A stretch of 64,000 nucleotides of DNA, taken from the NCBI GenBank assembly GCA_014379585.1, contig JACMLN010000106.1:1-64000 (forward strand). Reading direction: 5' to 3'. This document shows positions 1 to 64,000 of this stretch, piece after piece. The notes beneath the pieces are model-generated. The model made no database searches, had not been told where the DNA came from, and worked only from the letters and a program-made list of their open reading frames with translations. The stretch's first letter is position 1, and each line of letters begins with the position of its first letter. The DNA comes from Gloeobacterales cyanobacterium ES-bin-313. Its GTDB lineage: Bacteria > Cyanobacteriota > Cyanobacteriia > Gloeobacterales > Gloeobacteraceae. The position numbers were made by a program, and so were the translations under genes.

Positions 1-926
1 CCAGTGGCACTGATCAGGGATTGGGTCGAAACGGCAGCGAGGGAAATCGCATTCGTCACAACGACATCGCCAGGTTGGATACTCGAAGCCGTTCCAGCGA
101 GGCGCACCGTACCGTTACTGTTTACCACCAGTTGACTGTTGCTGCCGCCAGCCAAAAGTTCGGGCAACGAAAGAATCGGTAAGTTCCAGCTGGTTGGCAG
201 ATTGCCGCCACTGACTGGGACTTCGATGCTCAACACGTTTCCTGGTTGGCCAAGGCGCACATAGCGTTCACCAGGCACAGCAGCGACATTGACTTGGCCA
301 CCACTGAGTACGCCAGTACTAATGACCGTGCCACCGATCAAAGACAATTGCTGGCCTGGCCCAACACTTAACGCGCCCCCATTGATAATGGCTCCAGGTT
401 GACCCATGGAAAGAGCCAGACTGGTTGGGCTGCCATTTAAGGCTGCGTAATTGTTCGTCCCACTGGCGTTAAACCACTGCGAACCGAAGCCAACAGCGTT
501 GGCTGTCGTTGCTGTAAACGAGGCTGGGACATTTAAAGTGGCGTTTGGCCCAAAAATAATCCCAGCGGGATTCAAAAGGTAGAGATTGGCATTGCTACCT
601 GTAACTTTGATCAGACCATCAATGGCAGAAAAATTTCCGCCAGTGACGCGGCTGAGAATATTTTGAATGGTTGCATTGCTTTGAAAGTTGGCAATTTGCC
701 CAGCATTGAGGCCAAAATTCGAAAAGCTCTGGAAGAGATTCGCCCCACTGCTAGAGGTTGTACCACCAGTGATATTGAAAGTGTTGCCACTTTGGTTCAC
801 CAGGGTTCCTGTGCCGTCGCTCGCCGCTGTGATCGGCAGATTTTGAGCAAAAACCATCGTCTGAAGGCTGAGAGTTGCAGCCAAAGCCAAGATCACAGAC
901 AACGAAGAACGAGCACTCACTTTCAC
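1..926 (-). CDS. Two-partner-secretion filamentous-haemagglutinin-type exoprotein, N-terminal part (runs off window)
   Basis: Reading the minus strand from a GTG at 926 gives an open frame of 308 codons that is still open at base 1, so the C-terminus lies outside the window. The first ~28 residues are a signal peptide (basic start, hydrophobic core, ending VFAQ). Residues ~30-165 fit the TPS secretion domain (haemagglutination-activity N-terminal domain): asparagine- and glycine-rich beta-strand repeats and the hallmark NPAGIIFG at ~119-126. Such proteins cross the outer membrane through a TpsB/ShlB-type pore and act at the cell surface or in the medium. GGAG precedes the GTG by only 3 nt; a second in-frame GTG at 920 has better spacing. 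The neighbour transcribed the other way is an HMW1C-like glycosyltransferase, which suggests that this exoprotein may be glycosylated. Domain family is clear; the passenger function cannot be seen. Confidence 0.85.
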   Translation of the reverse strand, partial: MKVSARSSLSVILALAATLSLQTMVFAQNLPITAASDGTGTLVNQSGNTFNITGGTTSSSGANLFQSFSNFGLNAGQIANFQSNATIQNILSRVTGGNFSAIDGLIKVTGSNANLYLLNPAGIIFGPNATLNVPASFTATTANAVGFGSQWFNASGTNNYAALNGSPTSLALSMGQPGAIINGGALSVGPGQQLSLIGGTVISTGVLSGGQVNVAAVPGERYVRLGQPGNVLSIEVPVSGGNLPTSWNLPILSLPELLAGGSNSQLVVNSNGTVRLAGTASSIQPGDVVVTNAISLAAVSTQSLISAT

Positions 927-1100
927 AAGCTCCAAAAAGTATTTTGGGTAAAACTCTCAGCATTCACAGGAAATAGAAATTGGTCATTGCGCAGGTTTGA
1001 ATGCTTTTGAGCAGCAAACAAACCCCACCTAGAATACTTACAGATCTGCTCTCGCAATTATGCAGGCTGGAAATTATCGTCCTGCATGATCTACAGTAAG

Positions 1101-1112
1101 TCAAGTACTTGA
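1101..1112. promoter_or_regulatory. 12-bp perfect palindrome in divergent intergenic region
   Basis: The 288-bp gap between the exoprotein (start 926) and the glycosyltransferase (start 1215) is AT-rich and holds the perfect palindrome TCAAGTACTTGA and, at ~1061-1086, a looser inverted repeat with TGCAGG/CCTGCA arms. Both are plausible operator or promoter architecture for the divergent pair. No consensus promoter was assigned with confidence. Confidence 0.3.
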
Positions 1113-1214
1113 GGGAACACAAACTTAATAATCAAAAGTATTACAATCCCATGTCATCTTTAGCGTCATGGATGTAATAAATAGTAACGACTACGCACTT
1201 TGTGGAAGCCTACG

Positions 1215-2990
1215 ATGAATACCCCCTCAAATCTTGAAGTCAACCCAAGGCAATTGCTCGATCTCTACCTAAAGGCAGAGTACGAGAAGCTCTCCGAAAA
1301 ATTTATTCATATCTTGCAATACTTCGAATCTAGGCCATTTGTTGTCCTAACCAACGAGGAGAAGTATTTTATTGATCTCTTTATGAAAAATTTTCTTTAT
1401 CTATTCACCCAACCTGATTACACCTTAGCAGATTCCCACCTGACACAATTTATTCGATTGAATACGACGATCTCAAACTTAGCAAAAATTTCAAGTTTTG
1501 GAACCACCGATCCCTATATCTCACTTTTAAAGCAACAGCCTTTTAACTTTGTTAAAATACTCACCCTATACTCTGCTCGTAACACAGTTGATATTGAGTA
1601 CAACGACTTATTCTCAGCGAATCCTACGCTTGCTTGCTTGTGGTATTCTTGCTTTCTTGAGCTGTATCGTTCTGGATTAGGAGATGCCCAAAGTTTTCAT
1701 CGCCTTAAAGTTCACCTTTCCTACAGCCACGAGAAACTCACCGATTTTTATAATATTAGTGACCTCTATTTTGGTTCCACCTACATCGATCCCTGCTTAG
1801 ATCGAGAAATCAAGCAAAAGATCAATCGTTCAATCCAAATCAGTTTTTCGGGCGTTTCCAGCCAAATTCGGAATCAGCCAAACCCGAAAAAGATCGCCAT
1901 TATTTCATCGCTTTGGTTCACCCAGCATTCCGTCTATCGAACCCTTTCGCGCTACGTAGAATCCTTAGAGCAAGATTATGAGCTGACTCTAGTTCACCTT
2001 GGAGTACCGAGAGACAATATCGACATCGGCCCGTTCAAGCGAGCGAAGTACGTTGCCTTCGAGTCGGGTGCCCTGAATATTTCGAGTATCCAGAACAACG
2101 ACTTTTCGGTGATCTACTACCCAGATATTGGCATGATGCCAGAAAGTATTTTCCTCGCCAACCTGCGCATTGCCCCGATCCAGATCTGTGGAACAGGGCA
2201 CCCAGTCAGTACCCACGGTTCAGAAATTGACTATTTCATGAGTGGAGCAGATGTTGAGGTCGCGGTCGGGGCAGAAGCACATTACTCTGAACGACTGGTT
2301 CTCTTGCCAGGATTTGGGGCTATTCACAATCCGCCTGACTATCAACGCCAAGGAATCACAAAAGAGCGACCAGAACTGATCATCAATTGTTCTTGGTTCT
2401 CTCAAAAAGTGAACTATGCCATGCTCTGCATACTGAGTGATATTCTTCAGTCTGGCCGTAAACCCCTGCTTTTTCGATTCTTTTCTGGCAGTTCATTAAT
2501 GCTCAAAAATGACTACCTTGCTTTTGCGTCCGATCTAAAAGCGATGCTCGGCGAGAAGCACTTCGAACTGATCCCCGCAAAACCCTACATCGAATACATG
2601 ACGATTATGGAAGAAGGCGACTTTTGTCTAGAAGCCTATCCTTTCGGCGGATCCAATACTGTGGCGGACAGCCTCTATTTGGGCAAGCCCACGATTGCCT
2701 TCGAGGGTCAGAAATGGTTCAATCGCATCGGTTCACAGATGTTGCGCTCCGCAGGGTTCCCAGAGTTAATCGCAACCAATACCCAAACATATATCGAGCT
2801 AGCCCTTAAACTCATTCACGACGATAGCTATCGCAGCGGTCTTCAACATCGTTTAGACAGCACTGATCTCAACAATACGATCTTCAGTGACAAAGCCGCA
2901 CCAGCCTTTAAGCGCGCCATCGACCTCTTAATTCGCGATCATGAGCAACTAAAGCAAGACCTTGTTCGAAGACCCATCCAAATCTTCTAG
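1215..2990 (+). CDS. HMW1C-like GT41 protein glycosyltransferase
   Basis: A 591-residue protein from ATG 1215; an upstream in-frame TTG at 1200 is less likely. The C-terminal two thirds match the GT41 fold of Haemophilus/Actinobacillus HMW1C N-glycosyltransferase: QHSVYRT (~237) corresponds to its HSxYRT segment, PDIGMMPESIF and APIQ (~303-323) are followed by GHPVSTH (~328), then GAEAHYSERLVLLP, QKVNY (~397) at the position of the nucleotide-sugar-binding lysine, and YPFGGSN (~475) in place of HMW1C PFGNTN. It also ends like HMW1C (LNNTIF followed by a helical tail). No TPR repeats are obvious in the all-helical N-terminus, unlike the GT41 enzyme at 59955-62036. The expected role is cytoplasmic transfer of hexose from a nucleotide sugar to Asn of an exoprotein. 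The divergent neighbour is an HMW1A-type exoprotein. Family assignment is from motif recall; substrate is inferred. Confidence 0.8.
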   Translation: MNTPSNLEVNPRQLLDLYLKAEYEKLSEKFIHILQYFESRPFVVLTNEEKYFIDLFMKNFLYLFTQPDYTLADSHLTQFIRLNTTISNLAKISSFGTTDPYISLLKQQPFNFVKILTLYSARNTVDIEYNDLFSANPTLACLWYSCFLELYRSGLGDAQSFHRLKVHLSYSHEKLTDFYNISDLYFGSTYIDPCLDREIKQKINRSIQISFSGVSSQIRNQPNPKKIAIISSLWFTQHSVYRTLSRYVESLEQDYELTLVHLGVPRDNIDIGPFKRAKYVAFESGALNISSIQNNDFSVIYYPDIGMMPESIFLANLRIAPIQICGTGHPVSTHGSEIDYFMSGADVEVAVGAEAHYSERLVLLPGFGAIHNPPDYQRQGITKERPELIINCSWFSQKVNYAMLCILSDILQSGRKPLLFRFFSGSSLMLKNDYLAFASDLKAMLGEKHFELIPAKPYIEYMTIMEEGDFCLEAYPFGGSNTVADSLYLGKPTIAFEGQKWFNRIGSQMLRSAGFPELIATNTQTYIELALKLIHDDSYRSGLQHRLDSTDLNNTIFSDKAAPAFKRAIDLLIRDHEQLKQDLVRRPIQIF

Positions 2991-3040
2991 TACCGATTCG
3001 CCATCGAAATTAAGTGCCTAAGGCATCCAAACCCTATGCG

Positions 3041-3093
3041 CCTCCCATCGCTCTCCCATCGCTCTCCCATCACTCTCCCATCGCTCTCCCAAT
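3041..3093. repeat. 11-bp tandem repeat, about 4-5 units
   Basis: The unit CTCTCCCATCG recurs about four times in tandem with one A/G difference, then grades into the CTCTCCCAATCC start of the adjoining dispersed repeat. The second copy of that dispersed repeat (34995) has only one such unit, so the tandem array is a local expansion. Confidence 0.8.
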
Positions 3094-3368
3094 CCCCCTC
3101 CAATTCCGCATCACCACGCGGTAGCGCCATGAGCCTGGGACGCGCAGCGTCATACCTACCGTGCCACCAGTCCACAGACTGTGGTGGTTGCGCACCCACC
3201 CGCAACGTGAGAAAAAATCTGCGCAACCCAACAACACCAAGTATCAAGCCGCTAAAGTTGCCAAGGGGGTGTGGGGGACAGGCTTCTGTCCCCCACGGGG
3301 CGGGGGTTTTAGGGGGCGGGGCTTGCCCCTGCCCCCTAATGCAGTTCGCCATATCTCTCCCACTCACC
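3084..3368. repeat. Dispersed hairpin repeat, copy 1 (long form)
   Basis: This fills most of the 440-bp gap between 2990 and 3431, which holds no convincing gene. It shares its left end (CTCTCCCAATCCCC), centre and right end with the sequence at 34995-35190, but carries about 100 extra bases (~3130-3238) including the palindrome CCACAGACTGTGG. Two strong hairpins are seen: an 11-bp perfect stem with a GCTT loop at 3271-3296, and a G/C stem with one bulge at 3311-3337. It lies just downstream of a gene end on each side and may serve as a bidirectional terminator or be a non-autonomous mobile repeat; no transposase or clear target-site duplication was seen. Confidence 0.85.
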
Positions 3369-3430
3369 AAAATAGAAATAATGCGTAGTTTGTTCGGTAT
3401 CCGCATTCTTTTCTGCACATCAAAGCAAAA

Positions 3431-4579
3431 CTATGGCTTTGGCGCAACGGGGCATTGAACAGTAGATTCAGTGCTTGGCGCAACGCAGGTCAGCGGCTTA
3501 TCCGCAACTTGAACGAGTCCCACAGCTTTGAGTAAAGAAGACCAGTCGCTTGTGAGAGTCGTGTCATTATTCGATTGGCGGCGCAGCGCTGCCAAGTAGC
3601 GCAACGCATCGAACCAAAGACCCGCTTCGGCGTAGATCGCTGGATACTCCGTAGGCTCGGCTTTTTCCAACTTGGTCGCTAGAGCCGGATCAGGGGCAAT
3701 ACGCCGAATCCAACCACTGACTTCTTCATCTTGGGAGCGATCTTCTAGGTTGCAGATAATCGATAAAGACCAGCGATAATCCCGACCTACTTCGAGGCTT
3801 GGCCGATCTGCAGGAACCGTGAGATTGGAGATCCCTGAAAGTCCTTTAGAACTAAAGCGCGTGTTGTAAAGGGGTGGATCGATATCCAGCCCCTTGCCGT
3901 CCGTTGCAGAGAGCACAAATTCGATCTCCGCAGGCTCAGGAGTTTCAACGTTGGGCATAAACCAGAAAAACGTCGGCTGCTCCGCAACAACGAGGCCGAG
4001 GTTCGTATCAGGCAGGAGGGCAGCCAGACTTTTACGAGGAGTTGAGCAGCCAGGGCCACGTTTTGCCGCTCCTTGGCGATTGCCAACCAACTGCTGAGTG
4101 GGTAGTTTAAGGGACAAGAATGCTGGCCGATAATTACTGGGTGCCTGAATTTTGGGAATAAAAGGCTTCGGTATTGTAGCAACTGGCTTTTGTCTAGTAG
4201 TAATCGGTTTGACGACTGTCCCTACTGGCTTTTTAACAACAGCAACGGTTTTCTGCCTTTGTTTTTTGCGGCCTGTTTTTACAGGCTTCGTAACTGACTG
4301 AGGATCAACGGATTGAATCGGTTTCTTCGTGATTGGCTGAGAATCAACTACACCGCCAGGGACAGTTAATCTTTGCCCTACCTGGATCAAGTCAGGATCC
4401 GCGATCTGAGGATTCGCTGTAATTAGCTTTGAAAGGGAGACACTATTTTTGCGGGCAATTCCCGAAAGTGTATCTCCAAGTTTCACTCGGTAAGTGGCCT
4501 CTGCGTTGACTGGGAGGATTGTGATACCCAGAACCAAAGGGATCAAGAGGGCGCATCGGCAAGCGGTAGGTACATGCAT
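3431..4579 (-). CDS. Secreted LysM + DUF928 protein
   Basis: The protein starts with a signal peptide (hydrophobic stretch around residues 10-25), then a LysM domain (YRVKLGDTLSGIARKNSVS through VGQRLTVP, ~30-75), which binds peptidoglycan or chitin-type glycans. A basic Lys/Thr/Pro-rich linker (~80-150) follows, then a DUF928 domain (~180-375), a beta-rich cyanobacterial family of unknown function often coded beside CHASE2 proteins. ATG 4579 is preferred; an alternative TTG lies at 4591. It begins 30 bp after the CHASE2 kinase stop, so the two are very likely co-transcribed. An envelope role is inferred. Confidence 0.85.
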   Translation of the reverse strand: MHVPTACRCALLIPLVLGITILPVNAEATYRVKLGDTLSGIARKNSVSLSKLITANPQIADPDLIQVGQRLTVPGGVVDSQPITKKPIQSVDPQSVTKPVKTGRKKQRQKTVAVVKKPVGTVVKPITTRQKPVATIPKPFIPKIQAPSNYRPAFLSLKLPTQQLVGNRQGAAKRGPGCSTPRKSLAALLPDTNLGLVVAEQPTFFWFMPNVETPEPAEIEFVLSATDGKGLDIDPPLYNTRFSSKGLSGISNLTVPADRPSLEVGRDYRWSLSIICNLEDRSQDEEVSGWIRRIAPDPALATKLEKAEPTEYPAIYAEAGLWFDALRYLAALRRQSNNDTTLTSDWSSLLKAVGLVQVADKPLTCVAPSTESTVQCPVAPKP

Positions 4580-4608
4580 GGTTTCCAACAATCGAGTCGA
4601 AAGGACAA

Positions 4609-6864
4609 CTAGGGACTAAGGGCGATCGCATTCAAGGAGGCAAGGAGTTCATCGATGCTATTGAACCTTTGATCGGGGCTTTTGGCGATGCAGCGCATGA
4701 TGATTGCTTCCACTTCAAGAGAAAGGTTTTCACACCCTGCCTGAGCACTGATGGGCTTTGCTTCGCGCAGAACGTGGCCTTCATACCAGAGAGCGGGGGC
4801 TGAGTAGGCTTCTTCTTGATCGATACCAAATGGATTATTGCCGCTCAACATTTCATAAAAGATGATCCCCAAACTGTAAATATCGGCGCGGTGATCTAAG
4901 TTGCGTTGCCCGCGCCACTGTTCAGGGGCAGCGTAGCGAGAAGTGCCAACAAAGCCACCCATGGTTAAATCTGTGCGATCCTCTCCGTCTTCTTCCGTTT
5001 GCGAAACAGTTTTGGCAATGCCAAAGTCGAGAATTTTCACCAGTTCCCCAATTCCAATTGGGACAAGATAGATATTGTCAGGTTTAAGGTCTCGGTGTAC
5101 AACTTTAACCAGTTCTTTATTACCACTACTGCTGACCATAGTGATCCCTTGATGAGCAAGGCTTAGACCTTCGCAGACCTGTTTCATTATCCCAATGGAG
5201 CGGTTTAGCGAGAGGCACTTTTCCTTTTTGAGTACTTGGCCAAGACTTTTACCCTGGAGCAATTCCATCACGTAGAAGGGAAAGCCTTCTACAGTCGTGC
5301 CATAGTCGTTGACTTGAACAATATTGTTGCTGCGCAGAGCCGCTGAAACTTTTACTTCCTTTTCGAAGCGCTTTTGCAGACCGAGGCTTTCGGCATTGAC
5401 ATTAGCGCGCAGAATTTTTAAGGCAACATCGCGCCCGATCGTCCGATCCAGGGCAATGTAGACCTCACCCATTCCCCCTTCTCCAAGACGACTGTTGATT
5501 AAATAGCGATCCCCTAGGCCCACGGTTCGCCCAAGCCAGTTCACCCTCGCGAAGGGATTGGCGGTGACTCCATCGACGACGGTTCCTGAACGACTGTTGG
5601 GGCCAAAAGCTTCATTGCGTGTGGGGTTTTCGTTCGTGATGACCGGGACAGGCACTTCGATGATCACTGGTGCCGGATTGCCCCGTAGGGTTCTGACTGC
5701 CACTGCACTAAGCAGTACCCCTGCAATGGTCGGAACGAGGGGCACCCAGCCTTCTTTCGTAAACAGCAAGTAACAAAAACCAATAATCAGCACAATGGCA
5801 ATTGCTGCGCTCAGTGCTGAAGCCAGAGGTGATTTTGTCCACCAAACGAGCGCACCGACGGCAACACTCCAGAGGACAATCCAGCCCCACTCCATCGGCT
5901 CGCCCCAGTACCAGATCATCGCGCGGTTATTGAGACCAGCGCTCAAAAATTGGCTAATGGCGTGGGCATGAAAGATCACACCAGCAACTTGGGTCGGACT
6001 ATAGGGTGCATTGAACACATCGTTGACGCTGTCCGCTGTGTAGCCGACGAGTACGATTTTATCTTTGATCCATTCGGGATTGACTTTGCCCGCGAGGATC
6101 TCGGCAGCAGAGACTTCCCTGGCTGGGGCAGGCAGCCGAAAGTTGATCAACATGCGATAACTTTGATCAAATAATTTTTGGTTTTGATAGGCCCCAGCAT
6201 TGCTGTCTAATTGCTTCAGCGTGACTTTACCCAATTGCATATCGCCACTTGCAGTTCGCTGTGGAGAGACTTTTTCGCGATCAAGATAACTTAAAGCGAG
6301 CAAGAAAGAAAACGAATAGATCGTCTTTTCGTCTTTACCGTCCTTCAAAGTAGTATACAAATAACTTTGACGAATCACCCGGTCATCATCGAGGGGCATA
6401 TCACTGTAACCAACCCGACCTTCGTCTACACTCATGCCGGGAGGTGGGGGCGTCTCGTAGCCACCACTGGCATTGATCTTGGCAATGCCAACGATCCGAC
6501 CATCGTTCTTCAACAATGCCGCTAATTCTCCCTCTGGCTTATCCCGGTAAATATCAATGCCAATGGATTGTGGCTGGTGGGAACCAATTTTGGTCAGAAG
6601 CTTGGCAAGCAGAGGGTCGGGCAACGGATATTTGTAGTTCCGAATATCCTCCTCGGTGATCTTGACCACTAAGATCCGCTCATCGAGGGGTTCAGCCGGA
6701 CGAGATTTCAAAAGCGCATCGTAGGCAGTCAACTCAAGCGGTTGAAAAAGCCCTAAAAAGCGCAGAACGAGGATCAAGGCAGCAGCGGCCAAGCTTGCTA
6801 GCAGAGCCAATGGCAGGCTATTCAGGTTCAGGGCTGAGGATTTCGTTGAAGATTGAGCAGTCAT
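4609..6864 (-). CDS. CHASE2-domain serine/threonine protein kinase
   Basis: A membrane sensor kinase. An N-terminal transmembrane helix leads into an extracytoplasmic CHASE2 sensor (~35-320: AYDALLKSRP, GIDIYRD), followed by about three transmembrane helices (~325-400) and a cytoplasmic Hanks-type kinase (~470-745). Kinase motifs are complete: glycine loop GEGGMGEV, ALKIL lysine, HRDLKPDN, DFG, and GTSRYAAPEQ for the activation segment/APE, so it should be active. ATG 6864 fits the usual short cytoplasmic start; 6912 would add 16 residues. Neither start has a clear Shine-Dalgarno sequence. The LysM/DUF928 gene follows in the same operon. A PP2C phosphatase that could oppose it lies at 31057-32772. 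Confidence 0.92.
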   Translation of the reverse strand: MTAQSSTKSSALNLNSLPLALLASLAAAALILVLRFLGLFQPLELTAYDALLKSRPAEPLDERILVVKITEEDIRNYKYPLPDPLLAKLLTKIGSHQPQSIGIDIYRDKPEGELAALLKNDGRIVGIAKINASGGYETPPPPGMSVDEGRVGYSDMPLDDDRVIRQSYLYTTLKDGKDEKTIYSFSFLLALSYLDREKVSPQRTASGDMQLGKVTLKQLDSNAGAYQNQKLFDQSYRMLINFRLPAPAREVSAAEILAGKVNPEWIKDKIVLVGYTADSVNDVFNAPYSPTQVAGVIFHAHAISQFLSAGLNNRAMIWYWGEPMEWGWIVLWSVAVGALVWWTKSPLASALSAAIAIVLIIGFCYLLFTKEGWVPLVPTIAGVLLSAVAVRTLRGNPAPVIIEVPVPVITNENPTRNEAFGPNSRSGTVVDGVTANPFARVNWLGRTVGLGDRYLINSRLGEGGMGEVYIALDRTIGRDVALKILRANVNAESLGLQKRFEKEVKVSAALRSNNIVQVNDYGTTVEGFPFYVMELLQGKSLGQVLKKEKCLSLNRSIGIMKQVCEGLSLAHQGITMVSSSGNKELVKVVHRDLKPDNIYLVPIGIGELVKILDFGIAKTVSQTEEDGEDRTDLTMGGFVGTSRYAAPEQWRGQRNLDHRADIYSLGIIFYEMLSGNNPFGIDQEEAYSAPALWYEGHVLREAKPISAQAGCENLSLEVEAIIMRCIAKSPDQRFNSIDELLASLNAIALSP

Positions 6865-6996
6865 GTAGGAAAGGATTTTGGTGCAAGGAGCCTGCCGAGT
6901 AAGCAGTGACATTGCTAGACTACGTCGGCATCAGGATCCTGCCATGGAATCTACACAAAAATCTGTCCTTGGATTGCCTCTCGACACGCCTCCCTG

Positions 6997-7371
6997 TTAG
7001 CGTCCATTCAGTTTCTCAACCACAGGCTTCGCCCATTTGAGGGCTGTTTCATAGTCGATCATCCCCCAGTACAGTGACGAGGAGACACTGCGGGCATAGC
7101 TTTCCGGGCTGAGTTTCAAACCTTGACGGGCGAGTTCCCACATCTCCCGCTCGTAGCCTCTGCGCTCGATCCGCCACCGAAAATTCAAATCGAAAACATA
7201 TAAGACATAAAAAGGTAGATGACCAACAGCGCGCTGTTGACGGTGATGCACTTGCTCATGGGCAAGGACAGAGCGCTTGAGGTCTTCTCGCCAATGGGCA
7301 AAATTTTGGGGCACAAAAACGAAAGGATCTAGCGCCAAACAAAAATGAAGCGGCCAGGGTACGAGTTGCAT
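6997..7371 (-). CDS. Small HExxH-motif protein, putative metallopeptidase-like
   Basis: A 124-residue protein with LAHEQVHHRQQ at ~37-47, which contains the zinc-binding HExxH motif followed by further histidine and glutamines, as in many small phage and bacterial proteins of the HExVHxxQQ type. An aromatic, partly hydrophobic stretch (~50-65) and a helical C-terminus with conserved-looking YE and W residues follow. It starts 2 bp after the DUF3288 gene and is the last gene of the glgC-akr-DUF3288 run. Peptidase activity is only inferred from the motif. Confidence 0.7.
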   Translation of the reverse strand: MQLVPWPLHFCLALDPFVFVPQNFAHWREDLKRSVLAHEQVHHRQQRAVGHLPFYVLYVFDLNFRWRIERRGYEREMWELARQGLKLSPESYARSVSSSLYWGMIDYETALKWAKPVVEKLNGR

Positions 7372-7373
7372 GA

Positions 7374-7646
7374 CTAGAGCCAGTCCTCTTGGGTGGAACT
7401 CCCAGGGCGATAGACAGGGCGCTGATGATGAATTTCGCGGGTACGTTCAAAAAGAAGCTCTTTCGTCAGCTTCCAGTTGCGCAGGACGATGGCCAGATCG
7501 CGTTTAATATCGTCAGCACCCGGAAATCCCTCGTAGCGAATTAGCAGGCGTGCCAATTCGCACAGATGGTAGTCATCTGGCTCTGATTGAAGCAATTCGC
7601 TGAGCGCCGGACGATCTTTGCCGTACTGGGGGTGGGTCTGTTGCAT
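7374..7646 (-). CDS. DUF3288 family protein
   Basis: A 90-residue cytosolic protein matching the cyanobacterial DUF3288 family: HPQYGKDRP start, DYHLCELARLLIRYEGFPGA core, LRNWKLTKELLFERTREIH end. Its function is unknown. It lies between the aldo/keto reductase (3-bp gap) and the HExxH gene (2-bp gap), so translational coupling is likely. Confidence 0.88.
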   Translation of the reverse strand: MQQTHPQYGKDRPALSELLQSEPDDYHLCELARLLIRYEGFPGADDIKRDLAIVLRNWKLTKELLFERTREIHHQRPVYRPGSSTQEDWL

Positions 7647-7649
7647 GAT

Positions 7650-8768
7650 TTAACTCCAAAGCCGTTTGCGATTGCCTTGAAACATGAGCTTATGGCTCTC
7701 CTCAAGCAGTGTTGGAATCTTTAGTTCGACTGGACAGCGTGGCAAGCAGTCTCCGCAATCGGTACAGGCATTGGCTGTGGTGCCGGGATACCAATGGCCT
7801 GCGTTACCAAACATCCCGTAGCGGTACTGGGCAAATTCTTGCATGTCGAAACCGAGAGCCAAGTTGCGCAGCCGCAGGACTTCTGGAATATTGATATTTT
7901 CAGGGCAAGGCAAACACTGCATACACTGCTCGCAGAGGCTTGGAACCGTTCGATACTGATTGTCCAACCGCGCAAAGATCGCTTTTTCAAGCTCAGTCAA
8001 TGGGGCATCGTTGTCGGCCACAGCGATATGGGGCGCGAATTCTTTTGGATTCGACGCTCCAAGACTCAAAGTATGGATACGGGGATCCGAGAGCAAGAAG
8101 CGGTGATTGATCGCCATTGGCGAGTAGGGGGCGCAGAGTTGTTCAAGTTTTGGCGTCGGGTTAAACAGTTGGCCGCCTTTGTCTGTGGGAGAAATGATAA
8201 ATACACCCATATCTTTTTGGTGGGCGAGTTCAACGGCGGGAGCGTTGTTTTGGTTGAAGTAGTAGTAGTGGAGATTGATCGATTCAAAAAGATCGGTGTT
8301 GATCGTCTCCAAAAGCAAGGGCAGTCTGCCGTGGGTCGAAAAGCCAACATGACCAATGATGCCCTCGTCCATCGCTTCTTGCACTGCCTTCATGCAACCA
8401 TTTTTGCGGGTACAGAGGGCGAGGTGCTCAGGCAAATTGATGCCGTGGACATCAAAATTGTCAATACGACTAATCCGCATCCGCTTGAGGGATTCGTCGA
8501 TCTGGCGGCGCATCGTGTCTCGATCCGCCGTCGGGGTGATCTTGGTGGTGATGAACAGTTTGTCTCGTGGCAGACCTGCCCGAAACGCTTCCCCCAAGAA
8601 CTTTTCGCTGTCGCCGTAGCCCCGCGCCGTTTCAATATGATTGATCCCGAGGCGCACCGCTTCAAAAGCTGTACGAATCGCTGTCTCTTTAGAATCGAGA
8701 AAGCGCATCCCCCCTAAGGTAAATACAGAGAGATGCATTTCCGTGCGACCAAATCGACGGTACTTCAC
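7650..8768 (-). CDS. Aldo/keto reductase with C-terminal 4Fe-4S domain
   Basis: A 372-residue protein. Residues 1-~270 form the aldo/keto reductase barrel (GMRFLDS, HIETARGYGDSE with the catalytic Tyr, FDVHGIN). Residues ~280-350 hold two cysteine clusters, CEQCMQCLPCP and CTDCGDCLPRCP, of ferredoxin type, so this belongs to the iron-sulfur AKR subgroup that exchanges electrons with another partner. The start is GTG. It lies 43 bp downstream of the glgC stop and heads a tightly packed three-gene run. The substrate is unknown. Confidence 0.9.
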   Translation of the reverse strand: MKYRRFGRTEMHLSVFTLGGMRFLDSKETAIRTAFEAVRLGINHIETARGYGDSEKFLGEAFRAGLPRDKLFITTKITPTADRDTMRRQIDESLKRMRISRIDNFDVHGINLPEHLALCTRKNGCMKAVQEAMDEGIIGHVGFSTHGRLPLLLETINTDLFESINLHYYYFNQNNAPAVELAHQKDMGVFIISPTDKGGQLFNPTPKLEQLCAPYSPMAINHRFLLSDPRIHTLSLGASNPKEFAPHIAVADNDAPLTELEKAIFARLDNQYRTVPSLCEQCMQCLPCPENINIPEVLRLRNLALGFDMQEFAQYRYGMFGNAGHWYPGTTANACTDCGDCLPRCPVELKIPTLLEESHKLMFQGNRKRLWS

Positions 8769-8811
8769 AGGTGAACCCTTTAGACAGCTTCACCATTGTA
8801 CGCAAGGTGCG

Positions 8812-10107
8812 TTAGATCACTGTGCCGTCTGCGACAACTGCATCCTTGGCAACAATCACGATACTGTTGCGAATGTAGTAGCCCTGCTCTGGGCGATCGA
8901 GGGATTCGGGGCGATCCTTGTCGAGAATTTGTACATCTCTACCAATGCGGGCATTTTTGTCGATGATTGCCTTCTGAATCGTTGTGTTTTCACCGATGCC
9001 GATTGGGGGAACCCCGCGATCCATGGAAGCCTGCCGCTCTTCGGTGGTTTCGTACAGATCAGCTCCCATCATCAAGGAGTCTTCCATACGAACTCCCGCC
9101 TCGATCCGCGAACGCTGGCCGAGCACAGAGTGATGAATAAACGTGTCCTTGATGATGCACCCCTCGGAGATCAACGATTCGCTGATCTGGCAGTTGAGCA
9201 GCTTACTCGGCGGCAAGTAGCGTGGACGAGTATAAACGGGTGCGTCAGGCGCGTAGAAACTGAACGGGGGCGATGGCTGTTCGGTGAGGGCAAGGTTGGC
9301 CTTGTAGAACGCATCGATGGTTCCGATGTCTTCCCAGTAATCGTTGAACAGATAGGTCTGCACGTTGTACTCGCCGAGGGCAGCTGGCAGGATTTCTTTG
9401 CCGAAGTCCGTGCGGGTTGGATCTGTTTTAAGTAAGTGCATCAGCACTTCCTTGCGGAACACGTAGATTCCCATGGAGGCGATATAAGGCTTCTTGAGCG
9501 CCTCTTCGGCTGAGAGGCCGAGGGCGGTGGTATCCACCTGCATCGCTTCTAATTCATCACCTTTCGGCTTTTCGGTAAACTGAAGCACTTTGCCAGAACT
9601 ATCGACTTTCACTAGGCCAAAATCCGAAGCGCGTTCAGGCTCACAGGGCAGAACGGCAATTGTGATATCCGCGTTGGTCTGGCGATGGCGCTCAATGAAG
9701 AGGCGATAATCCATCCGGTAGAGATGATCGCCAGAGAGAATTAAGTACTCGCGGGATGGGGCGGATTCAAGGAGCCAGAGATACTGGCGCACGGCGTCGG
9801 CAGTTCCTTGAAACCAATTTGGATTTTCGTCGGTCTGCTCTGCTGCGAGGATTTCGCAGAACCCATCGGAAAAACGGGAAAACTGGTAAGTCTGAACCAC
9901 ATGGCGGTTCAAGGAGGCCGAATTGAATTGAGTGAGGATGTAGATTTTCTGAATATCGGAGTTGATGCAGTTGCTGACCGGAATATCGATCAGCCGATAC
10001 TTCCCCCCCATCGGTACAGCGGGCTTGGCGCGGCGCTTCGTGAGCGGATAAAGGCGCGTGCCTCTGCCGCCACCAAGGATAATTGCGGTAACTTGCTTCA
10101 TGGACAT
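8812..10107 (-). CDS. glgC: Glucose-1-phosphate adenylyltransferase
   Basis: It catalyses ATP + glucose-1-phosphate to ADP-glucose + PPi, the committed step of glycogen synthesis. Visible motifs: [12 protein letters not shown] nucleotide-binding loop, [20 protein letters not shown], the [11 protein letters not shown] segment, [10 protein letters not shown], the FTEKPKG substrate loop, and a C-terminal left-handed beta-helix region (hexapeptide-like repeats from ~300). The length, 431 residues, is typical of cyanobacterial enzymes, which are activated by 3-phosphoglycerate and inhibited by phosphate. ATG 10107 is chosen because a purine-rich GGGAGGAG lies just upstream; a longer frame to 10164 has no family support. 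Confidence 0.97.
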
Positions 10108-10167
10108 GTTCTCCTCCCGGTCCACCACCAGCGTAAACCGACCAGAGGTTTCAAACCGTGACAAAAC

Positions 10168-10347
10168 TTAAAGTTTTTGCAGACGTGACCACAGCACTAA
10201 GGCGATAATCAGGGACGGAGCGAGCACAGTCGCCCAGAGTAGCGGGATTTGAGGTTGCTTGACCCACAGGGGCAGGACATACTTCACAAGGCCAGAAAGG
10301 CACCCCGCGATCCCCAGTACAGCCAATACCCAAAGCCCATCGCGCAC
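10168..10347 (-). CDS. Small two-helix membrane protein of unknown function
   Basis: A 59-residue peptide with two predicted transmembrane helices (~5-27 and ~36-54) split by a short KQPQIP loop. GTG 10347 is preferred because GGAG lies 6 bp upstream; a TTG at 10359 would overlap the start codon of the divergent TPR gene. It ends 60 bp before glgC on the same strand. I do not recognise the family. Ribosome-binding site and hydrophobic pattern argue for a real gene. Confidence 0.5.
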   Translation of the reverse strand: MRDGLWVLAVLGIAGCLSGLVKYVLPLWVKQPQIPLLWATVLAPSLIIALVLWSRLQKL

Positions 10348-10358
10348 CCGAATCTCCA

Positions 10359-10982
10359 ATGAGTCAACCCAAAAAAAACAAAGTTCTCTTGATCGGTATT
10401 GCCATCTTCGGCTTTTTCGGTTTCGTTGGCCCCCTGCTTTTCACCCTTTTCTCGATCTTCACGGGTGGGGAACAGGCGACCCCGCCTCCTACTCCTGTCG
10501 CCAACGAGGCTATCGATCCAAAAGCACTGAAAGTCCAGATCGACGGCTACCAGACGGTGCTGAAGCGTGAACCGAACAACTTAAATGCCCTCGGTAGCCT
10601 TGCTGAACTGTATCTGCGTTCTGGGCAGTATGCACAGGCGGTGCCCCTTGTCGAAAAAGTTTCCGCCCTCCAACCTGACAACCTCCAAATCACGCAGCAA
10701 TTGGTGGCGCTCTACGTCCAAACCAAACAGTTCGAAAAGATTCCAGCTACCTACGCCCGCTCCGAAGCCTCCTACGATCAACTCCTTGCCAAGGACAAAA
10801 ATAATCTCAATGGACTCGTTGGCAAGGCGCGCCTCCGCCAAATCCAGGGCGATCTCAAAACTGCCCGCACACTCCTCGATCAAGCCGTCAAAGTCGCTCC
10901 TGCTGACCTCAAACCTCAAGTGAAAAAACTTTCCGAGCAGATGCTCGCCCCGCCTGCTACTGCTGCATCGACTCCAAAGTAA
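10359..10982 (+). CDS. Membrane-anchored TPR protein
   Basis: A 207-residue protein: basic cytosolic start, one transmembrane helix (~9-30), a Pro-rich linker, then about three to four TPR-like helical repeats (~48-195, for example LNALGSLAELYLRSGQYAQAVPL and the LVGKARLRQIQGDLKTARTLL unit). TPR domains mediate protein contacts. The gene is divergent from the small membrane peptide and convergent with the TIGR03790 gene. The partner is unknown. Confidence 0.8.
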   Translation: MSQPKKNKVLLIGIAIFGFFGFVGPLLFTLFSIFTGGEQATPPPTPVANEAIDPKALKVQIDGYQTVLKREPNNLNALGSLAELYLRSGQYAQAVPLVEKVSALQPDNLQITQQLVALYVQTKQFEKIPATYARSEASYDQLLAKDKNNLNGLVGKARLRQIQGDLKTARTLLDQAVKVAPADLKPQVKKLSEQMLAPPATAASTPK

Positions 10983-11042
10983 ATGATGAATGAGAGGAAA
11001 AGTATCTTTTCACATCTTTAAGACTTTCTTAGCGGATCGTCT

Positions 11043-12287
11043 CTAAAAGACGCAGGTTTTCCCGGGTGGAATGCTGGTATGGGCAAGGGGATCGCCGATG
11101 ACAATGTCCCGCCAGCCCAGCCAACGGCTCGCTCTGTAGAACGAGGTAGCGAGGTTGTTGCCGCAGAAGTAGGAGGTCAAAAGTAATGAGGGGGAAGCGA
11201 TCGCATCCAAGTAGGGTTCGTCGGAGTAGCCCTTGACCCCTGTCACACCCTGTTTCACTAAGTCAGCCACCAAAGACTGGCCGCCGGTGGTGGGCAAAAA
11301 AGTCCGACCGCTAGTGGAAACAGCCGTTTCAGCGATCGCACCGGGCACGAAACTGAGACTGTTGTAAGTAAATACATTAAATGGGCCATCGTTGCTTCCC
11401 CAACTGGCGTAGCCGATCAGCTTTTTGCCTGCGCTGAATCGATTCGGTGGGGTGATTTCAGTGCTCAGGCTTGGAAAGTTCTTCAGTTGTTCCGCCGCGA
11501 AGAGCAAGTCTTGGTTGTAGTCGCTGTTGGTAAATCCCCCGTAGTTCGGGTTCGTGCCACAGCCCTGGGAGATCGGGATTGTGCACTTTTCCAACGTGAT
11601 AAAAGAAACTGGCTGAGGGCGCTGGGAGCCACCATTGCTACCCTGGGGATCCAAAAGCACTTTGCCAATTTTGGGGCCTGGTGCTAACGCCCGATCGACT
11701 AAAGCTTTTGCGTCGGATTCGGTGTAGCCATCCAGGCGAGTGACGAGGTAGCCACCGAGGTCGCGATGTTCGAAGGGAACGGTCTGCCCCCAGTAGAGAT
11801 TTGGAATCACCGCCGCAAAGATGTCAGCGCTGCCACCATTGCGCAGGGCAATGTAAGGCGCTTTGTAATCTAAAGCGGCTAGGGTGCCATCGAGGGATTG
11901 GGTCTGTTGGTAGGTGGGTACTTCTTGGAAAGGGTGGGGAACACCTGTGACCCGTATGGGAATGCCTTTGGTCAAGACGATGTAGCGCACTGTATCTTTG
12001 CGGGTGGCAAGCAGGGCACGGAGCGGTTCTTCAACTTCTTTTTGGTACGTCTGGTAGGGAATAGTCTCGTTGGCGCTAGTCAGAGCACTATCGGGAAGAC
12101 GAATGCTGATGGTTTGGGTTGGATCAAGGTTGCGCCGCCGCATATAGTAACTGGCAACAGCCACCGAGGTGGGGCTATTCAAGTTTTGCACCACTAAAAC
12201 GCGGCTGACATCGTCTTGGGGAAGGGCTGCGCTACAACTGGTCACCAAGATTCCAAGCAGGCCAATAGAGTATTTCCAGAATTTCAC
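11043..12287 (-). CDS. TIGR03790 family lipoprotein
   Basis: A ~414-residue secreted protein. The GTG start at 12287 gives a clean signal peptide KFWKYSIGLLGILVTSC, whose LVTSC looks like a lipobox, so it is probably a lipoprotein; a TTG at 12323 would add 12 unlikely residues. Family TIGR03790 (unknown function) is recognised from VLVVQNLNSPTSVAVASYYMxRR, the YIVLTKGIPIRV strand, SLDGTLAAL, and late GVTGVKGYSDEPYLDAIASP with WLGWRDIVIGDPL. It is monocistronic by appearance, with convergent and divergent neighbours. Confidence 0.8.
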   Translation of the reverse strand: MKFWKYSIGLLGILVTSCSAALPQDDVSRVLVVQNLNSPTSVAVASYYMRRRNLDPTQTISIRLPDSALTSANETIPYQTYQKEVEEPLRALLATRKDTVRYIVLTKGIPIRVTGVPHPFQEVPTYQQTQSLDGTLAALDYKAPYIALRNGGSADIFAAVIPNLYWGQTVPFEHRDLGGYLVTRLDGYTESDAKALVDRALAPGPKIGKVLLDPQGSNGGSQRPQPVSFITLEKCTIPISQGCGTNPNYGGFTNSDYNQDLLFAAEQLKNFPSLSTEITPPNRFSAGKKLIGYASWGSNDGPFNVFTYNSLSFVPGAIAETAVSTSGRTFLPTTGGQSLVADLVKQGVTGVKGYSDEPYLDAIASPSLLLTSYFCGNNLATSFYRASRWLGWRDIVIGDPLAHTSIPPGKTCVF

Positions 12288-12353
12288 AGCCCAAACCCCG
12301 TGCTTCGAGAACCACCCTAACAAGTTTTGTAAAAAGAAATAAATGAAAACCTA

Positions 12354-12382
12354 TTGACACATTTCGTATTGTTCACTAAATT
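12354..12382 (+). promoter_or_regulatory. Consensus sigma-70 promoter of the 47-codon gene
   Basis: TTGACA at 12354-12359 is separated by 17 bp from TAAATT at 12377-12382, close to the ideal housekeeping promoter. Transcription would start near 12389, about 40 bp ahead of ATG 12428. Confidence 0.8.
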
Positions 12383-12427
12383 AAGTGTTGTAACGAAGAT
12401 TTAACTCTTCACTCAGGATTCACTTCC

Positions 12428-12571
12428 ATGCAGGTTTCCGGAAATAGCTCTTTCAGTGTCGAGGAACTCAAACAGTACTTCTTCTCGGATCGTCAGCCTG
12501 TAGAAGAATTTGATGTGATCGTAAAGTGCGCTCAACTCGAAGCTTTATTGCTTCTCGATGTAACCCCCTAG
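12428..12571 (+). CDS. 47-residue peptide of unknown function
   Basis: An ATG at 12428 opens a 47-codon frame ending at TAG 12571. AGGA lies 9 bp upstream, a near-consensus promoter at 12354-12382, and a strong terminator at 12595-12628, so this has every sign of a monocistronic gene. The peptide is acidic and hydrophilic at first (start MQVSGNSSFSVEELKQYFF), then becomes hydrophobic near the end (EALLLLDV, stop after TP), with one cysteine near residue 34. There is no signal peptide, no Gly-Gly leader site and no repeat. It could be a small regulator, a peptide precursor or a translated leader RNA. I do not recognise a family. Confidence 0.6.
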   Translation: MQVSGNSSFSVEELKQYFFSDRQPVEEFDVIVKCAQLEALLLLDVTP

Positions 12572-12594
12572 CTTTTCAAAATCAATTCGTTGAG

Positions 12595-12628
12595 AAAACC
12601 CCTCGTCTATACCAGGCGAGGGGTTTTT
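12595..12628 (+). terminator. Intrinsic terminator after the 47-codon gene
   Basis: A perfect 11-bp stem (AAAACCCCTCG / CGAGGGGTTTT) encloses an 11-nt loop and ends in a run of five T. It lies 23 bp after the stop codon. The A-tract in the left arm makes it potentially bidirectional, which would also serve the convergent gene ending at 12653. Confidence 0.9.
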
Positions 12629-12652
12629 GGTAGGAGCTTAGGGGAACAGTGA

Positions 12653-13078
12653 TTACTGGTCTGAGGAAGTGCTAAACAGACCGAGGTTACGGCTAAGTAC
12701 ATCCTTGGATTCAGGTGTTAAGCCTTTCAGTTCAAGAATCTGGTCAGTACTCTTGTAAGGCTGTCCCTGGACGATCAGTTTTGCAGTAGAGGTATCTAGA
12801 CCTGCTTTTACGAGGTCATCTGTTGTTGCCGCGTTCACATTGATTTTTGTCGGTTTTGCAGTGGTGCTTGCTGGTGGTGTTGCCGAAGGTGGTACTTCAG
12901 AGGTCATACTCTTTGGATCGGATTTACTCGGTGATTTACTCATGGAATCAGGGGTGTAGGATCCCTTGCTAGAGTCCGGTGCAGGGCTAGCTGTTTGTGC
13001 TTGAACTGCAGCGCTGCTGAGTGCAACTGTCAAGAGTAATGCCAGTCCAATTGCACCCTTTTTGAAGTGACTTTGCAT
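12653..13078 (-). CDS. Secreted helix-hairpin-helix protein (ComEA/PsbU-like fold)
   Basis: A 141-residue protein: signal peptide to about AQA (~28), a Ser/Pro/Lys-rich low-complexity linker (~30-75), then one tandem HhH unit (~78-135) with KINVNAATTDDLV, AKLIVQGQPYKS and LKGLTPESKDVL. The spacing resembles both ComEA-type DNA-binding HhH and PsbU, the extrinsic photosystem II subunit (whose family has KLIV-x-PY-S and GL-ending segments). The INVN start points to ComEA-like; the C-terminal NLGLF end is more PsbU-like. Function is not decided by sequence alone. Confidence 0.7.
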   Translation of the reverse strand: MQSHFKKGAIGLALLLTVALSSAAVQAQTASPAPDSSKGSYTPDSMSKSPSKSDPKSMTSEVPPSATPPASTTAKPTKINVNAATTDDLVKAGLDTSTAKLIVQGQPYKSTDQILELKGLTPESKDVLSRNLGLFSTSSDQ

Positions 13079-13345
13079 AATAATCTCCTTGTTCCAATTA
13101 ATTCATTATTCATAATTTTTCACAGGTTGATATTTATTGCATCCCCAATAATATATATTCCGAAAGTTGGATGTAATTATCAAAATAAATATGTAGACAT
13201 AATTCTATGAAAAAGCCTCCGTCGCTGGAGCGCCTGTGGCTCAAGAATGGTAGGCAAAGTCTTAATTTGGAATTTTAAAATGGCAAAATAACTTGGCTTC
13301 AGCGCGGGTCAGCTAGGATAAATGCTGCATTTCGGACTGGGTGCG

Positions 13346-15079
13346 ATGATCGAGCATGACATTGTAATCGTTGGTGGTGGACTGGCTGGGTCGAGGGCTG
13401 CGGTGGAGATCGCCCGCACTGATCCACGTTTGAAAGTGGCAATTGTTTCAAAAGTGCATCCGATTCGAAGCCATTCCGTTGCTGCTCAAGGCGGAATCGC
13501 TGCGGCTCTTCAAAATGTCGATCCCAACGACGACTGGCTAACCCATGCCTTCGACACCGTCAAAGGCTCGGATTATTTGGCAGATCAAAATGCCGTTGAA
13601 GTTCTGACCAAGCAGGCACCCTCGGTGATCATCGACCTTGAACACATGGGCGTGCTCTTTTCGCGACTGCCCGATGGTCGGATTGCCCAGCGCCCTTTCG
13701 GGGGGCATACCAATCGTCGCACCTGCTACGCTGCCGATAAGACCGGGCACGCCATGCTCCACGAACTGGTCAGCCGCCTTTTCCAGTACAAAGTGCCGAT
13801 CTACGAGGAATGGTACGTCCTCAAGTTAATCGTCGAAGAAGGGGAAGCACGGGGACTGGTGATCTATCACATCCCGACTGCGCGGATCGAAGTGATTCGC
13901 GCCAAAGCGATCTTGTTTTCCACAGGTGGCTATGGACGCGCCTACAACACGACTTCCAACGACTACGCCTCGACGGGGGATGGCCTGTGTCTCGCTGCCA
14001 TGGCTGGGATGCCTCTCCAGGACATGGAGTTTGTCCAATTTCATCCTACCGGCCTCTACCCCGTGGGAGTCTTGATCTCTGAGGCGGTGCGTGGGGAAGG
14101 CGCATACCTTGTCAACGGTGAAGGAGAGCGCTTCATGGAGCACTACGCCCCCAGCAAATTAGAACTCGCTCCCCGTGACATCACAAGTCGTGCCATCGAT
14201 ACAGAAATTCGTTTTGGTCGCGGCATTCAGGGCGGAAGGTACATCCATCTCGATGTGAGACATCTGGGCAAGCAGCGGATTATGGAGCGCATTCCGTTTG
14301 CCCACGACGAAGCAGTGCGTCATCTGGGCATCGATATTGTCTACGAACCAATGCCTGTACGTCCCACAGTGCATTATTCTATGGGCGGGATTCCAACGAA
14401 TGTCGATTGCCAGGTGCTCAGTGCCCACAACCAAACAGTGCCTGGATTTTTTGCCGCTGGGGAAGCGGCCTGTGCCTCCGTCCATGGAGCGAATCGTCTC
14501 GGCAGCAATTCTTTGCTCGAATGCGTTGTTTTCGGCCAGCGCGCTGGCGCTTCCCTTGTTCGCCATGTTCAAGACCGCAAACTGCCGAGCGTGAATGAGC
14601 AGCACTACCTTGACGAAGCGAAGGGATTGCTGGCTGGGTTGCTCGATCAAAGTGGCCCACTACGCATCGATCAGTTGCGGCGCGGATTTCAGGACACCCT
14701 CACCGACCACTGTTCCCTTTTTCGCGAAGAAGCCACGCTCAAAGCGGGTCTTGAACAGATCGCAAATCTGAAGGCTAAGTACAGCCAGATTCGTCTGGAT
14801 GACCGAGGTACCTGTTACAACACAGAGATCATCGAAGCCTTGGAACTGCGCAGCTTGATCGCTGTCGGTGAAATGATTGCCACCAGCGCCCTTGCCCGCG
14901 AAGAGTCCCGTGGTGCCCATTCCCGCACCGACTTCCCTGATCGCAACGACGAAAAATTCTTAAAGCATACCCTCGCCTATCAGACACCCGAAGGCGTGCG
15001 CATCGACTACCGTCCCGTCGATCTCAGTCTGCAAGCGCGGGATCCTGAACGCTTTACTCCCCAAGCCCGTAAGTACTGA
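13346..15079 (+). CDS. sdhA: Succinate dehydrogenase/fumarate reductase flavoprotein subunit
   Basis: A 577-residue FAD subunit. The N-terminal dinucleotide motif [10 protein letters not shown], the [12 protein letters not shown] flavin-attachment region, [19 protein letters not shown], the HPTG loop, SEAVRGEGA and PTVHYSMGG mark SdhA/FrdA. It oxidises succinate and passes electrons to an iron-sulfur subunit (SdhB), which is not in this window, as is common in cyanobacteria where sdh genes are scattered. ATG 13346 matches family starts ([11 protein letters not shown]); ATG 13322 is an alternative. The stop overlaps the start of the cyanophycinase gene by one base. Confidence 0.93.
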
Positions 15080-15849
15080 TGAACCGTCTGTTTGTTCTGC
15101 TTGTTTTCCTGCTCTGTCTAGAAAACTCAGCCGTTTGGGCGGAACCCACTCATCTCGTATTAATCGGTGGTGGCCCTAGACCAGCCGCCGCTCTGAAGCA
15201 ATTTGTCAGTTGGGCGGGAGGAGCAAAGGCAAAAATTCTGGTGATTGCTTGGGCCAGCGAAGAACCCCAGGCAAGCTACGACGCATTGGCCAAAGATTTC
15301 AGCCCGTTTGCACCTGCCAGTATCGCCATGGCTCCATCGCCACCAGTTGCTATTGAAAAATTCTTAGATCAGCTTCAATGTGCAACGGGCGTTTTCTTCA
15401 GTGGCGGCGATCAACGCAGAATCATGGATGTTTTGAAAAATGCCAAACTCAAAGCCGCCCTTCAAAATCTCTATCGCAAAGGCGTCGTTTTCGGTGGCAC
15501 CAGTGCAGGAACAGCGATCATGTCCTGTCAGATGATGACTGGAGACGGAGACTTCACCGTGATCGATGGCCGCAAAGTGGATACCCGTGAAGGGCTTTGC
15601 CTTCTGCCGGGAACGATCTTGGATCAACATTTTCTCAAACGCCAGCGAGAAAATCGGCTCTTTGGATTGGTATTGGAGTCCCCTACATTACTCGGCATCG
15701 GCATCGACGAAGGCACCGCACTCCTTGTCACCGATAATCGCACCGCCGAAGTGCAAGGGGAAAGCCAAGTGATGACCGTGAGCGCTTCGGGAAAGTCTAC
15801 TTTAAACGTGAAATTGCTCAAGGCCAATGAATTGTTTACCCTGCCTTGA
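15079..15849 (+). CDS. Secreted cyanophycinase-like peptidase (family S51)
   Basis: A 256-residue protein with a signal peptide (~1-21, ending VWA). The fold is class-I-amidotransferase-like: VLIGGGPRP, FFSGGDQRR, the nucleophile elbow GGTSAGTAIM with the catalytic Ser, and the ILDQHF segment typical of cyanophycinases, which cleave the Asp-Arg polymer cyanophycin to dipeptides. The signal peptide sets it apart from the intracellular CphB and implies an exported enzyme. Its start overlaps the sdhA stop, so expression is probably coupled. Substrate is inferred from the family. Confidence 0.88.
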   Translation: MNRLFVLLVFLLCLENSAVWAEPTHLVLIGGGPRPAAALKQFVSWAGGAKAKILVIAWASEEPQASYDALAKDFSPFAPASIAMAPSPPVAIEKFLDQLQCATGVFFSGGDQRRIMDVLKNAKLKAALQNLYRKGVVFGGTSAGTAIMSCQMMTGDGDFTVIDGRKVDTREGLCLLPGTILDQHFLKRQRENRLFGLVLESPTLLGIGIDEGTALLVTDNRTAEVQGESQVMTVSASGKSTLNVKLLKANELFTLP

Positions 15850-15883
15850 GAACTACATTGTTAGCTCAGATATTTGCTTTGAT

Positions 15884-16378
15884 ATGAAGAATGAAGCAGC
15901 CGCTCGTGTTTTTGCCAGCCACTATCAGTTGGTGATTTGCGACGATCCAACAATATTCACCGAAGAATTGAATTGGCGCAACGGCGATTTCGAGCGAGGG
16001 TTCGCAGGTAATGAGAGGTTTCGGATGGTCGGAACCGAGGCTGACCTTAATGACCATTGGGTTGAAGTGAGGATCGTCAACGACCTCCCGGAGTTAGATG
16101 CTTGGCAGCGCGTGACTTGTGTAAGCTTCCAATGCATCACCGGGCATGTGCATATCATGTCCATTTTGGATAATGAGCCATCAATATCTCTCGATCTTCC
16201 CAACGGGAATTACGCTGTTTATGTCGCGGGATCTAACTTGGGCGTTGATCAGAGCAGCCTTGGCGAATACGAAAAGTTGACAGATACGCAGCTAGCGCAC
16301 CGAAAGGACGTTGAGTGGTATCAGATTTTCATCGTTCCCGGAAGACCAGTTCGAGAGGGGCGTATCAAGGACGAATAG
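15884..16378 (+). CDS. ComJ-like protein
   Basis: A ~164-residue acidic protein from ATG 15884 (an upstream ATG 15827 would overlap the cyanophycinase end). The pattern SHYQLVICDD, then a Trp-containing acidic stretch, EVRIVNDLP, a strand pair and SISLDLPNGNYAVYV follows Bacillus ComJ, the inhibitor of the NucA nuclease, and related immunity-type proteins. No cognate nuclease is seen nearby. The gene is 34 bp after cyanophycinase and convergent with the ssb pair. Assignment is by remembered pattern only. Confidence 0.55.
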   Translation: MKNEAAARVFASHYQLVICDDPTIFTEELNWRNGDFERGFAGNERFRMVGTEADLNDHWVEVRIVNDLPELDAWQRVTCVSFQCITGHVHIMSILDNEPSISLDLPNGNYAVYVAGSNLGVDQSSLGEYEKLTDTQLAHRKDVEWYQIFIVPGRPVREGRIKDE

Positions 16379-16416
16379 CTTCTCTGAAAACTTCGCTGCG
16401 CTACTGCTATAGGTCT

Positions 16417-16854
16417 TTAAAACGGAATGTCGTCACCAACACCAGCAGCAGCCAATGGACGGCTGGTGGCAGGAGTTTGACGGCGACGCGTCGAAGGCGG
16501 AACCACCGCTTGCACAACGGTAGTGGTTGGACTGGGAGCGGGCATTGACTCGGCAGTGCCTAGGGTATGAATACGGCGGGCGATTAGTTCGATGGTGCGC
16601 TCTTTTGTGCCGTCGGGGCGAGGGCGAGATTCCACTTGGAGCCGACCTTCTGCGATCACGGCATCCCCTTGGTGCAAGGATTGATGGACTTGCTCGGCCA
16701 ATTCCCCAAAACAGATCACGCGAATCTGGTGTTCTGGCTCTTCGGGTTTGGCAGCAGGGAAAATCAACATCGCTGAAGTACGCAACAGCCCATCTTGGCT
16801 AGAGCGCAGTTCAGGAGCAGATTGAAAGATGCCTTGCAGAACGATCGTATTCAT
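16417..16854 (-). CDS. ycf41: Ycf41/Slr1034-type single-stranded-DNA-binding protein
   Basis: A 145-residue OB-fold protein. MNTIVLQGIFQSAPELR, LIFPAAKPEEPEHQIRV, FGELAEQV and GDAVIAEGRLQVESRPRPDG match the Ycf41/Slr1034 family of thylakoid-associated ssDNA-binding paralogues. A basic, Pro/Thr-rich linker (~100-135) follows, and the last residues are DDIPF, the acidic tip by which bacterial SSB recruits partner proteins. ATG 16854 follows GAGG by 6 bp. It is 21 bp downstream of ssb, clearly one operon. Confidence 0.85.
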   Translation of the reverse strand: MNTIVLQGIFQSAPELRSSQDGLLRTSAMLIFPAAKPEEPEHQIRVICFGELAEQVHQSLHQGDAVIAEGRLQVESRPRPDGTKERTIELIARRIHTLGTAESMPAPSPTTTVVQAVVPPSTRRRQTPATSRPLAAAGVGDDIPF

Positions 16855-16875
16855 CACAAACCTCAGAGAAGAAAA

Positions 16876-17223
16876 TTACTCAGCGCTAGTAGAAGTCGCA
16901 GAACGACCTAAAAGTTCGAGTTGATCGACTTTGACGACGGCACGTTCACGGGTCTCCTGGGTAGTGCGGTCACTCCAACGACTAAAGCCGAGGGAACCAC
17001 TAATGCCAATCAGGGAACCTTTGCGCACGTACTCGCCAGCAATTTCGGCGGTACGACCCCAAATTTCGAGATCGAACCAGTCAGGGGCTTGCTCCTCGCC
17101 TTTGCGCTTTTGACGATTGACCGCAAGTGTGACCGTACAGAGGGTTGCCCCCGATTCAAACATGCGCATTTCTGGATCGCGCCCAGCCCGACCCACGAGA
17201 TTTACCGAATTCAGTCCAGACAT
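16876..17223 (-). CDS. ssb: Single-stranded DNA-binding protein (short, tip-less)
   Basis: A 115-residue OB-fold SSB: NSVNLVGRAGRDPEMR, VTLAVNR, DWFDLEIWGRTAEIAGEYVRKGSLIGI and VDQLELLG are diagnostic. The protein ends shortly after the OB fold (SATSTSAE) with no acidic DDIPF-type tip, as in other cyanobacterial SSBs. The tip is instead found on the co-transcribed Ycf41 partner. It binds exposed ssDNA in replication and repair. Confidence 0.95.
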   Translation of the reverse strand: MSGLNSVNLVGRAGRDPEMRMFESGATLCTVTLAVNRQKRKGEEQAPDWFDLEIWGRTAEIAGEYVRKGSLIGISGSLGFSRWSDRTTQETRERAVVKVDQLELLGRSATSTSAE

Positions 17224-17290
17224 CGCCTACCACCACGATAGATTTGGCCGACAGGGAATCCCTGTTTCATCGACAAAAGCATCTTAACAC

Positions 17291-17316
17291 TAGATATGGT
17301 CTTTTGTCCATATCTA
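17291..17316. promoter_or_regulatory. Inverted repeat between ssb and cruP
   Basis: A perfect 9-bp inverted repeat (TAGATATGG / CCATATCTA) with an 8-bp spacer lies in the 127-bp divergent gap, 35 bp from the cruP start and 68 bp from the ssb start. Arm length and spacing suit a dimeric regulator or an RNA hairpin in either leader. Confidence 0.5.
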
Positions 17317-17350
17317 ATCGAAAAAACTTTTTCTTGGCTAGGATCGACGG

Positions 17351-18889
17351 ATGTCCCTCACCGAAAAATGGCTCAAACCCTCAACACTTGCGGATCTGCG
17401 GCGCGTAGATGCTGGCTGGCTCGCCCTTAGGCAAGCGCAAGAACCGCCTAAAACAGTGGTGCAGAAAAGCGCAAGTCGATTGACGGACATTTCTTTTGAC
17501 GTTGCGATTGCGGGAGGCACTCTGGGGATTTTGCTCGGAGCGGCTTTGGCAAAACAGGGTTTGCGGGTCGCTTTGATCGAGCGTGGGATGTTGCGTGGTC
17601 GTGCGCAAGAGTGGAATATTAGTCGCTCAGATCTGGATATTTTTGTCGAACTCGAACTCCTGACTCCTGCCGAATTGGAGCGGGCGATGGCCACCCACTG
17701 CAGTCGATCCGCGATTCGCTTTCCAGGGGCAAAACCGATCTGGGTAGAGGGGGTACTCGATATTGGCATCGATCCGATTTACCTACTGGCTGTGCTCAAG
17801 GAAAAGTTTTTGCAGTGCGGTGGCCAACTTTTTGAAAATACGGCGTTCATGGGTGCAACCATCCATCCCAATGGGGTGCAAGCTGGTGCGCTCACTTGCC
17901 GCCTGTTTGTCGATGCGATGGGTCATCTTTCGCCAATTACCCAACAAGCCCGAAACGGCCAAAAACCGGAAGGTATCTGTCTGGTGGTCGGTAGTTGTGC
18001 CCAAGGTTTTGCCGCTAACGATGAATCTGACTTGATCGCTTCGTTGACCCCGGTTGTCAATTATTGTCAGTACCTTTGGGAAACATTTCCTGCTAGAGAT
18101 GGGCGAACGACCTATTTATTTACCTACGTGGACACATCTTTAGAGCGTCCTAGCTTAGAAGCACTTTTTGAGGACTATTTGCGAGTACTACCCGACTACC
18201 AGGGCACAGCTTTAGAGGCGTTGCAAATAGAAAGGTCACTCTTCGGCCTCTTTCCAGCCTATCAAAGTGGCGGAATCGGGAGCCGTTTTGATCGTGTTCT
18301 GGCTGTTGGTGATAGTAGTGGTAGCCAATCTCCTCTCAGTTTTGGTGGATTTGGCGCGATGGTTCGTCACTTGAAGCGGTTAACTTTCGGGATCTGTGAA
18401 AGTCTACAGTGGGATTGTTTGGAGTCGCCAGATCTTGACCAATTGCAACCCTATCAGCCGAACTTGGCAGCGACTTGGCTTTTTCAAAAGACGATGTGTG
18501 TCGAGGTGAATCAAAAAATCGGCCCCGATCAGGTCAATCGGTTGCTCTCATCTGTTTTTGTCCAGATGGAATCTTTGGGGTCGGAAGTGCTAAGACCTTT
18601 TTTGCAGGATGTTGTGCAGTTCCAAGCTTTGACAAAGACGCTGCTTAGTCTCGCTATTGCAGAACCGGGCTTAGTAGCTGGGATCGTCGCTCAAGTTGGA
18701 CCCTGGGCACTTTTGGACTGGTCTCGCCATTATCTGAGTCTCGGTCTGTACAGCGGACTGTATCGGCTATTCGAACACCAACATTCATTCTTTGCAAACT
18801 TGCCCGCTCCTTGGTGCTATCGGTTGAAACGCTCGCTCGATGCCTGGGAATATGGCTCAGGATCGGATCTTGGAAAAATTGGCCGTTAG
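17351..18889 (+). CDS. cruP: CruP-type FAD-dependent oxidoreductase (lycopene cyclase-like)
   Basis: A 512-residue flavoprotein. FDVAIAGGTLGILLGAALA (~50-68) is the FAD-binding loop of the CruA/CruP family; LRGRAQEWNISR, LLIDAMGH-like FVDAMGHLSPITQQAR, CLVVGSCAQGF, the FPARDGRTTYLFTY stretch and GDSSGSQSPLSFGGFGAM are typical of CruP. CruP is a paralogue of the CruA lycopene cyclase kept in cyanobacteria and plastids and has been linked to carotenoid metabolism and oxidative stress; true cyclase activity is uncertain. AGGA is 7 bp before ATG 17351. It reads divergently from ssb. Confidence 0.85.
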   Translation: MSLTEKWLKPSTLADLRRVDAGWLALRQAQEPPKTVVQKSASRLTDISFDVAIAGGTLGILLGAALAKQGLRVALIERGMLRGRAQEWNISRSDLDIFVELELLTPAELERAMATHCSRSAIRFPGAKPIWVEGVLDIGIDPIYLLAVLKEKFLQCGGQLFENTAFMGATIHPNGVQAGALTCRLFVDAMGHLSPITQQARNGQKPEGICLVVGSCAQGFAANDESDLIASLTPVVNYCQYLWETFPARDGRTTYLFTYVDTSLERPSLEALFEDYLRVLPDYQGTALEALQIERSLFGLFPAYQSGGIGSRFDRVLAVGDSSGSQSPLSFGGFGAMVRHLKRLTFGICESLQWDCLESPDLDQLQPYQPNLAATWLFQKTMCVEVNQKIGPDQVNRLLSSVFVQMESLGSEVLRPFLQDVVQFQALTKTLLSLAIAEPGLVAGIVAQVGPWALLDWSRHYLSLGLYSGLYRLFEHQHSFFANLPAPWCYRLKRSLDAWEYGSGSDLGKIGR

Positions 18890-18948
18890 TTTGGGTGTGG
18901 TTGGAGTTTGTTGGGTCTAGGATAAAGGGAAGTATTTTTGGGTTTGCA

Positions 18949-19233
18949 ATGTCCAAAGCGATCTGGAATGGTGCTGTGCTGGCTGAGAGCGACCAGTGCG
19001 AAGTGGTTGAAGGAAATTACTATTTCCCAGCGACAGCGATCAACTCCGCGTACTTCAAAGAGAGTAATACGCACACGACCTGTCCCTGGAAGGGGGTTGC
19101 CAGTTACTACGACGTCGTTGTAGAAGGCAAAGTCAACAAAGATGCTGCCTGGTACTACCCCACACCGAAGACAGCAGCGGCCAATATTTCGGGCTACATC
19201 GCCTTTTGGAAAGGAACCCAAGTTGAGAAGTAG
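18949..19233 (+). CDS. DUF427 family protein
   Basis: A 94-residue protein that is essentially a single DUF427 domain: AIWNGAVLAESD, VVEGNYYFP, HTTCPWKGVASYYDVVV and AWYYPTPKTAA. The function is unknown; the compact beta fold and Cys-Pro-Trp-Lys-Gly motif are family hallmarks. ATG 18949 is chosen on homology; an overlapping longer frame from 18811 lies inside cruP. It is the first gene of a same-strand run reaching to 23392. Confidence 0.9.
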   Translation: MSKAIWNGAVLAESDQCEVVEGNYYFPATAINSAYFKESNTHTTCPWKGVASYYDVVVEGKVNKDAAWYYPTPKTAAANISGYIAFWKGTQVEK

Positions 19234-19246
19234 TACCGGCGGCAAA

Positions 19247-19708
19247 ATGGATGCGAAGCAGAAGTCGATCACTTTTAAGAGTGAGGCGCAAAAAGCGGTT
19301 TTTGAGCGCATCACCCCCTGGATCCGCGAGATCTTTGGCGAACTCGCAGTTAGCATCAGCAGTTCTCGACCCATCGTGCGGATTGCCTTTGGTACTGCGG
19401 CGGTTCATGTCAATGTCCAGCCTTGGAAAGAGAACGATGTGGTGATCAACACCCGTTCCTACGTCGTTACCAACGTAAAAATTACTCCGGAATTGCTCCA
19501 CTACTTGCTGCGCGAAAATGACCAGATGCGCTTCGGTGCCTTTGGGATCGACGATGCCAACGACATTTTCTTTGAGTACTCGATTGTTGGCTCTACCTGC
19601 GACCGAGCCGAACTAAAAGCCGCTGTCAGTGCAGTTGCTTTTACCTCTGATGAGTACGATGACCAAATTGCCACTCGCTGGGGTGGTGAGCGGGCTATTG
19701 ACCGCTAA
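19247..19708 (+). CDS. YbjN/type III chaperone-fold protein
   Basis: A 153-residue protein: acidic ends, IREIFGELAVSISSSRPIVRIAFG, VHVNVQPWKENDVVINTRSYVV, ELLHYLLRENDQMRFGAFGIDDANDIFFEYSIVG. This alternation is that of the YbjN / CesT (Tir-chaperone) fold, common as stand-alone proteins in cyanobacteria. These are thought to bind protein partners. ATG 19247, 13 bp after DUF427; 2 bp before anmK. Confidence 0.65.
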   Translation: MDAKQKSITFKSEAQKAVFERITPWIREIFGELAVSISSSRPIVRIAFGTAAVHVNVQPWKENDVVINTRSYVVTNVKITPELLHYLLRENDQMRFGAFGIDDANDIFFEYSIVGSTCDRAELKAAVSAVAFTSDEYDDQIATRWGGERAIDR

Positions 19709-19710
19709 CG

Positions 19711-20838
19711 ATGGCGATCTTTGCTATTGGCTTGATGAGCGGTACCTCTTTAGACGGGATCGATGGGGCACTGATCCAGATTTCTGGAACACCAGATTCC
19801 CCAAGCATTCAAACGCTTAAAACCCTTGCCTGTCCCTATCCTGAGTCTTTGCGCCAGCGATTATTAGTCGTCGCGGAAGGTACACCAATCCCTGTAGCTG
19901 AAATCAGTGCCCTCCACCGGGATGTTGCTTTGGCCTTCTCTGACTCTGCCTTGGAACTGCTCGTCGGTTTCCCAGAAGCTTGCACTGTGATCGGTTCCCA
20001 CGGCCAGACTGTCCACCATCAACCACCAGGAAAGGAAATCGGTCATACCTTTCAGTTGGGGCACGGGGCGATTATCGCTGCCAAAACAGGGATCACGACG
20101 GTCAGCGATTTTCGTAGCCGCGATATGGCTTACGGGGGGCAAGGTGCGCCACTGGTGCCTTTTTTCGATGCACTGCTCCTGCGGGATCCTCACCATCCGC
20201 GCTGCATCCAAAATCTCGGTGGAATCGGCAACGTCACTTTTCTAGGTTCTGAAAAAGTGCTCGCCTTCGATACAGGGCCAGCCAATTTGCTCATCGATGG
20301 GGCGATGCGATTGCTTTACGATCAGCCCTTCGACCAAGGTGGACAGATCGCTCTAAGCGGCACAGTCGATTCTGAGCTTTTAGAACGTTGGCTGTTGGAT
20401 CCTTACTTTACGAAACACCCCCCCAAATCGACGGGTCGGGAATATTTTGGTTATGCCAGGGCGGAAATCTTCTGTCAGGAAGCGGCACACTTAACGCCAG
20501 CCGCTCGAATTGCGACATTGAGCGAACTGACGGTTCAGTCCTTGGTCAGGGCTTACGAAGATTTCCTGCCGGTCATGCCCAAAGAAATTTTTCTCTCCGG
20601 TGGTGGTGCCCACAACCAGTATTTTATTCAGCGCCTAACCGCGTTGCTTGCCCCTGCCAAGGTGGATACAACCGCATCCCTCGGTGTGGATGTCGATTTC
20701 AAAGAAGCGATCGCCTTCGCTGTCCTCGGTTGGTTGCGGCTTCACAATCGCCCGACCAATTTCCCCAGTGCGACGGGGGCATCGAAGCATGTGCTGCTTG
20801 GCGATGTGCATAGTGATAGTTTGGATCCACATTCCTAG
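19711..20838 (+). CDS. anmK: Anhydro-N-acetylmuramic acid kinase
   Basis: A 375-residue sugar kinase of the ASKHA fold: GLMSGTSLDGIDGAL at the N-terminus, SHGQTVHHQP, TVSDFRSRDMAYGGQGAPLVP, NLGGIGNVTFLG, AFDTGPANLLID and FLSGGGAHN. It converts anhydro-MurNAc from cell-wall turnover into MurNAc-6-phosphate with ATP. Length and motifs are complete. It follows the YbjN gene by 2 bp and precedes RNase D by 9 bp, so a shared transcript is likely. Confidence 0.96.
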   Translation: MAIFAIGLMSGTSLDGIDGALIQISGTPDSPSIQTLKTLACPYPESLRQRLLVVAEGTPIPVAEISALHRDVALAFSDSALELLVGFPEACTVIGSHGQTVHHQPPGKEIGHTFQLGHGAIIAAKTGITTVSDFRSRDMAYGGQGAPLVPFFDALLLRDPHHPRCIQNLGGIGNVTFLGSEKVLAFDTGPANLLIDGAMRLLYDQPFDQGGQIALSGTVDSELLERWLLDPYFTKHPPKSTGREYFGYARAEIFCQEAAHLTPAARIATLSELTVQSLVRAYEDFLPVMPKEIFLSGGGAHNQYFIQRLTALLAPAKVDTTASLGVDVDFKEAIAFAVLGWLRLHNRPTNFPSATGASKHVLLGDVHSDSLDPHS

Positions 20839-20847
20839 CCCACTCCC

Positions 20848-21423
20848 ATGGCCCGACACGAAGTTCCTTATGTCCTGATTACTGAAACCAAAGAATTAGA
20901 AGATCTCGTTGTCCAGTGGCAATCTGCCCCTGTCCTTGCCGTGGATACAGAAACTGCCCACTGGAATCAGATGCGCAGCGGTAAAAGTAGCATTTCCCTG
21001 CTGCAAATCTGGGATGGTCAGAGTGAGATCATCTGGGTGATCGATTGTTTCGCCACCGATATTAGTCTGTTTATTCAGAAGACGATGCGCAGTTGGGAAA
21101 CTACAAAACTGATTCACAATGCTCCCTACGATCTGGCCTACTTGGGTGGAGCGGCACAAGCAGGCGCTGTGGTCTGCACTTTGCAGATGGCGCGCCGCAT
21201 TCCGACCCATCTGCGCAACGGGCTGGCACGTAATTCCCTCAAAGCCCTCAGCGAACATTTTTTGGATGTCGAACTGGACAAAAGCTATCAAGCGAGCAAT
21301 TGGGCACTGCGCCCCCTCAGCAAATACCAATTGGCCTACGCTGCCCTCGACCCTTGGGCAACCTATCGCGTTTGGGAAGAAATGCGTGCCCTGAGCGAGC
21401 CGGAGGATGAAATTGTTCTATGA
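20848..21423 (+). CDS. Ribonuclease D-type 3'-5' exonuclease
   Basis: A 191-residue DnaQ-like DEDDy exonuclease: motif I VDTET, motif II IHNAPYDLAYLGG and motif III YAALDPWATYRVW with the Tyr and Asp. It lacks the HRDC domain of E. coli RNase D, as is usual for cyanobacterial short versions. It probably trims tRNA or other structured RNA 3' ends. Its TGA overlaps the ATG of the chaperonin (ATGA), indicating translational coupling. Confidence 0.9.
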   Translation: MARHEVPYVLITETKELEDLVVQWQSAPVLAVDTETAHWNQMRSGKSSISLLQIWDGQSEIIWVIDCFATDISLFIQKTMRSWETTKLIHNAPYDLAYLGGAAQAGAVVCTLQMARRIPTHLRNGLARNSLKALSEHFLDVELDKSYQASNWALRPLSKYQLAYAALDPWATYRVWEEMRALSEPEDEIVL

Positions 21424-22928
21424 GCGATAATGCCTACCTCAAAGTTCTTCGCAACAATATTGCCGCTGTCCGCATGATCGTCGAAACCGTTGCCCCGACC
21501 CTTGGCCCCAAAGGTCTAGATGTCTTGCTTACAGATGAAGCGGGCCGGATCACGATCACCAACGATGGAGTAGAAATTCTGCGCCAACTCGATGCCCAGC
21601 ACCCAGCTGCCCGCCTGGTTGCCCAAGCTGCCGATGCGCAAGATCGCGCTGTCGGCGACGGCACGACGACTGCAACTGTTTTGGCTGGTGCGCTCCTTGA
21701 TGCTGCTTTGGTCAGTATCGAGCAAGGTGTCTCGATTAACCCCTTACTCACTGGGATGCGCCAAGGGATTCAGTGTGGGGTGGAAGCCCTCAAGCAACAG
21801 GCGCAAACCATTGTTAGCTTTGACGATCCGTTATTGCTTCAAGTTACCGAAGTGGCTGCACGGGGCGACAAAGCTTTGGCCCAAGTTGTCTGGGAGGCTG
21901 CACGGCGTATCGGTGTTGAACGCCTCAGCACGGGATCTTTGCGCCTTGGGGACTTAGTGCTAGCTGAAACTGGTGGGGTCCACCACTGGATCGATGGGGT
22001 CTTGATTGGCAAGCGACCGCTTTTTTTGCCCGCCGATGGCTGGCTGCGCACAGGAAAAGTCCTCGTCCTCGGCGATGCTCTGGAGCCAGAAGGACTCGAT
22101 GCCCAAGCACTCTCGACCGAAGGGGGATTCAACCGCTTCGTCGAAACCCAAAATCGTCTGCGCCAAGAAATTCACCAGTTGGTGCAGTCAGAGGTTGTCC
22201 TAGTGGTCTGCGAAAAGACGATTGCGCCCCTGGCTGAGGAATGTCTAGCTGAGGCGGGTATTCTTGCCCTTCAACGCACCTTAAGCCGCGACACCCAGCG
22301 CATCTGCCAATTTAGTGGTGCGCAAGTGGCACGCCGCTCAATGTTGAGTCAGGATTTTGCCAATTGGCTGGGCAAAGCCGAAGTCAGTTACGAACCGATT
22401 GGCCAGCGCGTGATTCTCAAAGCTGGAGGCGGACAACCCCTGGCGACAATTTTGGTCGGTGCCCACAGTGCCGATGTCGCAGCGGAACAGGAGCGTGTTG
22501 CCATCGATGCCTGCGGCGCGCTTCAGGCTGCATTGAAGGGTGGGGTGGTGACAGGTGGGGGAGTCGCCGAATTCGTCTGTGCCCAAGTGATTCAAGGGCA
22601 GCTTGCCCACACTGAGGGGCTAACCCGCTACGGAATGCAGGTGGTGGCTATTGCGTTGCGCCGACCGATCGAGCAGATCGTGGCCAACAGTGGCTACTCA
22701 GCTCTCGAAAAAGTGGCCAATCTCGAATCTACACACCAACGCACCCAGAATCAGCACCTGGGCATCGATTGCGAAAGTGGAGAGATTGCTAATCTTTGGA
22801 CTATGGGCATCGTCGATCCGCTGACGGTCAAGACCAATGCCCTGCAGGCTGCTGGGGAGATTGCTGAACGCATTCTACGGATTCAAACCGTGGTTCGCCG
22901 TCGAGAATTTCCGCCGGAGGGAGTTTGA
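21420..22928 (+). CDS. Thermosome-like (group III type) chaperonin
   Basis: A 502-residue Cpn60-superfamily protein that follows group II/III, not GroEL, sequence: TLGPKGLDVLLTD (not GRNVVLDK), ITITNDGVEIL, HPAARLV before GDGTTTATVLAG (~79-90), then DALEPEGLDAQAL in the apical region, GGVVTGGGVAEF, RRPIEQIVANSG and GIVDPLTVKTNALQAAGEIAERIL at the C-terminus. It lacks the GGM tail of GroEL, and no groES lies nearby. Bacterial group III chaperonins (first known from Carboxydothermus) form two-ring, GroES-independent folding cages with a built-in lid. The gene overlaps RNase D by 4 bp at the end of the DUF427-anmK run. The presence of this type in a cyanobacterium is unusual. Confidence 0.88.
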   Translation: MSDNAYLKVLRNNIAAVRMIVETVAPTLGPKGLDVLLTDEAGRITITNDGVEILRQLDAQHPAARLVAQAADAQDRAVGDGTTTATVLAGALLDAALVSIEQGVSINPLLTGMRQGIQCGVEALKQQAQTIVSFDDPLLLQVTEVAARGDKALAQVVWEAARRIGVERLSTGSLRLGDLVLAETGGVHHWIDGVLIGKRPLFLPADGWLRTGKVLVLGDALEPEGLDAQALSTEGGFNRFVETQNRLRQEIHQLVQSEVVLVVCEKTIAPLAEECLAEAGILALQRTLSRDTQRICQFSGAQVARRSMLSQDFANWLGKAEVSYEPIGQRVILKAGGGQPLATILVGAHSADVAAEQERVAIDACGALQAALKGGVVTGGGVAEFVCAQVIQGQLAHTEGLTRYGMQVVAIALRRPIEQIVANSGYSALEKVANLESTHQRTQNQHLGIDCESGEIANLWTMGIVDPLTVKTNALQAAGEIAERILRIQTVVRRREFPPEGV

Positions 22929-22990
22929 TTTGCGGAACGGATCAGCGAGAATCGAGTCTACACCTCGGTGCACGAAAGGTCAGTAGGAAA

Positions 22991-23392
22991 ATGCTCAGAG
23001 TAAGACTATTCGGTGCAGCAGTGGTTCTGACAATTTGTGCTTGCTTTCCAACGATTGCTGGGGCGCAACAACCTGCAACTTTAGTGAAATTGGGCGAACT
23101 GCGGGTCGGCAACAAAACACCCTACCCAGTACGCGTTGTTGTGACTAAGGGAGATGGCAGTCTCGAAGGTGCTTTCTGGGACTTTGCTCCCGGCGAAGGG
23201 GGGAGCGAGGGCATCCGCCTCACCCTGCCCGATAAGCCAGACAAGCCAATGCTCCTTGCTGAAGGGGATGTCCTCACCATTTTCGCTTTAGACGGATCCC
23301 GCCGCTACTGGGGGCCAAATATTTTAGGCAAGACCGTCGCTCCATTCTGGGATGGGAAGCGCAAGATCTGGAGTACGGTGCTCCGCCCCTAA
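22991..23392 (+). CDS. Secreted protein of unknown function
   Basis: A 133-residue protein from ATG 22991 with AGGA close upstream; a longer frame from 22925 would overlap the chaperonin stop. Residues 1-~26 are a signal peptide (ending AGA). The mature part is a compact beta-rich domain: LGELRVGNKTPYPVRVVVTK, ALWDF-like FWDFAPGEGG, VLTIFALDGSRRYWGP and a Trp-rich end. I do not recognise the family. Stop codons interleave with those of convergent clpS (23389-23392). Confidence 0.75.
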   Translation: MLRVRLFGAAVVLTICACFPTIAGAQQPATLVKLGELRVGNKTPYPVRVVVTKGDGSLEGAFWDFAPGEGGSEGIRLTLPDKPDKPMLLAEGDVLTIFALDGSRRYWGPNILGKTVAPFWDGKRKIWSTVLRP

Positions 23393-23673
23393 GCGGTTTC
23401 GAGGGGAGCCATGGTCAACCCTTCTCGGCTGAGTTGCTCATGATAAAGTTCTGCCTGTTCGAGAGAACCCGTCCAGACAATCGCTTGTCCTTCAAAGTGG
23501 ACTTGATTGGTCAAATTCCAGGCACGATCCGGCGTCATCTGCGGAATGTATTTTAATAGACAATTAGAGACATGCTGAAACGTGTTGAAATCATCGTTCA
23601 GCACAATCACTTTCCAGGACTTCACTGTCTTTGGAATGGTCTTCGGATCGGGCGTAATCGTGGAGGTGGACAT
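23389..23673 (-). CDS. clpS: ATP-dependent Clp protease adaptor ClpS
   Basis: A 94-residue adaptor. WKVIVLNDDFNTFQHVSNCLLKYIP carries the NDDFNT-type N-degron pocket edge, and a second conserved helix follows (VHFEGQAIVWTGSLEQAELYHEQL). It delivers N-end-rule substrates to ClpAP/ClpCP. It sits 6 bp downstream of the Psb35-like gene. The extended N-terminal tail (~20 residues) is Pro/Thr-rich. Confidence 0.95.
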   Translation of the reverse strand: MSTSTITPDPKTIPKTVKSWKVIVLNDDFNTFQHVSNCLLKYIPQMTPDRAWNLTNQVHFEGQAIVWTGSLEQAELYHEQLSREGLTMAPLETA

Positions 23674-23679
23674 GGAAAC

Positions 23680-23865
23680 TTAGCTCTGCAACTCTTCGTC
23701 CTGCTGCTGCTGACGCACGATGGACTTAGGTGTGATCGCAGTGATGAAGGCAGGACGTTGGGCACCTTCCCAGCCTGGAGGACGCTCAGAAGCGTAGAAG
23801 GCCACTAAGCCAACGACTACGCAAACCACGAGGCCAACTGCCATCAAGCCAAGATAAAGGGTCAT
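23680..23865 (-). CDS. psb35: Psb35-like photosystem II assembly peptide
   Basis: A 61-residue protein: one N-terminal transmembrane helix (~4-25), then FYASERPPGWEGAQRP, matching the short cyanobacterial Psb35 (Ssl2148) pattern of a helix followed by a Lys/Arg-Pro-x-Gly-Trp-Glu and Arg-Pro motif. Psb35 associates with CP47 and high-light-inducible proteins during photosystem II assembly. It is co-transcribed with clpS. The assignment rests on the motif and is moderately sure. Confidence 0.55.
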   Translation of the reverse strand: MTLYLGLMAVGLVVCVVVGLVAFYASERPPGWEGAQRPAFITAITPKSIVRQQQQDEELQS

Positions 23866-23983
23866 AGCTGCTTCCTAAACTTCTTTAGAATATCTTAACA
23901 CATCGCAATCAAGGCGTTACCTCTCTCAACAGACAGAGACAGGAGAGATAATTAAAGAGTCATTAAAAAAGCCGAAATCGTTT

Positions 23984-24739
23984 ATGAGGATGCCACTGAC
24001 TGCGCCTTCGCCCCAAAATTTAGCCCAGTGGATGCTTGAAGCATTTCGCACCCAGGTGCGGGTCTATCACCGCGCCGAGTTGCCCCAAGCGGAAGGTTGT
24101 TTATTGGTCGTGGCCAACCACCGCAGTTTTTTGGATGCCCCGTTGATGCTGTGGGGATTTCAACGCCCTGTCCACCTTGTCAGTCACCACTATTTGGCGC
24201 AAGTTCCAGTCGTCAGTCAACTGATTGAGCACCTCGGCGGCTTTCACCTTGGTCCTTCGCGTCAAAGTCGCTCCCAACTGTTTCGCCTGTTTCGCCAAGC
24301 CGCTCAGTATCTTCATCAAGGCGAACACGTCGCGATTTTTCCAGAAGGGGCAGAACTGATCGCCCAAACGAGTTCTCCAAGCCAAGGAGCAGATTTTCGC
24401 CGTGGCTTTGCCCACCTCGCCTTGCGTTCTGGAATCGCTCATTTGCCGATCGTGCCTGTCGCCATTGTTTCGCGCCAAGAGGCCAGTGGTCCGATTTTTC
24501 CGTTGCCCCTACTCAGAATGTTGGACAGCAGTGAACCGATGTTTCAACGGGATGGCTGGCATCCGCTTGTGATCTACCAACGTGTCGAATTGCATATCGG
24601 TGTGCCGCGCCGGATTCGCCCCGAAGAAATCCAAGCGTATCGTGGTGGACGGGCTGCCGCAGTCACCAATGCCCTCGCCCAAGAAATGCAAGAAGCTGCC
24701 CACCAATTGACCTTGGCTGGAAACCAGCACCCGTGGTGA
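23984..24739 (+). CDS. Lysophospholipid acyltransferase-family protein (PES-type acyltransferase half)
   Basis: A 251-residue LPLAT/PlsC-fold enzyme: VANHRSFLDAPLM contains the catalytic HxxxxD, LGPSRQSRSQLF the following block, and IFPEGAEL the phosphate-binding motif. It transfers an acyl group to a glycerol, prenol or quinol acceptor. The next gene overlaps by 4 bp (GTGA) and is an alpha/beta hydrolase like the N-terminal half of plant phytyl ester synthases, so this may be the acyltransferase half of a split PES. Simple lysophosphatidate acylation is the alternative. Confidence 0.85.
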   Translation: MRMPLTAPSPQNLAQWMLEAFRTQVRVYHRAELPQAEGCLLVVANHRSFLDAPLMLWGFQRPVHLVSHHYLAQVPVVSQLIEHLGGFHLGPSRQSRSQLFRLFRQAAQYLHQGEHVAIFPEGAELIAQTSSPSQGADFRRGFAHLALRSGIAHLPIVPVAIVSRQEASGPIFPLPLLRMLDSSEPMFQRDGWHPLVIYQRVELHIGVPRRIRPEEIQAYRGGRAAAVTNALAQEMQEAAHQLTLAGNQHPW

Positions 24740-25449
24740 CACCGCGCCCCGTTGTGATCTATTTGCCCGGTATGGACGGTGGTGGAAAACTTTTTTATCT
24801 CCAGGAGATGCGCCTCGCCCCCTACTGCGATGTCCGTGCTTTGAGTATTCCCCTCGATGATCGTGGGGATTGGCAAAGTCTTGCCCAGCGCGTCTACGCC
24901 CTCGTCCCTGACGACCGTCCGGCGATCTTATTGGGGGAATCCTTCGGGGGGTGTCTCGCCCTTTGGTGTGCTATCCAACGCCCTCATCTCTACAGCCATC
25001 TGGTTTTAGTCAATCCAGCGAGTTCGTGGGCGCGCTTGAGTTGGCTCGTTCAAGGCTCACGGGGACTGAATTTTTTCCCATCTGCGATTTTGCTTGCCCT
25101 CAGTGCCGTTTTCTTGCCCTTTCTGTGTGCGGTGCAACGCATTCAACCCCAAGATCGCTCAGCGCTATTAAACGCGATGACCCAAGTGCCAAAACCGACG
25201 ATTCTCCACCGCCTCAACTTGTTAGAAAATTTTCAGCTCGACGATTACTTAGGAAATCTCAAATTACCAACTTTACTGTTCGGTAGTCGTGAAGATCGGC
25301 TCTTGCCTTCCCTCAATGAAGTTCGCCTACTTGCCCAAAAGCTTCCTGATGCGCGAGTCGAAACTTTGCCAGAAAGTGGTCATGCCGCCCTCCTCGAACA
25401 GGGTGTGAACATTGCCGCTTATCTGTTGAAATATAAGTTTTTGGGCTAG
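24736..25449 (+). CDS. Alpha/beta hydrolase (PES-type hydrolase half)
   Basis: A 238-residue hydrolase starting at GTG 24736, overlapping the acyltransferase stop. Visible: VVIYLPGMDGGG near the N-terminus, nucleophile elbow GESFGGCLAL (~Ser 69), Asp in FGSREDRLLP (~Asp 190) and His in ESGHAALLEQG. The GESFGGCLAL and LPGxDGxG signatures match the hydrolase domain that is fused to an acyltransferase in plant phytyl ester synthases. The acyl or phytyl substrate is inferred from this arrangement. Confidence 0.85.
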   Translation: MTPRPVVIYLPGMDGGGKLFYLQEMRLAPYCDVRALSIPLDDRGDWQSLAQRVYALVPDDRPAILLGESFGGCLALWCAIQRPHLYSHLVLVNPASSWARLSWLVQGSRGLNFFPSAILLALSAVFLPFLCAVQRIQPQDRSALLNAMTQVPKPTILHRLNLLENFQLDDYLGNLKLPTLLFGSREDRLLPSLNEVRLLAQKLPDARVETLPESGHAALLEQGVNIAAYLLKYKFLG

Positions 25450-25502
25450 GGCACAGTAATACACCCAGAAACCCAGACTGCCGCAGAATCAACGCTTTGG
25501 GA

Positions 25503-27389
25503 TTATTTGAAGTACCCAACGACATCAATTACTAGTTGCGTGGTCGCTTGATCGGCTTGGAGACTCAGATCTGAACTGCAGGTCGCTGTGTTTGGATTGC
25601 AGACGGGAATGACAAGGCCATTGGCAATATTCAGCCCGTTTACGTTGGCATAGTTAAGCACACTGGCTGTCGGGATCGTCGTACCGTAGGACCAAGCACG
25701 CAAGAAACCTGGTTCAGCTGAATTCACAGCAACGAAGTTGAAGAAGACCGCCTTGGCATCGGCTGAAATTCCACAACCAGAGGCATTACCACCCTGGGCG
25801 CTGTAGTTAAATGTGGGGCCACCCTGGTTGACTTTATACGCGACTGGGCTACCGATCGGTAAGTTGGGAGTGGCTGTGTTCCTGGTATCGACGATGCGGC
25901 AAGGGGAGACAGGATAGTAGCTGAGCCCGACTCCAAAGGGCGTTAATTGGACAAGTTTGCCCGTTGCAGAGGATGGGTAGTACACGACACCATTGAACCC
26001 AGGTGCAATCGGATCCAGTGTGGCTGTGGAGGCGACGATGTCAGAAGTTGCGACGGCGTTGCCTGTACTGGCATCACGCCAGACCATCTGATCTCCGAGA
26101 CTTGAAGAAGAGGGCATGACGACTTGGCGGGCTTGCGGTGGCCCTGTGACAAACAGGAAACCCTTCGCTTGGTTCTCCACGATCCAATTCACAACCCAGC
26201 CTGTACTCGTGAGGGTAAGCGCTGCGACTTGACCGACGTTTGTGTCCTGGACGTAGGCACGGCTATTGGAGGCATCAAACGCTCCCTTGGAAGGAACCCA
26301 ACTTGACGCTCCGGAGAAGGGTTGAATTGTCTTTACGTCTGCACTGCTTAAGATGCTGACTGCGATAAGCTTAGAGGGTGTAATCGATGGTAGAAAATTG
26401 GTTTGGATGACGGCATAATCCCCAAGTAGCCCAACTCCAGAGCCGTTGACTCCCCCGGCGTAACTCACTGGCCCCCAACTCGTGTCGAGTAGCAATGAGA
26501 CACCATCCCAGGTGTAACGGTATATATCGGTTAAGCCTGGAATGTAAATGTAGTCTATATTGTTGCGCCGTTCGAGCATAAGTCGACCCAGGGATGTCTG
26601 GAACAGTGGCACCGAGATAATGATTTTCAATGAGTTTGGATCGACAATCAACAGATTGCCACCAAGGTTGTTTCTCGCCGCACAAAGAAGCGCCGCTGGG
26701 CCATCGCTAGAACACGTACCGCGTTCTATGGATTTGAGTACGATCAGACCAGAATCAGTGACAACAAAACCGTTATAGACAGCACCGGTGCCCCCTTCGC
26801 TGCTACCTAGTTGAGGCAGTGTTGCTTGAGCAATTAAAGCTCCACTGCTAGGGTTCACTTTGATAAGAACGTTGGAGGAGACAGCAAAGATATCACCCTG
26901 CCCTTGCACCCCCATGGCACCGAAGTAGCTCCACTGATTAGAGGGTACTGAAAAGTTCGTTCGCCAGAGTTCGTTCAAGCTGACTGGATCGAGTTTTGCA
27001 ACGTAAGAGCCACCACTTTGCCCCGCAAAGCCGCCAAATACAAACAACTCTCCAGAACCACGGGTTGCAATATTGTAAATACTTGTATAAGTAGCGGGGG
27101 CTGTCTGCTGTTGGATTGTGAAGTGAGTCGCGCCTGGGCTCAACTGCGAAAGATTGCAGGCCCAGCTGTATGTTTGTGTCCTCTGGGAGTTCGGCTGTTC
27201 TCCAGGTGCTAAAGTGATATACCAAGCGGCACCAGTTCTGGTTTGGATGGCAGCGGAAGTCGGGCAATTCGCCGCAGTGTTTACAGAAGGAGTGGTTGCA
27301 CTGGAAGGGACTTGAGCAGAAGCCGGGCCGAAAATGCCAATGCTAAGGCTAAACACAGTAGCCAGTAAAAGTCCATAAAAAGTATTCAA
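25503..27389 (-). CDS. Large secreted protein with propeller-like body and conserved C-terminal domain
   Basis: A 628-residue protein from a TTG start, with a signal peptide (~1-25, ending ASA). The body (~60-470) has repeating strands with GxxYVAKLDP, ALIAQATLP and ILSSADVKTI units that look like a beta-propeller (PQQ/YVTN-like). The last ~150 residues form a separate domain beginning YYPVSPCRIVDTR and ending VIDVVGYF, with Cys residues, a type seen at the ends of many exported bacterial proteins. Ser/Thr/Asn are abundant. It is monocistronic by context. No enzymatic motif was found. Confidence 0.8.
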   Translation of the reverse strand: MNTFYGLLLATVFSLSIGIFGPASAQVPSSATTPSVNTAANCPTSAAIQTRTGAAWYITLAPGEQPNSQRTQTYSWACNLSQLSPGATHFTIQQQTAPATYTSIYNIATRGSGELFVFGGFAGQSGGSYVAKLDPVSLNELWRTNFSVPSNQWSYFGAMGVQGQGDIFAVSSNVLIKVNPSSGALIAQATLPQLGSSEGGTGAVYNGFVVTDSGLIVLKSIERGTCSSDGPAALLCAARNNLGGNLLIVDPNSLKIIISVPLFQTSLGRLMLERRNNIDYIYIPGLTDIYRYTWDGVSLLLDTSWGPVSYAGGVNGSGVGLLGDYAVIQTNFLPSITPSKLIAVSILSSADVKTIQPFSGASSWVPSKGAFDASNSRAYVQDTNVGQVAALTLTSTGWVVNWIVENQAKGFLFVTGPPQARQVVMPSSSSLGDQMVWRDASTGNAVATSDIVASTATLDPIAPGFNGVVYYPSSATGKLVQLTPFGVGLSYYPVSPCRIVDTRNTATPNLPIGSPVAYKVNQGGPTFNYSAQGGNASGCGISADAKAVFFNFVAVNSAEPGFLRAWSYGTTIPTASVLNYANVNGLNIANGLVIPVCNPNTATCSSDLSLQADQATTQLVIDVVGYFK

Positions 27390-27497
27390 GCAGTCACCAT
27401 AACAAGCAGAAATATTTTCTTTTCGATCAAGACCTTATCATACTGAAAGCGACAAAACCTCAGCATTGGTATCACAAATTGATATTCATAATGCTCA

Positions 27498-30400
27498 TTA
27501 TTCCTCCGCTGCAACAACAGATGATGCCTCGGCTTTCTGCTTAAAGTTTGTTATGAACCAAATCTGAAAGTCGTCAATAAAAGTGAATACTACAGGGACG
27601 ACAACTAGGGTTAAAAGCGTCGATGTGATCAGGCCACCGACCACCGCAACAGCCATCGGGGAGCGCACCTCAGAGCCTGCTCCCCAGCCAAGAGCAATCG
27701 GTAACATTCCAGCAACCATGGCAATGGTTGTCATTAGAATTGGACGCATTCGCGATTCACCTGCACGGAGCAAGGCAGTCCGCTGGTCTTTGCCTGCTGC
27801 TTTAGCCATCAGTACATATTCGACAAGCAAAATCGCATTTTTGGTGACCAGACCCATGAGCATGATAATGCCAATTAGGGCGTAAAGGCCGAGGGCTTTT
27901 CCAAAGATCAACAAACCAGCCACCACCCCACAAAGTGAAAGGGGCAAGGAGATCATGATTGTCAACGGATGCAAAAAACTGCCGAATAGCAAGACCAAAA
28001 CTGCGTAGATCAACAATACTGCGGCTGCGATGGCAAACCCGAAACTTCCGAAGACTTCCTGTTGATTTTCAGCATCGCCGGTGAGTTTTTCTTTGACCTG
28101 GGGAGGGAGGTGGGTAAGAGCGGGTAGCGCATGAATCCTGTCGAGGGCGGTGCCAAGTTCCAGTCCTGGCAAGAGATTCGCTCCAACCGTAATTTGGCGG
28201 GAGCGGTCGTAGCGATCCACCTGACCAAAGCCGCTGCTCAACTTGATTTCAGCTACGGACTTGAGGGGAACGAGTTGGCCATCATCACTTTCAATGTGCA
28301 AATTTTCAATCGCTTCAAAGTTGCGCCGAAATTCGGGATCAAGTTGGACACGGATGTTGATCTGCCGTCCTGGTAAGTTGAAGCGCGGCAGGTTGGCATC
28401 GCTATCGCCAAGGGTCGCAATCAAAGCCGTGTTAGCGATTGCCTGTACAGAAACGCCTTGATCGGCAGCGCGCAGTAGATTAGGCAGGATCCGAATTTCG
28501 GGACGAAGAATAGCTGCCCCAGATGTGACATCGGTCAACCCTGGAATTCCACGCATCTGATTGGTTAACGCCCTGGCAGATTGGGTGAGGGCATTGGGAT
28601 CGTCGCTCTTGAGTACAACTTGAATCGTTTTCTCGCCCTCCCAGCCACTGCCACTAAAGAAAAATCGCAGACCGGCAATCTCTTGAATCTGTTCGCGGAC
28701 TTGGGCTTCAATTTCCTGCTTGGTCAGTTTGCGCTCCGTGCGGGGCTTGAGCGCAATATAGAATTTGGCTTCACTGACTTTGCTGCCACTGTCGTAGGTG
28801 CCAAGGGTTGTTTCTAAGGTTTTGACTTCTGGGCGAGCCAGAAAAATGCGGTTGATCGCCTCTACAGCTCGCCGCGTCTCCCGCAGACTGGTTCCGGGGG
28901 GCATCTCCAGACTCATCGTGCTTTGGCCGTTGTCCACTGAGCCAATCAGCGAAGTCGGGAGTTGTGAAAAAAGACTCAAGCTGACACCAAAAAATCCCGC
29001 AGCGACAGCCAAGGTGAATAAGCGGTGGTTAAGCGCCCAGAGTAACGTCCGGTCATAGATTTTCACTAAACCCGATTTCTCCTCGTGGGGCGGCACTGTG
29101 CGCATCCAGTACGCAGCCATCAGGGGAGTGGCCAGTCGTGCCACCAACAGCGAAAATAGGACTGCCGCTGCAACAGTCACCCCAAATTGGCGGTAGTACT
29201 GACCCTGAATACCCCCCATGAAGGCGACTGGTACAAACACGGCAACAATCGTCATCGTCGTCGCCACCACCGCCAGGCCAATCTCATCGGCAGCATCGAC
29301 GGAAGCTTGAAACGGGGACTTCCCCATGCCGATGTGGCGGAAGATATTTTCGATTTCGACGATGGCATCGTCCACAAGAATACCGATCACCAGTGCCAAG
29401 GCCAGAAGCGTCATGCTGTTCAAGGTGTAGCCAAACGCTTTCATGACCGCAAAGGTCGGAATCGCTGAAAGGGGCATTGCCAGACCTGCAATCAAGGTCG
29501 AGCGCCAATCCCGCAAAAATAGACCAATGACGACCACTGCCAAAAATGCACCGAGCAGCACCGCTTCGACCGAGGCACTGTAGGTTTCGCGCACATAATC
29601 CCCTTCCGTCCAGGAAAGCGTCACTTTAATATCTGAGGGCAGACTTTTCTGGAGTTCTTTCACCTTGCGGGCAATGCCTGCTTCGACATCGACTAAGTTG
29701 CTGCCCTTGCTGCGGATCACTTCAAAGGAAACACTTTCCTTACCATCCAAGAAAGAGAGTTGGCGCAGGTCTGCGGCGGCATCGGTGATCGTTCCCAGGG
29801 TATCGAGGCGAGCGAACCGTCCATCCCTTAAGGAGATCTTGGTAGAACGCAACTTCTCGACACTGGCAGCACTGCCGAGGGTACGGATGGCCTGTTCGGT
29901 GGTACCCACATTGCCCCGCCCACCGGGAAGGTCAATATTGAGGGCACGGATCTGTTGGTGAAGTTGATTGGCTGTAATCCCCAGAGCTAAAAGGCGTTGG
30001 GGGTTGAGATTGACGCGAATCTCGCGATTGACCCCACCATAACGACTGATCCGCGACACCCCTGGCACAGCCAAAATATTGCGGGCGATCTCGTTGTCAA
30101 TCAACCAGGACAGTTGCCGCTCTGAACGTTTGGCCGAACTGACTGCATAGCCCAAAAAAGGCCCACCGGCATCGTCGACACGGCGCACCACAGGCTGGTC
30201 GATCGACTGAGGAAGTTGCTGGCGAATTTTGGCCACCGCATCGCGCACATCGTTGACTGCGCGGTCGGTGTTCGTGCCAAACACAAATTCGATGCGGGTC
30301 TGGGAAACACCGTCGTTGATCGTCGAAGTCATGCGCTTGATATTGCCTAGTCCAGCGATGGCATCTTCAATTTTGCGGGTGACTTGGGTCTCTAGCTCGG

Positions 30401-30575
30401 CGGGGGCTGCCCCCAATTGCGTCACCTGTACTGCAACGGCTGGCACATCTGTGGAAGGCTCCGCTGCAATACTCAACTGCAAAAAGGCCACAGTTCCAGC
30501 GAGGGACAGCACCAAAAAGAGTACCGTCGTCGCAATCGGATTCCGAATCGCCCAAGCAGAAATATTCCAGCGCAT
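27498..30575 (-). CDS. RND-family multidrug efflux permease (orphan, no adaptor next to it)
   Basis: A 1025-residue AcrB/MexB-type inner-membrane pump: 12 transmembrane helices around two large periplasmic loops. The NISAWAIRNPIATTVLFL start, GGRGNVGTTEQAIRTLG, the proton-relay pair in ALVIGILVDDAIVEIENI (TM4) and GLYALIGIIMLMGLVTKNAILLVEY are typical. Unlike the RND gene at 50144, it has no membrane-fusion gene beside it. It is ~60% alike by eye to that paralogue over key blocks. It needs an adaptor and TolC-type channel coded elsewhere. Confidence 0.95.
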   Translation of the reverse strand: MRWNISAWAIRNPIATTVLFLVLSLAGTVAFLQLSIAAEPSTDVPAVAVQVTQLGAAPAELETQVTRKIEDAIAGLGNIKRMTSTINDGVSQTRIEFVFGTNTDRAVNDVRDAVAKIRQQLPQSIDQPVVRRVDDAGGPFLGYAVSSAKRSERQLSWLIDNEIARNILAVPGVSRISRYGGVNREIRVNLNPQRLLALGITANQLHQQIRALNIDLPGGRGNVGTTEQAIRTLGSAASVEKLRSTKISLRDGRFARLDTLGTITDAAADLRQLSFLDGKESVSFEVIRSKGSNLVDVEAGIARKVKELQKSLPSDIKVTLSWTEGDYVRETYSASVEAVLLGAFLAVVVIGLFLRDWRSTLIAGLAMPLSAIPTFAVMKAFGYTLNSMTLLALALVIGILVDDAIVEIENIFRHIGMGKSPFQASVDAADEIGLAVVATTMTIVAVFVPVAFMGGIQGQYYRQFGVTVAAAVLFSLLVARLATPLMAAYWMRTVPPHEEKSGLVKIYDRTLLWALNHRLFTLAVAAGFFGVSLSLFSQLPTSLIGSVDNGQSTMSLEMPPGTSLRETRRAVEAINRIFLARPEVKTLETTLGTYDSGSKVSEAKFYIALKPRTERKLTKQEIEAQVREQIQEIAGLRFFFSGSGWEGEKTIQVVLKSDDPNALTQSARALTNQMRGIPGLTDVTSGAAILRPEIRILPNLLRAADQGVSVQAIANTALIATLGDSDANLPRFNLPGRQINIRVQLDPEFRRNFEAIENLHIESDDGQLVPLKSVAEIKLSSGFGQVDRYDRSRQITVGANLLPGLELGTALDRIHALPALTHLPPQVKEKLTGDAENQQEVFGSFGFAIAAAVLLIYAVLVLLFGSFLHPLTIMISLPLSLCGVVAGLLIFGKALGLYALIGIIMLMGLVTKNAILLVEYVLMAKAAGKDQRTALLRAGESRMRPILMTTIAMVAGMLPIALGWGAGSEVRSPMAVAVVGGLITSTLLTLVVVPVVFTFIDDFQIWFITNFKQKAEASSVVAAEE

Positions 30576-30670
30576 AGCTCGTTGAGTCTAGATCACAAAT
30601 GACTAAATTTTCTTTAGGGGAAGAAATGGAAGGATTTGCTACAAAACTTGTCGATTCTAGCTGAGTTGTC

Positions 30671-30970
30671 TCAGTCAATGGAATATCGGCGTGTCGCCTC
30701 GCGGGTAATCCAGGCAATTTGCAAAGGGGAGTACTGCTCAATCAAACAGGCAACAAGATGGCCTGATTCAGTAGAAGTGAAAGACTCAACCGCTTTAGCG
30801 ACCCCTTTCTCAAAGGCTTCTTGTTCTTGAATCGCCCAGATTCTCAATTGCAGGGTGTACTCATTGATCTTTTCAGGGGTGAGATCTGGCCACTCGCGAT
30901 GGGGGAAAGCTTCTGTGAGGAAGCGCTGGAGAAATTCTTGGTTTTCTGAGTACATGCAGTCTGTTGCCAT
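30671..30970 (-). CDS. Small hypothetical protein after the PP2C gene
   Basis: A ~99-residue helical protein; starts at ATG 30970 or 30955 are both possible, since the longer frame to 31048 lacks support. It contains FLQRFLTEAFPHREWPDLTPEKI and QEAFEKGVAKAVESF segments and ends with Arg-rich TREATRRYSID. It lies 86 bp downstream of the PP2C phosphatase on the same strand. I do not recognise it; amphipathic helices suggest a soluble partner protein. Confidence 0.6.
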   Translation of the reverse strand: MATDCMYSENQEFLQRFLTEAFPHREWPDLTPEKINEYTLQLRIWAIQEQEAFEKGVAKAVESFTSTESGHLVACLIEQYSPLQIAWITREATRRYSID

Positions 30971-31056
30971 TCGTGAATCGTAGTCTATTTTGCCTTGCTG
31001 AGGTGGCAAAAACATCCACCCAGGGCTGAGTGTCGCACGGAACACCAATTGGTGTG

Positions 31057-32772
31057 TTAGGGGGCTGGCTTCTTGGTCGTTGTGCGGATGATCGGTTTAC
31101 TCGTCAAGGACGTTGCATCAGGGATGCTTTTGGCGTTCGGCGGTGAAGCGGGGATAGTTGAGGTTGGCACGCTGGCAGAAGAAGGCTGAATATTCGCGGC
31201 TTTCTGTTGCTGAGTGTAGAGGAAAAATCCAGCCACAGAAGCGGTCGCCACAAGTCCGACCAGACCACCAACTACAAGCCGCGATGCCGGACTTTGCGCT
31301 GGGGCTTCAAGGCGCTGCGGTATGGAAGTAGGAGCAGACTGGGGCAATGTCGGCAGTTCCACTGCAACCTGCATCGCCTTGGGCATGGGTTGATCCGGGG
31401 CAAACTTGAGGATCACAAAGGTGATGTTGTCGTGGCCAAGCTCGCGCAAAGCCAAGTCGATGAGCCCTTGGGAACGCTCTTGAAGGCTCGTGTCGAGCAG
31501 TGGCAGTAGTTCCTGTCGCCAAGTGTTCTCGACGAGATCGCCATCACAAAAACCATCACTACACAGCAAGATCAAACACGCTTCGCTGAGGACAAAAGTT
31601 TGGGCGATCGGTTGAAAACTGTTGCGGTTCAAGATCCCAACTGCCTGGGTGAGCGTCCCCCCACCGAGCATGGAATCCGCTGCACTGGCTGTGAGATGGG
31701 CCAGACTCATTTCGCGGTTCGCAATATCTTGATCGACGGTGATCTGCTGGCAGTGTTGATGATTAATCAAGTAAATGCGGCTATCGCCTGCATGGGCAAT
31801 ATGCAGGAGCGGCCCATCGAGGAAATAGGCGACGACCGTCGTGCCCATTTGACCGACACCGATCCGTTGTTGGGACTGATTGACTTCGAGAATCCCCTGA
31901 TTGGCCCGATGAACACACTCCAACAGCGCTTTTCGCAAAGTCGAAGGACTGTAGCCTTGTTCAACGAAGGTTTTGAGATCTTGATCCATGCTCTCGACAG
32001 CCATACGGCTGGCGATCTCGCCCCCCTCATGGCCTCCCATTCCATCGCAGACAATTGCAAAGCGACCCCTGGCTTCGTAGAAGTCTTCATTGTTGGCACG
32101 GCGACCAGGGTGAGTCTTGCTGGTACAGTCAAGCACCCTTCCCCCAGAGACTTGAAGTGCCATAATCTCAAGCGCTTCTTCTAGGTCGATGGCTGTGGGA
32201 AACTGCCCCGCAGCCAAACTGTCTATGAGCTTACTGAGTTGTGGATAGATCGATGGCAACGTCTGTAAGCTACTTCCTAAATCTTGAAGACTCGATTTTG
32301 TTTGGCCAGACTCAAGCTTATAGAGGCGGATTTGCCAACCCTGAACGGCAATATTGTTGAGATTTAAAAGAGAAGTAACAACATTTTCTTGTTTGCAGGC
32401 ATCCCAAAGGCGGCTAATTTGGGCAAGCCAGCCGATCTGAGCGAGCAAGGATGTTTTGGGCCAAGATTCTGGCAAACTCGGCCAACTCACGCCATTCTCG
32501 CTGATTGCAGCATTGCTCAAAAGAATGCAAGGATCCTTCGAACCTCCCGCAGCAGTTGGTAGACAAGCATAGACCTCTGGGATTGCCCAGCGGTAGGCAT
32601 TCAGTCGCTGGTAGGGCAGGCAAACCCCAGGCAGATCTTCAGCATCGGGGACGGTCTGGTTTGGGTGGAGATCTTGAACAATTGGCAGAGTAAGCTCGGA
32701 GATCTTGAAACGTTCTCCCAAGGGAGAAGCCAACGCGCTCAGGTTTCCAATGGCAAAATAGTACATCCGCAT
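31057..32772 (-). CDS. PP2C-type protein serine/threonine phosphatase, membrane-anchored
   Basis: A 571-residue protein. Residues 1-~205 form an N-terminal region like that of cyanobacterial two-domain PP2Cs. Residues ~210-455 are the catalytic domain: THPGRRANNEDF, VCDGMGGHEGG, HAGDSRIYLI, LLCSDGFCDGD and HDNITFVIL give all the metal-binding Asp residues. A transmembrane helix (~505-525) and a Thr/Pro/Lys-rich extracytoplasmic tail follow. ATG 32772 has AAGG 5 bp upstream. It would remove phosphate from targets of kinases such as the CHASE2 kinase at 4609. Confidence 0.92.
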   Translation of the reverse strand: MRMYYFAIGNLSALASPLGERFKISELTLPIVQDLHPNQTVPDAEDLPGVCLPYQRLNAYRWAIPEVYACLPTAAGGSKDPCILLSNAAISENGVSWPSLPESWPKTSLLAQIGWLAQISRLWDACKQENVVTSLLNLNNIAVQGWQIRLYKLESGQTKSSLQDLGSSLQTLPSIYPQLSKLIDSLAAGQFPTAIDLEEALEIMALQVSGGRVLDCTSKTHPGRRANNEDFYEARGRFAIVCDGMGGHEGGEIASRMAVESMDQDLKTFVEQGYSPSTLRKALLECVHRANQGILEVNQSQQRIGVGQMGTTVVAYFLDGPLLHIAHAGDSRIYLINHQHCQQITVDQDIANREMSLAHLTASAADSMLGGGTLTQAVGILNRNSFQPIAQTFVLSEACLILLCSDGFCDGDLVENTWRQELLPLLDTSLQERSQGLIDLALRELGHDNITFVILKFAPDQPMPKAMQVAVELPTLPQSAPTSIPQRLEAPAQSPASRLVVGGLVGLVATASVAGFFLYTQQQKAANIQPSSASVPTSTIPASPPNAKSIPDATSLTSKPIIRTTTKKPAP

Positions 32773-32990
32773 TTCCACCTTAGATTGACGAAGGACGCTT
32801 CCAGTCTTTCATCGTACTTGCTCAAAAGAACGCTTTAGTTTCGACAATAGCCCTAGTCTTGTATTCCTGACAACAGTGTATTACCCGCTACAGGAAAATT
32901 GCTCAAAAGATTGCGATTTGCTGAAGGCAAACGCTTCAAGAGCAAACGCAACGAGCGCCATAATGAAGGTTGGGAACTGATGAGGCGGCA

Positions 32991-34841
32991 ATGGGCAAAG
33001 TAATCGGAATTGATTTAGGAACAACGAATAGCTTGGTGGCCTGGATGAACAAAGATGGCCCTCAGATCGTTCCTGACGAGCAAGGGATTGGCCTGCTGCC
33101 TTCAATTGTTGGCTTTGCTGAGGGAAAGCCAGTGGTTGGCCTTGCTGCACGCAACGGTGCCACCTCTGCGGCTCAGACGTTTTTTTCAGTGAAGCGCTTC
33201 ATGGGCAAAGCCCTCAGCGATTTTGATGCTGCCGAATTGGCTCGCCTGCCTTACGCCATCGACGGAGATAGCCGTTCAGTGCGCTTCCCTGTGGGCAGTA
33301 CGAACTACACCCCCGTTCAGATTTCGGCCATGATCTTGGCCACCCTCAAAAAACGGGCAGAGCGTTTCTTAGGCGAATTCATCTTAAAAGACGCAGTCAT
33401 CACCGTTCCTGCCTACTTCAACGATGCCCAGCGCCAAGCCACCCGCGACGCAGGAGAAATGGCTGGACTCGACGTTTTGCGGATCGTCAACGAACCCACT
33501 GCTGCGGCTCTCGCCTACGGACTCGACAAGCGCAACCAGGGAATCATCGCCGTCTACGACTTGGGTGGTGGCACCTTCGACATTTCGATCCTCCGGCTTG
33601 AAAATGGGGTCTTTGAAGTGCTCGCGACTGCTGGAGACAACCACCTCGGCGGCGACAACATCGACGACCGCCTCACCGCGCTCCTGCTCACTGAGATCCA
33701 AGAAACCCACGGTTTCGACCTCAGTACAGACCGAGAATTTCTCGTCAAGATCCGCCGCATTGCCGAACAAGCCAAAAAAGATCTCTCCTACGCGGAAGCC
33801 ACCCGCCTACTTTTGGAACTGCCCGATGGCAAGCGCCTCGACCAGATCCTCACCCGCACAGAATTCGAAAAGATCCTCGAACCCCTCGTCCAACGCACCC
33901 TTGGTCCCAGCCAACAAGCCCTCAAGGATGCTGGTCTCAGTCCCGCCCAGATCGACGAAGTTGTGCTTGTCGGTGGTTCGACCCGGATTCCTCTGGTCAG
34001 AAAAGCGGTTGCCGAACTATTTGGCCGCAAACCCCACGACGAACTCAATCCCGACGAAGTGGTTGCTCTTGGTGCTGCTATTCAAGCTGACATTCTGGCT
34101 GGAGGCACCACAGAGATGCTCCTCCTCGATGTCACCCCGCTGTCTTTAGGACTCGAAACCATGGGTGGTGTCATGGAGCGCCTGATCGACCGCAACGCAA
34201 CGATTCCCTGTCGGGCCAAAGAAACTTTCACCACAGCCGTCGATAACCAGACAGGCATCGATATTCACGTTCTCCAGGGCGAACGCGAACTCGTCAGCGA
34301 CAATCGTTCCCTTGCCCGATTCAAACTTGCTGGCATCCCCCCCATGCCAGCCGGCATGGCCAAGGTCGAGATTATTTTCTTGATCGATGCCGACGGCATT
34401 CTCAATGTCAGTGCCAGCGAATTGCGCTCCGGTGTCGCCACGTCAGTCACCGTCAAACCCAGCTATTTAAGCGACGACGACATTGCCGACATCTTAGATG
34501 CGAGCTTCGAAAATGCCGAAACCGACATTCAGCAGCGCCAACTGATCGAAGCACGGGTCGAAGCCGAACGCCGCTTTCCAAAGGCCGAAGAATTACTCAC
34601 TGAAATGTCCGAAGTTGGCGCACCCGAGACCCTCGAAGCTGCCCAAAAAGCCCTCGAAGCCCTTCGCATAGCCTACACCCAAGAGAATCACCTAGGGATT
34701 CGCGACGCCATCGATGCCCTCGAACTTGCCGCTGAACCCCTCGTTGCCCAACGCATGAACGAAGCCGTTGGAAGCGCTCTACGCAACCGTTCTACCGACG
34801 ACATCCTCGCCAAAGTTGAGCAAGCCCGCCTCCAAGGCTAA
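32991..34841 (+). CDS. Hsp70 chaperone, DnaK/HscA-like
   Basis: A 616-residue Hsp70: GIDLGTTNSLVAW, ITVPAYFNDAQRQATRDAGE, VYDLGGGTFDISIL and VVLVGGSTRIPLVR form the ATPase. The substrate domain contains DVTPLSLGLETMGG and VEIIFLIDADGILNVSASE, then VKPSYLSDDDIADILD and a helical lid starting RVEAERRFPKAEELL, which resembles HscA and other short Hsp70s more than classical DnaK. ATG 32991 is chosen because GAGG precedes it by 5 bp; a longer frame starts at TTG 32970. There is no grpE or dnaJ adjacent. Confidence 0.92.
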   Translation: MGKVIGIDLGTTNSLVAWMNKDGPQIVPDEQGIGLLPSIVGFAEGKPVVGLAARNGATSAAQTFFSVKRFMGKALSDFDAAELARLPYAIDGDSRSVRFPVGSTNYTPVQISAMILATLKKRAERFLGEFILKDAVITVPAYFNDAQRQATRDAGEMAGLDVLRIVNEPTAAALAYGLDKRNQGIIAVYDLGGGTFDISILRLENGVFEVLATAGDNHLGGDNIDDRLTALLLTEIQETHGFDLSTDREFLVKIRRIAEQAKKDLSYAEATRLLLELPDGKRLDQILTRTEFEKILEPLVQRTLGPSQQALKDAGLSPAQIDEVVLVGGSTRIPLVRKAVAELFGRKPHDELNPDEVVALGAAIQADILAGGTTEMLLLDVTPLSLGLETMGGVMERLIDRNATIPCRAKETFTTAVDNQTGIDIHVLQGERELVSDNRSLARFKLAGIPPMPAGMAKVEIIFLIDADGILNVSASELRSGVATSVTVKPSYLSDDDIADILDASFENAETDIQQRQLIEARVEAERRFPKAEELLTEMSEVGAPETLEAAQKALEALRIAYTQENHLGIRDAIDALELAAEPLVAQRMNEAVGSALRNRSTDDILAKVEQARLQG

Positions 34842-34994
34842 GGTTATTGTTTTTCTTTAAGCCAATGCCGCGCTCTTAGCCAGGGTTGCGCATTATTGAT
34901 CGGCGCAGCATGGTTTGCCCCAACACGAAAACACCACAACATCAGAACACGAGAACCCATTGGTTACCAACGGATACATCCATTGGTGCTCATG

Positions 34995-35190
34995 CCTCTC
35001 CCAATCCCCCTCCAATTCCGCCCCACCACGCGTAGCGCCCAATGCAATTCCAAGTATCAAGCCACTAAAGTTCGCCGAGGGGGTTTGGGGGACGGGCGCG
35101 TCCGTCCCCCACGGGGCGGGGGTTTTAGGGGGCGGGGCTTGCCCCTGCCCCCTATTGCAGTTCGCTATATTTATCTCACCCCACCAACCC
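34995..35190. repeat. Dispersed hairpin repeat, copy 2 (short form)
   Basis: This lies in the otherwise empty 436-bp gap between the Hsp70 and the methyltransferase genes. It matches copy 1 (3084-3368) at left end, centre and right end but lacks about 100 internal bases. It keeps both hairpins: 35086-35111 (10-bp stem) and 35127-35153. In the first stem a base pair differs between copies but pairing is kept (A-T in copy 1, G-C here). The copies are in the same orientation. Confidence 0.85.
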
Positions 35191-35277
35191 CCTAAATCTT
35201 GTCCACAGTTTTCAGAAATCACCACCACGAATCCCGATCAGCAACTGACTCCCAGGCACGTTCTTCCCTGCTAGAAA

Positions 35278-36066
35278 TTAAGCTTTCTCCGCGACGATGA
35301 ACATGTAGTCGCCGCCCGCGTTGTCGTACTTCTCGATCACTCGCTTGATTGCGCCACTTTCAAGGTCATCGCTCAACCGACGACAGCCATCGTGGATTTC
35401 TGCGTCGGTAGCAAGACTGGCAAAAGTTGAAATTCCTGCGCGTACGTTTGGATCTAAGTAAAGGTGTGGCCTCTGCTTTCCGCTGTACAAGAACATATCT
35501 TTGAGGGCATCGGTCACGAAAAATGGTTCTAGGACAACCTTTGAGAAACCAGCACGCTCCAGGGCAGACGTGATAGACGCGACGCTAGGCATCTGTTGGA
35601 TCGACTTGGCCATTGCTTCCGGGAAATAGTGATTGAGCCAGTAGTGGTGCATCTGATCCGCTGTTCCAGAGAAGATCACGAATTTTCCTTTGCGGAGTAC
35701 CCGGAAGATTTCTTGAAAAACGGCTACCAGATCCGAAAAGTGATGAATAGCGCAAACACAGACAGCACCGGAGAAACTGCCATCCGCGAAAGGCATGGCC
35801 GTTGCATCGTGGAGGAACCACTGGACAGAGGGAGGGGATTTCCGCTTTGCCAGATTGAGCATTTTCTCAGACACATCAACACCGTAGAGATGGTATCCCT
35901 GCTCCGCCATTGCAATTGTGTAATTGCCACTTCCACAAGCTACGTCCAGGTACAACCCTTCTGGTGGGAAATTAAGATAGGCTTTCAGTCTCTCTAAGAT
36001 CTCCTGATCGGCTGTACGGGTAATGTCGTAATCATTTCCAATCCGGTCATAAAGTGTGTTCGTCAT
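35278..36066 (-). CDS. Class I SAM-dependent methyltransferase
   Basis: A 262-residue methyltransferase from ATG 36066 (GGAAG upstream); an upstream in-frame ATG 36108 is less supported. The glycine motif I is LYLDVACGSGNYTIAMA, followed by acidic VDVSEKML, motif WFLHDATAMPFADGSFS and FVIFSG. This is the UbiE/Methyltransf_11 type. The substrate is unknown and no pathway neighbours point to one. Confidence 0.88.
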   Translation of the reverse strand: MTNTLYDRIGNDYDITRTADQEILERLKAYLNFPPEGLYLDVACGSGNYTIAMAEQGYHLYGVDVSEKMLNLAKRKSPPSVQWFLHDATAMPFADGSFSGAVCVCAIHHFSDLVAVFQEIFRVLRKGKFVIFSGTADQMHHYWLNHYFPEAMAKSIQQMPSVASITSALERAGFSKVVLEPFFVTDALKDMFLYSGKQRPHLYLDPNVRAGISTFASLATDAEIHDGCRRLSDDLESGAIKRVIEKYDNAGGDYMFIVAEKA

Positions 36067-36195
36067 TGTTCTTCCAATCGCAAGGAGCTTGCCAACTTTT
36101 GAAAGCATTTGGGTGTTAGATCAGATTAATTTTCCTGGAATCTTTTTAGCATAGGGTTTTTCATACAATACAATCCCATGTTTATATAGTGGTTG

Positions 36196-36726
36196 CTAAG
36201 TATTCTTCGCAATGCTTTCATATCTCAGGTTCAGTGCCTGAGTAGTTCTGAGCCAAATCTTCTCCCAGTAGTCCTGGTTGGCTTGTTCGACGGTTAGATT
36301 CCCACTGCGAATATTCCTCAAATCTTGCCTTCTCATAGTGTTTTGGATTGCCTGAAATGTTGGCTTGAGTATTCGTTCCCAATAATCTGCATCCCATCCA
36401 TTGTCAGCAGGACGTAAAGAGTAGGTGTGGGTCGGAGTAACAGCCCTGAGTTCGAGTAGTTCTAATGTTGCTGCCAATTCAACATCTTCCTCTGAAAAAG
36501 AGACCGATTGTTCAGTGCCCTCTGGATATGGATGGTTATGGGTAACTATTGTACCGAAAAGCAAAACAAGCTGTTCGCTTGTAAAACTTAGACTGTCCTC
36601 CTGTGAACCGCGTTTTTCAAAAACTAAGTTCCCTTCTGCATCGAAGGCTTTGGCGATTTCTATTCTTTCATTGCGGATTTCGTCCTCGGCCTCTAATACC
36701 TTTTTGGGAAGTACTCTAGTCGTCAT
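36196..36726 (-). CDS. JAB/MPN-like domain protein
   Basis: A 176-residue protein. LFGTIVTHNHPYPEG followed by SFSEEDVELAA fits the zinc-peptidase-like pattern HxHP...SxxD of JAB/MPN and RadC proteins and of phage head-morphogenesis tails. RAVTPTHTYSLRP continues the fold; the C-terminal helical part has a WEKIW segment. It reads divergently from the Cys-motif gene 36789-37121, sharing a 62-bp regulatory gap. Similar pairs occur in phage and mobile contexts, so a foreign origin is possible. Confidence 0.6.
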   Translation of the reverse strand: MTTRVLPKKVLEAEDEIRNERIEIAKAFDAEGNLVFEKRGSQEDSLSFTSEQLVLLFGTIVTHNHPYPEGTEQSVSFSEEDVELAATLELLELRAVTPTHTYSLRPADNGWDADYWERILKPTFQAIQNTMRRQDLRNIRSGNLTVEQANQDYWEKIWLRTTQALNLRYESIAKNT

Positions 36727-36741
36727 GGGGTGCTTCTATCG

Positions 36742-36781
36742 ACAGTAAAGCTAGAATATAATATGTATTTACTGTAGGAGG
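36742..36781. promoter_or_regulatory. Inverted repeat, -10 box and strong RBS in divergent gap
   Basis: ACAGTAAA (36742-36749) and TTTACTGT (36768-36775) form an 8-bp inverted repeat with an 18-bp spacer that contains a perfect TATAAT (36757-36762). AGGAGG at 36776-36781 is 7 bp before ATG 36789. A repressor bound to the repeat would cover the -10 box for the rightward gene. Confidence 0.55.
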
Positions 36782-36788
36782 ACTGGGA

Positions 36789-37121
36789 ATGGACACATCA
36801 TCGTTCATGAAGTCCGATCAGCCTGCGCCACAGACTGATCAAAAACTAGTAGATCAAGCAGAATCAGACTCCTCATCACGGCGAAAAGAGGCAGTAAGAA
36901 AACTACTAGCACATCGTGGAGAGCAGAACTTTGTTTTAGATCCTCCATATCCCCCTGCGTACAGCCCAGTCTGCTCATTTTGTGCCTATTTGGACGCAGG
37001 CGAGAACTCAGTCTGCAAAGCTTTTCCTGATGGTATTCCTCATGAGATCTGGAGTGGTTCCAACCAACACACAGAGGCTTTTCCTGGAGATCATGGTTTG
37101 CGCTTTGTGCGGAATCCATAA
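36789..37121 (+). CDS. Small cysteine-motif protein
   Basis: A 110-residue protein with a polar N-terminal half and a C-terminal motif: CSFCAYLDAGENSVCKAFPDGIP, then HTEAFPGDHGLRF. A CxxC and a third Cys plus His suggest a metal site. This AFPxGIP/PGDHGxRF family is often found beside JAB-like or phage-associated proteins, as here. AGGAGG precedes the ATG by 7 bp. The function is unknown. Confidence 0.65.
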   Translation: MDTSSFMKSDQPAPQTDQKLVDQAESDSSSRRKEAVRKLLAHRGEQNFVLDPPYPPAYSPVCSFCAYLDAGENSVCKAFPDGIPHEIWSGSNQHTEAFPGDHGLRFVRNP

Positions 37122-37141
37122 ATTACTAGCTCGGAATACTT

Positions 37142-38164
37142 ATGCGTGTCTTAATTCTTGGTGGTACCCGCTTTATAGGCCCTCCTGTTGTGCGTTGCCT
37201 TGTCGCTCAGGGACATTCTGTCACCGTTTTTCACCGAGGACTCTCCACAACGCAACTTCCTCTGGGCGTTGAAAGTGTCTTTGGAGATCGCCGCGAACTC
37301 GATCGTTTCCGCCCGATCTTTAAGGCAATCGCTCCCGATGTTGTCCTCGATATGAATGCGATGTGCGAACAGGACGCTCTCGATGCCACCCGCGTTCTGA
37401 GCGGAATTGCTGGTCGTTTTATCGCTGTCAGCAGTGTGGATGTCTACCAAGCATACGGAGTGCTGTTGGGTCTGGAGGAAAGTCCCCCCGAACCTGTTCC
37501 ACTCGTAGAAGATTCTTGCCTACGTACACATCTCTACCCACGCCGGACGCCGGACACCAAACCGGAGGACTTTGCTTACGGCTACGACAAAATTCCGATG
37601 GAAGGGGTCGTTTTGACCCAGCCTGACCTGCCTGGTACTGTGATCCGATTGCCTATGGTCTATGGGTCGGGAGATTTTCGTCATCGTTTCTACCCATTTC
37701 TGAAGCGCGTGGACGGCGGCAGAGCTGGAATCGTACTCCCTGAAAGTATCGCCAAGTGGGTGGGGTGCTGGGGCTATGTCGAGAATGTTGCCCTTGCCAT
37801 CGCTTTGACAGTCATGGATGAACGTGCTGCTGGGCGGGTCTATCACATTGCTGATGCAGAGCCGATCAACGAGCTAGAACGGCTGAAACGACTTGCCGCA
37901 GTGGTCGGCTGGTCGGGACGATTTATTGTGGTTCCTGATGCACTGTTGCCCGATTGGTCGCCACCTATCAACTTTGCGCAACACTGGACGGTAGACTCGA
38001 CCCGCATCCGCCAGGAATTGGGTTACACCGAAGCAATGAATATGCAGGAATCTCTAAAGCGAACCGTTGCTTGGCAGCGGGCGAATCCTCCGTCCAACTT
38101 AGAACTAGCCACTTCGGATTTTCTTCTAGATGAATCCTTGGAAGATCTATGGCTCTCTACGTAA
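37142..38164 (+). CDS. NAD-dependent epimerase/dehydratase-family protein
   Basis: A 340-residue extended short-chain dehydrogenase: MRVLILGGTRFIGPPVVRCL nucleotide-binding loop, VLDMNAM, AVSSVDVYQAYG (Ser), YGYDKIPME (Tyr-x-x-x-Lys) and VIRLPMVYG. This is the atypical or isoflavone-reductase-like epimerase group; the substrate cannot be named. It follows the Cys-motif gene by 20 bp. Confidence 0.85.
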   Translation: MRVLILGGTRFIGPPVVRCLVAQGHSVTVFHRGLSTTQLPLGVESVFGDRRELDRFRPIFKAIAPDVVLDMNAMCEQDALDATRVLSGIAGRFIAVSSVDVYQAYGVLLGLEESPPEPVPLVEDSCLRTHLYPRRTPDTKPEDFAYGYDKIPMEGVVLTQPDLPGTVIRLPMVYGSGDFRHRFYPFLKRVDGGRAGIVLPESIAKWVGCWGYVENVALAIALTVMDERAAGRVYHIADAEPINELERLKRLAAVVGWSGRFIVVPDALLPDWSPPINFAQHWTVDSTRIRQELGYTEAMNMQESLKRTVAWQRANPPSNLELATSDFLLDESLEDLWLST

Positions 38165-38181
38165 GTTGTTGCCGTTTGTGG

Positions 38182-38586
38182 CTAAGACTCAGTATCGCGG
38201 CGCTCAAGTCGATCAAGAATACGGCGGTTCTCTGTTTGAAGACCGCGAATTTCACTTGACATCTCATTGATCTGCTCGCTCTGGGCATCGATGCGAATCA
38301 CTACTGTATCAATGCGCGCCATTGTGGAGTCGGCAACATGGACTAAGGCATCGACAGCGTCCCGAAGGAGCGCGTTTGCGTTTGCATTTCGTTCAACCAA
38401 ATCAGCAACTTCAGCAATTCTGGAGTCAGCCGCTTGGATAGCTCTAGCATTGGAATTGGCAATGGCGGCGGTCTCGGCGTTTTTGATGGTGGTTTCGGTA
38501 AGGATTTGCCTTGTCTCAACAAACCAAGTGGCATTCATAGCGAGTATTTCTTCGATCCGGTCTAGGCGATTATTCGAGTCAGTCAT
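38182..38586 (-). CDS. Coiled-coil protein
   Basis: A 134-residue acidic, almost wholly helical protein with heptad patterns throughout (NNRLDRIEEIL, RDAVDALVHVADSTMARID, INEMSSEIRGLQTENRRILDRL). Proteins of this design, an NRLDRIE start and a C-terminal leucine-rich coil, are common and mostly uncharacterised in cyanobacteria. It is convergent with the epimerase. Confidence 0.75.
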   Translation of the reverse strand: MTDSNNRLDRIEEILAMNATWFVETRQILTETTIKNAETAAIANSNARAIQAADSRIAEVADLVERNANANALLRDAVDALVHVADSTMARIDTVVIRIDAQSEQINEMSSEIRGLQTENRRILDRLERRDTES

Positions 38587-38751
38587 CGATCAGTCCTCAT
38601 GGCTCAGCCTGTTTCAATGATGTTGTGGAAGTCGTCCTCGACATCATCATGTCCTCATTCTACCCACTACAATGGCGACTTAACACTTTTCCGTGGTAAA
38701 ACGCGCTTTAATAGCATTCCAGAGTAAGCCCATGCTTCAAGGGTGGCGCTG

Positions 38752-38869
38752 TAGAATTTTGGAGCGATAGTAAGATTAATTTTCAGTTTTGCCGAACCAC
38801 AGAACGGCTCCCTCGAAATGGTTCCAGGAAGTGTAAGCGTCTTTATGACAAGATCCCAGAATTTTGGAG
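38752..38869. repeat. 12-bp direct repeat next to tRNA-Ala
   Basis: AGAATTTTGGAG occurs at 38753-38764 and 38858-38869, the second copy ending at the tRNA 3' base. The 93 bp between them have no gene. The rest of the 283-bp gap from 38587 shows nothing else recognisable. Such repeats at tRNA ends can mark old insertions, but there is no integrase. Confidence 0.4.
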
Positions 38870-38942
38870 TGGAGGATAGGGGAATCGAACCCCTGACCTC
38901 AGCAGTGCGATTGCTGCGCTCTACCAACTGAGCTAACCCCCC
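38870..38942 (-). tRNA. tRNA-Ala (anticodon CGC)
   Basis: The minus strand folds as a full cloverleaf of 73 nt: acceptor GGGGGGT/ATCCTCC with the G3-U70 wobble that defines alanine tRNAs, D-stem GCTC/GAGC with AGTTGGTA, anticodon stem CAGCA/TGCTG with loop ATCGCAC (anticodon CGC, reads GCG), and T-arm AGGGG TTCGATT CCCCT. Discriminator is A73; CCA is not encoded. Confidence 0.97.
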
Positions 38943-38964
38943 GTCAGATGACTAACCTAGCATT

Positions 38965-39954
38965 TTAGATGCTTTGCGGCAATCCAAAGCGCTTCTGGTG
39001 CCAGTTCCAGGCAGTCGTCACGATGGATTCGAGATCGGCGTAACGCGGATTCCAACCGAGTATAGAACGGGCACGATCGGCACTGCCGATTAACGCTGCT
39101 GGGTCGCCCGGTCTGCGGGTACCTAGTTGCTGGGGGATAGCCTGTCCAGTCACTTTCTCCACCATTTCGATCACTTGCCGCACGGAAAAACCACTGCCGT
39201 TGCCCAGATTGAATGCCCCTGTTGCGCCACCGGCTTGCAGATATTTCAGACCCAGCACGTGGGCATCGGCCAAGTCGGCAACGTGAATATAGTCTCGAAT
39301 ACAGGTTCCATCGGCAGTCGGATAGTCCGTCCCAAAGACCGTGATCTGTGGCCGACGACCTAGGGCGACATCGAGCACCAAGGGAATCAAATGGGTTTCG
39401 GGGTCGTGATCTTCGCCAACCCGACCTTCTGGGTCAGCTCCAGCAGCATTGAAGTAGCGAAAAGCGACCGAGCGCAGACCGTAGGCGCGATCGAAGTCCC
39501 GCAACATCTGTTCGATCACCAATTTGGTGTAGCCGTAAGGATTGATTGGGCGCTGGGGATGATCTTCAGTGAGCGGAATCCAATCCGGTTCGCCGTAGGT
39601 GGCGCAGGTCGAAGAGAAGACAAGGTTTTTGACCCCGTTGGCAACCATCGCCTCCAGAAGACAAAGCGTGCCGTAGACGTTGTTGCGATAATAAAGTGCT
39701 GGGTTGCTGACCGATTCCCCGACGTAGGCGAAGGCGGCCATGTGAATTACTGCCTCAATCGTCGGATGGTTTTTAAAAAGTGTGTCTAAGCCCAGACGAT
39801 CTTCAAGATCGATGCGGTGCAACTGCTGAGGTTCGATAAATTCGGCGTGACCGTAGCAAAGATTATCGAGAACAAGCACTTCATAACCCGCTTGTTGCAG
39901 AGCAATCACCACATGGGAACCGATGTAGCCTGCACCGCCTGTGACTAAGATCAT
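38965..39954 (-). CDS. galE: UDP-glucose 4-epimerase
   Basis: A 329-residue extended SDR: VTGGAGYIGSHVV cofactor loop, HMAAFAYVGESV, VFSSTCATYGEP with the catalytic Ser/Thr, NPYGYTKLVIEQ (Tyr-x-x-x-Lys), RYFNAAGA and CIRDYIHVADLADAH. It interconverts UDP-glucose and UDP-galactose for exopolysaccharide and glycolipid synthesis. Length is standard. The gene lies 22 bp upstream of tRNA-Ala. Confidence 0.96.
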   Translation of the reverse strand: MILVTGGAGYIGSHVVIALQQAGYEVLVLDNLCYGHAEFIEPQQLHRIDLEDRLGLDTLFKNHPTIEAVIHMAAFAYVGESVSNPALYYRNNVYGTLCLLEAMVANGVKNLVFSSTCATYGEPDWIPLTEDHPQRPINPYGYTKLVIEQMLRDFDRAYGLRSVAFRYFNAAGADPEGRVGEDHDPETHLIPLVLDVALGRRPQITVFGTDYPTADGTCIRDYIHVADLADAHVLGLKYLQAGGATGAFNLGNGSGFSVRQVIEMVEKVTGQAIPQQLGTRRPGDPAALIGSADRARSILGWNPRYADLESIVTTAWNWHQKRFGLPQSI

Positions 39955-40028
39955 TCCGCTCTTCCCCTTGCGACGCTTTCTCCTAGGGTACAGCGATGAC
40001 AGGAAAGATCGATCCTACGCGCGAGAAG

Positions 40029-40400
40029 TCATAAATCTTTTTTGTCCCCAATCAAGCGCTCGGCGACGATCTTCGCTCCTTCTCGTAGGGCAATCGTCGC
40101 TACTGTAGAAATGACTGAAGTCATTAATGTACTCGGTTTACTCGTTGTCTCCGTTGGTTCTGAAGGCTTGCGGCGACCACCCAAACTCAGACCCGCGAGT
40201 GCGCCAGCGGCGATTGCCAGACCGACAGATTTGAGCGGATACCGCTTCACCCAGGTTTGCCAATTGAGATCTGTTTTGACGCGCTCCTCGATCTGCCCTG
40301 CTGTTTCGGCGATCCGCTCGCGGGTCTTTTGGAGTGCGGCTTCGTTAGCCGATTTCAAACTACCGTTGGCCGAAACCGCTATTTCTTTCGCATCAGCCAT
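40029..40400 (-). CDS. Small membrane protein, third gene of a YqjD/YqjE/YqjK-like operon
   Basis: A 123-residue protein with a charged helical start (ALQKTRERIAETAGQIEERV), a hydrophobic segment (LAIAAGALAGLSLGG), a Pro/Thr linker and a second weakly hydrophobic helix. Resembles DUF3618-type or YqjK-position proteins. It overlaps the preceding gene by 22 bp, so translation is coupled. GGAG lies ~9 bp before ATG. Confidence 0.7.
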   Translation of the reverse strand: MADAKEIAVSANGSLKSANEAALQKTRERIAETAGQIEERVKTDLNWQTWVKRYPLKSVGLAIAAGALAGLSLGGRRKPSEPTETTSKPSTLMTSVISTVATIALREGAKIVAERLIGDKKDL

Positions 40401-40759
40401 GAGAGGGTCTCCTGTGCTTCTTCAAGAGCTCGGCCCTTGGGGCGTTGGGTGAGGTTGCGAATCGAACCGACCGTGATCAAGCCCCCGCCGACCAAAAAGA
40501 GGACTGCGACTAGGATAGCGGCGGCCCAAGTTGGCAGGACGAGTTGTAAGCTGACGAGTAGGGCAACGCCGACGAAGGCGAGCCCAAGCACCACCAACAG
40601 CAAACCAAGAACCAGTCCCCCCGCCTGAACCGCTAATTTCCGGCCATCGACGACCATCTCTTGGCGTACCAGTTGTACATGCTGGGTAAAAAGCACTTCG
40701 AACTGAAGAACCAAGTCTTTGATTAAGACTTTGAGGCTACTTTCTTGGGACTTTTCCAT
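40379..40759 (-). CDS. Phage-holin superfamily III / YqjE-like membrane protein
   Basis: A 126-residue protein: amphipathic start (LKDLVLQFEVLFTQHVQLVRQEM), then two transmembrane helices (~47-70 and ~78-100) as in the Phage_holin_3_6/DUF1469 family, to which E. coli YqjE belongs. It sits between a YqjD-like and a third small gene, the same order as in E. coli yqjD-yqjE-yqjK. It probably acts on the membrane in slow growth or stress. Confidence 0.8.
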   Translation of the reverse strand: MEKSQESSLKVLIKDLVLQFEVLFTQHVQLVRQEMVVDGRKLAVQAGGLVLGLLLVVLGLAFVGVALLVSLQLVLPTWAAAILVAVLFLVGGGLITVGSIRNLTQRPKGRALEEAQETLSWLMRKK

Positions 40760-40771
40760 ATCAACGGGTTC

Positions 40772-41104
40772 CTAGCGCCGAATCAGGCGTGCTGCGATGA
40801 ATCCAACTCCAAAAGCGACCCCCAAACTGACCAAAGGATTGCGGCGCACGAGGTTCGCTGAATGTTCCAGAAGGTCGTCGGTTTTTGTCTCACTTAGGGT
40901 CTGTGCGCCAGCGTGGAGACTTGAGGCTGCGCGGGCAGCATAATCGCTTGCCACCGCACTGGTATCGGCGTAACGCTCGACGCGGGTCGCGACTTGTTCA
41001 AGGAGACGGGCTGTGCCAGCCAAAGCGCCGTCGAGGCGTTCCTTGACTTTGCTCGGTTGCTCTGGCTCTGGCAGATGGCCATTTTCTTCTGAGGACGTTT
41101 CCAT
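40772..41104 (-). CDS. DUF883/YqjD-ElaB-like protein
   Basis: A 110-residue protein with a long helical N-terminal portion (KVKERLDGALAGTARLLEQ, DYAARAASSLHAGAQTL) and a C-terminal single transmembrane helix after VRRNPLVSLGVAFGVGF, ending ARLIRR. RRNPL followed by a glycine-rich helix is the hallmark of YqjD/ElaB (DUF883), which bind ribosomes at the membrane in stationary phase in E. coli. First gene of the operon. Confidence 0.8.
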   Translation of the reverse strand: METSSEENGHLPEPEQPSKVKERLDGALAGTARLLEQVATRVERYADTSAVASDYAARAASSLHAGAQTLSETKTDDLLEHSANLVRRNPLVSLGVAFGVGFIAARLIRR

Positions 41105-41143
41105 AGTTTCGCAGTGGAGTTGTCCCTTTAGTATAAAAAGAAA

Positions 41144-41674
41144 TCAGAGGGTTAGATTTGTCGTTTCTGTCGTAATTGCCCGATCGAGCTGATCTTGGGT
41201 GAGATTTTTGGTTCCGCTCAAATTGGCTGCCCCTAAGTTGGCATTGGTTAAGTTCGTGCGCTCCATATTGACGTGAAGCAAGTTCGCACGGCTCAAATTG
41301 GCACAGTTCATGTTGGCGAGACTCAAATCTGCACAGTTGAGGTTCGCTCCGCTTAAATTCGCATCCGCCAAATTCGCGCGGCCCAGGTTGGCGTCAAAAA
41401 GATTGGCATCCAAAAAATTGGCATTACGAAGTTCAGTATCAAAAAAATTAACCCGAATCAAATTTGTGCGGCTAAGGTTCGCATCTGTGAGGTTCGCGCC
41501 GCTGAGATCCGCGTTGAGCAGATTCACTTCGTAGAGATTGGCTCCTCGCAGATCCGCAAAACTGAGATTGATACTACTCAAATTCGCTCTACTGAGATTT
41601 GCGCCCCGTAGATCTACTTCATGAAAATTCCGCTCTCCAGCCTCGTAACGGGCTAGTAATTCATCGGCACGCAT
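41144..41674 (-). CDS. Pentapeptide-repeat protein
   Basis: A 176-residue protein made almost wholly of A(N/D)LxX pentapeptide repeats (~28 units), for example LRGANLSRANLSS and ADLSGANLTD, which fold into a right-handed quadrilateral beta-helix. Function cannot be assigned. Short non-repeat N- (~20) and C-terminal (~20) segments flank the array. GAGAGGG occurs ahead of ATG 41674. Confidence 0.93.
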   Translation of the reverse strand: MRADELLARYEAGERNFHEVDLRGANLSRANLSSINLSFADLRGANLYEVNLLNADLSGANLTDANLSRTNLIRVNFFDTELRNANFLDANLFDANLGRANLADANLSGANLNCADLSLANMNCANLSRANLLHVNMERTNLTNANLGAANLSGTKNLTQDQLDRAITTETTNLTL

Positions 41675-41874
41675 TGCTTATCCCTCTCCCGAATCTGTCC
41701 GGGTGCTCCTACTATGAATATTCCTCCGAGAAGCAGGGTTTCTGTAAACATAAGAACTTGCTTGTATGAAGCTTTCACAAGGAAGCATCCTAATGCCTTA
41801 AACCTCCCGGCCACTTTTAATAAGTCAGGAAAGCCTGACACTTATTGACCTTGATCAGTTGATGATAGTCGACA

Positions 41875-43086
41875 TCAATCTAACGTACAATCCGGCAAAT
41901 AGAAGCGAAATGTACTACCTGATCCTGGTTCGGAGCAAAAGTTGATTCTCCCGCCAAGAAGTGTTGCGAGTCTTTCACTTAAGGAGAGGCCGATACCCAT
42001 GCCGCCATATTTCTTGGTAAGTAGCGGCTCAAGCTGATGGAAGCGTTGGAACAATTCGTGATGGAGATTGTAGGGAATGCCAATGCCCGTGTCGCTGACT
42101 TCAAAAACCAATTGGCCACAGACTTTTTCAAGCTTGAAGTGGACAACACCACCTTCATCGGTAAATTTGATGGCATTGTTGAGCAAGTTATTGAGGACTT
42201 GGACGACGCGTTGTTGATCTGTCTCCAAAAAACGCGCAACGAGATCCACAGGCACCGTGAATTGGAGATCAATTTGCTTTTTAATCGCTAAGGGTGAAAT
42301 GATGCTGTAAACCTGTTCGACCAGCGTGCGTAAAGCGACTCTTTGCACATTGATCCGAATCGCATGGGTGTCGAGACAGGTGAAATCAAGCAGATCATCG
42401 ATCAGATCTTTGAGATGCTTACCACTAGCATGAATAGCGTTGATGTAGTCTGTCTGTTTCGAATTTAAGCTATCTTTTAGTTGGGAATTTAACAGCTTTC
42501 CGGCAATGATAATACTGGTCAGCGGCGTGCGCAGTTCGTGACTGACGTTGGCCAAAAAGTCGTCTTTGATCCGATTAGCTTGCATCAACTGTTCGCTTTT
42601 TGCTCGAATCTCGCGGGTGCGCTGTTCAACTTTCACTTCGAGTTGTTCAACAGTTTCGTGGAGTTGCTGTTGCAAATCGGCAATTCGCAATCCTGTACGC
42701 ACCCTCGCTAAAAGCTCGCGATAATCGACAGGTTTGGTCAAAAACTCATCAGCACCTGCTTCGAGGCCAACGACCAAATCGCTAACGCTGTCTCTCGCCG
42801 TAAGCAAGATAAAGTAGGTAGGTGTGAAGGCTTGTTGTTCTTTGACGTGACGGCATACTTCTAAACCATCCATGTAGGGCATCATCCAGTCACAAATGAT
42901 CAAAGATGGGTGATGTTTGGCGGCCAGATGTACCCCCTCTTTACCAGAACCAGCAATGTAGATCGAACTGTATCCAGCTTTCTCTAATCGTTTGGTCAAA
43001 AAGAGTCTTGTTGTTGGATCATCGTCGATGATCAAGATGCCGTTGTCGGGCACATTCTCAGTAAATGGCGCAATAGGAGCTAACAT
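41875..43086 (-). CDS. Response regulator-histidine kinase hybrid
   Basis: A 403-residue cytosolic protein: a receiver domain (~15-135, LIIDDDPTTR, phosphoacceptor Asp in IICDWMMPYMDGLE, TAR, KPVDYREL), a coiled-coil (~140-175), HisKA with FLANVSHELRTPLT (~Pro-flanked His ~183) and HATPase_c with NLLNNAIKF, VSDTGIGI and GMGIGLSL. No transmembrane segment is present, so it probably relays a signal from another kinase or protein. Confidence 0.94.
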   Translation of the reverse strand: MLAPIAPFTENVPDNGILIIDDDPTTRLFLTKRLEKAGYSSIYIAGSGKEGVHLAAKHHPSLIICDWMMPYMDGLEVCRHVKEQQAFTPTYFILLTARDSVSDLVVGLEAGADEFLTKPVDYRELLARVRTGLRIADLQQQLHETVEQLEVKVEQRTREIRAKSEQLMQANRIKDDFLANVSHELRTPLTSIIIAGKLLNSQLKDSLNSKQTDYINAIHASGKHLKDLIDDLLDFTCLDTHAIRINVQRVALRTLVEQVYSIISPLAIKKQIDLQFTVPVDLVARFLETDQQRVVQVLNNLLNNAIKFTDEGGVVHFKLEKVCGQLVFEVSDTGIGIPYNLHHELFQRFHQLEPLLTKKYGGMGIGLSLSERLATLLGGRINFCSEPGSGSTFRFYLPDCTLD

Positions 43087-43224
43087 AACAGACGACTACC
43101 TACCTGATGAAACGATTGTTGCTGCCATTTTTGATGTCACTTGCTTTATTTAGAGGTTTCCCTTTTGCACCGTGGACTGACCACATGGATTTTGTGAAAT
43201 CCGTGAAGAATCAGTGTGGAGAAC

Positions 43225-44532
43225 ATGAAAAATCTTGACTTACCGCACTTACTAGATCTGGCGCAAAAAGCGGGCGCTGACTCAGCAGAAGCCTATCAAA
43301 CCACTGGGTTGGGTCGTTCTGTCCAGTTCGAAGCCAACCGCCTTAAGCAGATCGAAACGGGAGAAGAGGAAGGCACTGCCCTACGGGTTTGGTATCAAGG
43401 CCGTCCCGGTCTGGCAGTCGCCCAAGGTTCTGCCGATCCCCAGGCATTGGTGGAGAAAGCGATTGCCCTGAGTGCTTTTGGCTCGATTGAGGCACCAGAA
43501 CTTTGCACACAAGGGCCAGAATTTGCCGAGAAGCGCATCGATCGGATCGCTGTCGAAAGCCTGATTGCCTTTGGCCAAGAGGCGATTGCCGCTGTGCGAG
43601 ATCGCTACCCCCAAGCAATTTGCAGCGGGGGTTACTCCGAAGAGGTAAGCAGTGTTCGGCTAATCAATACCACCGGATTGGATGTGCATTACACCAGCCA
43701 CAGTCTAGATGGTTACTTAGGCGCAGAGTGGACCCGGGGGGACGACTTTTTACAGGTTTACGAAGGGGAAACGGTGCTTGGTACTGCCAATCCTCAACAG
43801 TTGGCGGCTCTCGTCCTCCAAAAGTTGGAGTGGGCAGCCCAGAGCAGTGCTGTCCCGACTGCAACCATGCCAGTTCTGTTTACAACAAAAGCGGTGGATA
43901 CTTTGCTCGGCGCAGTGATGTCCGCGTTGAATGGCCGACAAGTCATCCAGCAAGCTTCGCCCTGGTTCGCTTTGATCGGTGAGCAGGTTCTCTCGCCTCT
44001 TTTAACCCTGAGTCAGGATCCAAACCGGATTCCCTACGAAACGCCCTTCGATGACGAGGGCACACCCACGGTTGCTCTAGACTTCGTCAAAGCGGGAATA
44101 CTGCGCACATTTTATGGAGATCGCGCCACCTCTCGACAGTTAGGCATTGCCCCTTTCGGAAATGGTTTTCGTGGCGATCTTGGTAGCTATCCTCGGCCAG
44201 GGCTGTTTAACTTGGTTATTGCTCCAGGCAACATCGATCTTTCGACGTTAATTGCGAAAATGGGCGACGGCTTGATCGTCGATCAAGTCCTCGGCTCCGG
44301 TGCCAGTATTTCGGGTGAATTTTCTGTCAATATCGATTTGGGCTACCACGTTGTTGCCGGTGAAGTGGTGGGTCGGGTAAAAGATACGATGATCGCAGGC
44401 AATGCCTACGAATGCCTCAAAAATATTGTCGCCCTCAGTTCTGAGCAGAGTTGGGAAGGCAGCCTATTGACTCCCTCCTTTTTGCTTGAATCGGTGGCAG
44501 TAACAGCGCGCACATCGCCACTATCGAGTTAA
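43225..44532 (+). CDS. TldD/PmbA family metalloprotease-type protein
   Basis: A 435-residue protein of the PmbA (TldE) kind: AGADSAEAYQTTGLGRSVQFEANRLKQIE, EEGTALRVWY, DPNRIPYETPFDDEGTPTVA and VVAGEVVGRVKDTMIAGNAY. In E. coli, TldD and TldE act as a heterodimeric protease on microcin and on CcdA. No partner tldD is in the window. ATG 43225 follows GGAG; a GTG at 43216 is upstream. Confidence 0.9.
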   Translation: MKNLDLPHLLDLAQKAGADSAEAYQTTGLGRSVQFEANRLKQIETGEEEGTALRVWYQGRPGLAVAQGSADPQALVEKAIALSAFGSIEAPELCTQGPEFAEKRIDRIAVESLIAFGQEAIAAVRDRYPQAICSGGYSEEVSSVRLINTTGLDVHYTSHSLDGYLGAEWTRGDDFLQVYEGETVLGTANPQQLAALVLQKLEWAAQSSAVPTATMPVLFTTKAVDTLLGAVMSALNGRQVIQQASPWFALIGEQVLSPLLTLSQDPNRIPYETPFDDEGTPTVALDFVKAGILRTFYGDRATSRQLGIAPFGNGFRGDLGSYPRPGLFNLVIAPGNIDLSTLIAKMGDGLIVDQVLGSGASISGEFSVNIDLGYHVVAGEVVGRVKDTMIAGNAYECLKNIVALSSEQSWEGSLLTPSFLLESVAVTARTSPLSS

Positions 44533-44940
44533 TCTTCAAGCAAGTTCTTTTCTCACGGATAATCTTATGCTCGTGCGCTCACACTGGTTAAGATCTCTTG
44601 ACTGTTCTAGATTCCTGGAGCTGTTTTATTAAGGACTCTGGACAGGGAAACTGAGTTCAAAGTTATCGCTCCTATACCTGGATTCGCTTTTGGCAATTTT
44701 GTGGTTTAGAAGTGTATATTTAGGAATCCTCAATGACTATTTAAATGACCGAGAAATGGATGCATTTTGCACTCTAGAAAAAACTTTGATCTTGAAATGA
44801 TTATTTTTTCAATCTAATCAATAAATTTGTACTTTCTTGAACTCTTTTGGATCAGTAGAAAAGAATATTCTAATAAGGATATTCAGAAAAAATCTGAATA
44901 TCGTAGCTTACACTCACTACTTTTCAGGAGTCACCAGTCC
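44533..44940 (+). other. 408-bp AT-rich leader region before the PEP-CTERM gene
   Basis: No gene is seen. It contains the 10-bp palindrome AGAATATTCT (44862-44871), a hairpin with 9-bp perfect stem GATATTCAG/CTGAATATC and 7-nt A-rich loop (44878-44902), and AGGAG (44926-44930) 10 bp before ATG 44941. The hairpin lies ~40 bp before the start, in the likely mRNA leader, and could affect message stability or translation. Confidence 0.6.
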
Positions 44941-45522
44941 ATGGGTTTTACGCATAAGATCTTTACAGGTTTAGCAGCCCTTTCCCTCGCGTTAGCTCCT
45001 GCTTTGCCATCGATGGCAGTTACCTTCAACTTCAGTGGAACCACTGCGGGTACAGGGGTCACTTGGAACCGTCCTGTTGCAAGCCCTACCACCGGCGCGA
45101 TCACAGGTCTATCGACGTCTGCCACTGCAGTTCGCTATCAAACACTCGCTTTTAGAGTTGACACCAGTGGTTCCTACACGTTTCAGAGCACCTCTATTAG
45201 TCCAGCATTTTGGGATAACTATTCCTTCCTGTACCAGACGAGCTTTATTGCCACTTCTCCGCTCACGAACGTGTTAATTGGCAACGACGATAACACTTCA
45301 ATTGGCTTGTCTGGCTTCACTTTCTCCCTCACTGCCGGCACCCAGTACTTCTTTGTGGAGACAGGTTTTAGCAACACGAGCTCTGGCACCTACAGCCTCA
45401 CAATCGATGGTCCGGGTACGGTAACTGCCGTTCCTGAACCTTCAGAAGTTTTGGGTCTTTTGGCTTTCGCAGGTTTGGGGGGTGCGGCATTCCTCAAACG
45501 TCGCAAGCAAGCAGTGATGTAA
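44941..45522 (+). CDS. PEP-CTERM sorted exported protein
   Basis: A 193-residue protein: signal peptide (~1-26, ending SMA), a beta-rich body with DTSGSYTFQST and SGTYSLTIDGPG (pre-peptidase-like strands), and a C-terminal sorting signal VPEPSEVLGLLAFAGLGG then KRRK, the PEP-CTERM tripartite tag cleaved by an exosortase. The exosortase is not in this window. ATG 44941 is used; a longer frame to 44827 lacks a signal peptide at its start. A terminator follows. Confidence 0.93.
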   Translation: MGFTHKIFTGLAALSLALAPALPSMAVTFNFSGTTAGTGVTWNRPVASPTTGAITGLSTSATAVRYQTLAFRVDTSGSYTFQSTSISPAFWDNYSFLYQTSFIATSPLTNVLIGNDDNTSIGLSGFTFSLTAGTQYFFVETGFSNTSSGTYSLTIDGPGTVTAVPEPSEVLGLLAFAGLGGAAFLKRRKQAVM

Positions 45523-45546
45523 GTCGATTCACATCGGAGATTGCAA

Positions 45547-45577
45547 AGACCCTCAGAATTTCTGAGGGTCTTTTTTT
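45547..45577 (+). terminator. Intrinsic terminator after PEP-CTERM gene
   Basis: Perfect 10-bp stem AGACCCTCAG/CTGAGGGTCT with a 5-nt loop, followed by seven T, 24 bp after the stop codon. It also lies between convergent genes. Confidence 0.95.
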
Positions 45578-45671
45578 ATGACAGATTGGAATTAGGCTTC
45601 TAAGCATAAAAAAGCACCACCTGCAATGTAATGCAGATAGTGCTTCTCTAGTTGACTGCAAGATGAGGGAC

Positions 45672-47882
45672 TTACTTCAACAGTCCTTTGTTGAGAGAAC
45701 CAAACGTCCATTTCTGGCCAGATGTGTTTCCACGACCGTACTGCAAGGTGACTGCCTCGTTGGATTGCACCTTGGCAAAATCTGCCTCCGAAAGGGAGAA
45801 GATCAAGCGATCAGTCTCGCCACTAGCAGGGTAGCGGCTCAAGGCGAACTCGTGGTTGCCAATGCGAAGCACTGCCAATTCGTTGCGGACTGGGAACGTC
45901 GTCTTGCTGGAGAGTTCCAGTTCAACAAAACCATTGGCTGCCTTGCGCAGGCCGATAATTGCGTTTCCTTCCGTGATCACTTTAGCGGGCTCTAGGGTTG
46001 CCTGGGTGAGTCTGGCCAATTCAAGACCACTCTGCTGGCGAGCGGCTGACGCCCCTTGCAGAGGATCGAGGGTAGACAGACGCATATTCGCTACGATAAT
46101 CGCTCCGGAGGGAGTGCCGTTGAAGATCAATCTGACGCCCTTCAACCGCTTGGCCAATCCACTGCGACCACCGGTGACGCCAAAGTCCGCAAGCGGAATG
46201 CGTGTGGACTGCAGCATAGTGTGCAGAGTGGTCAGCGGCCCCCCCACAGGACCGATCAAGTCCAGATAAGAACTCAGCAGTACGGGGGTGGAGAGTGTGT
46301 TGTCCGAATAGACCAACGCGATGGAGAAATCCGTGGGTGCGGTGGTCGGCAACTGGTTTTCAAGACGCAGTTCAAAGGTCTTGTAGGCATTTAGATCAAG
46401 ACCGATAGTTTTTGTGACATCGGACTGATAGAAGGTATTGGTGCCGCCCACCGTCCAAGACAAGAACCCAGCGCGCTGAACCGTATCGTGCTCAAACACT
46501 GAGCGATGGCTGACGATCACGTTGCTGACAACCTCAGGCAGACCAGAACTGCTGGAGCCAGTTTGGAGGTCAAAGTCCTCGACGACCTTGGTGATCGTAG
46601 AGTTGGCCGTTTCACTGAAACCTCGCTCAATCCGCGTCACCGAGGAAACATTGGTTGGCACTTCAAATTGTGGATTGAAGTTCTGAGTGAAACTCGGTTG
46701 CGCTTCGAGGCCCACATAGCCACGCATGAAAGCAGTCAGACTCGAAAGGCCAACTTGGCGCTGATTGGCGGAGCCCACGGTACGACCTGGCTCGAAGATG
46801 GGGGTGTGCAACTGGCAACCCGACGAGTCGCTGGTTTGCCACTCGGTATTGTAGTAGTTGTGGTTGGTTCCCCAGACGATGTAGGTGGACTTCGCTTTCG
46901 GGACATTCTCACTGAAGTAGCGCATCATCCGGTCATAAGGCCGTACACCGGCCAGATTGGAGACGTCTCCATCGCAGATCGGCAGCAATACCGTCCAGGG
47001 AATATCATCTGCATCGAAGATGCGGTCGGTCTGACCGTCTACGGGAGCAACTTCAAAAAGACCTTTGAAAGTGACGACATTGGGGATACGGGCTGGCCAG
47101 GGACTTCCCTGATCGCGGTAGAAGGCGTAGGCAGCTCGCATTCCCTCGCCGCCCCGGGAGTGTCCCATCAAGCCAAGCTGGCTAAAGTCGAGCTTGCCGA
47201 GCAGATCCACGCCGAGGGATTCGGGGGTACCACCCACCGTGTTCCATTCACTCAGGCGTTGGATGTGCTTGAGCACTAAGCGTCCACGGGCTTGGTTGAG
47301 GCCATTGTCCCCTGGAACCCCAGTTCCCGCATTGATACCGCGATTGGCGTTGATGGAGACGACGACGTAGCCCCAGGAGGCCAGCCGCTCGGCGATATAG
47401 TCGTAGCCACGGTGGTTAGGAACGACGACGTAGCCTTCCCGGCCGCTGCAGGTACCAGTCGTGGTGTAGCCACTGAAGTCATCGATGCGGGGGTTGGTGC
47501 CTTTGCCGCAGGTGGCATGATTGCCGTGGAGAAAGACAAGGACTGGCTTTGGGCCACCGGACATGTCCGTGGGGCGATGTACAACTGCCCAGATTTCGGT
47601 TTCGCGATCTGCGAGGACATCTGGATCGACAGAAGGCGGGAACTGGTACTCAGCGAGCGTGGTGGCGTAGGGTCCAAAGTCGGTTGCGTCCGGTGCAACT
47701 GCAGCGATGAGCTGCGCACTGGTGCGCAGTGGGGGCGCAGCCTGGGTCGTCTCGACGGTGGCGGCACCGGCAGGCAAGGCAGCAACCAAAGCAGCCACAC
47801 AGAGGCCGGTGGCTGTTTGAGCTAAGATTTGAGCTACTTTTCTTGCGGATTTCAAGCCCGTGATTTGAATGGCAATTGTCAC
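45672..47882 (-). CDS. Secreted alpha/beta hydrolase with C-terminal beta domain
   Basis: A 736-residue protein from GTG 47882. A signal peptide (~10-40, ending AGA) is followed by a hydrolase domain (~90-410): VLVFLHGNHATCG oxyanion region, LGLMGHSRGGEG nucleophile elbow (Ser), DGDVSN and a His in GTNHNYYN fit a dienelactone-hydrolase/PET-hydrolase-like triad. The rest (~430-736) is a beta-rich part with strands such as TFELRLENQLP and a terminal GNTSGQKW. The substrate is unknown; secreted esterase or lipase is likely. Confidence 0.85.
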   Translation of the reverse strand: MTIAIQITGLKSARKVAQILAQTATGLCVAALVAALPAGAATVETTQAAPPLRTSAQLIAAVAPDATDFGPYATTLAEYQFPPSVDPDVLADRETEIWAVVHRPTDMSGGPKPVLVFLHGNHATCGKGTNPRIDDFSGYTTTGTCSGREGYVVVPNHRGYDYIAERLASWGYVVVSINANRGINAGTGVPGDNGLNQARGRLVLKHIQRLSEWNTVGGTPESLGVDLLGKLDFSQLGLMGHSRGGEGMRAAYAFYRDQGSPWPARIPNVVTFKGLFEVAPVDGQTDRIFDADDIPWTVLLPICDGDVSNLAGVRPYDRMMRYFSENVPKAKSTYIVWGTNHNYYNTEWQTSDSSGCQLHTPIFEPGRTVGSANQRQVGLSSLTAFMRGYVGLEAQPSFTQNFNPQFEVPTNVSSVTRIERGFSETANSTITKVVEDFDLQTGSSSSGLPEVVSNVIVSHRSVFEHDTVQRAGFLSWTVGGTNTFYQSDVTKTIGLDLNAYKTFELRLENQLPTTAPTDFSIALVYSDNTLSTPVLLSSYLDLIGPVGGPLTTLHTMLQSTRIPLADFGVTGGRSGLAKRLKGVRLIFNGTPSGAIIVANMRLSTLDPLQGASAARQQSGLELARLTQATLEPAKVITEGNAIIGLRKAANGFVELELSSKTTFPVRNELAVLRIGNHEFALSRYPASGETDRLIFSLSEADFAKVQSNEAVTLQYGRGNTSGQKWTFGSLNKGLLK

Positions 47883-48130
47883 AACTAACTCACAAACACT
47901 TCCAAGAAGTTACGTTAACCAGTTAACAGTTTGTGTGCGTAATTATACAGAAACAGTAAATCAGAATCTTGTTTACTATTTGAAAGTTCAAAGCGAGTGC
48001 AGTCGGTTTGACGAAAGACTTTTCCAGGGAACTGGTGAGGTTTTCGGACACAGCAACAAGAAAAAGTCCTGAACGAGTGTTGCTCTCAGATCCAAGAAAT
48101 CTTTACCTTTATCTGTCTAATTGGACAATC

Positions 48131-48655
48131 CTAAGTACAACTGTCTAGCGCTGATGTATCACCGAGAACGCGGCGGATCTTGATCAAGCTCGAAAGCAAT
48201 TGGTCTTTTTCCGAACCGCTCAGAGGAGACATCAGATCAGATAGATGCTGAATGAAGCCTGGTTTCATGCGGCTATGGATGTCATGGGCTTTAAGCGTAA
48301 GACGCACCCGCTTGATGCGGCGGTCACTGGCATCGCTCTCGCGGACCACCAGGCCATCGCGTTCGAGACGATCCACCAAGCCTGTCATGTTTGCCTTTGT
48401 GACGGCCAGACAATCGCCAATTTCAGAGAGGGGCATCCCGTCGCGTCCATGCTCATAGTAGTAGTGGAGGATGCGTAGCACCCCGACTTGTGGCCCAGTC
48501 AAGTCGTAGCGACTCAAATATTCCGTAATTTCTTTGTCGAGGAGCGCACCGACCCGCAGTAAATTGATCAAAAGCGCCATCGGTTGGGGATGGGAGCGCT
48601 CGAAGTCATTCAGCATCGGCTCTGGAATACGGTGTGTCTCGGAGAGGGGGGACAT
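48131..48655 (-). CDS. MarR-family transcriptional regulator
   Basis: A 174-residue winged-helix protein: LSRYDLTGPQVGVLRIL, LSEIGDCLAVTKANMTGLVDRLERDGLV recognition helix and RRIKRVRLTLKA wing. It reads away from the adaptor-RND operon across a 183-bp gap, the usual layout for a ligand-responsive efflux repressor. AAGGA lies ~10 bp before ATG 48655. Confidence 0.93.
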   Translation of the reverse strand: MSPLSETHRIPEPMLNDFERSHPQPMALLINLLRVGALLDKEITEYLSRYDLTGPQVGVLRILHYYYEHGRDGMPLSEIGDCLAVTKANMTGLVDRLERDGLVVRESDASDRRIKRVRLTLKAHDIHSRMKPGFIQHLSDLMSPLSGSEKDQLLSSLIKIRRVLGDTSALDSCT

Positions 48656-48662
48656 TTAATTG

Positions 48663-48802
48663 TGATCCTTAATCGTCAACCTATTGACAATATACCTTAA
48701 TACGTTTAATTGGCGATGGATCGTCCGTACGTTACTTCGCAACGATCCGATATCAAGATATTTAATAAACACATTGACTATTAAGGTGTAGACGGCTAGG
48801 AT
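48663..48802. promoter_or_regulatory. Divergent promoter region with repeated TTGACNATTAAGG elements
   Basis: A rightward promoter is TTGACT (48774-48779), 17-bp spacer, TAGGAT (48797-48802). The spacer contains ATTAAGGTGTA (48780-48790). On the minus strand TTGACGATTAAGG occurs at 48667-48679 and ATTAAGGTATA at 48691-48701. The three related motifs, two of them inverted with respect to the third, are candidate MarR operators for the regulator and the efflux operon. Confidence 0.55.
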
Positions 48803-48838
48803 CTTAGGTGAGGCGACAAGCAAAGTTCGGAGCATTTT

Positions 48839-50128
48839 ATGGCAGAGCGATCGGTTCAAGCAGAAGAAGCGAGTAAGCCGGCAGTCGGCGCACCGGAAGC
48901 ATTTCAAGCCAAAAAGCCAGAGACTCCCTCGGCGACGCGCCAAGGTCTAGCGGTGGTGCTGGGTTTGCTCGTTGTCGGCGGCGGGGCTGTTTTTTTGCAC
49001 AGTAGGACGGAGCAAAAACCAGCGTCTGCAGTAACTCCTGTGGTGGCTGCGAAGCCACAACCTGTGGTGACAGTCACTGTTGCCAGAGCTGAAAGTTTGC
49101 CTTTAGTCCGCACTTTAGAAGTGACTGGATCGATTTCTGCTTGGGATCCGCTGTCCATTGGTTCGGAGACTTCCGGGTTGCGCATCGATCAAATTCTTGT
49201 AGAAGAAGGAGATCGGGTACGCAAGGGCCAAGTGCTCGCCACCCTAAATAGTGCTGTCCTTCAAGCCCAACTCCAACAGGCCGAAGCGCGCTTGCAAAAT
49301 GGTGATGTTGGTATCTCCCAGAAAAAAGCGGCGCTGAACAAGGCTCAAGCCACATATAAAGAAGTAATGGCCAATCTCAAGCGCTACGAAGATCTCAGTA
49401 AACAAGGGGCGATCAGTAGTCAAGATCTTCTAGCCCGCCAAACCCAAGCCCAGGGCGCGCAATCGGATCTAGAGCAGGCGAAACTAGCCATTCAAACAGC
49501 TGCTGGCAGTTCGGCTGAGTACAGTGCCCAAGTTGAGCAATACCGTGCCCAGATTGCCCAAACCCAAATTCTTGCTCCCGATGACGGGATGATCTCGCGG
49601 CGGGATGCCCACCTCGGTGCGATTGTTTCGTCGGGAACCCCGCTGTTCGCCATGGTGCGGGACAGCCGCCTCGAACTACGTGCCCAGGTTCCGGAAGTCG
49701 ATCTGCCGAAGATTCGCATTGGCCAATCGGTGAAGGTCAGTTCCGACGCCGACACGAACATGGCAGCGAATGGGCGTGTGCGGATTATTTCGCCCCAAGT
49801 CGATGACAAGACCCGCCTCGGTACGGTTCGTATCGATGTTCCAGCCAATCGAGCGATGCGTCCTGGGATGTTTGTTCGTGGCCAAGTGGCTCTCGGTGAG
49901 CGTCAGGCGATCCAAGTTCCGGCGCAGGCAGTCCTTAGTCAAGATGACAGTGCCCAAGTGTTTGTTCTCAAAGGCGAACAGGTTCAGGCTCGGACAGTGA
50001 CTACAGGCATCCGCAACACAGACAAGGTGGAAATTCTATCTGGCCTACGCTCTGGTGAGCAGGTTGTCGTTGCTGGCGCTGGATATCTTAAAGATGGCGA
50101 CTATGTCCGTCTTCCGAAGAATAACTAA
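48839..50128 (+). CDS. RND efflux periplasmic adaptor (membrane fusion protein)
   Basis: A 429-residue HlyD/AcrA-family protein: one N-terminal transmembrane anchor (~35-55), a biotinyl-lipoyl-like half (GSETSGLRIDQILVEEGDRVRKGQVLATL), a coiled-coil hairpin (~130-220, AKLAIQTAAGSS), and the second half lipoyl domain (TQILAPDDGMISRRDAHLGAIVSSG), then the beta-barrel. It links the RND pump to an outer-membrane channel. 15 bp separate it from the pump gene. Confidence 0.95.
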   Translation: MAERSVQAEEASKPAVGAPEAFQAKKPETPSATRQGLAVVLGLLVVGGGAVFLHSRTEQKPASAVTPVVAAKPQPVVTVTVARAESLPLVRTLEVTGSISAWDPLSIGSETSGLRIDQILVEEGDRVRKGQVLATLNSAVLQAQLQQAEARLQNGDVGISQKKAALNKAQATYKEVMANLKRYEDLSKQGAISSQDLLARQTQAQGAQSDLEQAKLAIQTAAGSSAEYSAQVEQYRAQIAQTQILAPDDGMISRRDAHLGAIVSSGTPLFAMVRDSRLELRAQVPEVDLPKIRIGQSVKVSSDADTNMAANGRVRIISPQVDDKTRLGTVRIDVPANRAMRPGMFVRGQVALGERQAIQVPAQAVLSQDDSAQVFVLKGEQVQARTVTTGIRNTDKVEILSGLRSGEQVVVAGAGYLKDGDYVRLPKNN

Positions 50129-50143
50129 TTCCTGGAGCACACG

Positions 50144-53100
50144 ATGAATTGGAATATTTCAGCTTGGTCTATCCGCAATCCGGTGCCGACCATTGTTTTG
50201 TTCTTAGTGTTGACTCTGGCGGGTCTGGTTTCTTTCTTCGGTCTTGGTATCGATGAGAACCCGAATATTGACGTGCCCAACGTTGCGGTAACGATTACCC
50301 AGACGGGAGCAGCTCCTTCAGAACTGGAAACACAGGTGACGCGCAAAGTCGAAGATTCGGTGGCAGGCATCGGCAACATCGATCACATCACCTCGACCGT
50401 CACTGATGGGGTTTCATCGACGACGATTCGCTTTGTCTTGGGGACAAATACAGACCGAGCGGTGAATGATGTCCGCGACGCAGTCACCAAGATCCGCCAA
50501 CAGTTGCCCCAGGGGATCAACGAACCGATCATCCAACGCATCGACTTTTCGGGTGGGCCATTCATTAGTTACGCGATTTCATCGGATCGGCGCTCCGCAG
50601 TCGAACTCAGTTGGCTAGTCGATAACCAAATTTCCCGTTCTTTACTCGCTGTGCCCGGTGTTTCCCAGGTGCAACGCGCTGGTGGCGTTGATCGCGAGAT
50701 TCGGATCAGTCTCAATCCAAACCGCTTGCAGGCTCTTGGGATCACTGCCGATCAAGTGAATAGCCAGATTCGCGCCCTCAATATCAACTTACCCGGTGGA
50801 CGGGGCGAAGTCGGCACCACGGAGCAGGCGATTCGGACCCTGGGGAGTGCTGACACCATCGAACAGTTGCGAAATACCCGGATCGCCCTCACAGGCGGAG
50901 GTTTTGCCCCTTTGAGCACCATCGGCACGATCACCGATGGCCCTGCAGAACAGCGTCAGTTAGCATTCTTGAATCTCAAGCCAGCGGTTTCTTTTTCGGT
51001 CGTGCGCTCGACAGGAAGCAATATTGTCGATGTAGAAAAAGGGGTTCAAGCCCAGATCGAAGTCTTGAAAAAAGTGCTCCCAAAAGACGTCAAAGTGGAA
51101 CTGATCCGCACCACTGCTGCTTTTGTCCATGAGTCCTACGATGCATCGGTGGAAGCGCTTTGTCTCGGTGCCTTGCTTGCTGTGATCGTGATCTTGATCT
51201 TCTTGCGGGATTGGCGCTCGACCTTTATTGCCGCAGTCGCAATGCCACTCTCGATGATTCCGACCTTCTTTTTGATGAAGTGGGCAGGTTTTACGCTCAA
51301 CAACATGTCGATGCTGGCGCTGTCTCTGGTGGTCGGCATCTTGGTTGACGATGCCATCGTCGAAATTGAAAATATTGTCCGCCACATTGGCATGGGCAAG
51401 AGTCCCTACCAGGCAGCTCTCGACGCTTCCGACGAAATTGGCTTAGCCGTCGTCGCAACGACGATGAGTATTGTGGCAGTGTTCGTGCCCGTCGCCTTCA
51501 TGAGCGGCATTCCTGGTCAATTCTTCAAGCCTTTTGGCCTCACAGTCGCTGCGGCTGTTGCTTTCTCGCTGATTGTGGCTCGGATGGTAACGCCTCTGAT
51601 GGCTGCGTACTTGATGAAGTACCTGCCCCATACCGAAGAGAAAAGTGGTTTGGTAAAAACCTACGATGGCATCCTCGGTTGGGCTTTGCGGCATCGATTT
51701 GCCACCATCGCCTTGGCAGTGATCTTTTTCATGGGTAGCCTTCAACTTGTTCCGCTTTTGCCAACCTCTTTGATCGGTTCAACGGATCGCGGCGAAACGA
51801 TTTTAAACCTCGAACTTACTCCCGGTTCAACCATCGAAGACACCCGCCGCGCAACTTTGCAGACGCTCCAGATTGTTCGCAAGCATCCTGAGGTGGTCAA
51901 AGCTTTCGCTACTGCGGGCTCCCCAAGTTCTGGGGGAGGGGGAAGTTCTGGGGCATCTGGCTCTGTAAACCGAGCGACAGTGTATGTCATTCTCAAGCCA
52001 AGAGAAGAACGAAAAGTTTCTCAGGCCGATTTTGAAGCACTGATCCGCAAAGAACTCTACCAAGTGCCTGGAGCGAGAATCGCTTCTGGTGGTGGTGGTG
52101 TCAGTGGAGGCAAGCCTCTAACCCTCGTTCTCACGGGTGATGATCCGGTCGTCCTGACCAAAGCCGCCGAAAATCTTACCACCCAAATTCGGAGTACCCC
52201 CGGATTGTTGGATGTCACTTCCAGTGCTGCAATTCTGCGTCCTGAAATTCAGGTGAAGCCTGACTTTGACCGGGCTGCTGACCAGGGAGTTTCCGTCCAG
52301 TCCATCTCTCGGACTGCTTTGATTGCCACTCTTGGGGATATCGATGCCAATCTTGCCAAATTCAACTTGGCGGATCGTCAAATCAACATCCGGGTACAAC
52401 TGGACAACAGCTTCCGCAATAACCTTCAAGCGATCAACAACCTTCAGGTTGCCACCAACGATGGCCGCTTAATTCCCCTCAAGTCCGTCAGTGAAATCTT
52501 CGTTGGCAGTGGTTCTGCCCAGATCAATCGCTACGACCGGGCGCGACAAATTACGATTAGCGCCAATTTAGACCCTTCCCTCGAACTTGGTCCTGCTCTC
52601 AAATCGGTCAAAAGCCTAAGTGGATACAAAGCTCTGGCTGCTGTGGGAGTCCACGAACAACCCAGTGGTGACGCTGAGATCCAGCGGGATATTTTCACCA
52701 ACTTTGCTGTGGCGATTGCGGCAGCGGTAATCTTGATCTACGCGGTTCTGGTGCTGCTCTTCGGTGGTTTCTTGCAACCGTTGACGATCATGATATCTCT
52801 GCCCCTCGCCCTCGGTGGTGCGTTGATCGGCCTGTTGCTCTTCGGTAAATCCCTGGGCATCTACGCCCTGATTGGGATCATTATGCTCATGGGTCTGGTC
52901 ACCAAAAACGCGATCTTGTTGGTGGAATACTGTTTGATGGCAATCAAGTCAGGTCTTTCGCGGGATGAGGCGATCATGAGCGCTGGCGAAGCGCGGATGC
53001 GCCCGATCTTGATGACCACGATTGCGATGATTGCTGGGATGATGCCGATTGCCCTCGGGATCGGCGCTGGTTCCGAAGTTCGAGCCCCAATGGCGGTTGC

Positions 53101-53275
53101 GGTGGTTGGTGGATTGATGACATCGACACTTTTGACTCTTGTTGTCGTTCCGGTCGTCTTTACCTACATCGACGATTTCCAGGCATTCTTTGCTGAGTTG
53201 ATGCGTGGTTCGAAGCGCCAAGAACCACGCTACACAGTGAGAACGGAAGTGATCCCTTCTCAACAACAAGAATAA
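50144..53275 (+). CDS. RND-family multidrug efflux permease
   Basis: A 1043-residue AcrB-type pump. Same core motifs as the 27498 paralogue: NISAWSIRNPVPTIVLFL, GGRGEVGTTEQAIRTLG, VVGILVDDAIVEIENI with the proton-relay Asp pair, and GIYALIGIIMLMGLVTKNAILLVEY. A notable Gly/Ser-rich stretch (PSSGGGGSSGASGS, ~600) sits in the second periplasmic domain. It works with the adaptor gene just upstream and is likely repressed by the MarR protein. Confidence 0.96.
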   Translation: MNWNISAWSIRNPVPTIVLFLVLTLAGLVSFFGLGIDENPNIDVPNVAVTITQTGAAPSELETQVTRKVEDSVAGIGNIDHITSTVTDGVSSTTIRFVLGTNTDRAVNDVRDAVTKIRQQLPQGINEPIIQRIDFSGGPFISYAISSDRRSAVELSWLVDNQISRSLLAVPGVSQVQRAGGVDREIRISLNPNRLQALGITADQVNSQIRALNINLPGGRGEVGTTEQAIRTLGSADTIEQLRNTRIALTGGGFAPLSTIGTITDGPAEQRQLAFLNLKPAVSFSVVRSTGSNIVDVEKGVQAQIEVLKKVLPKDVKVELIRTTAAFVHESYDASVEALCLGALLAVIVILIFLRDWRSTFIAAVAMPLSMIPTFFLMKWAGFTLNNMSMLALSLVVGILVDDAIVEIENIVRHIGMGKSPYQAALDASDEIGLAVVATTMSIVAVFVPVAFMSGIPGQFFKPFGLTVAAAVAFSLIVARMVTPLMAAYLMKYLPHTEEKSGLVKTYDGILGWALRHRFATIALAVIFFMGSLQLVPLLPTSLIGSTDRGETILNLELTPGSTIEDTRRATLQTLQIVRKHPEVVKAFATAGSPSSGGGGSSGASGSVNRATVYVILKPREERKVSQADFEALIRKELYQVPGARIASGGGGVSGGKPLTLVLTGDDPVVLTKAAENLTTQIRSTPGLLDVTSSAAILRPEIQVKPDFDRAADQGVSVQSISRTALIATLGDIDANLAKFNLADRQINIRVQLDNSFRNNLQAINNLQVATNDGRLIPLKSVSEIFVGSGSAQINRYDRARQITISANLDPSLELGPALKSVKSLSGYKALAAVGVHEQPSGDAEIQRDIFTNFAVAIAAAVILIYAVLVLLFGGFLQPLTIMISLPLALGGALIGLLLFGKSLGIYALIGIIMLMGLVTKNAILLVEYCLMAIKSGLSRDEAIMSAGEARMRPILMTTIAMIAGMMPIALGIGAGSEVRAPMAVAVVGGLMTSTLLTLVVVPVVFTYIDDFQAFFAELMRGSKRQEPRYTVRTEVIPSQQQE

Positions 53276-53379
53276 GCAAGCATCGGCTGTACAGCGGGTG
53301 CGACGGCTTCATAAAAGTTGTTTCCAGATCCAGATTCTTGAAGTCCGTTAGTACAATTGAAAGAACTACAAAGCAACTC

Positions 53380-53643
53380 ATGATAAAAACCATCGAAGGC
53401 ATTTATCAGGATGGGCAGATCCATCTCACTGAGCTACCGCAAGATGTTAGTGACCGCTCCCAAGTCCTCATCACTTTCCTCGATCCTGTCAAAACTGATC
53501 CTGTTAAACTCCGTCAACTGATAGACCAGTTGGTAACAATTGAGGGTATTCAGCAAGGTTTTGAGGAGTTGAATTCTGGTCACACTCGTCCCCTTGGGGG
53601 GTTCATTCAAGAAATGCAGCAAAAGTATGACATTTCAGGTTGA
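53380..53643 (+). CDS. Antitoxin-like small protein (DUF104-type N-terminus)
   Basis: An 87-residue protein starting MIKTIEGIYQDGQIHLTELPQ with a Val-Ile-Thr-Phe strand after, as in DUF104/AbrB-like antitoxins; a polar helical tail follows (GGFIQEMQQKYDISG). Antitoxins of this kind usually precede a PIN toxin, but only a 29-codon frame follows here. ATG 53380 is preferred over 53338. Confidence 0.6.
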   Translation: MIKTIEGIYQDGQIHLTELPQDVSDRSQVLITFLDPVKTDPVKLRQLIDQLVTIEGIQQGFEELNSGHTRPLGGFIQEMQQKYDISG

Positions 53644-53716
53644 GATTACCCCAATTGATAGTGCGCAAGCACTGCTAACCGAAAATGATATTGAGGAGCT
53701 AGAAGGTGACTTTTAG
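53627..53716 (+). CDS. Possible 29-codon peptide overlapping the antitoxin 3' end
   Basis: A 29-codon frame from ATG 53627 overlaps the antitoxin-like gene by 17 bp and stops at 53716, where its stop interleaves with the stop of the convergent Rieske gene. The residues are acidic (NDIEELEGDF end). It may be the stub of a lost toxin gene or chance. Confidence 0.2.
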   Translation: MTFQVEITPIDSAQALLTENDIEELEGDF

Positions 53717-54816
53717 GGGTTACCTATCTGCTTGAGATATTCCTGATCAAACGCAGCGAGCAAGCCTTCTGGATGGGCGTAAAGGCCGGGGGTGTAGGCA
53801 CGAGATCCCACACCGAGTTGCGTCCATTCGCTGACTTGCCAGTCTTGGCGGTTGGTGAGATCCCAAAATTCGACTGCATCGTCCACGCCAAGCGGTAGCG
53901 ATTCCGGCTCAAAGTACCACTCGCAAACGATTTCAGTGCGATCTGCTGAGATCGGGCGCAACCTATGCACCATGGCGTAGTCTGGATGCACGCTGAACAG
54001 CACATTGGGCATGAAGGTGTAGTAGTAGGCACGCTGCAAGTCTTCGTAAGAGAGACTAGCAATGCCTGGGCGGTTCGTTGTGCCGCTCATGGTCAGGCTG
54101 CTACCGGGATTGAGGGTCATGTATCCACCTAAAAATGAGCCGTGCATCAAGTCGTTGCGGCCACTGTTGGAGGGGGAAAGTACTGCCAGTTGTGGATGGA
54201 CAGGCGAACAGTGGTAGCACTCGGAATAATTTTGAAAGATCAGTTTCCAGTTGGCTTGAACATCATAAACAATCTGCTTTCCTAGTTGTAAGCTCGGTAA
54301 ATTCCAGTCATCAAATCGATTGAGTAGCGGTGCGAATACTTTTGAAAATGGTTCGGGATTGGCAGCGAGATTGATCCACAAAAATCCTTCCCACTCTGCC
54401 AAAGCACAGGACACCAAAGGATAGTCATTGAGTGCAAAGTTATCAACCTCTCCCATGTGAGGTGCCGCAGCAAGTTGCCCATCCAAACGATACGTCCAGG
54501 CATGATAAGGACATTGAATCGCAGCGGAAAATTTGCCCTTTGCTTCGTGGCACAGGCGAGTGCCTCGGTGGCGGCAGACATTATAAAAGGCTCGAACTTG
54601 ACCACTTTGGTTGCGCAGAACAATTAAGCTTTCATTGCAGAGGTTTACCAATAAGTAGTCCCCAGAGCCAGGAATCTGAGCGCTACGACCCACACAAACC
54701 CACTGGCGGCCAAAGATGCGTTCTTGCTCTTGGGCAAAGATCTCAGGGGAAATATAGTACTTCGCAGGCAAACTAAATTGCGTTCCCTGTAATCGTGCCC
54801 GCTGAAAAGTGGTCAT
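53713..54816 (-). CDS. Rieske non-haem iron oxygenase (ring-hydroxylating alpha-subunit type)
   Basis: A 367-residue protein: N-terminal Rieske domain (~35-150) with CRHRGTRLC and CPYHAWTY giving the 2Cys-2His [2Fe-2S] site, then a catalytic domain with NYSECYHCSPVHPQL (the two His of the 2-His-1-carboxylate iron site). This is the aromatic-ring-hydroxylating/choline-monooxygenase group. No reductase or beta-subunit gene is adjacent; the substrate is unknown. Confidence 0.9.
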   Translation of the reverse strand: MTTFQRARLQGTQFSLPAKYYISPEIFAQEQERIFGRQWVCVGRSAQIPGSGDYLLVNLCNESLIVLRNQSGQVRAFYNVCRHRGTRLCHEAKGKFSAAIQCPYHAWTYRLDGQLAAAPHMGEVDNFALNDYPLVSCALAEWEGFLWINLAANPEPFSKVFAPLLNRFDDWNLPSLQLGKQIVYDVQANWKLIFQNYSECYHCSPVHPQLAVLSPSNSGRNDLMHGSFLGGYMTLNPGSSLTMSGTTNRPGIASLSYEDLQRAYYYTFMPNVLFSVHPDYAMVHRLRPISADRTEIVCEWYFEPESLPLGVDDAVEFWDLTNRQDWQVSEWTQLGVGSRAYTPGLYAHPEGLLAAFDQEYLKQIGNP

Positions 54817-54931
54817 AGAAAAAACTCCTACTTCGCAGCTAGCTTAACAGGAGCTACAGGTTTTCTAGATTTCTACCAAAGCCCGTTTTTCGGAGGTGGG
54901 AATCAGGCACCTAGGCAAAATCGCACCGTGG

Positions 54932-54959
54932 GTAGGGGCACGCAGCTGCGTGCCCCTAC
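54932..54959. repeat. 28-bp perfect palindrome
   Basis: Both halves are exact reverse complements (arm GTAGGGGCACGCAG). It lies in the 156-bp gap between two same-strand genes, 14 bp after the subtilase stop codon. Similar GTAGGGGC...GCCCCTAC palindromes are widely interspersed in cyanobacterial genomes. No T-run follows, so a classical terminator is unlikely. Confidence 0.9.
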
Positions 54960-54972
54960 AGGCCGAACCGAT

Positions 54973-56985
54973 TTACTTCTTGAAAATGCTGAGGGGTTGA
55001 ATGACCCCAGCGCCGTAGATGTTATCTAAGCCCCGATCTCCCAGGTCTGCTGTTGTTTTTTTGAGTAGTGCCTTGATCTCAGGAATGGTCAGACTGGGAT
55101 TCTGGCCGCGCAGGAGAGCAACAAGGCCGGAGACGTAGGGTGTTGCCGCTGAGGTGCCATTGAACACGGTTCCTCGTTTGTCGAAGGCTGTCCCGGAAAA
55201 GTTGGTGGGTGCCACGACATCGGGGCGGATCGTGCCATCCATCTGCGGGCCGCGCCCACTGTAGGACTCGATCTTGAAGGTGTTGTCGTCGTTCAAGTTG
55301 ACGGCGCCGACGACGATCGTATCGGCACTGAGGGCGTAGGCACTGGCACTCAAACTGGAAATCGAACTGATGCTCTTTGGGTTGAACTGCCCGGAAGAAC
55401 CGTTGCCCACGATGCCGAGGCGAACCCCTTTACCCTGCATTCCTCCATTGGCGCGATTGTCGAAGATGGCAATTCCGTAAACATCGTAGTCTTTGGCGGT
55501 GACGAGAGAAGTGCTATTCGGAACGCTCACGACGCCTGGCTGACCAAAATATTTTGAATTGGGCCGAGCCAAGCTAATCGTCTCGCGGGGGAGCGCATTG
55601 CCGAGTTGATCTTCGTCGCTGATTGCTTTGAAATCTTTGTCTCCAAAGACATACAGTCCGAGATCTGTGGTTCGGGCCAAGTCTGGGTCGTACTGGTCGT
55701 CCCAAGCAGCGAACAGAGTGATCTCGGAGACGGATTTAGGCCATGCGAAGAGCACATATTTTTTCCCAGTTGGATCGATCATCACCCAGTTCTTGCCTTT
55801 CTTCCAGGGAAGTTGCCGCGAGCCATCTGGAGTGAAGACCAACGAGTCTGCTTCGTTTCCGGCTGCAACGATCAAGGCAATACCTTTCCTGGTCACTTTC
55901 TCTTGAATCTCACGGGCCAGAGGTCCATCGCTGCGCAAAAAACTATCCGTCGGTACCGAGGTCCCCATGGAGATGCTGATCACATCGACTTTAAGATCCA
56001 TAGCTCGATTGATCGCATTCAGCACATCCCCGGTTTTGCCGCCCACAGCCAGTAGTGCCAGTTCCGCTTTCGGAGCGATGGAGTGAATAATCGTGGCACA
56101 GGAAGTCCCGTGGGTGACACCGATCAGATCCCCCGCACTCACATCCGCTTTGCCATCGCTCTCTTCGCCACTGTTGAAAGTTTCTGTGTGCATAATCTGG
56201 GGTTTGGCGTTCAAATTCGCATCTTTGATATCGAAGCCACCGTCAATAATGGCGACGCGAATGCCTTTGCCCTCTAGTCCTTGCTTTTGGAGCAAAGAGA
56301 CTCCCAACAAGTTATTCACTTTGCTCAGGGGTTGCCCTTTGGTAGTCCCAAATGGCACTTCACTGGTCGGTTGATCGATGCGTTTGACAAAGTCGAGATT
56401 GGCCAAAGCCTCTAACTTGGTGGCATCGATATTTCCTGAAGCCCGGTTAAAGACAATCTTTTTGGGATCGACGCCAAAGCTTGCTAGTTGCTCTATTTGG
56501 CTATCGCTCAAATTGTCGTTGAGCAAGATTTCGACGCTCACCTTGGTCAAGGTGCCACGCTTGCGGGGGGCGACGGCCTGGGCTGCCACAGCATTGCCCA
56601 ACTTGCGTAGACGTGGATCCACGATCCGAATCACTGAGTTCAATCCAGACAGTTTGTTGATCAGTTGGGGAGAGGCATTCGTCACCGTCGCGCCACTTTT
56701 GGCAGCAGCCACAGGATCGACGCCAAGCTTTTGAAGTTGCTGTTGTTCTTCGGGGGTGAGATTGGGTCTCGCCTGAACAATCACGGTCAAGGCTGCGCCG
56801 CGTTTCTCAGTCTGCTTACTAAAGGCATCGACCCGGTTGCCAAGGGGACTGATCGGCTGGTCAAGATCAATTTTTGAAGACGCACCCGAAAAGTCAGGGG
56901 CGGTTTGGGCATACACAGGAAGAACTTGCAAGATGTGCAAGCCGAGGAGGAAACCAGCAACTTTGGCAGTTTTGCGCAATGACAT
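54973..56985 (-). CDS. Secreted subtilisin-like serine protease (family S8)
   Basis: A 670-residue protein: signal peptide (~1-27, ending YAQ), an N-terminal propeptide-like region (~60-210) with two repeated LxxLGVDPxx units (LQKLGVDPVAAAKSG and LASFGVDPKKIVF), and a catalytic domain: Asp in VAIIDGGFDIKD, His in GVTHGTSCATII, Asn in AAGNEAD, Ser in NGTSAATPYVSG. All triad residues are present. ATG 56985 is chosen because the longer frame from 57021 lacks a leader-like start. It follows the orthocaspase gene by 60 bp. Confidence 0.92.
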   Translation of the reverse strand: MSLRKTAKVAGFLLGLHILQVLPVYAQTAPDFSGASSKIDLDQPISPLGNRVDAFSKQTEKRGAALTVIVQARPNLTPEEQQQLQKLGVDPVAAAKSGATVTNASPQLINKLSGLNSVIRIVDPRLRKLGNAVAAQAVAPRKRGTLTKVSVEILLNDNLSDSQIEQLASFGVDPKKIVFNRASGNIDATKLEALANLDFVKRIDQPTSEVPFGTTKGQPLSKVNNLLGVSLLQKQGLEGKGIRVAIIDGGFDIKDANLNAKPQIMHTETFNSGEESDGKADVSAGDLIGVTHGTSCATIIHSIAPKAELALLAVGGKTGDVLNAINRAMDLKVDVISISMGTSVPTDSFLRSDGPLAREIQEKVTRKGIALIVAAGNEADSLVFTPDGSRQLPWKKGKNWVMIDPTGKKYVLFAWPKSVSEITLFAAWDDQYDPDLARTTDLGLYVFGDKDFKAISDEDQLGNALPRETISLARPNSKYFGQPGVVSVPNSTSLVTAKDYDVYGIAIFDNRANGGMQGKGVRLGIVGNGSSGQFNPKSISSISSLSASAYALSADTIVVGAVNLNDDNTFKIESYSGRGPQMDGTIRPDVVAPTNFSGTAFDKRGTVFNGTSAATPYVSGLVALLRGQNPSLTIPEIKALLKKTTADLGDRGLDNIYGAGVIQPLSIFKK

Positions 56986-57045
56986 GGGGCAGACCAGTGT
57001 AAAAAATAAGACCGTTTGCATTTTAGGCGGCGATCCGCCTCACCT

Positions 57046-59187
57046 TTAGATCACTTCGAAACTGATCGACATCGTTGCCAACTGACTCGTATCGACTTTG
57101 CGGGCTTGTTTCGCACCGAGACCACCCCGTGTCGTTACGTCGCTGAGTAAACTATCGATCACTTCGGTCGGATTGTCAGGAGCCAAAGGCCCATTCTGGA
57201 CACCGCCGCGTTTGGCAACCGCTTGCAGAGCTTTGAGGGCGGTGCGAATCGGTACAGCACTGGCAATCACGAGCACTTCCGTCAAGCCTTTTGGCTCTTG
57301 AACCACCAAGTTGAACGTACCCTTATCGGGATCAGGAAGACTCAACGTCTTTCCAGGTGCGAGGCGGGCTGCATCCGCTGCCGCTGTCCACTGGTTCGGG
57401 AAGATGACTGCGATTTCACCGCTGGCATCGATCACGAGCACACTGATATAGAGATCCCGCGTCTCGTTATTCGTAATCGCAAAGCGAACTTCGGTACCGA
57501 CTTTGACCCGACGATCTCCTGCGGGAGCACTGGATTTCTTGCCAGCGCTGCGGGTTGGGATCACCTGAGCGAGAAGCTTACTGTTCGCCCCAATTGGAGC
57601 CATAGATGCAGCGACGTTAAGTTTTGATGAGCCTGTATTCAGGGTCATCCGCACGATCCGCGCTGCGAGCAATGCCTTGAATTTTGCCTGGAGTCGAGTG
57701 ACAGCAGCTTCGATGGTTTCATTGCCAGCACCGTAGGAATCAGGAATGAGCGTCAATCCCTGGGTAAATAGAGCAATGGTTGGACTGACAGAACCTGCCG
57801 CTGAATGCTTGGCCTTAGCGGTCGCTCGACCATCGAGGCGGCCTAAGATACAGTCCACTGGCCCTTTGCCGAGGGGAACCACTTCTAAACGTCGCACTCC
57901 AGCCAGCAGCGTCTTCGCCTGTTCCGTATCTTTTCCCAAGCTGGCATCGAGGGCAACCCGCAGTTTGATATCCGTGGGCAACCCACGTACTTGTTCTTGT
58001 AAAAGCCCGCCAACAAGTGCTTTGCCTGAGGTGCCTGGGATGATCTTGCCTTTGCCAATCAACCCATCGCGGCTGTCGAGCTGAATACTGATCTGCTTGC
58101 CATCCCCAGAATCACTAAATGTTGAACCAGCAGCAAAGGCTTCGAGACTTTGAGCATCCACACCCCCAAGCCAGACTTCCACCGACTGGCCATCGACTTT
58201 GGTGATCACGGCTTCCGCCGGAGCAGAATCTGGCTTCATCAAATAAACGGGCGCTTTCTCGCGGCCACTTCCTGGCTTCACCTCAAACTCAGGTTCTTGA
58301 TCCCCAGTCATCTTCAGGGTCGAGCGCGAAATATTCGCCAGGGTGCTACTCAAGGATTCATCCCCCGTCTGCTGCCAGAGATATTGGGTCAACAAATAGG
58401 TAAAAGCGCCAGCCGTGAAGCCATCGAAAGGCGCATCGGAAGCGAGTTGGTTGCGGTTGGTGCCCGTCAGCACTGCCCCTTTGGCGATTCCCGCCCGCCG
58501 TCCGGCCTTGAACTGTGCTGGTGTCAAGTTCAAACGGGTGAGCAATTGTTGTTGGTAGTTCAGATCTTCAGGGGTATCCAGTTGTGTTCCGCCACCACGA
58601 GAACGCACCACCAGATTGCCCCGTTTGCCGCCGCCAGAATGACAAGAGTCCAGAACGACGGTGACATTCTCCGTTTTCAGGGCGCTCATCAGTAAATACA
58701 AAGTGTGGCCCATAATATCTTTGACTGCACCACCAGTTTCTGGAAAGGCTGGGGGGAGGGTGCCATCTACGGGCACAAATGTACTATTCAGACCATCCGG
58801 CTCGTCCTTGTCGGGATCGGCGACTTGAGAGCCGTGGCCTGAGTAGTGAAAAACAACAATATCTCCTGGTTTGGCCTGCTTAATTAAATGTTCATCGAAG
58901 GCGGTTAAAATCCCTTGGCGCGTCGCCTGGGCATCGGTCACGATCAAAATATCTTTGGGATTGAAGCCGAAGCGGTTGACCAGCAATTCCTGTTGGAGGA
59001 GCGTATCCGTTACGCAGCCATTCAGGGGCGAAAACTTGCCATTCTCTGGATAAGCATTGATGCCTACCAATAGGGCAATCTTTCGGGGTGTACTTTGGGC
59101 AAGGACACGTCCATAGCGGTCAAAAGCATTCAGACCAAGGATTCCACAAGTCGTTCCCGCCAATTGCAATAGTGCGCGCCGTTTCAC
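57046..59187 (-). CDS. Orthocaspase (metacaspase-like, family C14) with DUF4384
   Basis: A 713-residue protein. KRRALLQLAG at the start followed by a hydrophobic stretch looks like a Tat or Sec leader. The p20 caspase domain (~35-250) has LVGINAYP, the catalytic His in FHYSGHGSQ and the catalytic Cys in VVLDSCHSGG, both intact. The distal ~150 residues fit DUF4384 (VGTEVRFAITNNETRDLYISVLVIDA). GTG 59187 has GGAG 9 bp upstream; TTG 59202 is an alternative. Co-directional with the subtilase that follows. Confidence 0.92.
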   Translation of the reverse strand: MKRRALLQLAGTTCGILGLNAFDRYGRVLAQSTPRKIALLVGINAYPENGKFSPLNGCVTDTLLQQELLVNRFGFNPKDILIVTDAQATRQGILTAFDEHLIKQAKPGDIVVFHYSGHGSQVADPDKDEPDGLNSTFVPVDGTLPPAFPETGGAVKDIMGHTLYLLMSALKTENVTVVLDSCHSGGGKRGNLVVRSRGGGTQLDTPEDLNYQQQLLTRLNLTPAQFKAGRRAGIAKGAVLTGTNRNQLASDAPFDGFTAGAFTYLLTQYLWQQTGDESLSSTLANISRSTLKMTGDQEPEFEVKPGSGREKAPVYLMKPDSAPAEAVITKVDGQSVEVWLGGVDAQSLEAFAAGSTFSDSGDGKQISIQLDSRDGLIGKGKIIPGTSGKALVGGLLQEQVRGLPTDIKLRVALDASLGKDTEQAKTLLAGVRRLEVVPLGKGPVDCILGRLDGRATAKAKHSAAGSVSPTIALFTQGLTLIPDSYGAGNETIEAAVTRLQAKFKALLAARIVRMTLNTGSSKLNVAASMAPIGANSKLLAQVIPTRSAGKKSSAPAGDRRVKVGTEVRFAITNNETRDLYISVLVIDASGEIAVIFPNQWTAAADAARLAPGKTLSLPDPDKGTFNLVVQEPKGLTEVLVIASAVPIRTALKALQAVAKRGGVQNGPLAPDNPTEVIDSLLSDVTTRGGLGAKQARKVDTSQLATMSISFEVI

Positions 59188-59326
59188 AGTTTCATTCTCC
59201 AAAGAGACATTTGATTTTGCTTTTGAGAATATGCCAAAAGCTTGCTTTCTCTAGGCAGTGCAGCCAAGACTTTAAGGCACAGCTTTTCTAATACCGTCCA
59301 AAAGTTGAATGTATTGATCGCGAGCG

Positions 59327-59830
59327 CTAGCCTTTGAAGCGACTTAGCAGCAACAATAGTACTCCGATCCCTGCTGCGATGATCCCCGTACTCACTAAGA
59401 CTTTACGTTCAGTTCTCAGTTGTGAAAGCAAGATCACGGAAGCCTTATGATTTGGGTCGATCTGCAAGCAGCGACGGCTCAATCGCCGCGATTCTTGCAG
59501 ATCTTCTGGCTTTCTTTGGGTGCTCCAACGCCCTTGATAGGCTCGCGCCAGACCGTGCAAACCCTCGACACTCAAGGGATCAACCGACACAGCCACGGTC
59601 AAATCCACAATTGCCTCATCCCACTGGCGATAGTGACAATGCACCAAACCTTTCTCCCGCAATCGCCGCCCTTCGCAATCCGCGACGGTGATATCCCCCT
59701 CGCTCAAACCAAACTCCTGGGAGACTTGCCGCATCTCTTCGAGGCTCAACCACCGCTGCTGCTGAACATGAAAAGCAACCAGTCGATCAATATAGGCAGC
59801 GACTAAAAGCGTCTGAGATTCGGCATTCAT
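59327..59830 (-). CDS. Tail-anchored TPR-like protein
   Basis: A 167-residue soluble protein: two TPR-like helical repeats (~50-110, GLVHCHYRQWDEAIVDLTVAV and VEGLHGLARAYQG), and a C-terminal transmembrane helix (~145-164, VSTGIIAAGIGVLLLLL) with a short cytoplasmic end (SRFKG). A degenerate copy of its first ~27 codons and upstream region sits at 62107-62233. The partner is unknown. Confidence 0.75.
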   Translation of the reverse strand: MNAESQTLLVAAYIDRLVAFHVQQQRWLSLEEMRQVSQEFGLSEGDITVADCEGRRLREKGLVHCHYRQWDEAIVDLTVAVSVDPLSVEGLHGLARAYQGRWSTQRKPEDLQESRRLSRRCLQIDPNHKASVILLSQLRTERKVLVSTGIIAAGIGVLLLLLSRFKG

Positions 59831-59954
59831 ACGAACTAGGGTGTGTTGTGTTGTAGTGTACCCAAGCTTTTTAACTCAATCTTGATAAACCCTGGCAGAA
59901 TCAGGGAAACCACAGGTAAGCGGCATTGGTCAGAGTAACAATTGTTAGATTTCT

Positions 59955-62036
59955 TTATCTTTTACTAGCTACAGTTCTGAAGAAGTCCTCCATTTTTGCG
60001 ATACAAGTAACGTCTTCAAACAAATGCGAGCCGTTCATTTTCATTTTCTGTACGATTTCAGCACGCCAGTGAGTGTCTAATCCTAACCGCACAGCAATTT
60101 CCACATACTCTGTCTTGTTGGCTGCGATAGTGTCGGTGACACCTATATGTTTTAGAATTCCGAAAGAGTGGCGTCCTCGCATAAGCTCCGTTGGTGTAGT
60201 TACGATCGGTAAACCACAGGCAACTGCATCCATGGTTGTCAATCCTCCCGACCACCCTATGCTATCAAGATAGATATCCGAGTTCATCGGCAAGCTGATG
60301 TAATCTATCCATAACTTCTGATTCTTTCGAGAGAACATTTTTACATAATGCTCAAAGGACAATCCCGCATCCTCAAAAACCAATTGCATTCTATCTAGAA
60401 AGCGTTCTGTTGCCTTTCGCATGGGCAGATCGACGAAAAAGAAACGAGCACTAGGTACCCGACGCGCGATCTCCACAAAAACATGATCATCTTGTGGTAA
60501 ATACTTGTACAAAGACTGCACGCATAAATAGACAATATCTTGATCAGCGATGCCATAGTAAGAACGAGGATGCGGTGTCTCTGGCAGAGGTGGTTGCGTA
60601 CAAACGACACCAATTCCAGGTAAACGAACAAGTTCCTCACTGTAATGTTCTTCTGCACCAACTGGTTCTTGCAGTTCACTGGAAAGGAAGTAATCCATGG
60701 TCAGTAATCCAGTGGTGACAGGATGACCCGCCCAACATGTACATTGCACGGGAGCGAGGCGCAGTCCAGCTAGAAGGGTAAGCCAAGGGATCATGCCGAT
60801 ATCTGAGAAGACCAAGATATCTAGTTGATCCTGTCTAATGTTCTGAGCTGCACCTTCGAGGTCGTTGGGTAAAACTGTCCAATGATCAACCTGACTTTTA
60901 AGTTCGGATGTAGGGCCAGTGTGAGGACCAAAGTAAAGATGCAGAGTAAAGTCATCTTTGTTTCTATTTTTTAGCCAGCCCTGCAGCCATCGGCTGAGAG
61001 GATGACCATCCGTGCGAGAGGTAATAAGACCAATCTGAATCTTACTGTTACGAACCACTGTAGGTATGACACCTTTTGCAATATCTGGACAGCAAGTTGC
61101 CAAGAGATTATTAATCAACTGACCATACATCTGCATATAATCTCGGCAGTTGCGTCCTTGGTATGCAATTAAAAAGGTACTAATGTCATTCTTGATTGCT
61201 TCATAAATGCCATGAATAACTGAGGCATCACCCGAGTCCACAATATCTGATAGCTGACGCAGACCAAGACCAAAGCGGTCATACCAGACTTCTATTTCGT
61301 CCGACGTTTTGTAGATAATTGGCAAAAGAAGACGGGAGCGCAACAAATTTTTGTAGTTATTAGGTGCAAGGCATTCTAATTGATTGTAGTAGGCAAGGGC
61401 TTCCTCAGTAACCCCTTGATCTGCGTAGATGCCCGCCAAGAATTGCATAGCTATTTCATCATTGGGTTCAATGGCACAAACCCACTCAAGCTGAGCTATT
61501 GCTTCAAGAAATGCTTCAGTGTGAATAAAGCAGGCAGCCAGAGTTTTGCGAGCACTCACCCATTCGGGACAACTAGCAATTGCACGGTTGAGATAGACGA
61601 TAGCCTCTTGGTGCCGATTATCTCTTTGCAAACAGACGCCAATATTATGTTGAAGAACTGGGTCATCTTGGCAAAGCTCTGCAGCTTTCTGATAGTACTG
61701 TGCAGCCTGCCCGTAAGTTTTGCCGTTGAAAAAAATCTCTCCAAGCAATGTGGCTACTTTTAGACAGGGCGGGTGATTTTCCACATAATACTCACCAAGC
61801 AAACAAGCAAGGTCTGCAGCATCATTCTGCTGCAAATACACCATAGATGCGTAGATTTCTTCGCTCTCTAAAAACTCTGCAAGACAAGAATTTAAAGTCA
61901 GGCAATACTCCAGTCTATCAGGAGCTAGTTTCCACGCTTTGTGGTAGGCCAACAAAGCATCAAGTTGTTGCTGCTGTTGCCGGAAGCAGTAGCCCTCGGC
62001 AAAGTAAAAGGCAGCAGAAGTAACAGCAATACTCAT
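59955..62036 (-). CDS. TPR-containing GT41 (SPINDLY/O-GlcNAc-transferase-like) glycosyltransferase
   Basis: A 693-residue protein. The N-terminal half (~10-270) has about six to seven TPR repeats (LLGEIFFNGKTYGQAAQYYQKA, LQHNIGVCLQRDNRHQEAIVY). The C-terminal half is the GT41 fold: VFSDIGMIPWLT, QCTCWAGHPVTTGLLTMDYF, GAEEHYSEELVRLPG, QSLYKYLPQD with the sugar-nucleotide lysine, IYLDSIGWSGGLTTMDAVACGLPIVT and the AANKTEYVEIAV tail. It glycosylates Ser/Thr of proteins or a related acceptor. Its C-terminal fold parallels the HMW1C-like enzyme at 1215. It lies in a glycosyltransferase cluster with 62574 and the fragment at 63733. Confidence 0.88.
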   Translation of the reverse strand: MSIAVTSAAFYFAEGYCFRQQQQQLDALLAYHKAWKLAPDRLEYCLTLNSCLAEFLESEEIYASMVYLQQNDAADLACLLGEYYVENHPPCLKVATLLGEIFFNGKTYGQAAQYYQKAAELCQDDPVLQHNIGVCLQRDNRHQEAIVYLNRAIASCPEWVSARKTLAACFIHTEAFLEAIAQLEWVCAIEPNDEIAMQFLAGIYADQGVTEEALAYYNQLECLAPNNYKNLLRSRLLLPIIYKTSDEIEVWYDRFGLGLRQLSDIVDSGDASVIHGIYEAIKNDISTFLIAYQGRNCRDYMQMYGQLINNLLATCCPDIAKGVIPTVVRNSKIQIGLITSRTDGHPLSRWLQGWLKNRNKDDFTLHLYFGPHTGPTSELKSQVDHWTVLPNDLEGAAQNIRQDQLDILVFSDIGMIPWLTLLAGLRLAPVQCTCWAGHPVTTGLLTMDYFLSSELQEPVGAEEHYSEELVRLPGIGVVCTQPPLPETPHPRSYYGIADQDIVYLCVQSLYKYLPQDDHVFVEIARRVPSARFFFVDLPMRKATERFLDRMQLVFEDAGLSFEHYVKMFSRKNQKLWIDYISLPMNSDIYLDSIGWSGGLTTMDAVACGLPIVTTPTELMRGRHSFGILKHIGVTDTIAANKTEYVEIAVRLGLDTHWRAEIVQKMKMNGSHLFEDVTCIAKMEDFFRTVASKR

Positions 62037-62106
62037 CAGATTTCTCTACCTTATCTATCGTAATTTGTCTTCAATTTCCCAAAACCACTTCTGAAATAAC
62101 TAGGTA

Positions 62107-62188
62107 TACTTGTATTTTGCTGTACACACCAAGACTAAAATCAGTCAACACAAGCACTAACTAAAAAGATCAGTGATTCGGCACTCAT
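62107..62188 (-). pseudogene. Decayed duplicate of the 5' end of the TPR gene 59327-59830
   Basis: Read on the minus strand from an ATG at 62188, the first 15 codons (MSAESLIFLVSACVD) align without gaps to the start of the tail-anchored TPR protein (MNAESQTLLVAAYID). A TGA then replaces the next Arg codon, a second stop follows two codons later, and a shared VQQ is seen in frame before similarity fades near 62107. The upstream ~45 bp (to ~62233) match the leader of the intact gene as well. The copy and the original are direct repeats flanking the GT41 gene. Confidence 0.75.
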
Positions 62189-62573
62189 GCAGGTTAAGCT
62201 GAGTTGTGACGTAGTGTACCCAGGTTCGCTCACGCACTTTCAGAGCTGATTCGCAAAAGTCCTTAGCAATTGGCCAGAAGTCTTGCCCAGGGCTGATCTC
62301 AGTACCAGCTACCCGCAATGCATATTTTGGCACTAAAAGTCTCTCTAAGTCTGATTTCTGGGGTGTAAAAAGCTAGCTTTACGAATCAGCTCTAAATCCA
62401 TCGGAGATACATTTGTTCCGATGATTGGAAACTAGGGCCTAGGGCACAGCTTCTTGTCTGAAAACTAACGAGCTTTATCACGGGAACGGGAATAGATTTC
62501 GGCATGATTGATCCCCTTTATAAATAAAAAGCCTGTAGGGGTATCCTAGCTACAATACCTGTCGGAGGAGTTT
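62189..62573. other. Intergenic region before the GT4 gene
   Basis: 385 bp with no open frame of note. The first ~45 bp are the duplicated leader of the pseudogene. Just upstream of the GT4 start are TACAAT (62551-62556) and GGAGGAG (~62564-62570), plausible -10 and ribosome-binding site. No other structure was recognised. Confidence 0.5.
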
Positions 62574-63743
62574 GTGTTCAATCTGGCTTTTCCGCTCGGC
62601 TCCGACTATGGCTGGGGCATCTGTGGCAAACAGATAACCCGTGAAATGGCCAAGCTGGGTTTGGTTGGGTTGCTCACCGATGCCTTTTCAGCAGCAACAG
62701 TAGGCGATCCTGTAGATTACTTTTTGCTCAAAAAATTGCAGATCGATGAACAATCATCTTTTTTAGGAGAACACCCACTCCTGCAGGCTATAGTCACAGC
62801 CCGCTTCAAACCCTTCCGCCCGGAGGTACGGGGTTGCTTTACGGTGGGGTATACATTTAAAGAAGAGACGATACTTTCCCAAGAGTGTCTAGAGAATGCG
62901 AGCCATTATTACGACTATCTCGTTACAGGCTCAACTTGGTGTCAGGAGATCTTAGAAGATTATGGTTTTCAAAATATCAGTACCATTGTGCAGGGTATTG
63001 ATCCGTCTCTATTCGAACCCTCGCGCCCCGAAAAAACCTGCCTAGAAGACTATTTTGTGATCTTCTCCGGTGGCAAATTAGAATTTCGCAAGGGTCAAGA
63101 TCTGGTTATCCGCGCCTACAAAGTGCTTCAAGATCGTTACCCAGATGTTTTGTTGATCAATTCCTGGTTCAATCACTGGCAATTCAGCCTTGCCACAATG
63201 GAGGCATCACCCTATATTCGGTTTTCTCCTACCCAGACTGATCATGTTGCCATGGTCAACCAGTTGCTTGTCGAGAACGGCATTGATTTGCGTAGAACAA
63301 TTACCCTTGATCGCCAACCGAATCCAACTATGCCCCATCTCTACCGCAATACAGATATTGGGCTTTTCCCTAACCGCTGTGAAGGTGGAACTAATCTGGT
63401 TCTCATGGAGTACATGGCCTGTGGTAAACCGGTAATTGCCGCGTACAATACTGGTCACCGTGATATTATCCATGACGAAAATTCTTTGCCTCTTTACAAG
63501 CAGAAATCGATTGAGTTCAGACACCAACAGGTTACTGTTGCCAATTGGTACGATTCAGATCTAGAGGAAATCATTTCGCACCTCGACTGGGCCTATCATC
63601 ATCGTGATGCCCTGCAGAAATTGGGCAAACGTGCCGGACAAGATCTAGCGCAACTGACATGGAAACAGACTGCCACGCAGTTTTACCAGCTTCTAGAGTC
63701 TGGTGCTGCGTTTGTTCAAGATTTGGCTGCGCTCAGGGATTAG
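62574..63743 (+). CDS. Family 4-type glycosyltransferase
   Basis: A 389-residue GT-B enzyme from GTG 62574, preceded by GGAGGAG. The C-terminal domain shows FSGGKLEFRKGQDLVIRAYK (donor domain strand and Arg/Lys), LYRNTDIGLFPNRCEGGTNLVLMEYMACGKPVIA with the E-x7-E motif, and AYNTGHRDII. It transfers a sugar from an activated donor to a growing glycan. It is divergent from the TPR-GT41 gene and convergent with the fragment at the right end, which it overlaps by 11 bp. Confidence 0.88.
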   Translation: MFNLAFPLGSDYGWGICGKQITREMAKLGLVGLLTDAFSAATVGDPVDYFLLKKLQIDEQSSFLGEHPLLQAIVTARFKPFRPEVRGCFTVGYTFKEETILSQECLENASHYYDYLVTGSTWCQEILEDYGFQNISTIVQGIDPSLFEPSRPEKTCLEDYFVIFSGGKLEFRKGQDLVIRAYKVLQDRYPDVLLINSWFNHWQFSLATMEASPYIRFSPTQTDHVAMVNQLLVENGIDLRRTITLDRQPNPTMPHLYRNTDIGLFPNRCEGGTNLVLMEYMACGKPVIAAYNTGHRDIIHDENSLPLYKQKSIEFRHQQVTVANWYDSDLEEIISHLDWAYHHRDALQKLGKRAGQDLAQLTWKQTATQFYQLLESGAAFVQDLAALRD

Positions 63744-64000
63744 AGTTGCCAATAAAGCTGGGTGAACTGTGCCAGAAGCCGACTCCAGTTGATTCCGTGC
63801 CAATATGCTGAACTAGGGATTCAGTCACGGTGTACAGATTGACATCTCGTTCCTGGCAAAAGCGTTGGATCAACAAATCGCTGGGGAGTTGATAATTAGA
63901 GATGCCATTAACATAAATATAGTCTTTCAGTTCTTGTGCTACAGAATGGGTATAAAACATGCACTGCGCCCCCCAGAACATATGCTTTGGATATTCGAGG
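63733..64000 (-). CDS. C-terminal fragment of a probable glycosyltransferase (GT25-like)
   Basis: The frame is open at the right edge; 88 residues are seen, ending at 63733. LEYPKHMFWGAQCMFYT, LPSDLLIQRFC and SLVQHIGTES resemble the C-terminal part of family-25/GT-A type transferases, including the typical SLVQHIG end. N-terminal catalytic motifs lie outside the window, so the assignment is tentative. Confidence 0.6.
   Translation of the reverse strand, partial: LEYPKHMFWGAQCMFYTHSVAQELKDYIYVNGISNYQLPSDLLIQRFCQERDVNLYTVTESLVQHIGTESTGVGFWHSSPSFIGNSNP

Follow-up and report, generated by a model that had tools for sequence, protein, structure and literature searches.

The literature mostly treats group III chaperonins as a trait of Firmicutes and has not settled whether they are relics or were transferred from archaea (PMC12696368, PMC5635000). 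For Ch-CPN, the group III chaperonin of Carboxydothermus hydrogenoformans, open (5x9u) and closed (5x9v) structures are available, and four residues at the tip of its lid (Leu237, Phe243, Tyr246, and Phe253) were reported as strictly conserved across the group (PMC5635000). The same work also records a single group III gene, left unnamed, that lies outside a dnaK operon, and the usual genomic setting is therefore not strictly defining. A more recent study used the split between Firmicutes and Cyanobacteria to date its group III ancestor, which suggests that a cyanobacterial sequence was in its set (PMC12696368). A 2017 study singled out Gloeobacter violaceus among cyanobacteria as exceptional, with its groEL genes in two groESL operons and none of them monocistronic; the passage describing this arrangement makes no mention of a third chaperonin (PMC5381637). 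A third gene is also not mentioned in the retrieved parts of the literature that combine Gloeobacter with chaperonin or GroEL, and a literature search for Gloeobacter with thermosome found no paper.

The window analyzed here (the whole stretch of 64,000 nucleotides) carries a gene for a group III, or bacterial thermosome-like, chaperonin that is not a GroEL. The overall reading, held at a probability of about 0.88, is that the gene encodes a group III subunit that likely forms an ATP-driven, self-lidded double ring, that it was present in the ancestor of the Gloeobacterales and probably came from a Bacillota-like donor, and that it is the only GroES-independent chaperonin beside two groESL operons under CIRCE. 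This reading draws on the integrity of the gene, its placement in trees, a predicted lid, the ATPase residues, and purifying selection, as well as on presence across the order, a position outside the dnaK operon, and the absence of CIRCE. The features of the locus are collected in Table 1.

Table 1. Features of the chaperonin locus and its surroundings, in window coordinates; codon and residue numbers are those of the chaperonin
Feature	Position	Strand	Remarks
Cyanophycinase-like protein, signal peptide-like start	15079-15849	+	TIGR02069, 158 bits (cut-off 126.6)
anmK (anhydro-N-acetylmuramic acid kinase)	19711..20838	+	First gene of a likely co-directional cluster
3'-5' exonuclease (RNase D-like) domain gene, 191 aa	20848..21423	+	Lone domain; 4-base ATGA overlap with chaperonin start
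Group III (thermosome-like) chaperonin gene	21420..22928	+	502 aa plus stop, 53.5 kDa
GDGTTT, codons 79-84, chaperonin nucleotide-binding motif	21654..21671	+	Invariant in 15/15 group III sequences
Arg148, equivalent of Ch-CPN Arg155	21861..21863	+	From alignment; loop shorter than group II nucleotide-sensing loop
Apical lid region, codons 217-257	22068..22190	+	Aligned to Ch-CPN 223-263 (lid limits from PMC5635000)
Asp363, equivalent of Ch-CPN Asp373 (ATP hydrolysis)	22506..22508	+	From alignment; conserved
Small exported beta-domain protein	22991..23392	+	ORF open from 22925; signal-peptide start probably near 22991
Hsp70 gene, best as HscA (Fe-S assembly chaperone)	32970-34841	+	TIGR01991, 713.6 bits (cut-off 708.55)

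The chaperonin reading frame is open, intact, and complete, and the whole protein is a single full-length PF00118 (Cpn60/TCP-1) domain (337 bits). All of the motifs quoted in the earlier note were located in it: TLGPKGLDVLL at residues 27-37, TNDGVEIL at 47-54, HPAARL at 61-66, GDGTTTATVLAG at 79-90, and GIVDPLTVKTNA at 463-474. The note had taken all of them as foreign to GroEL, and this needs trimming. The alignment shows TLGPKG and GI(V)DP in GroEL as well, which leaves TNDG, HPAAR, and the apical region as the diagnostic parts. Scores with thermosome models are 241-245 bits (NCBIfam cut-offs 400-671), and the best of them, at 244.6 bits with a cut-off of 400, stays below the threshold for calling a group II protein. 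GroEL models reach 142-164 bits, with cut-offs of 352-582, and match the first 170 residues. Scores for both families below their curated cut-offs are as expected of a third group. Between relatives, the chaperonin genes have dN/dS values of 0.09-0.25, which indicates purifying selection.

The predicted structure points the same way. An AlphaFold2 model built from an alignment of the 9 members from the order and 6 Bacillota proteins has a pLDDT of 88.4, and it includes a long apical lid helix at residues 234-256 (22119-22187) predicted with a pLDDT of about 90. The built-in lid anticipated by the earlier note is thus borne out in the model, whose best Foldseek matches in the PDB are 5x9v and 5x9u (TM 0.89-0.91), with the archaeal Mm-cpn and eukaryotic TRiC ranking below them. 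By sequence, the best PDB match is the resurrected ancestral group III chaperonin ACIII (9rwq, 468 bits), followed by Ch-CPN (5x9u, 320 bits), with archaeal thermosomes at about 200 bits or less; the Carboxydothermus protein is therefore the closest natural solved structure by sequence and by fold. The PDB entry 9rwq carries the molecule name 'Ancestral Group II Chaperonin (ACII)', while PMC12696368 assigns 9RWQ to ACIII.

Individual residues also follow the group III pattern, in which an arginine (Arg155 of Ch-CPN) replaces the lysine of group II. The column of Arg148 holds arginine in all members of the order and in the Bacillota members shown, threonine or serine in archaea, and glycine in GroEL. 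Members of the order have a six-residue deletion in the alignment at the site of the group II nucleotide-sensing loop, i.e., the loop is absent, and the lid spacing is of the group III type. At the lid tip, Leu231 and Phe237 are kept, while the canonical tyrosine and phenylalanine are replaced in the alignment by Phe240 and Leu247. Members of the other two families retain that pair, which is changed in the Gloeobacteraceae. The lid tip of Aneurinibacillus also deviates, with a tyrosine at the last position.

The distribution of the gene is sharply bounded. All nine Gloeobacterales genomes, from 3 families and 6 genera, have one orthologue each, the other eight being 50-69% identical to the protein in the window, and no orthologue at the level of match seen in the order was found in 381 other genomes of the class; the survey of cyanobacteria proposed earlier therefore gives 9/9 within the order and 0/381 outside it. 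In a phylum sample of 386 genomes the genome of the window was the sole match, in a result whose rows shown all belong to the same class, and non-photosynthetic relatives were perhaps hardly sampled. Among Bacillota, 100 of 300 sampled genomes have a group III chaperonin, with Paenibacillus and Aneurinibacillus among the matches listed in the profile search. Group III is thus not limited to thermophilic Firmicutes, from which the earlier note had it mostly described. A profile of the first 77 residues gave at least 80 listed matches, mostly archaea plus Bacillota, and group III members in other bacterial phyla may be hidden behind the archaeal entries among the matches listed. Searching plasmids with the chaperonin protein gave no match at 1e-40, and a single-protein scan of genome contigs with it gave none. 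In Desulforamulus aquiferis, stops or frameshifts interrupt the group III gene (L099, about 5990-7460) as assembled.

In the trees, the Gloeobacterales and Bacillota proteins come together. In a smaller tree of 28 archaeal, 12 GroEL, 7 group III, and 9 Gloeobacterales sequences, the order and the Bacillota group III proteins form one clade (98/97), with archaea and GroEL each apart. A wider tree of 31 group III sequences with a GroEL outgroup, for which the bootstrap had not settled, gives the group III clade 97/97 and places the order among Bacillota sequences on weakly supported branches. The proposed phylogenetic check accordingly came out with the protein outside GroEL, together with Bacillota group III, and apart from archaeal group II. 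The Gloeobacterales chaperonins themselves form one clade (100/99-100) on a long branch (1.8-2.0 changes per site), and their amino-acid composition is unusual.

How the gene came to be in the order is where an alternative survives best. Instead of being gained in the Gloeobacterales stem, the gene may go back to the common ancestor of the cyanobacteria as a whole, with a loss that preceded the diversification of the thylakoid-bearing lineages. All three families of the order that diverged earliest have it, and one ancient presence followed by one loss would suffice. On the other side, there is no trace of it in the 381 other members of the class, and the phylum sample is negative as well, though limited to the one class in the rows shown. 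The weak nesting in the Bacillota favors gain, yet a position of the order as sister to the Bacillota is not rejected by the approximately unbiased (AU) test (p 0.46), and Bacillota group III is monophyletic in only 9-30% of bootstrap trees. Ancient presence seems unlikely on this evidence, though it deserves to be taken seriously, and gain in the stem of the order is preferred.

The surroundings of the gene differ from those in Bacillota. In 7/7 Bacillota loci, with genes recognized by motif and order, the arrangement is hrcA-[group III]-grpE-dnaK-dnaJ (the first gene being HrcA-like). This dnaK-operon setting is absent in Gloeobacterales, where the neighbors differ and the dnaK genes lie far from the chaperonin in the complete genomes of the order. 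Because the chaperonin lies outside the dnaK operon, the hand-over from DnaK proposed for Bacillota is unsupported by gene order here. In the genome of the window, the nearest Hsp70 gene is 10 kb downstream; linkage to dnaK was considered and rejected, since the complete genomes show no such linkage and the Hsp70 in the window scores as HscA. A match to HscA at E <= 1e-200 was seen in only three of 145 class genomes sampled, all in this order. HscA is otherwise known mainly in proteobacteria.

What precedes the chaperonin gene is a lone RNase D-like exonuclease domain, and the overlap with it described in the earlier note is real and four bases long. An RNase D-like exonuclease is also found upstream in the other Gloeobacteraceae loci where that side is covered, with the two gene ends near-contiguous or overlapping, and G001 and G004, two genomes of the Gloeobacteraceae, likewise have anmK on that side. 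On the 3' side, the gene for a small exported protein directly follows the chaperonin in 9/9 genomes of the order, is tandemly duplicated in the two other families, and overlaps the chaperonin gene by 4 bases in three loci outside the Gloeobacteraceae. The exported or membrane-anchored domain has conserved WDF, GD, and RYWGP motifs, with relatives in L133-L139, L145, and L146. It matched no Pfam family, and a PDB search with the predicted beta fold gave nothing significant, the only likeness being a weak one to the pVHL beta domain.

No groES adjoins the chaperonin gene, in agreement with the earlier note, and the normal groESL genes whose presence it had marked for checking occur twice, as groES-groEL operons on contigs C51 and C90. 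A CIRCE element lies upstream of both operons; none was found in the 64-kb window. The number of groES genes equals that of groEL genes in 9/9 Gloeobacterales genomes (two each, or three in G002, a draft rated 8% contaminated). A single groES was found in 42/50 other cyanobacteria, which as a rule appear, from match counts, to have two groEL genes beside it. With every groEL of the order paired with a groES, the group III protein is its only GroES-free chaperonin.

These observations bear on what the protein does. Instead of general folding, its work could be specialized, such as that of a holdase or of a chaperonin serving a particular client, perhaps the neighboring exported protein. The fixed pairing with the exported-protein gene throughout the order, including the short overlaps in the three loci outside the Gloeobacteraceae, would fit such a role, as would the altered lid-tip residues in Gloeobacteraceae and the lack of a CIRCE heat-shock element. 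Against this, the ATPase residues are intact, and many cyanobacteria without group III have the exported family, which means that the chaperonin is not generally needed for it. The family occurs in 31/39 cyanobacterial genomes, mostly with no group III chaperonin nearby, and the idea of the exported protein as a dedicated partner is weakened accordingly. A specialized function is judged improbable, and general, self-lidded folding is retained.

Direct acquisition of a group II thermosome from archaea, independent of Bacillota group III, is much harder to sustain. The TNDG and HPAA motifs and the lid are held in common with archaeal proteins, and the AU test on the smaller tree does not reject archaea and Gloeobacterales as a group (p 0.14). 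However, identity is 36-39% to Bacillota group III versus 28% or less to archaeal structures, the nucleotide-sensing loop is missing, Arg148 and the lid spacing are as in group III, and the group III clade has support of 97-98. An archaeal origin of this kind is very unlikely.

A fast-evolving paralogue of cyanobacterial GroEL (group I) that became thermosome-like by convergence fares worse still. Such a protein would account for the GroEL profile matches over the first 170 residues (142-164 bits), for the 30-35% identity to GroELs over partial stretches, and for an AU test in which GroEL and Gloeobacterales are held together with p 0.23. Yet the thermosome profiles score 80-100 bits higher, the lid insert common to groups II and III and to the window protein is missing in GroEL, both normal groEL genes are present, and the trees place the protein away from GroEL with support of 97-98. 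The apical lid helix and the diagnostic residues of group III make convergence from GroEL highly implausible. In the smaller tree, AU tests of the order outside the combined group II and group III clade give p 0.07-0.23, where both values are for the same split and the difference between the two runs reflects the limits of a constrained search. AU testing does not settle the deeper placements; the diagnostic residues and the identities, as read from the alignments, support group III independently of tree depth.

A contaminating Firmicute or archaeal contig might be suspected in a 198-contig draft, but it is excluded by the same gene and neighbors in the independent one-contig genomes G001 and G004, with the gene also in all nine genomes of the order and its GC and GC3 matching the adjoining genes.

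By analogy with Ch-CPN and ACIII (PMC5635000, PMC12696368), the group III subunits would most likely assemble, as identical copies, into two stacked eight-membered rings. Unfolded protein may be captured at the open apical face, and binding and hydrolysis of ATP in the equatorial domain would then close the chamber by the lid helices of the subunits themselves. With chambers closed in this way, GroES would not be needed. The oligomer, the lid closure, and the folding activity are carried over from Ch-CPN. The gene would have been in the common ancestor of the Gloeobacterales before the order diversified, probably through transfer from a Bacillota-like donor. A more speculative idea, offered tentatively and leaning toward doubt, is that in these thylakoid-less cyanobacteria the self-lidded group III protein fills the GroES-free role that monocistronic GroEL2 has in other cyanobacteria. 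At the base of the phylum, a group III protein would then have taken over from a group I one, with control other than by CIRCE and a fixed genetic link to an exported protein.

The group III kind of chaperonin is already known, and a 2025 paper hints that datasets may already include cyanobacterial members. As far as the consulted papers show, three things are undescribed: the fixation across an order, the different operon, and the presence side by side with two groESL operons where no groEL is GroES-free. An order-wide, single-copy branch unlinked to dnaK in the earliest-diverging cyanobacteria provides a second deep phylum for the question of relic or transfer. The difference in operon also puts to the test the view that group III and DnaK act together. 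The group III gene completes the chaperonin census of Gloeobacter, and since Gloeobacter species can be cultured, the function of the chaperonin is open to study.

Among known systems, Ch-CPN (PMC5635000) is the closest. It shares the three-domain chain of ~500 residues, the built-in lid, the missing nucleotide-sensing loop, and the equivalents of Arg155 and Asp373, and it is the best structural match. It differs at ~35% identity, in two lid-tip residues changed in the Gloeobacterales protein of the window, in the position of the gene here outside the dnaK operon, and in the host, here an oxygenic phototroph of another phylum. The Bacillota group III proteins (Paenibacillus, Aneurinibacillus, Peptococcaceae, and Desulforamulus) share the clade at 36-39% identity, but their genes lie between an HrcA-like gene and grpE-dnaK-dnaJ (7/7) and the one here does not. 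The archaeal group II thermosome has the overall fold, lid, and TNDG/HPAA motifs in common, and is set apart by having a nucleotide-sensing loop, a lid spacing that is longer, and T/S where the protein here has Arg148. Cyanobacterial GroEL1 and GroEL2 (group I) have a homologous ATPase domain; unlike the protein described here, GroEL lacks a lid and pairs with GroES, and the groES-groEL operons of this genome are located elsewhere, with CIRCE.
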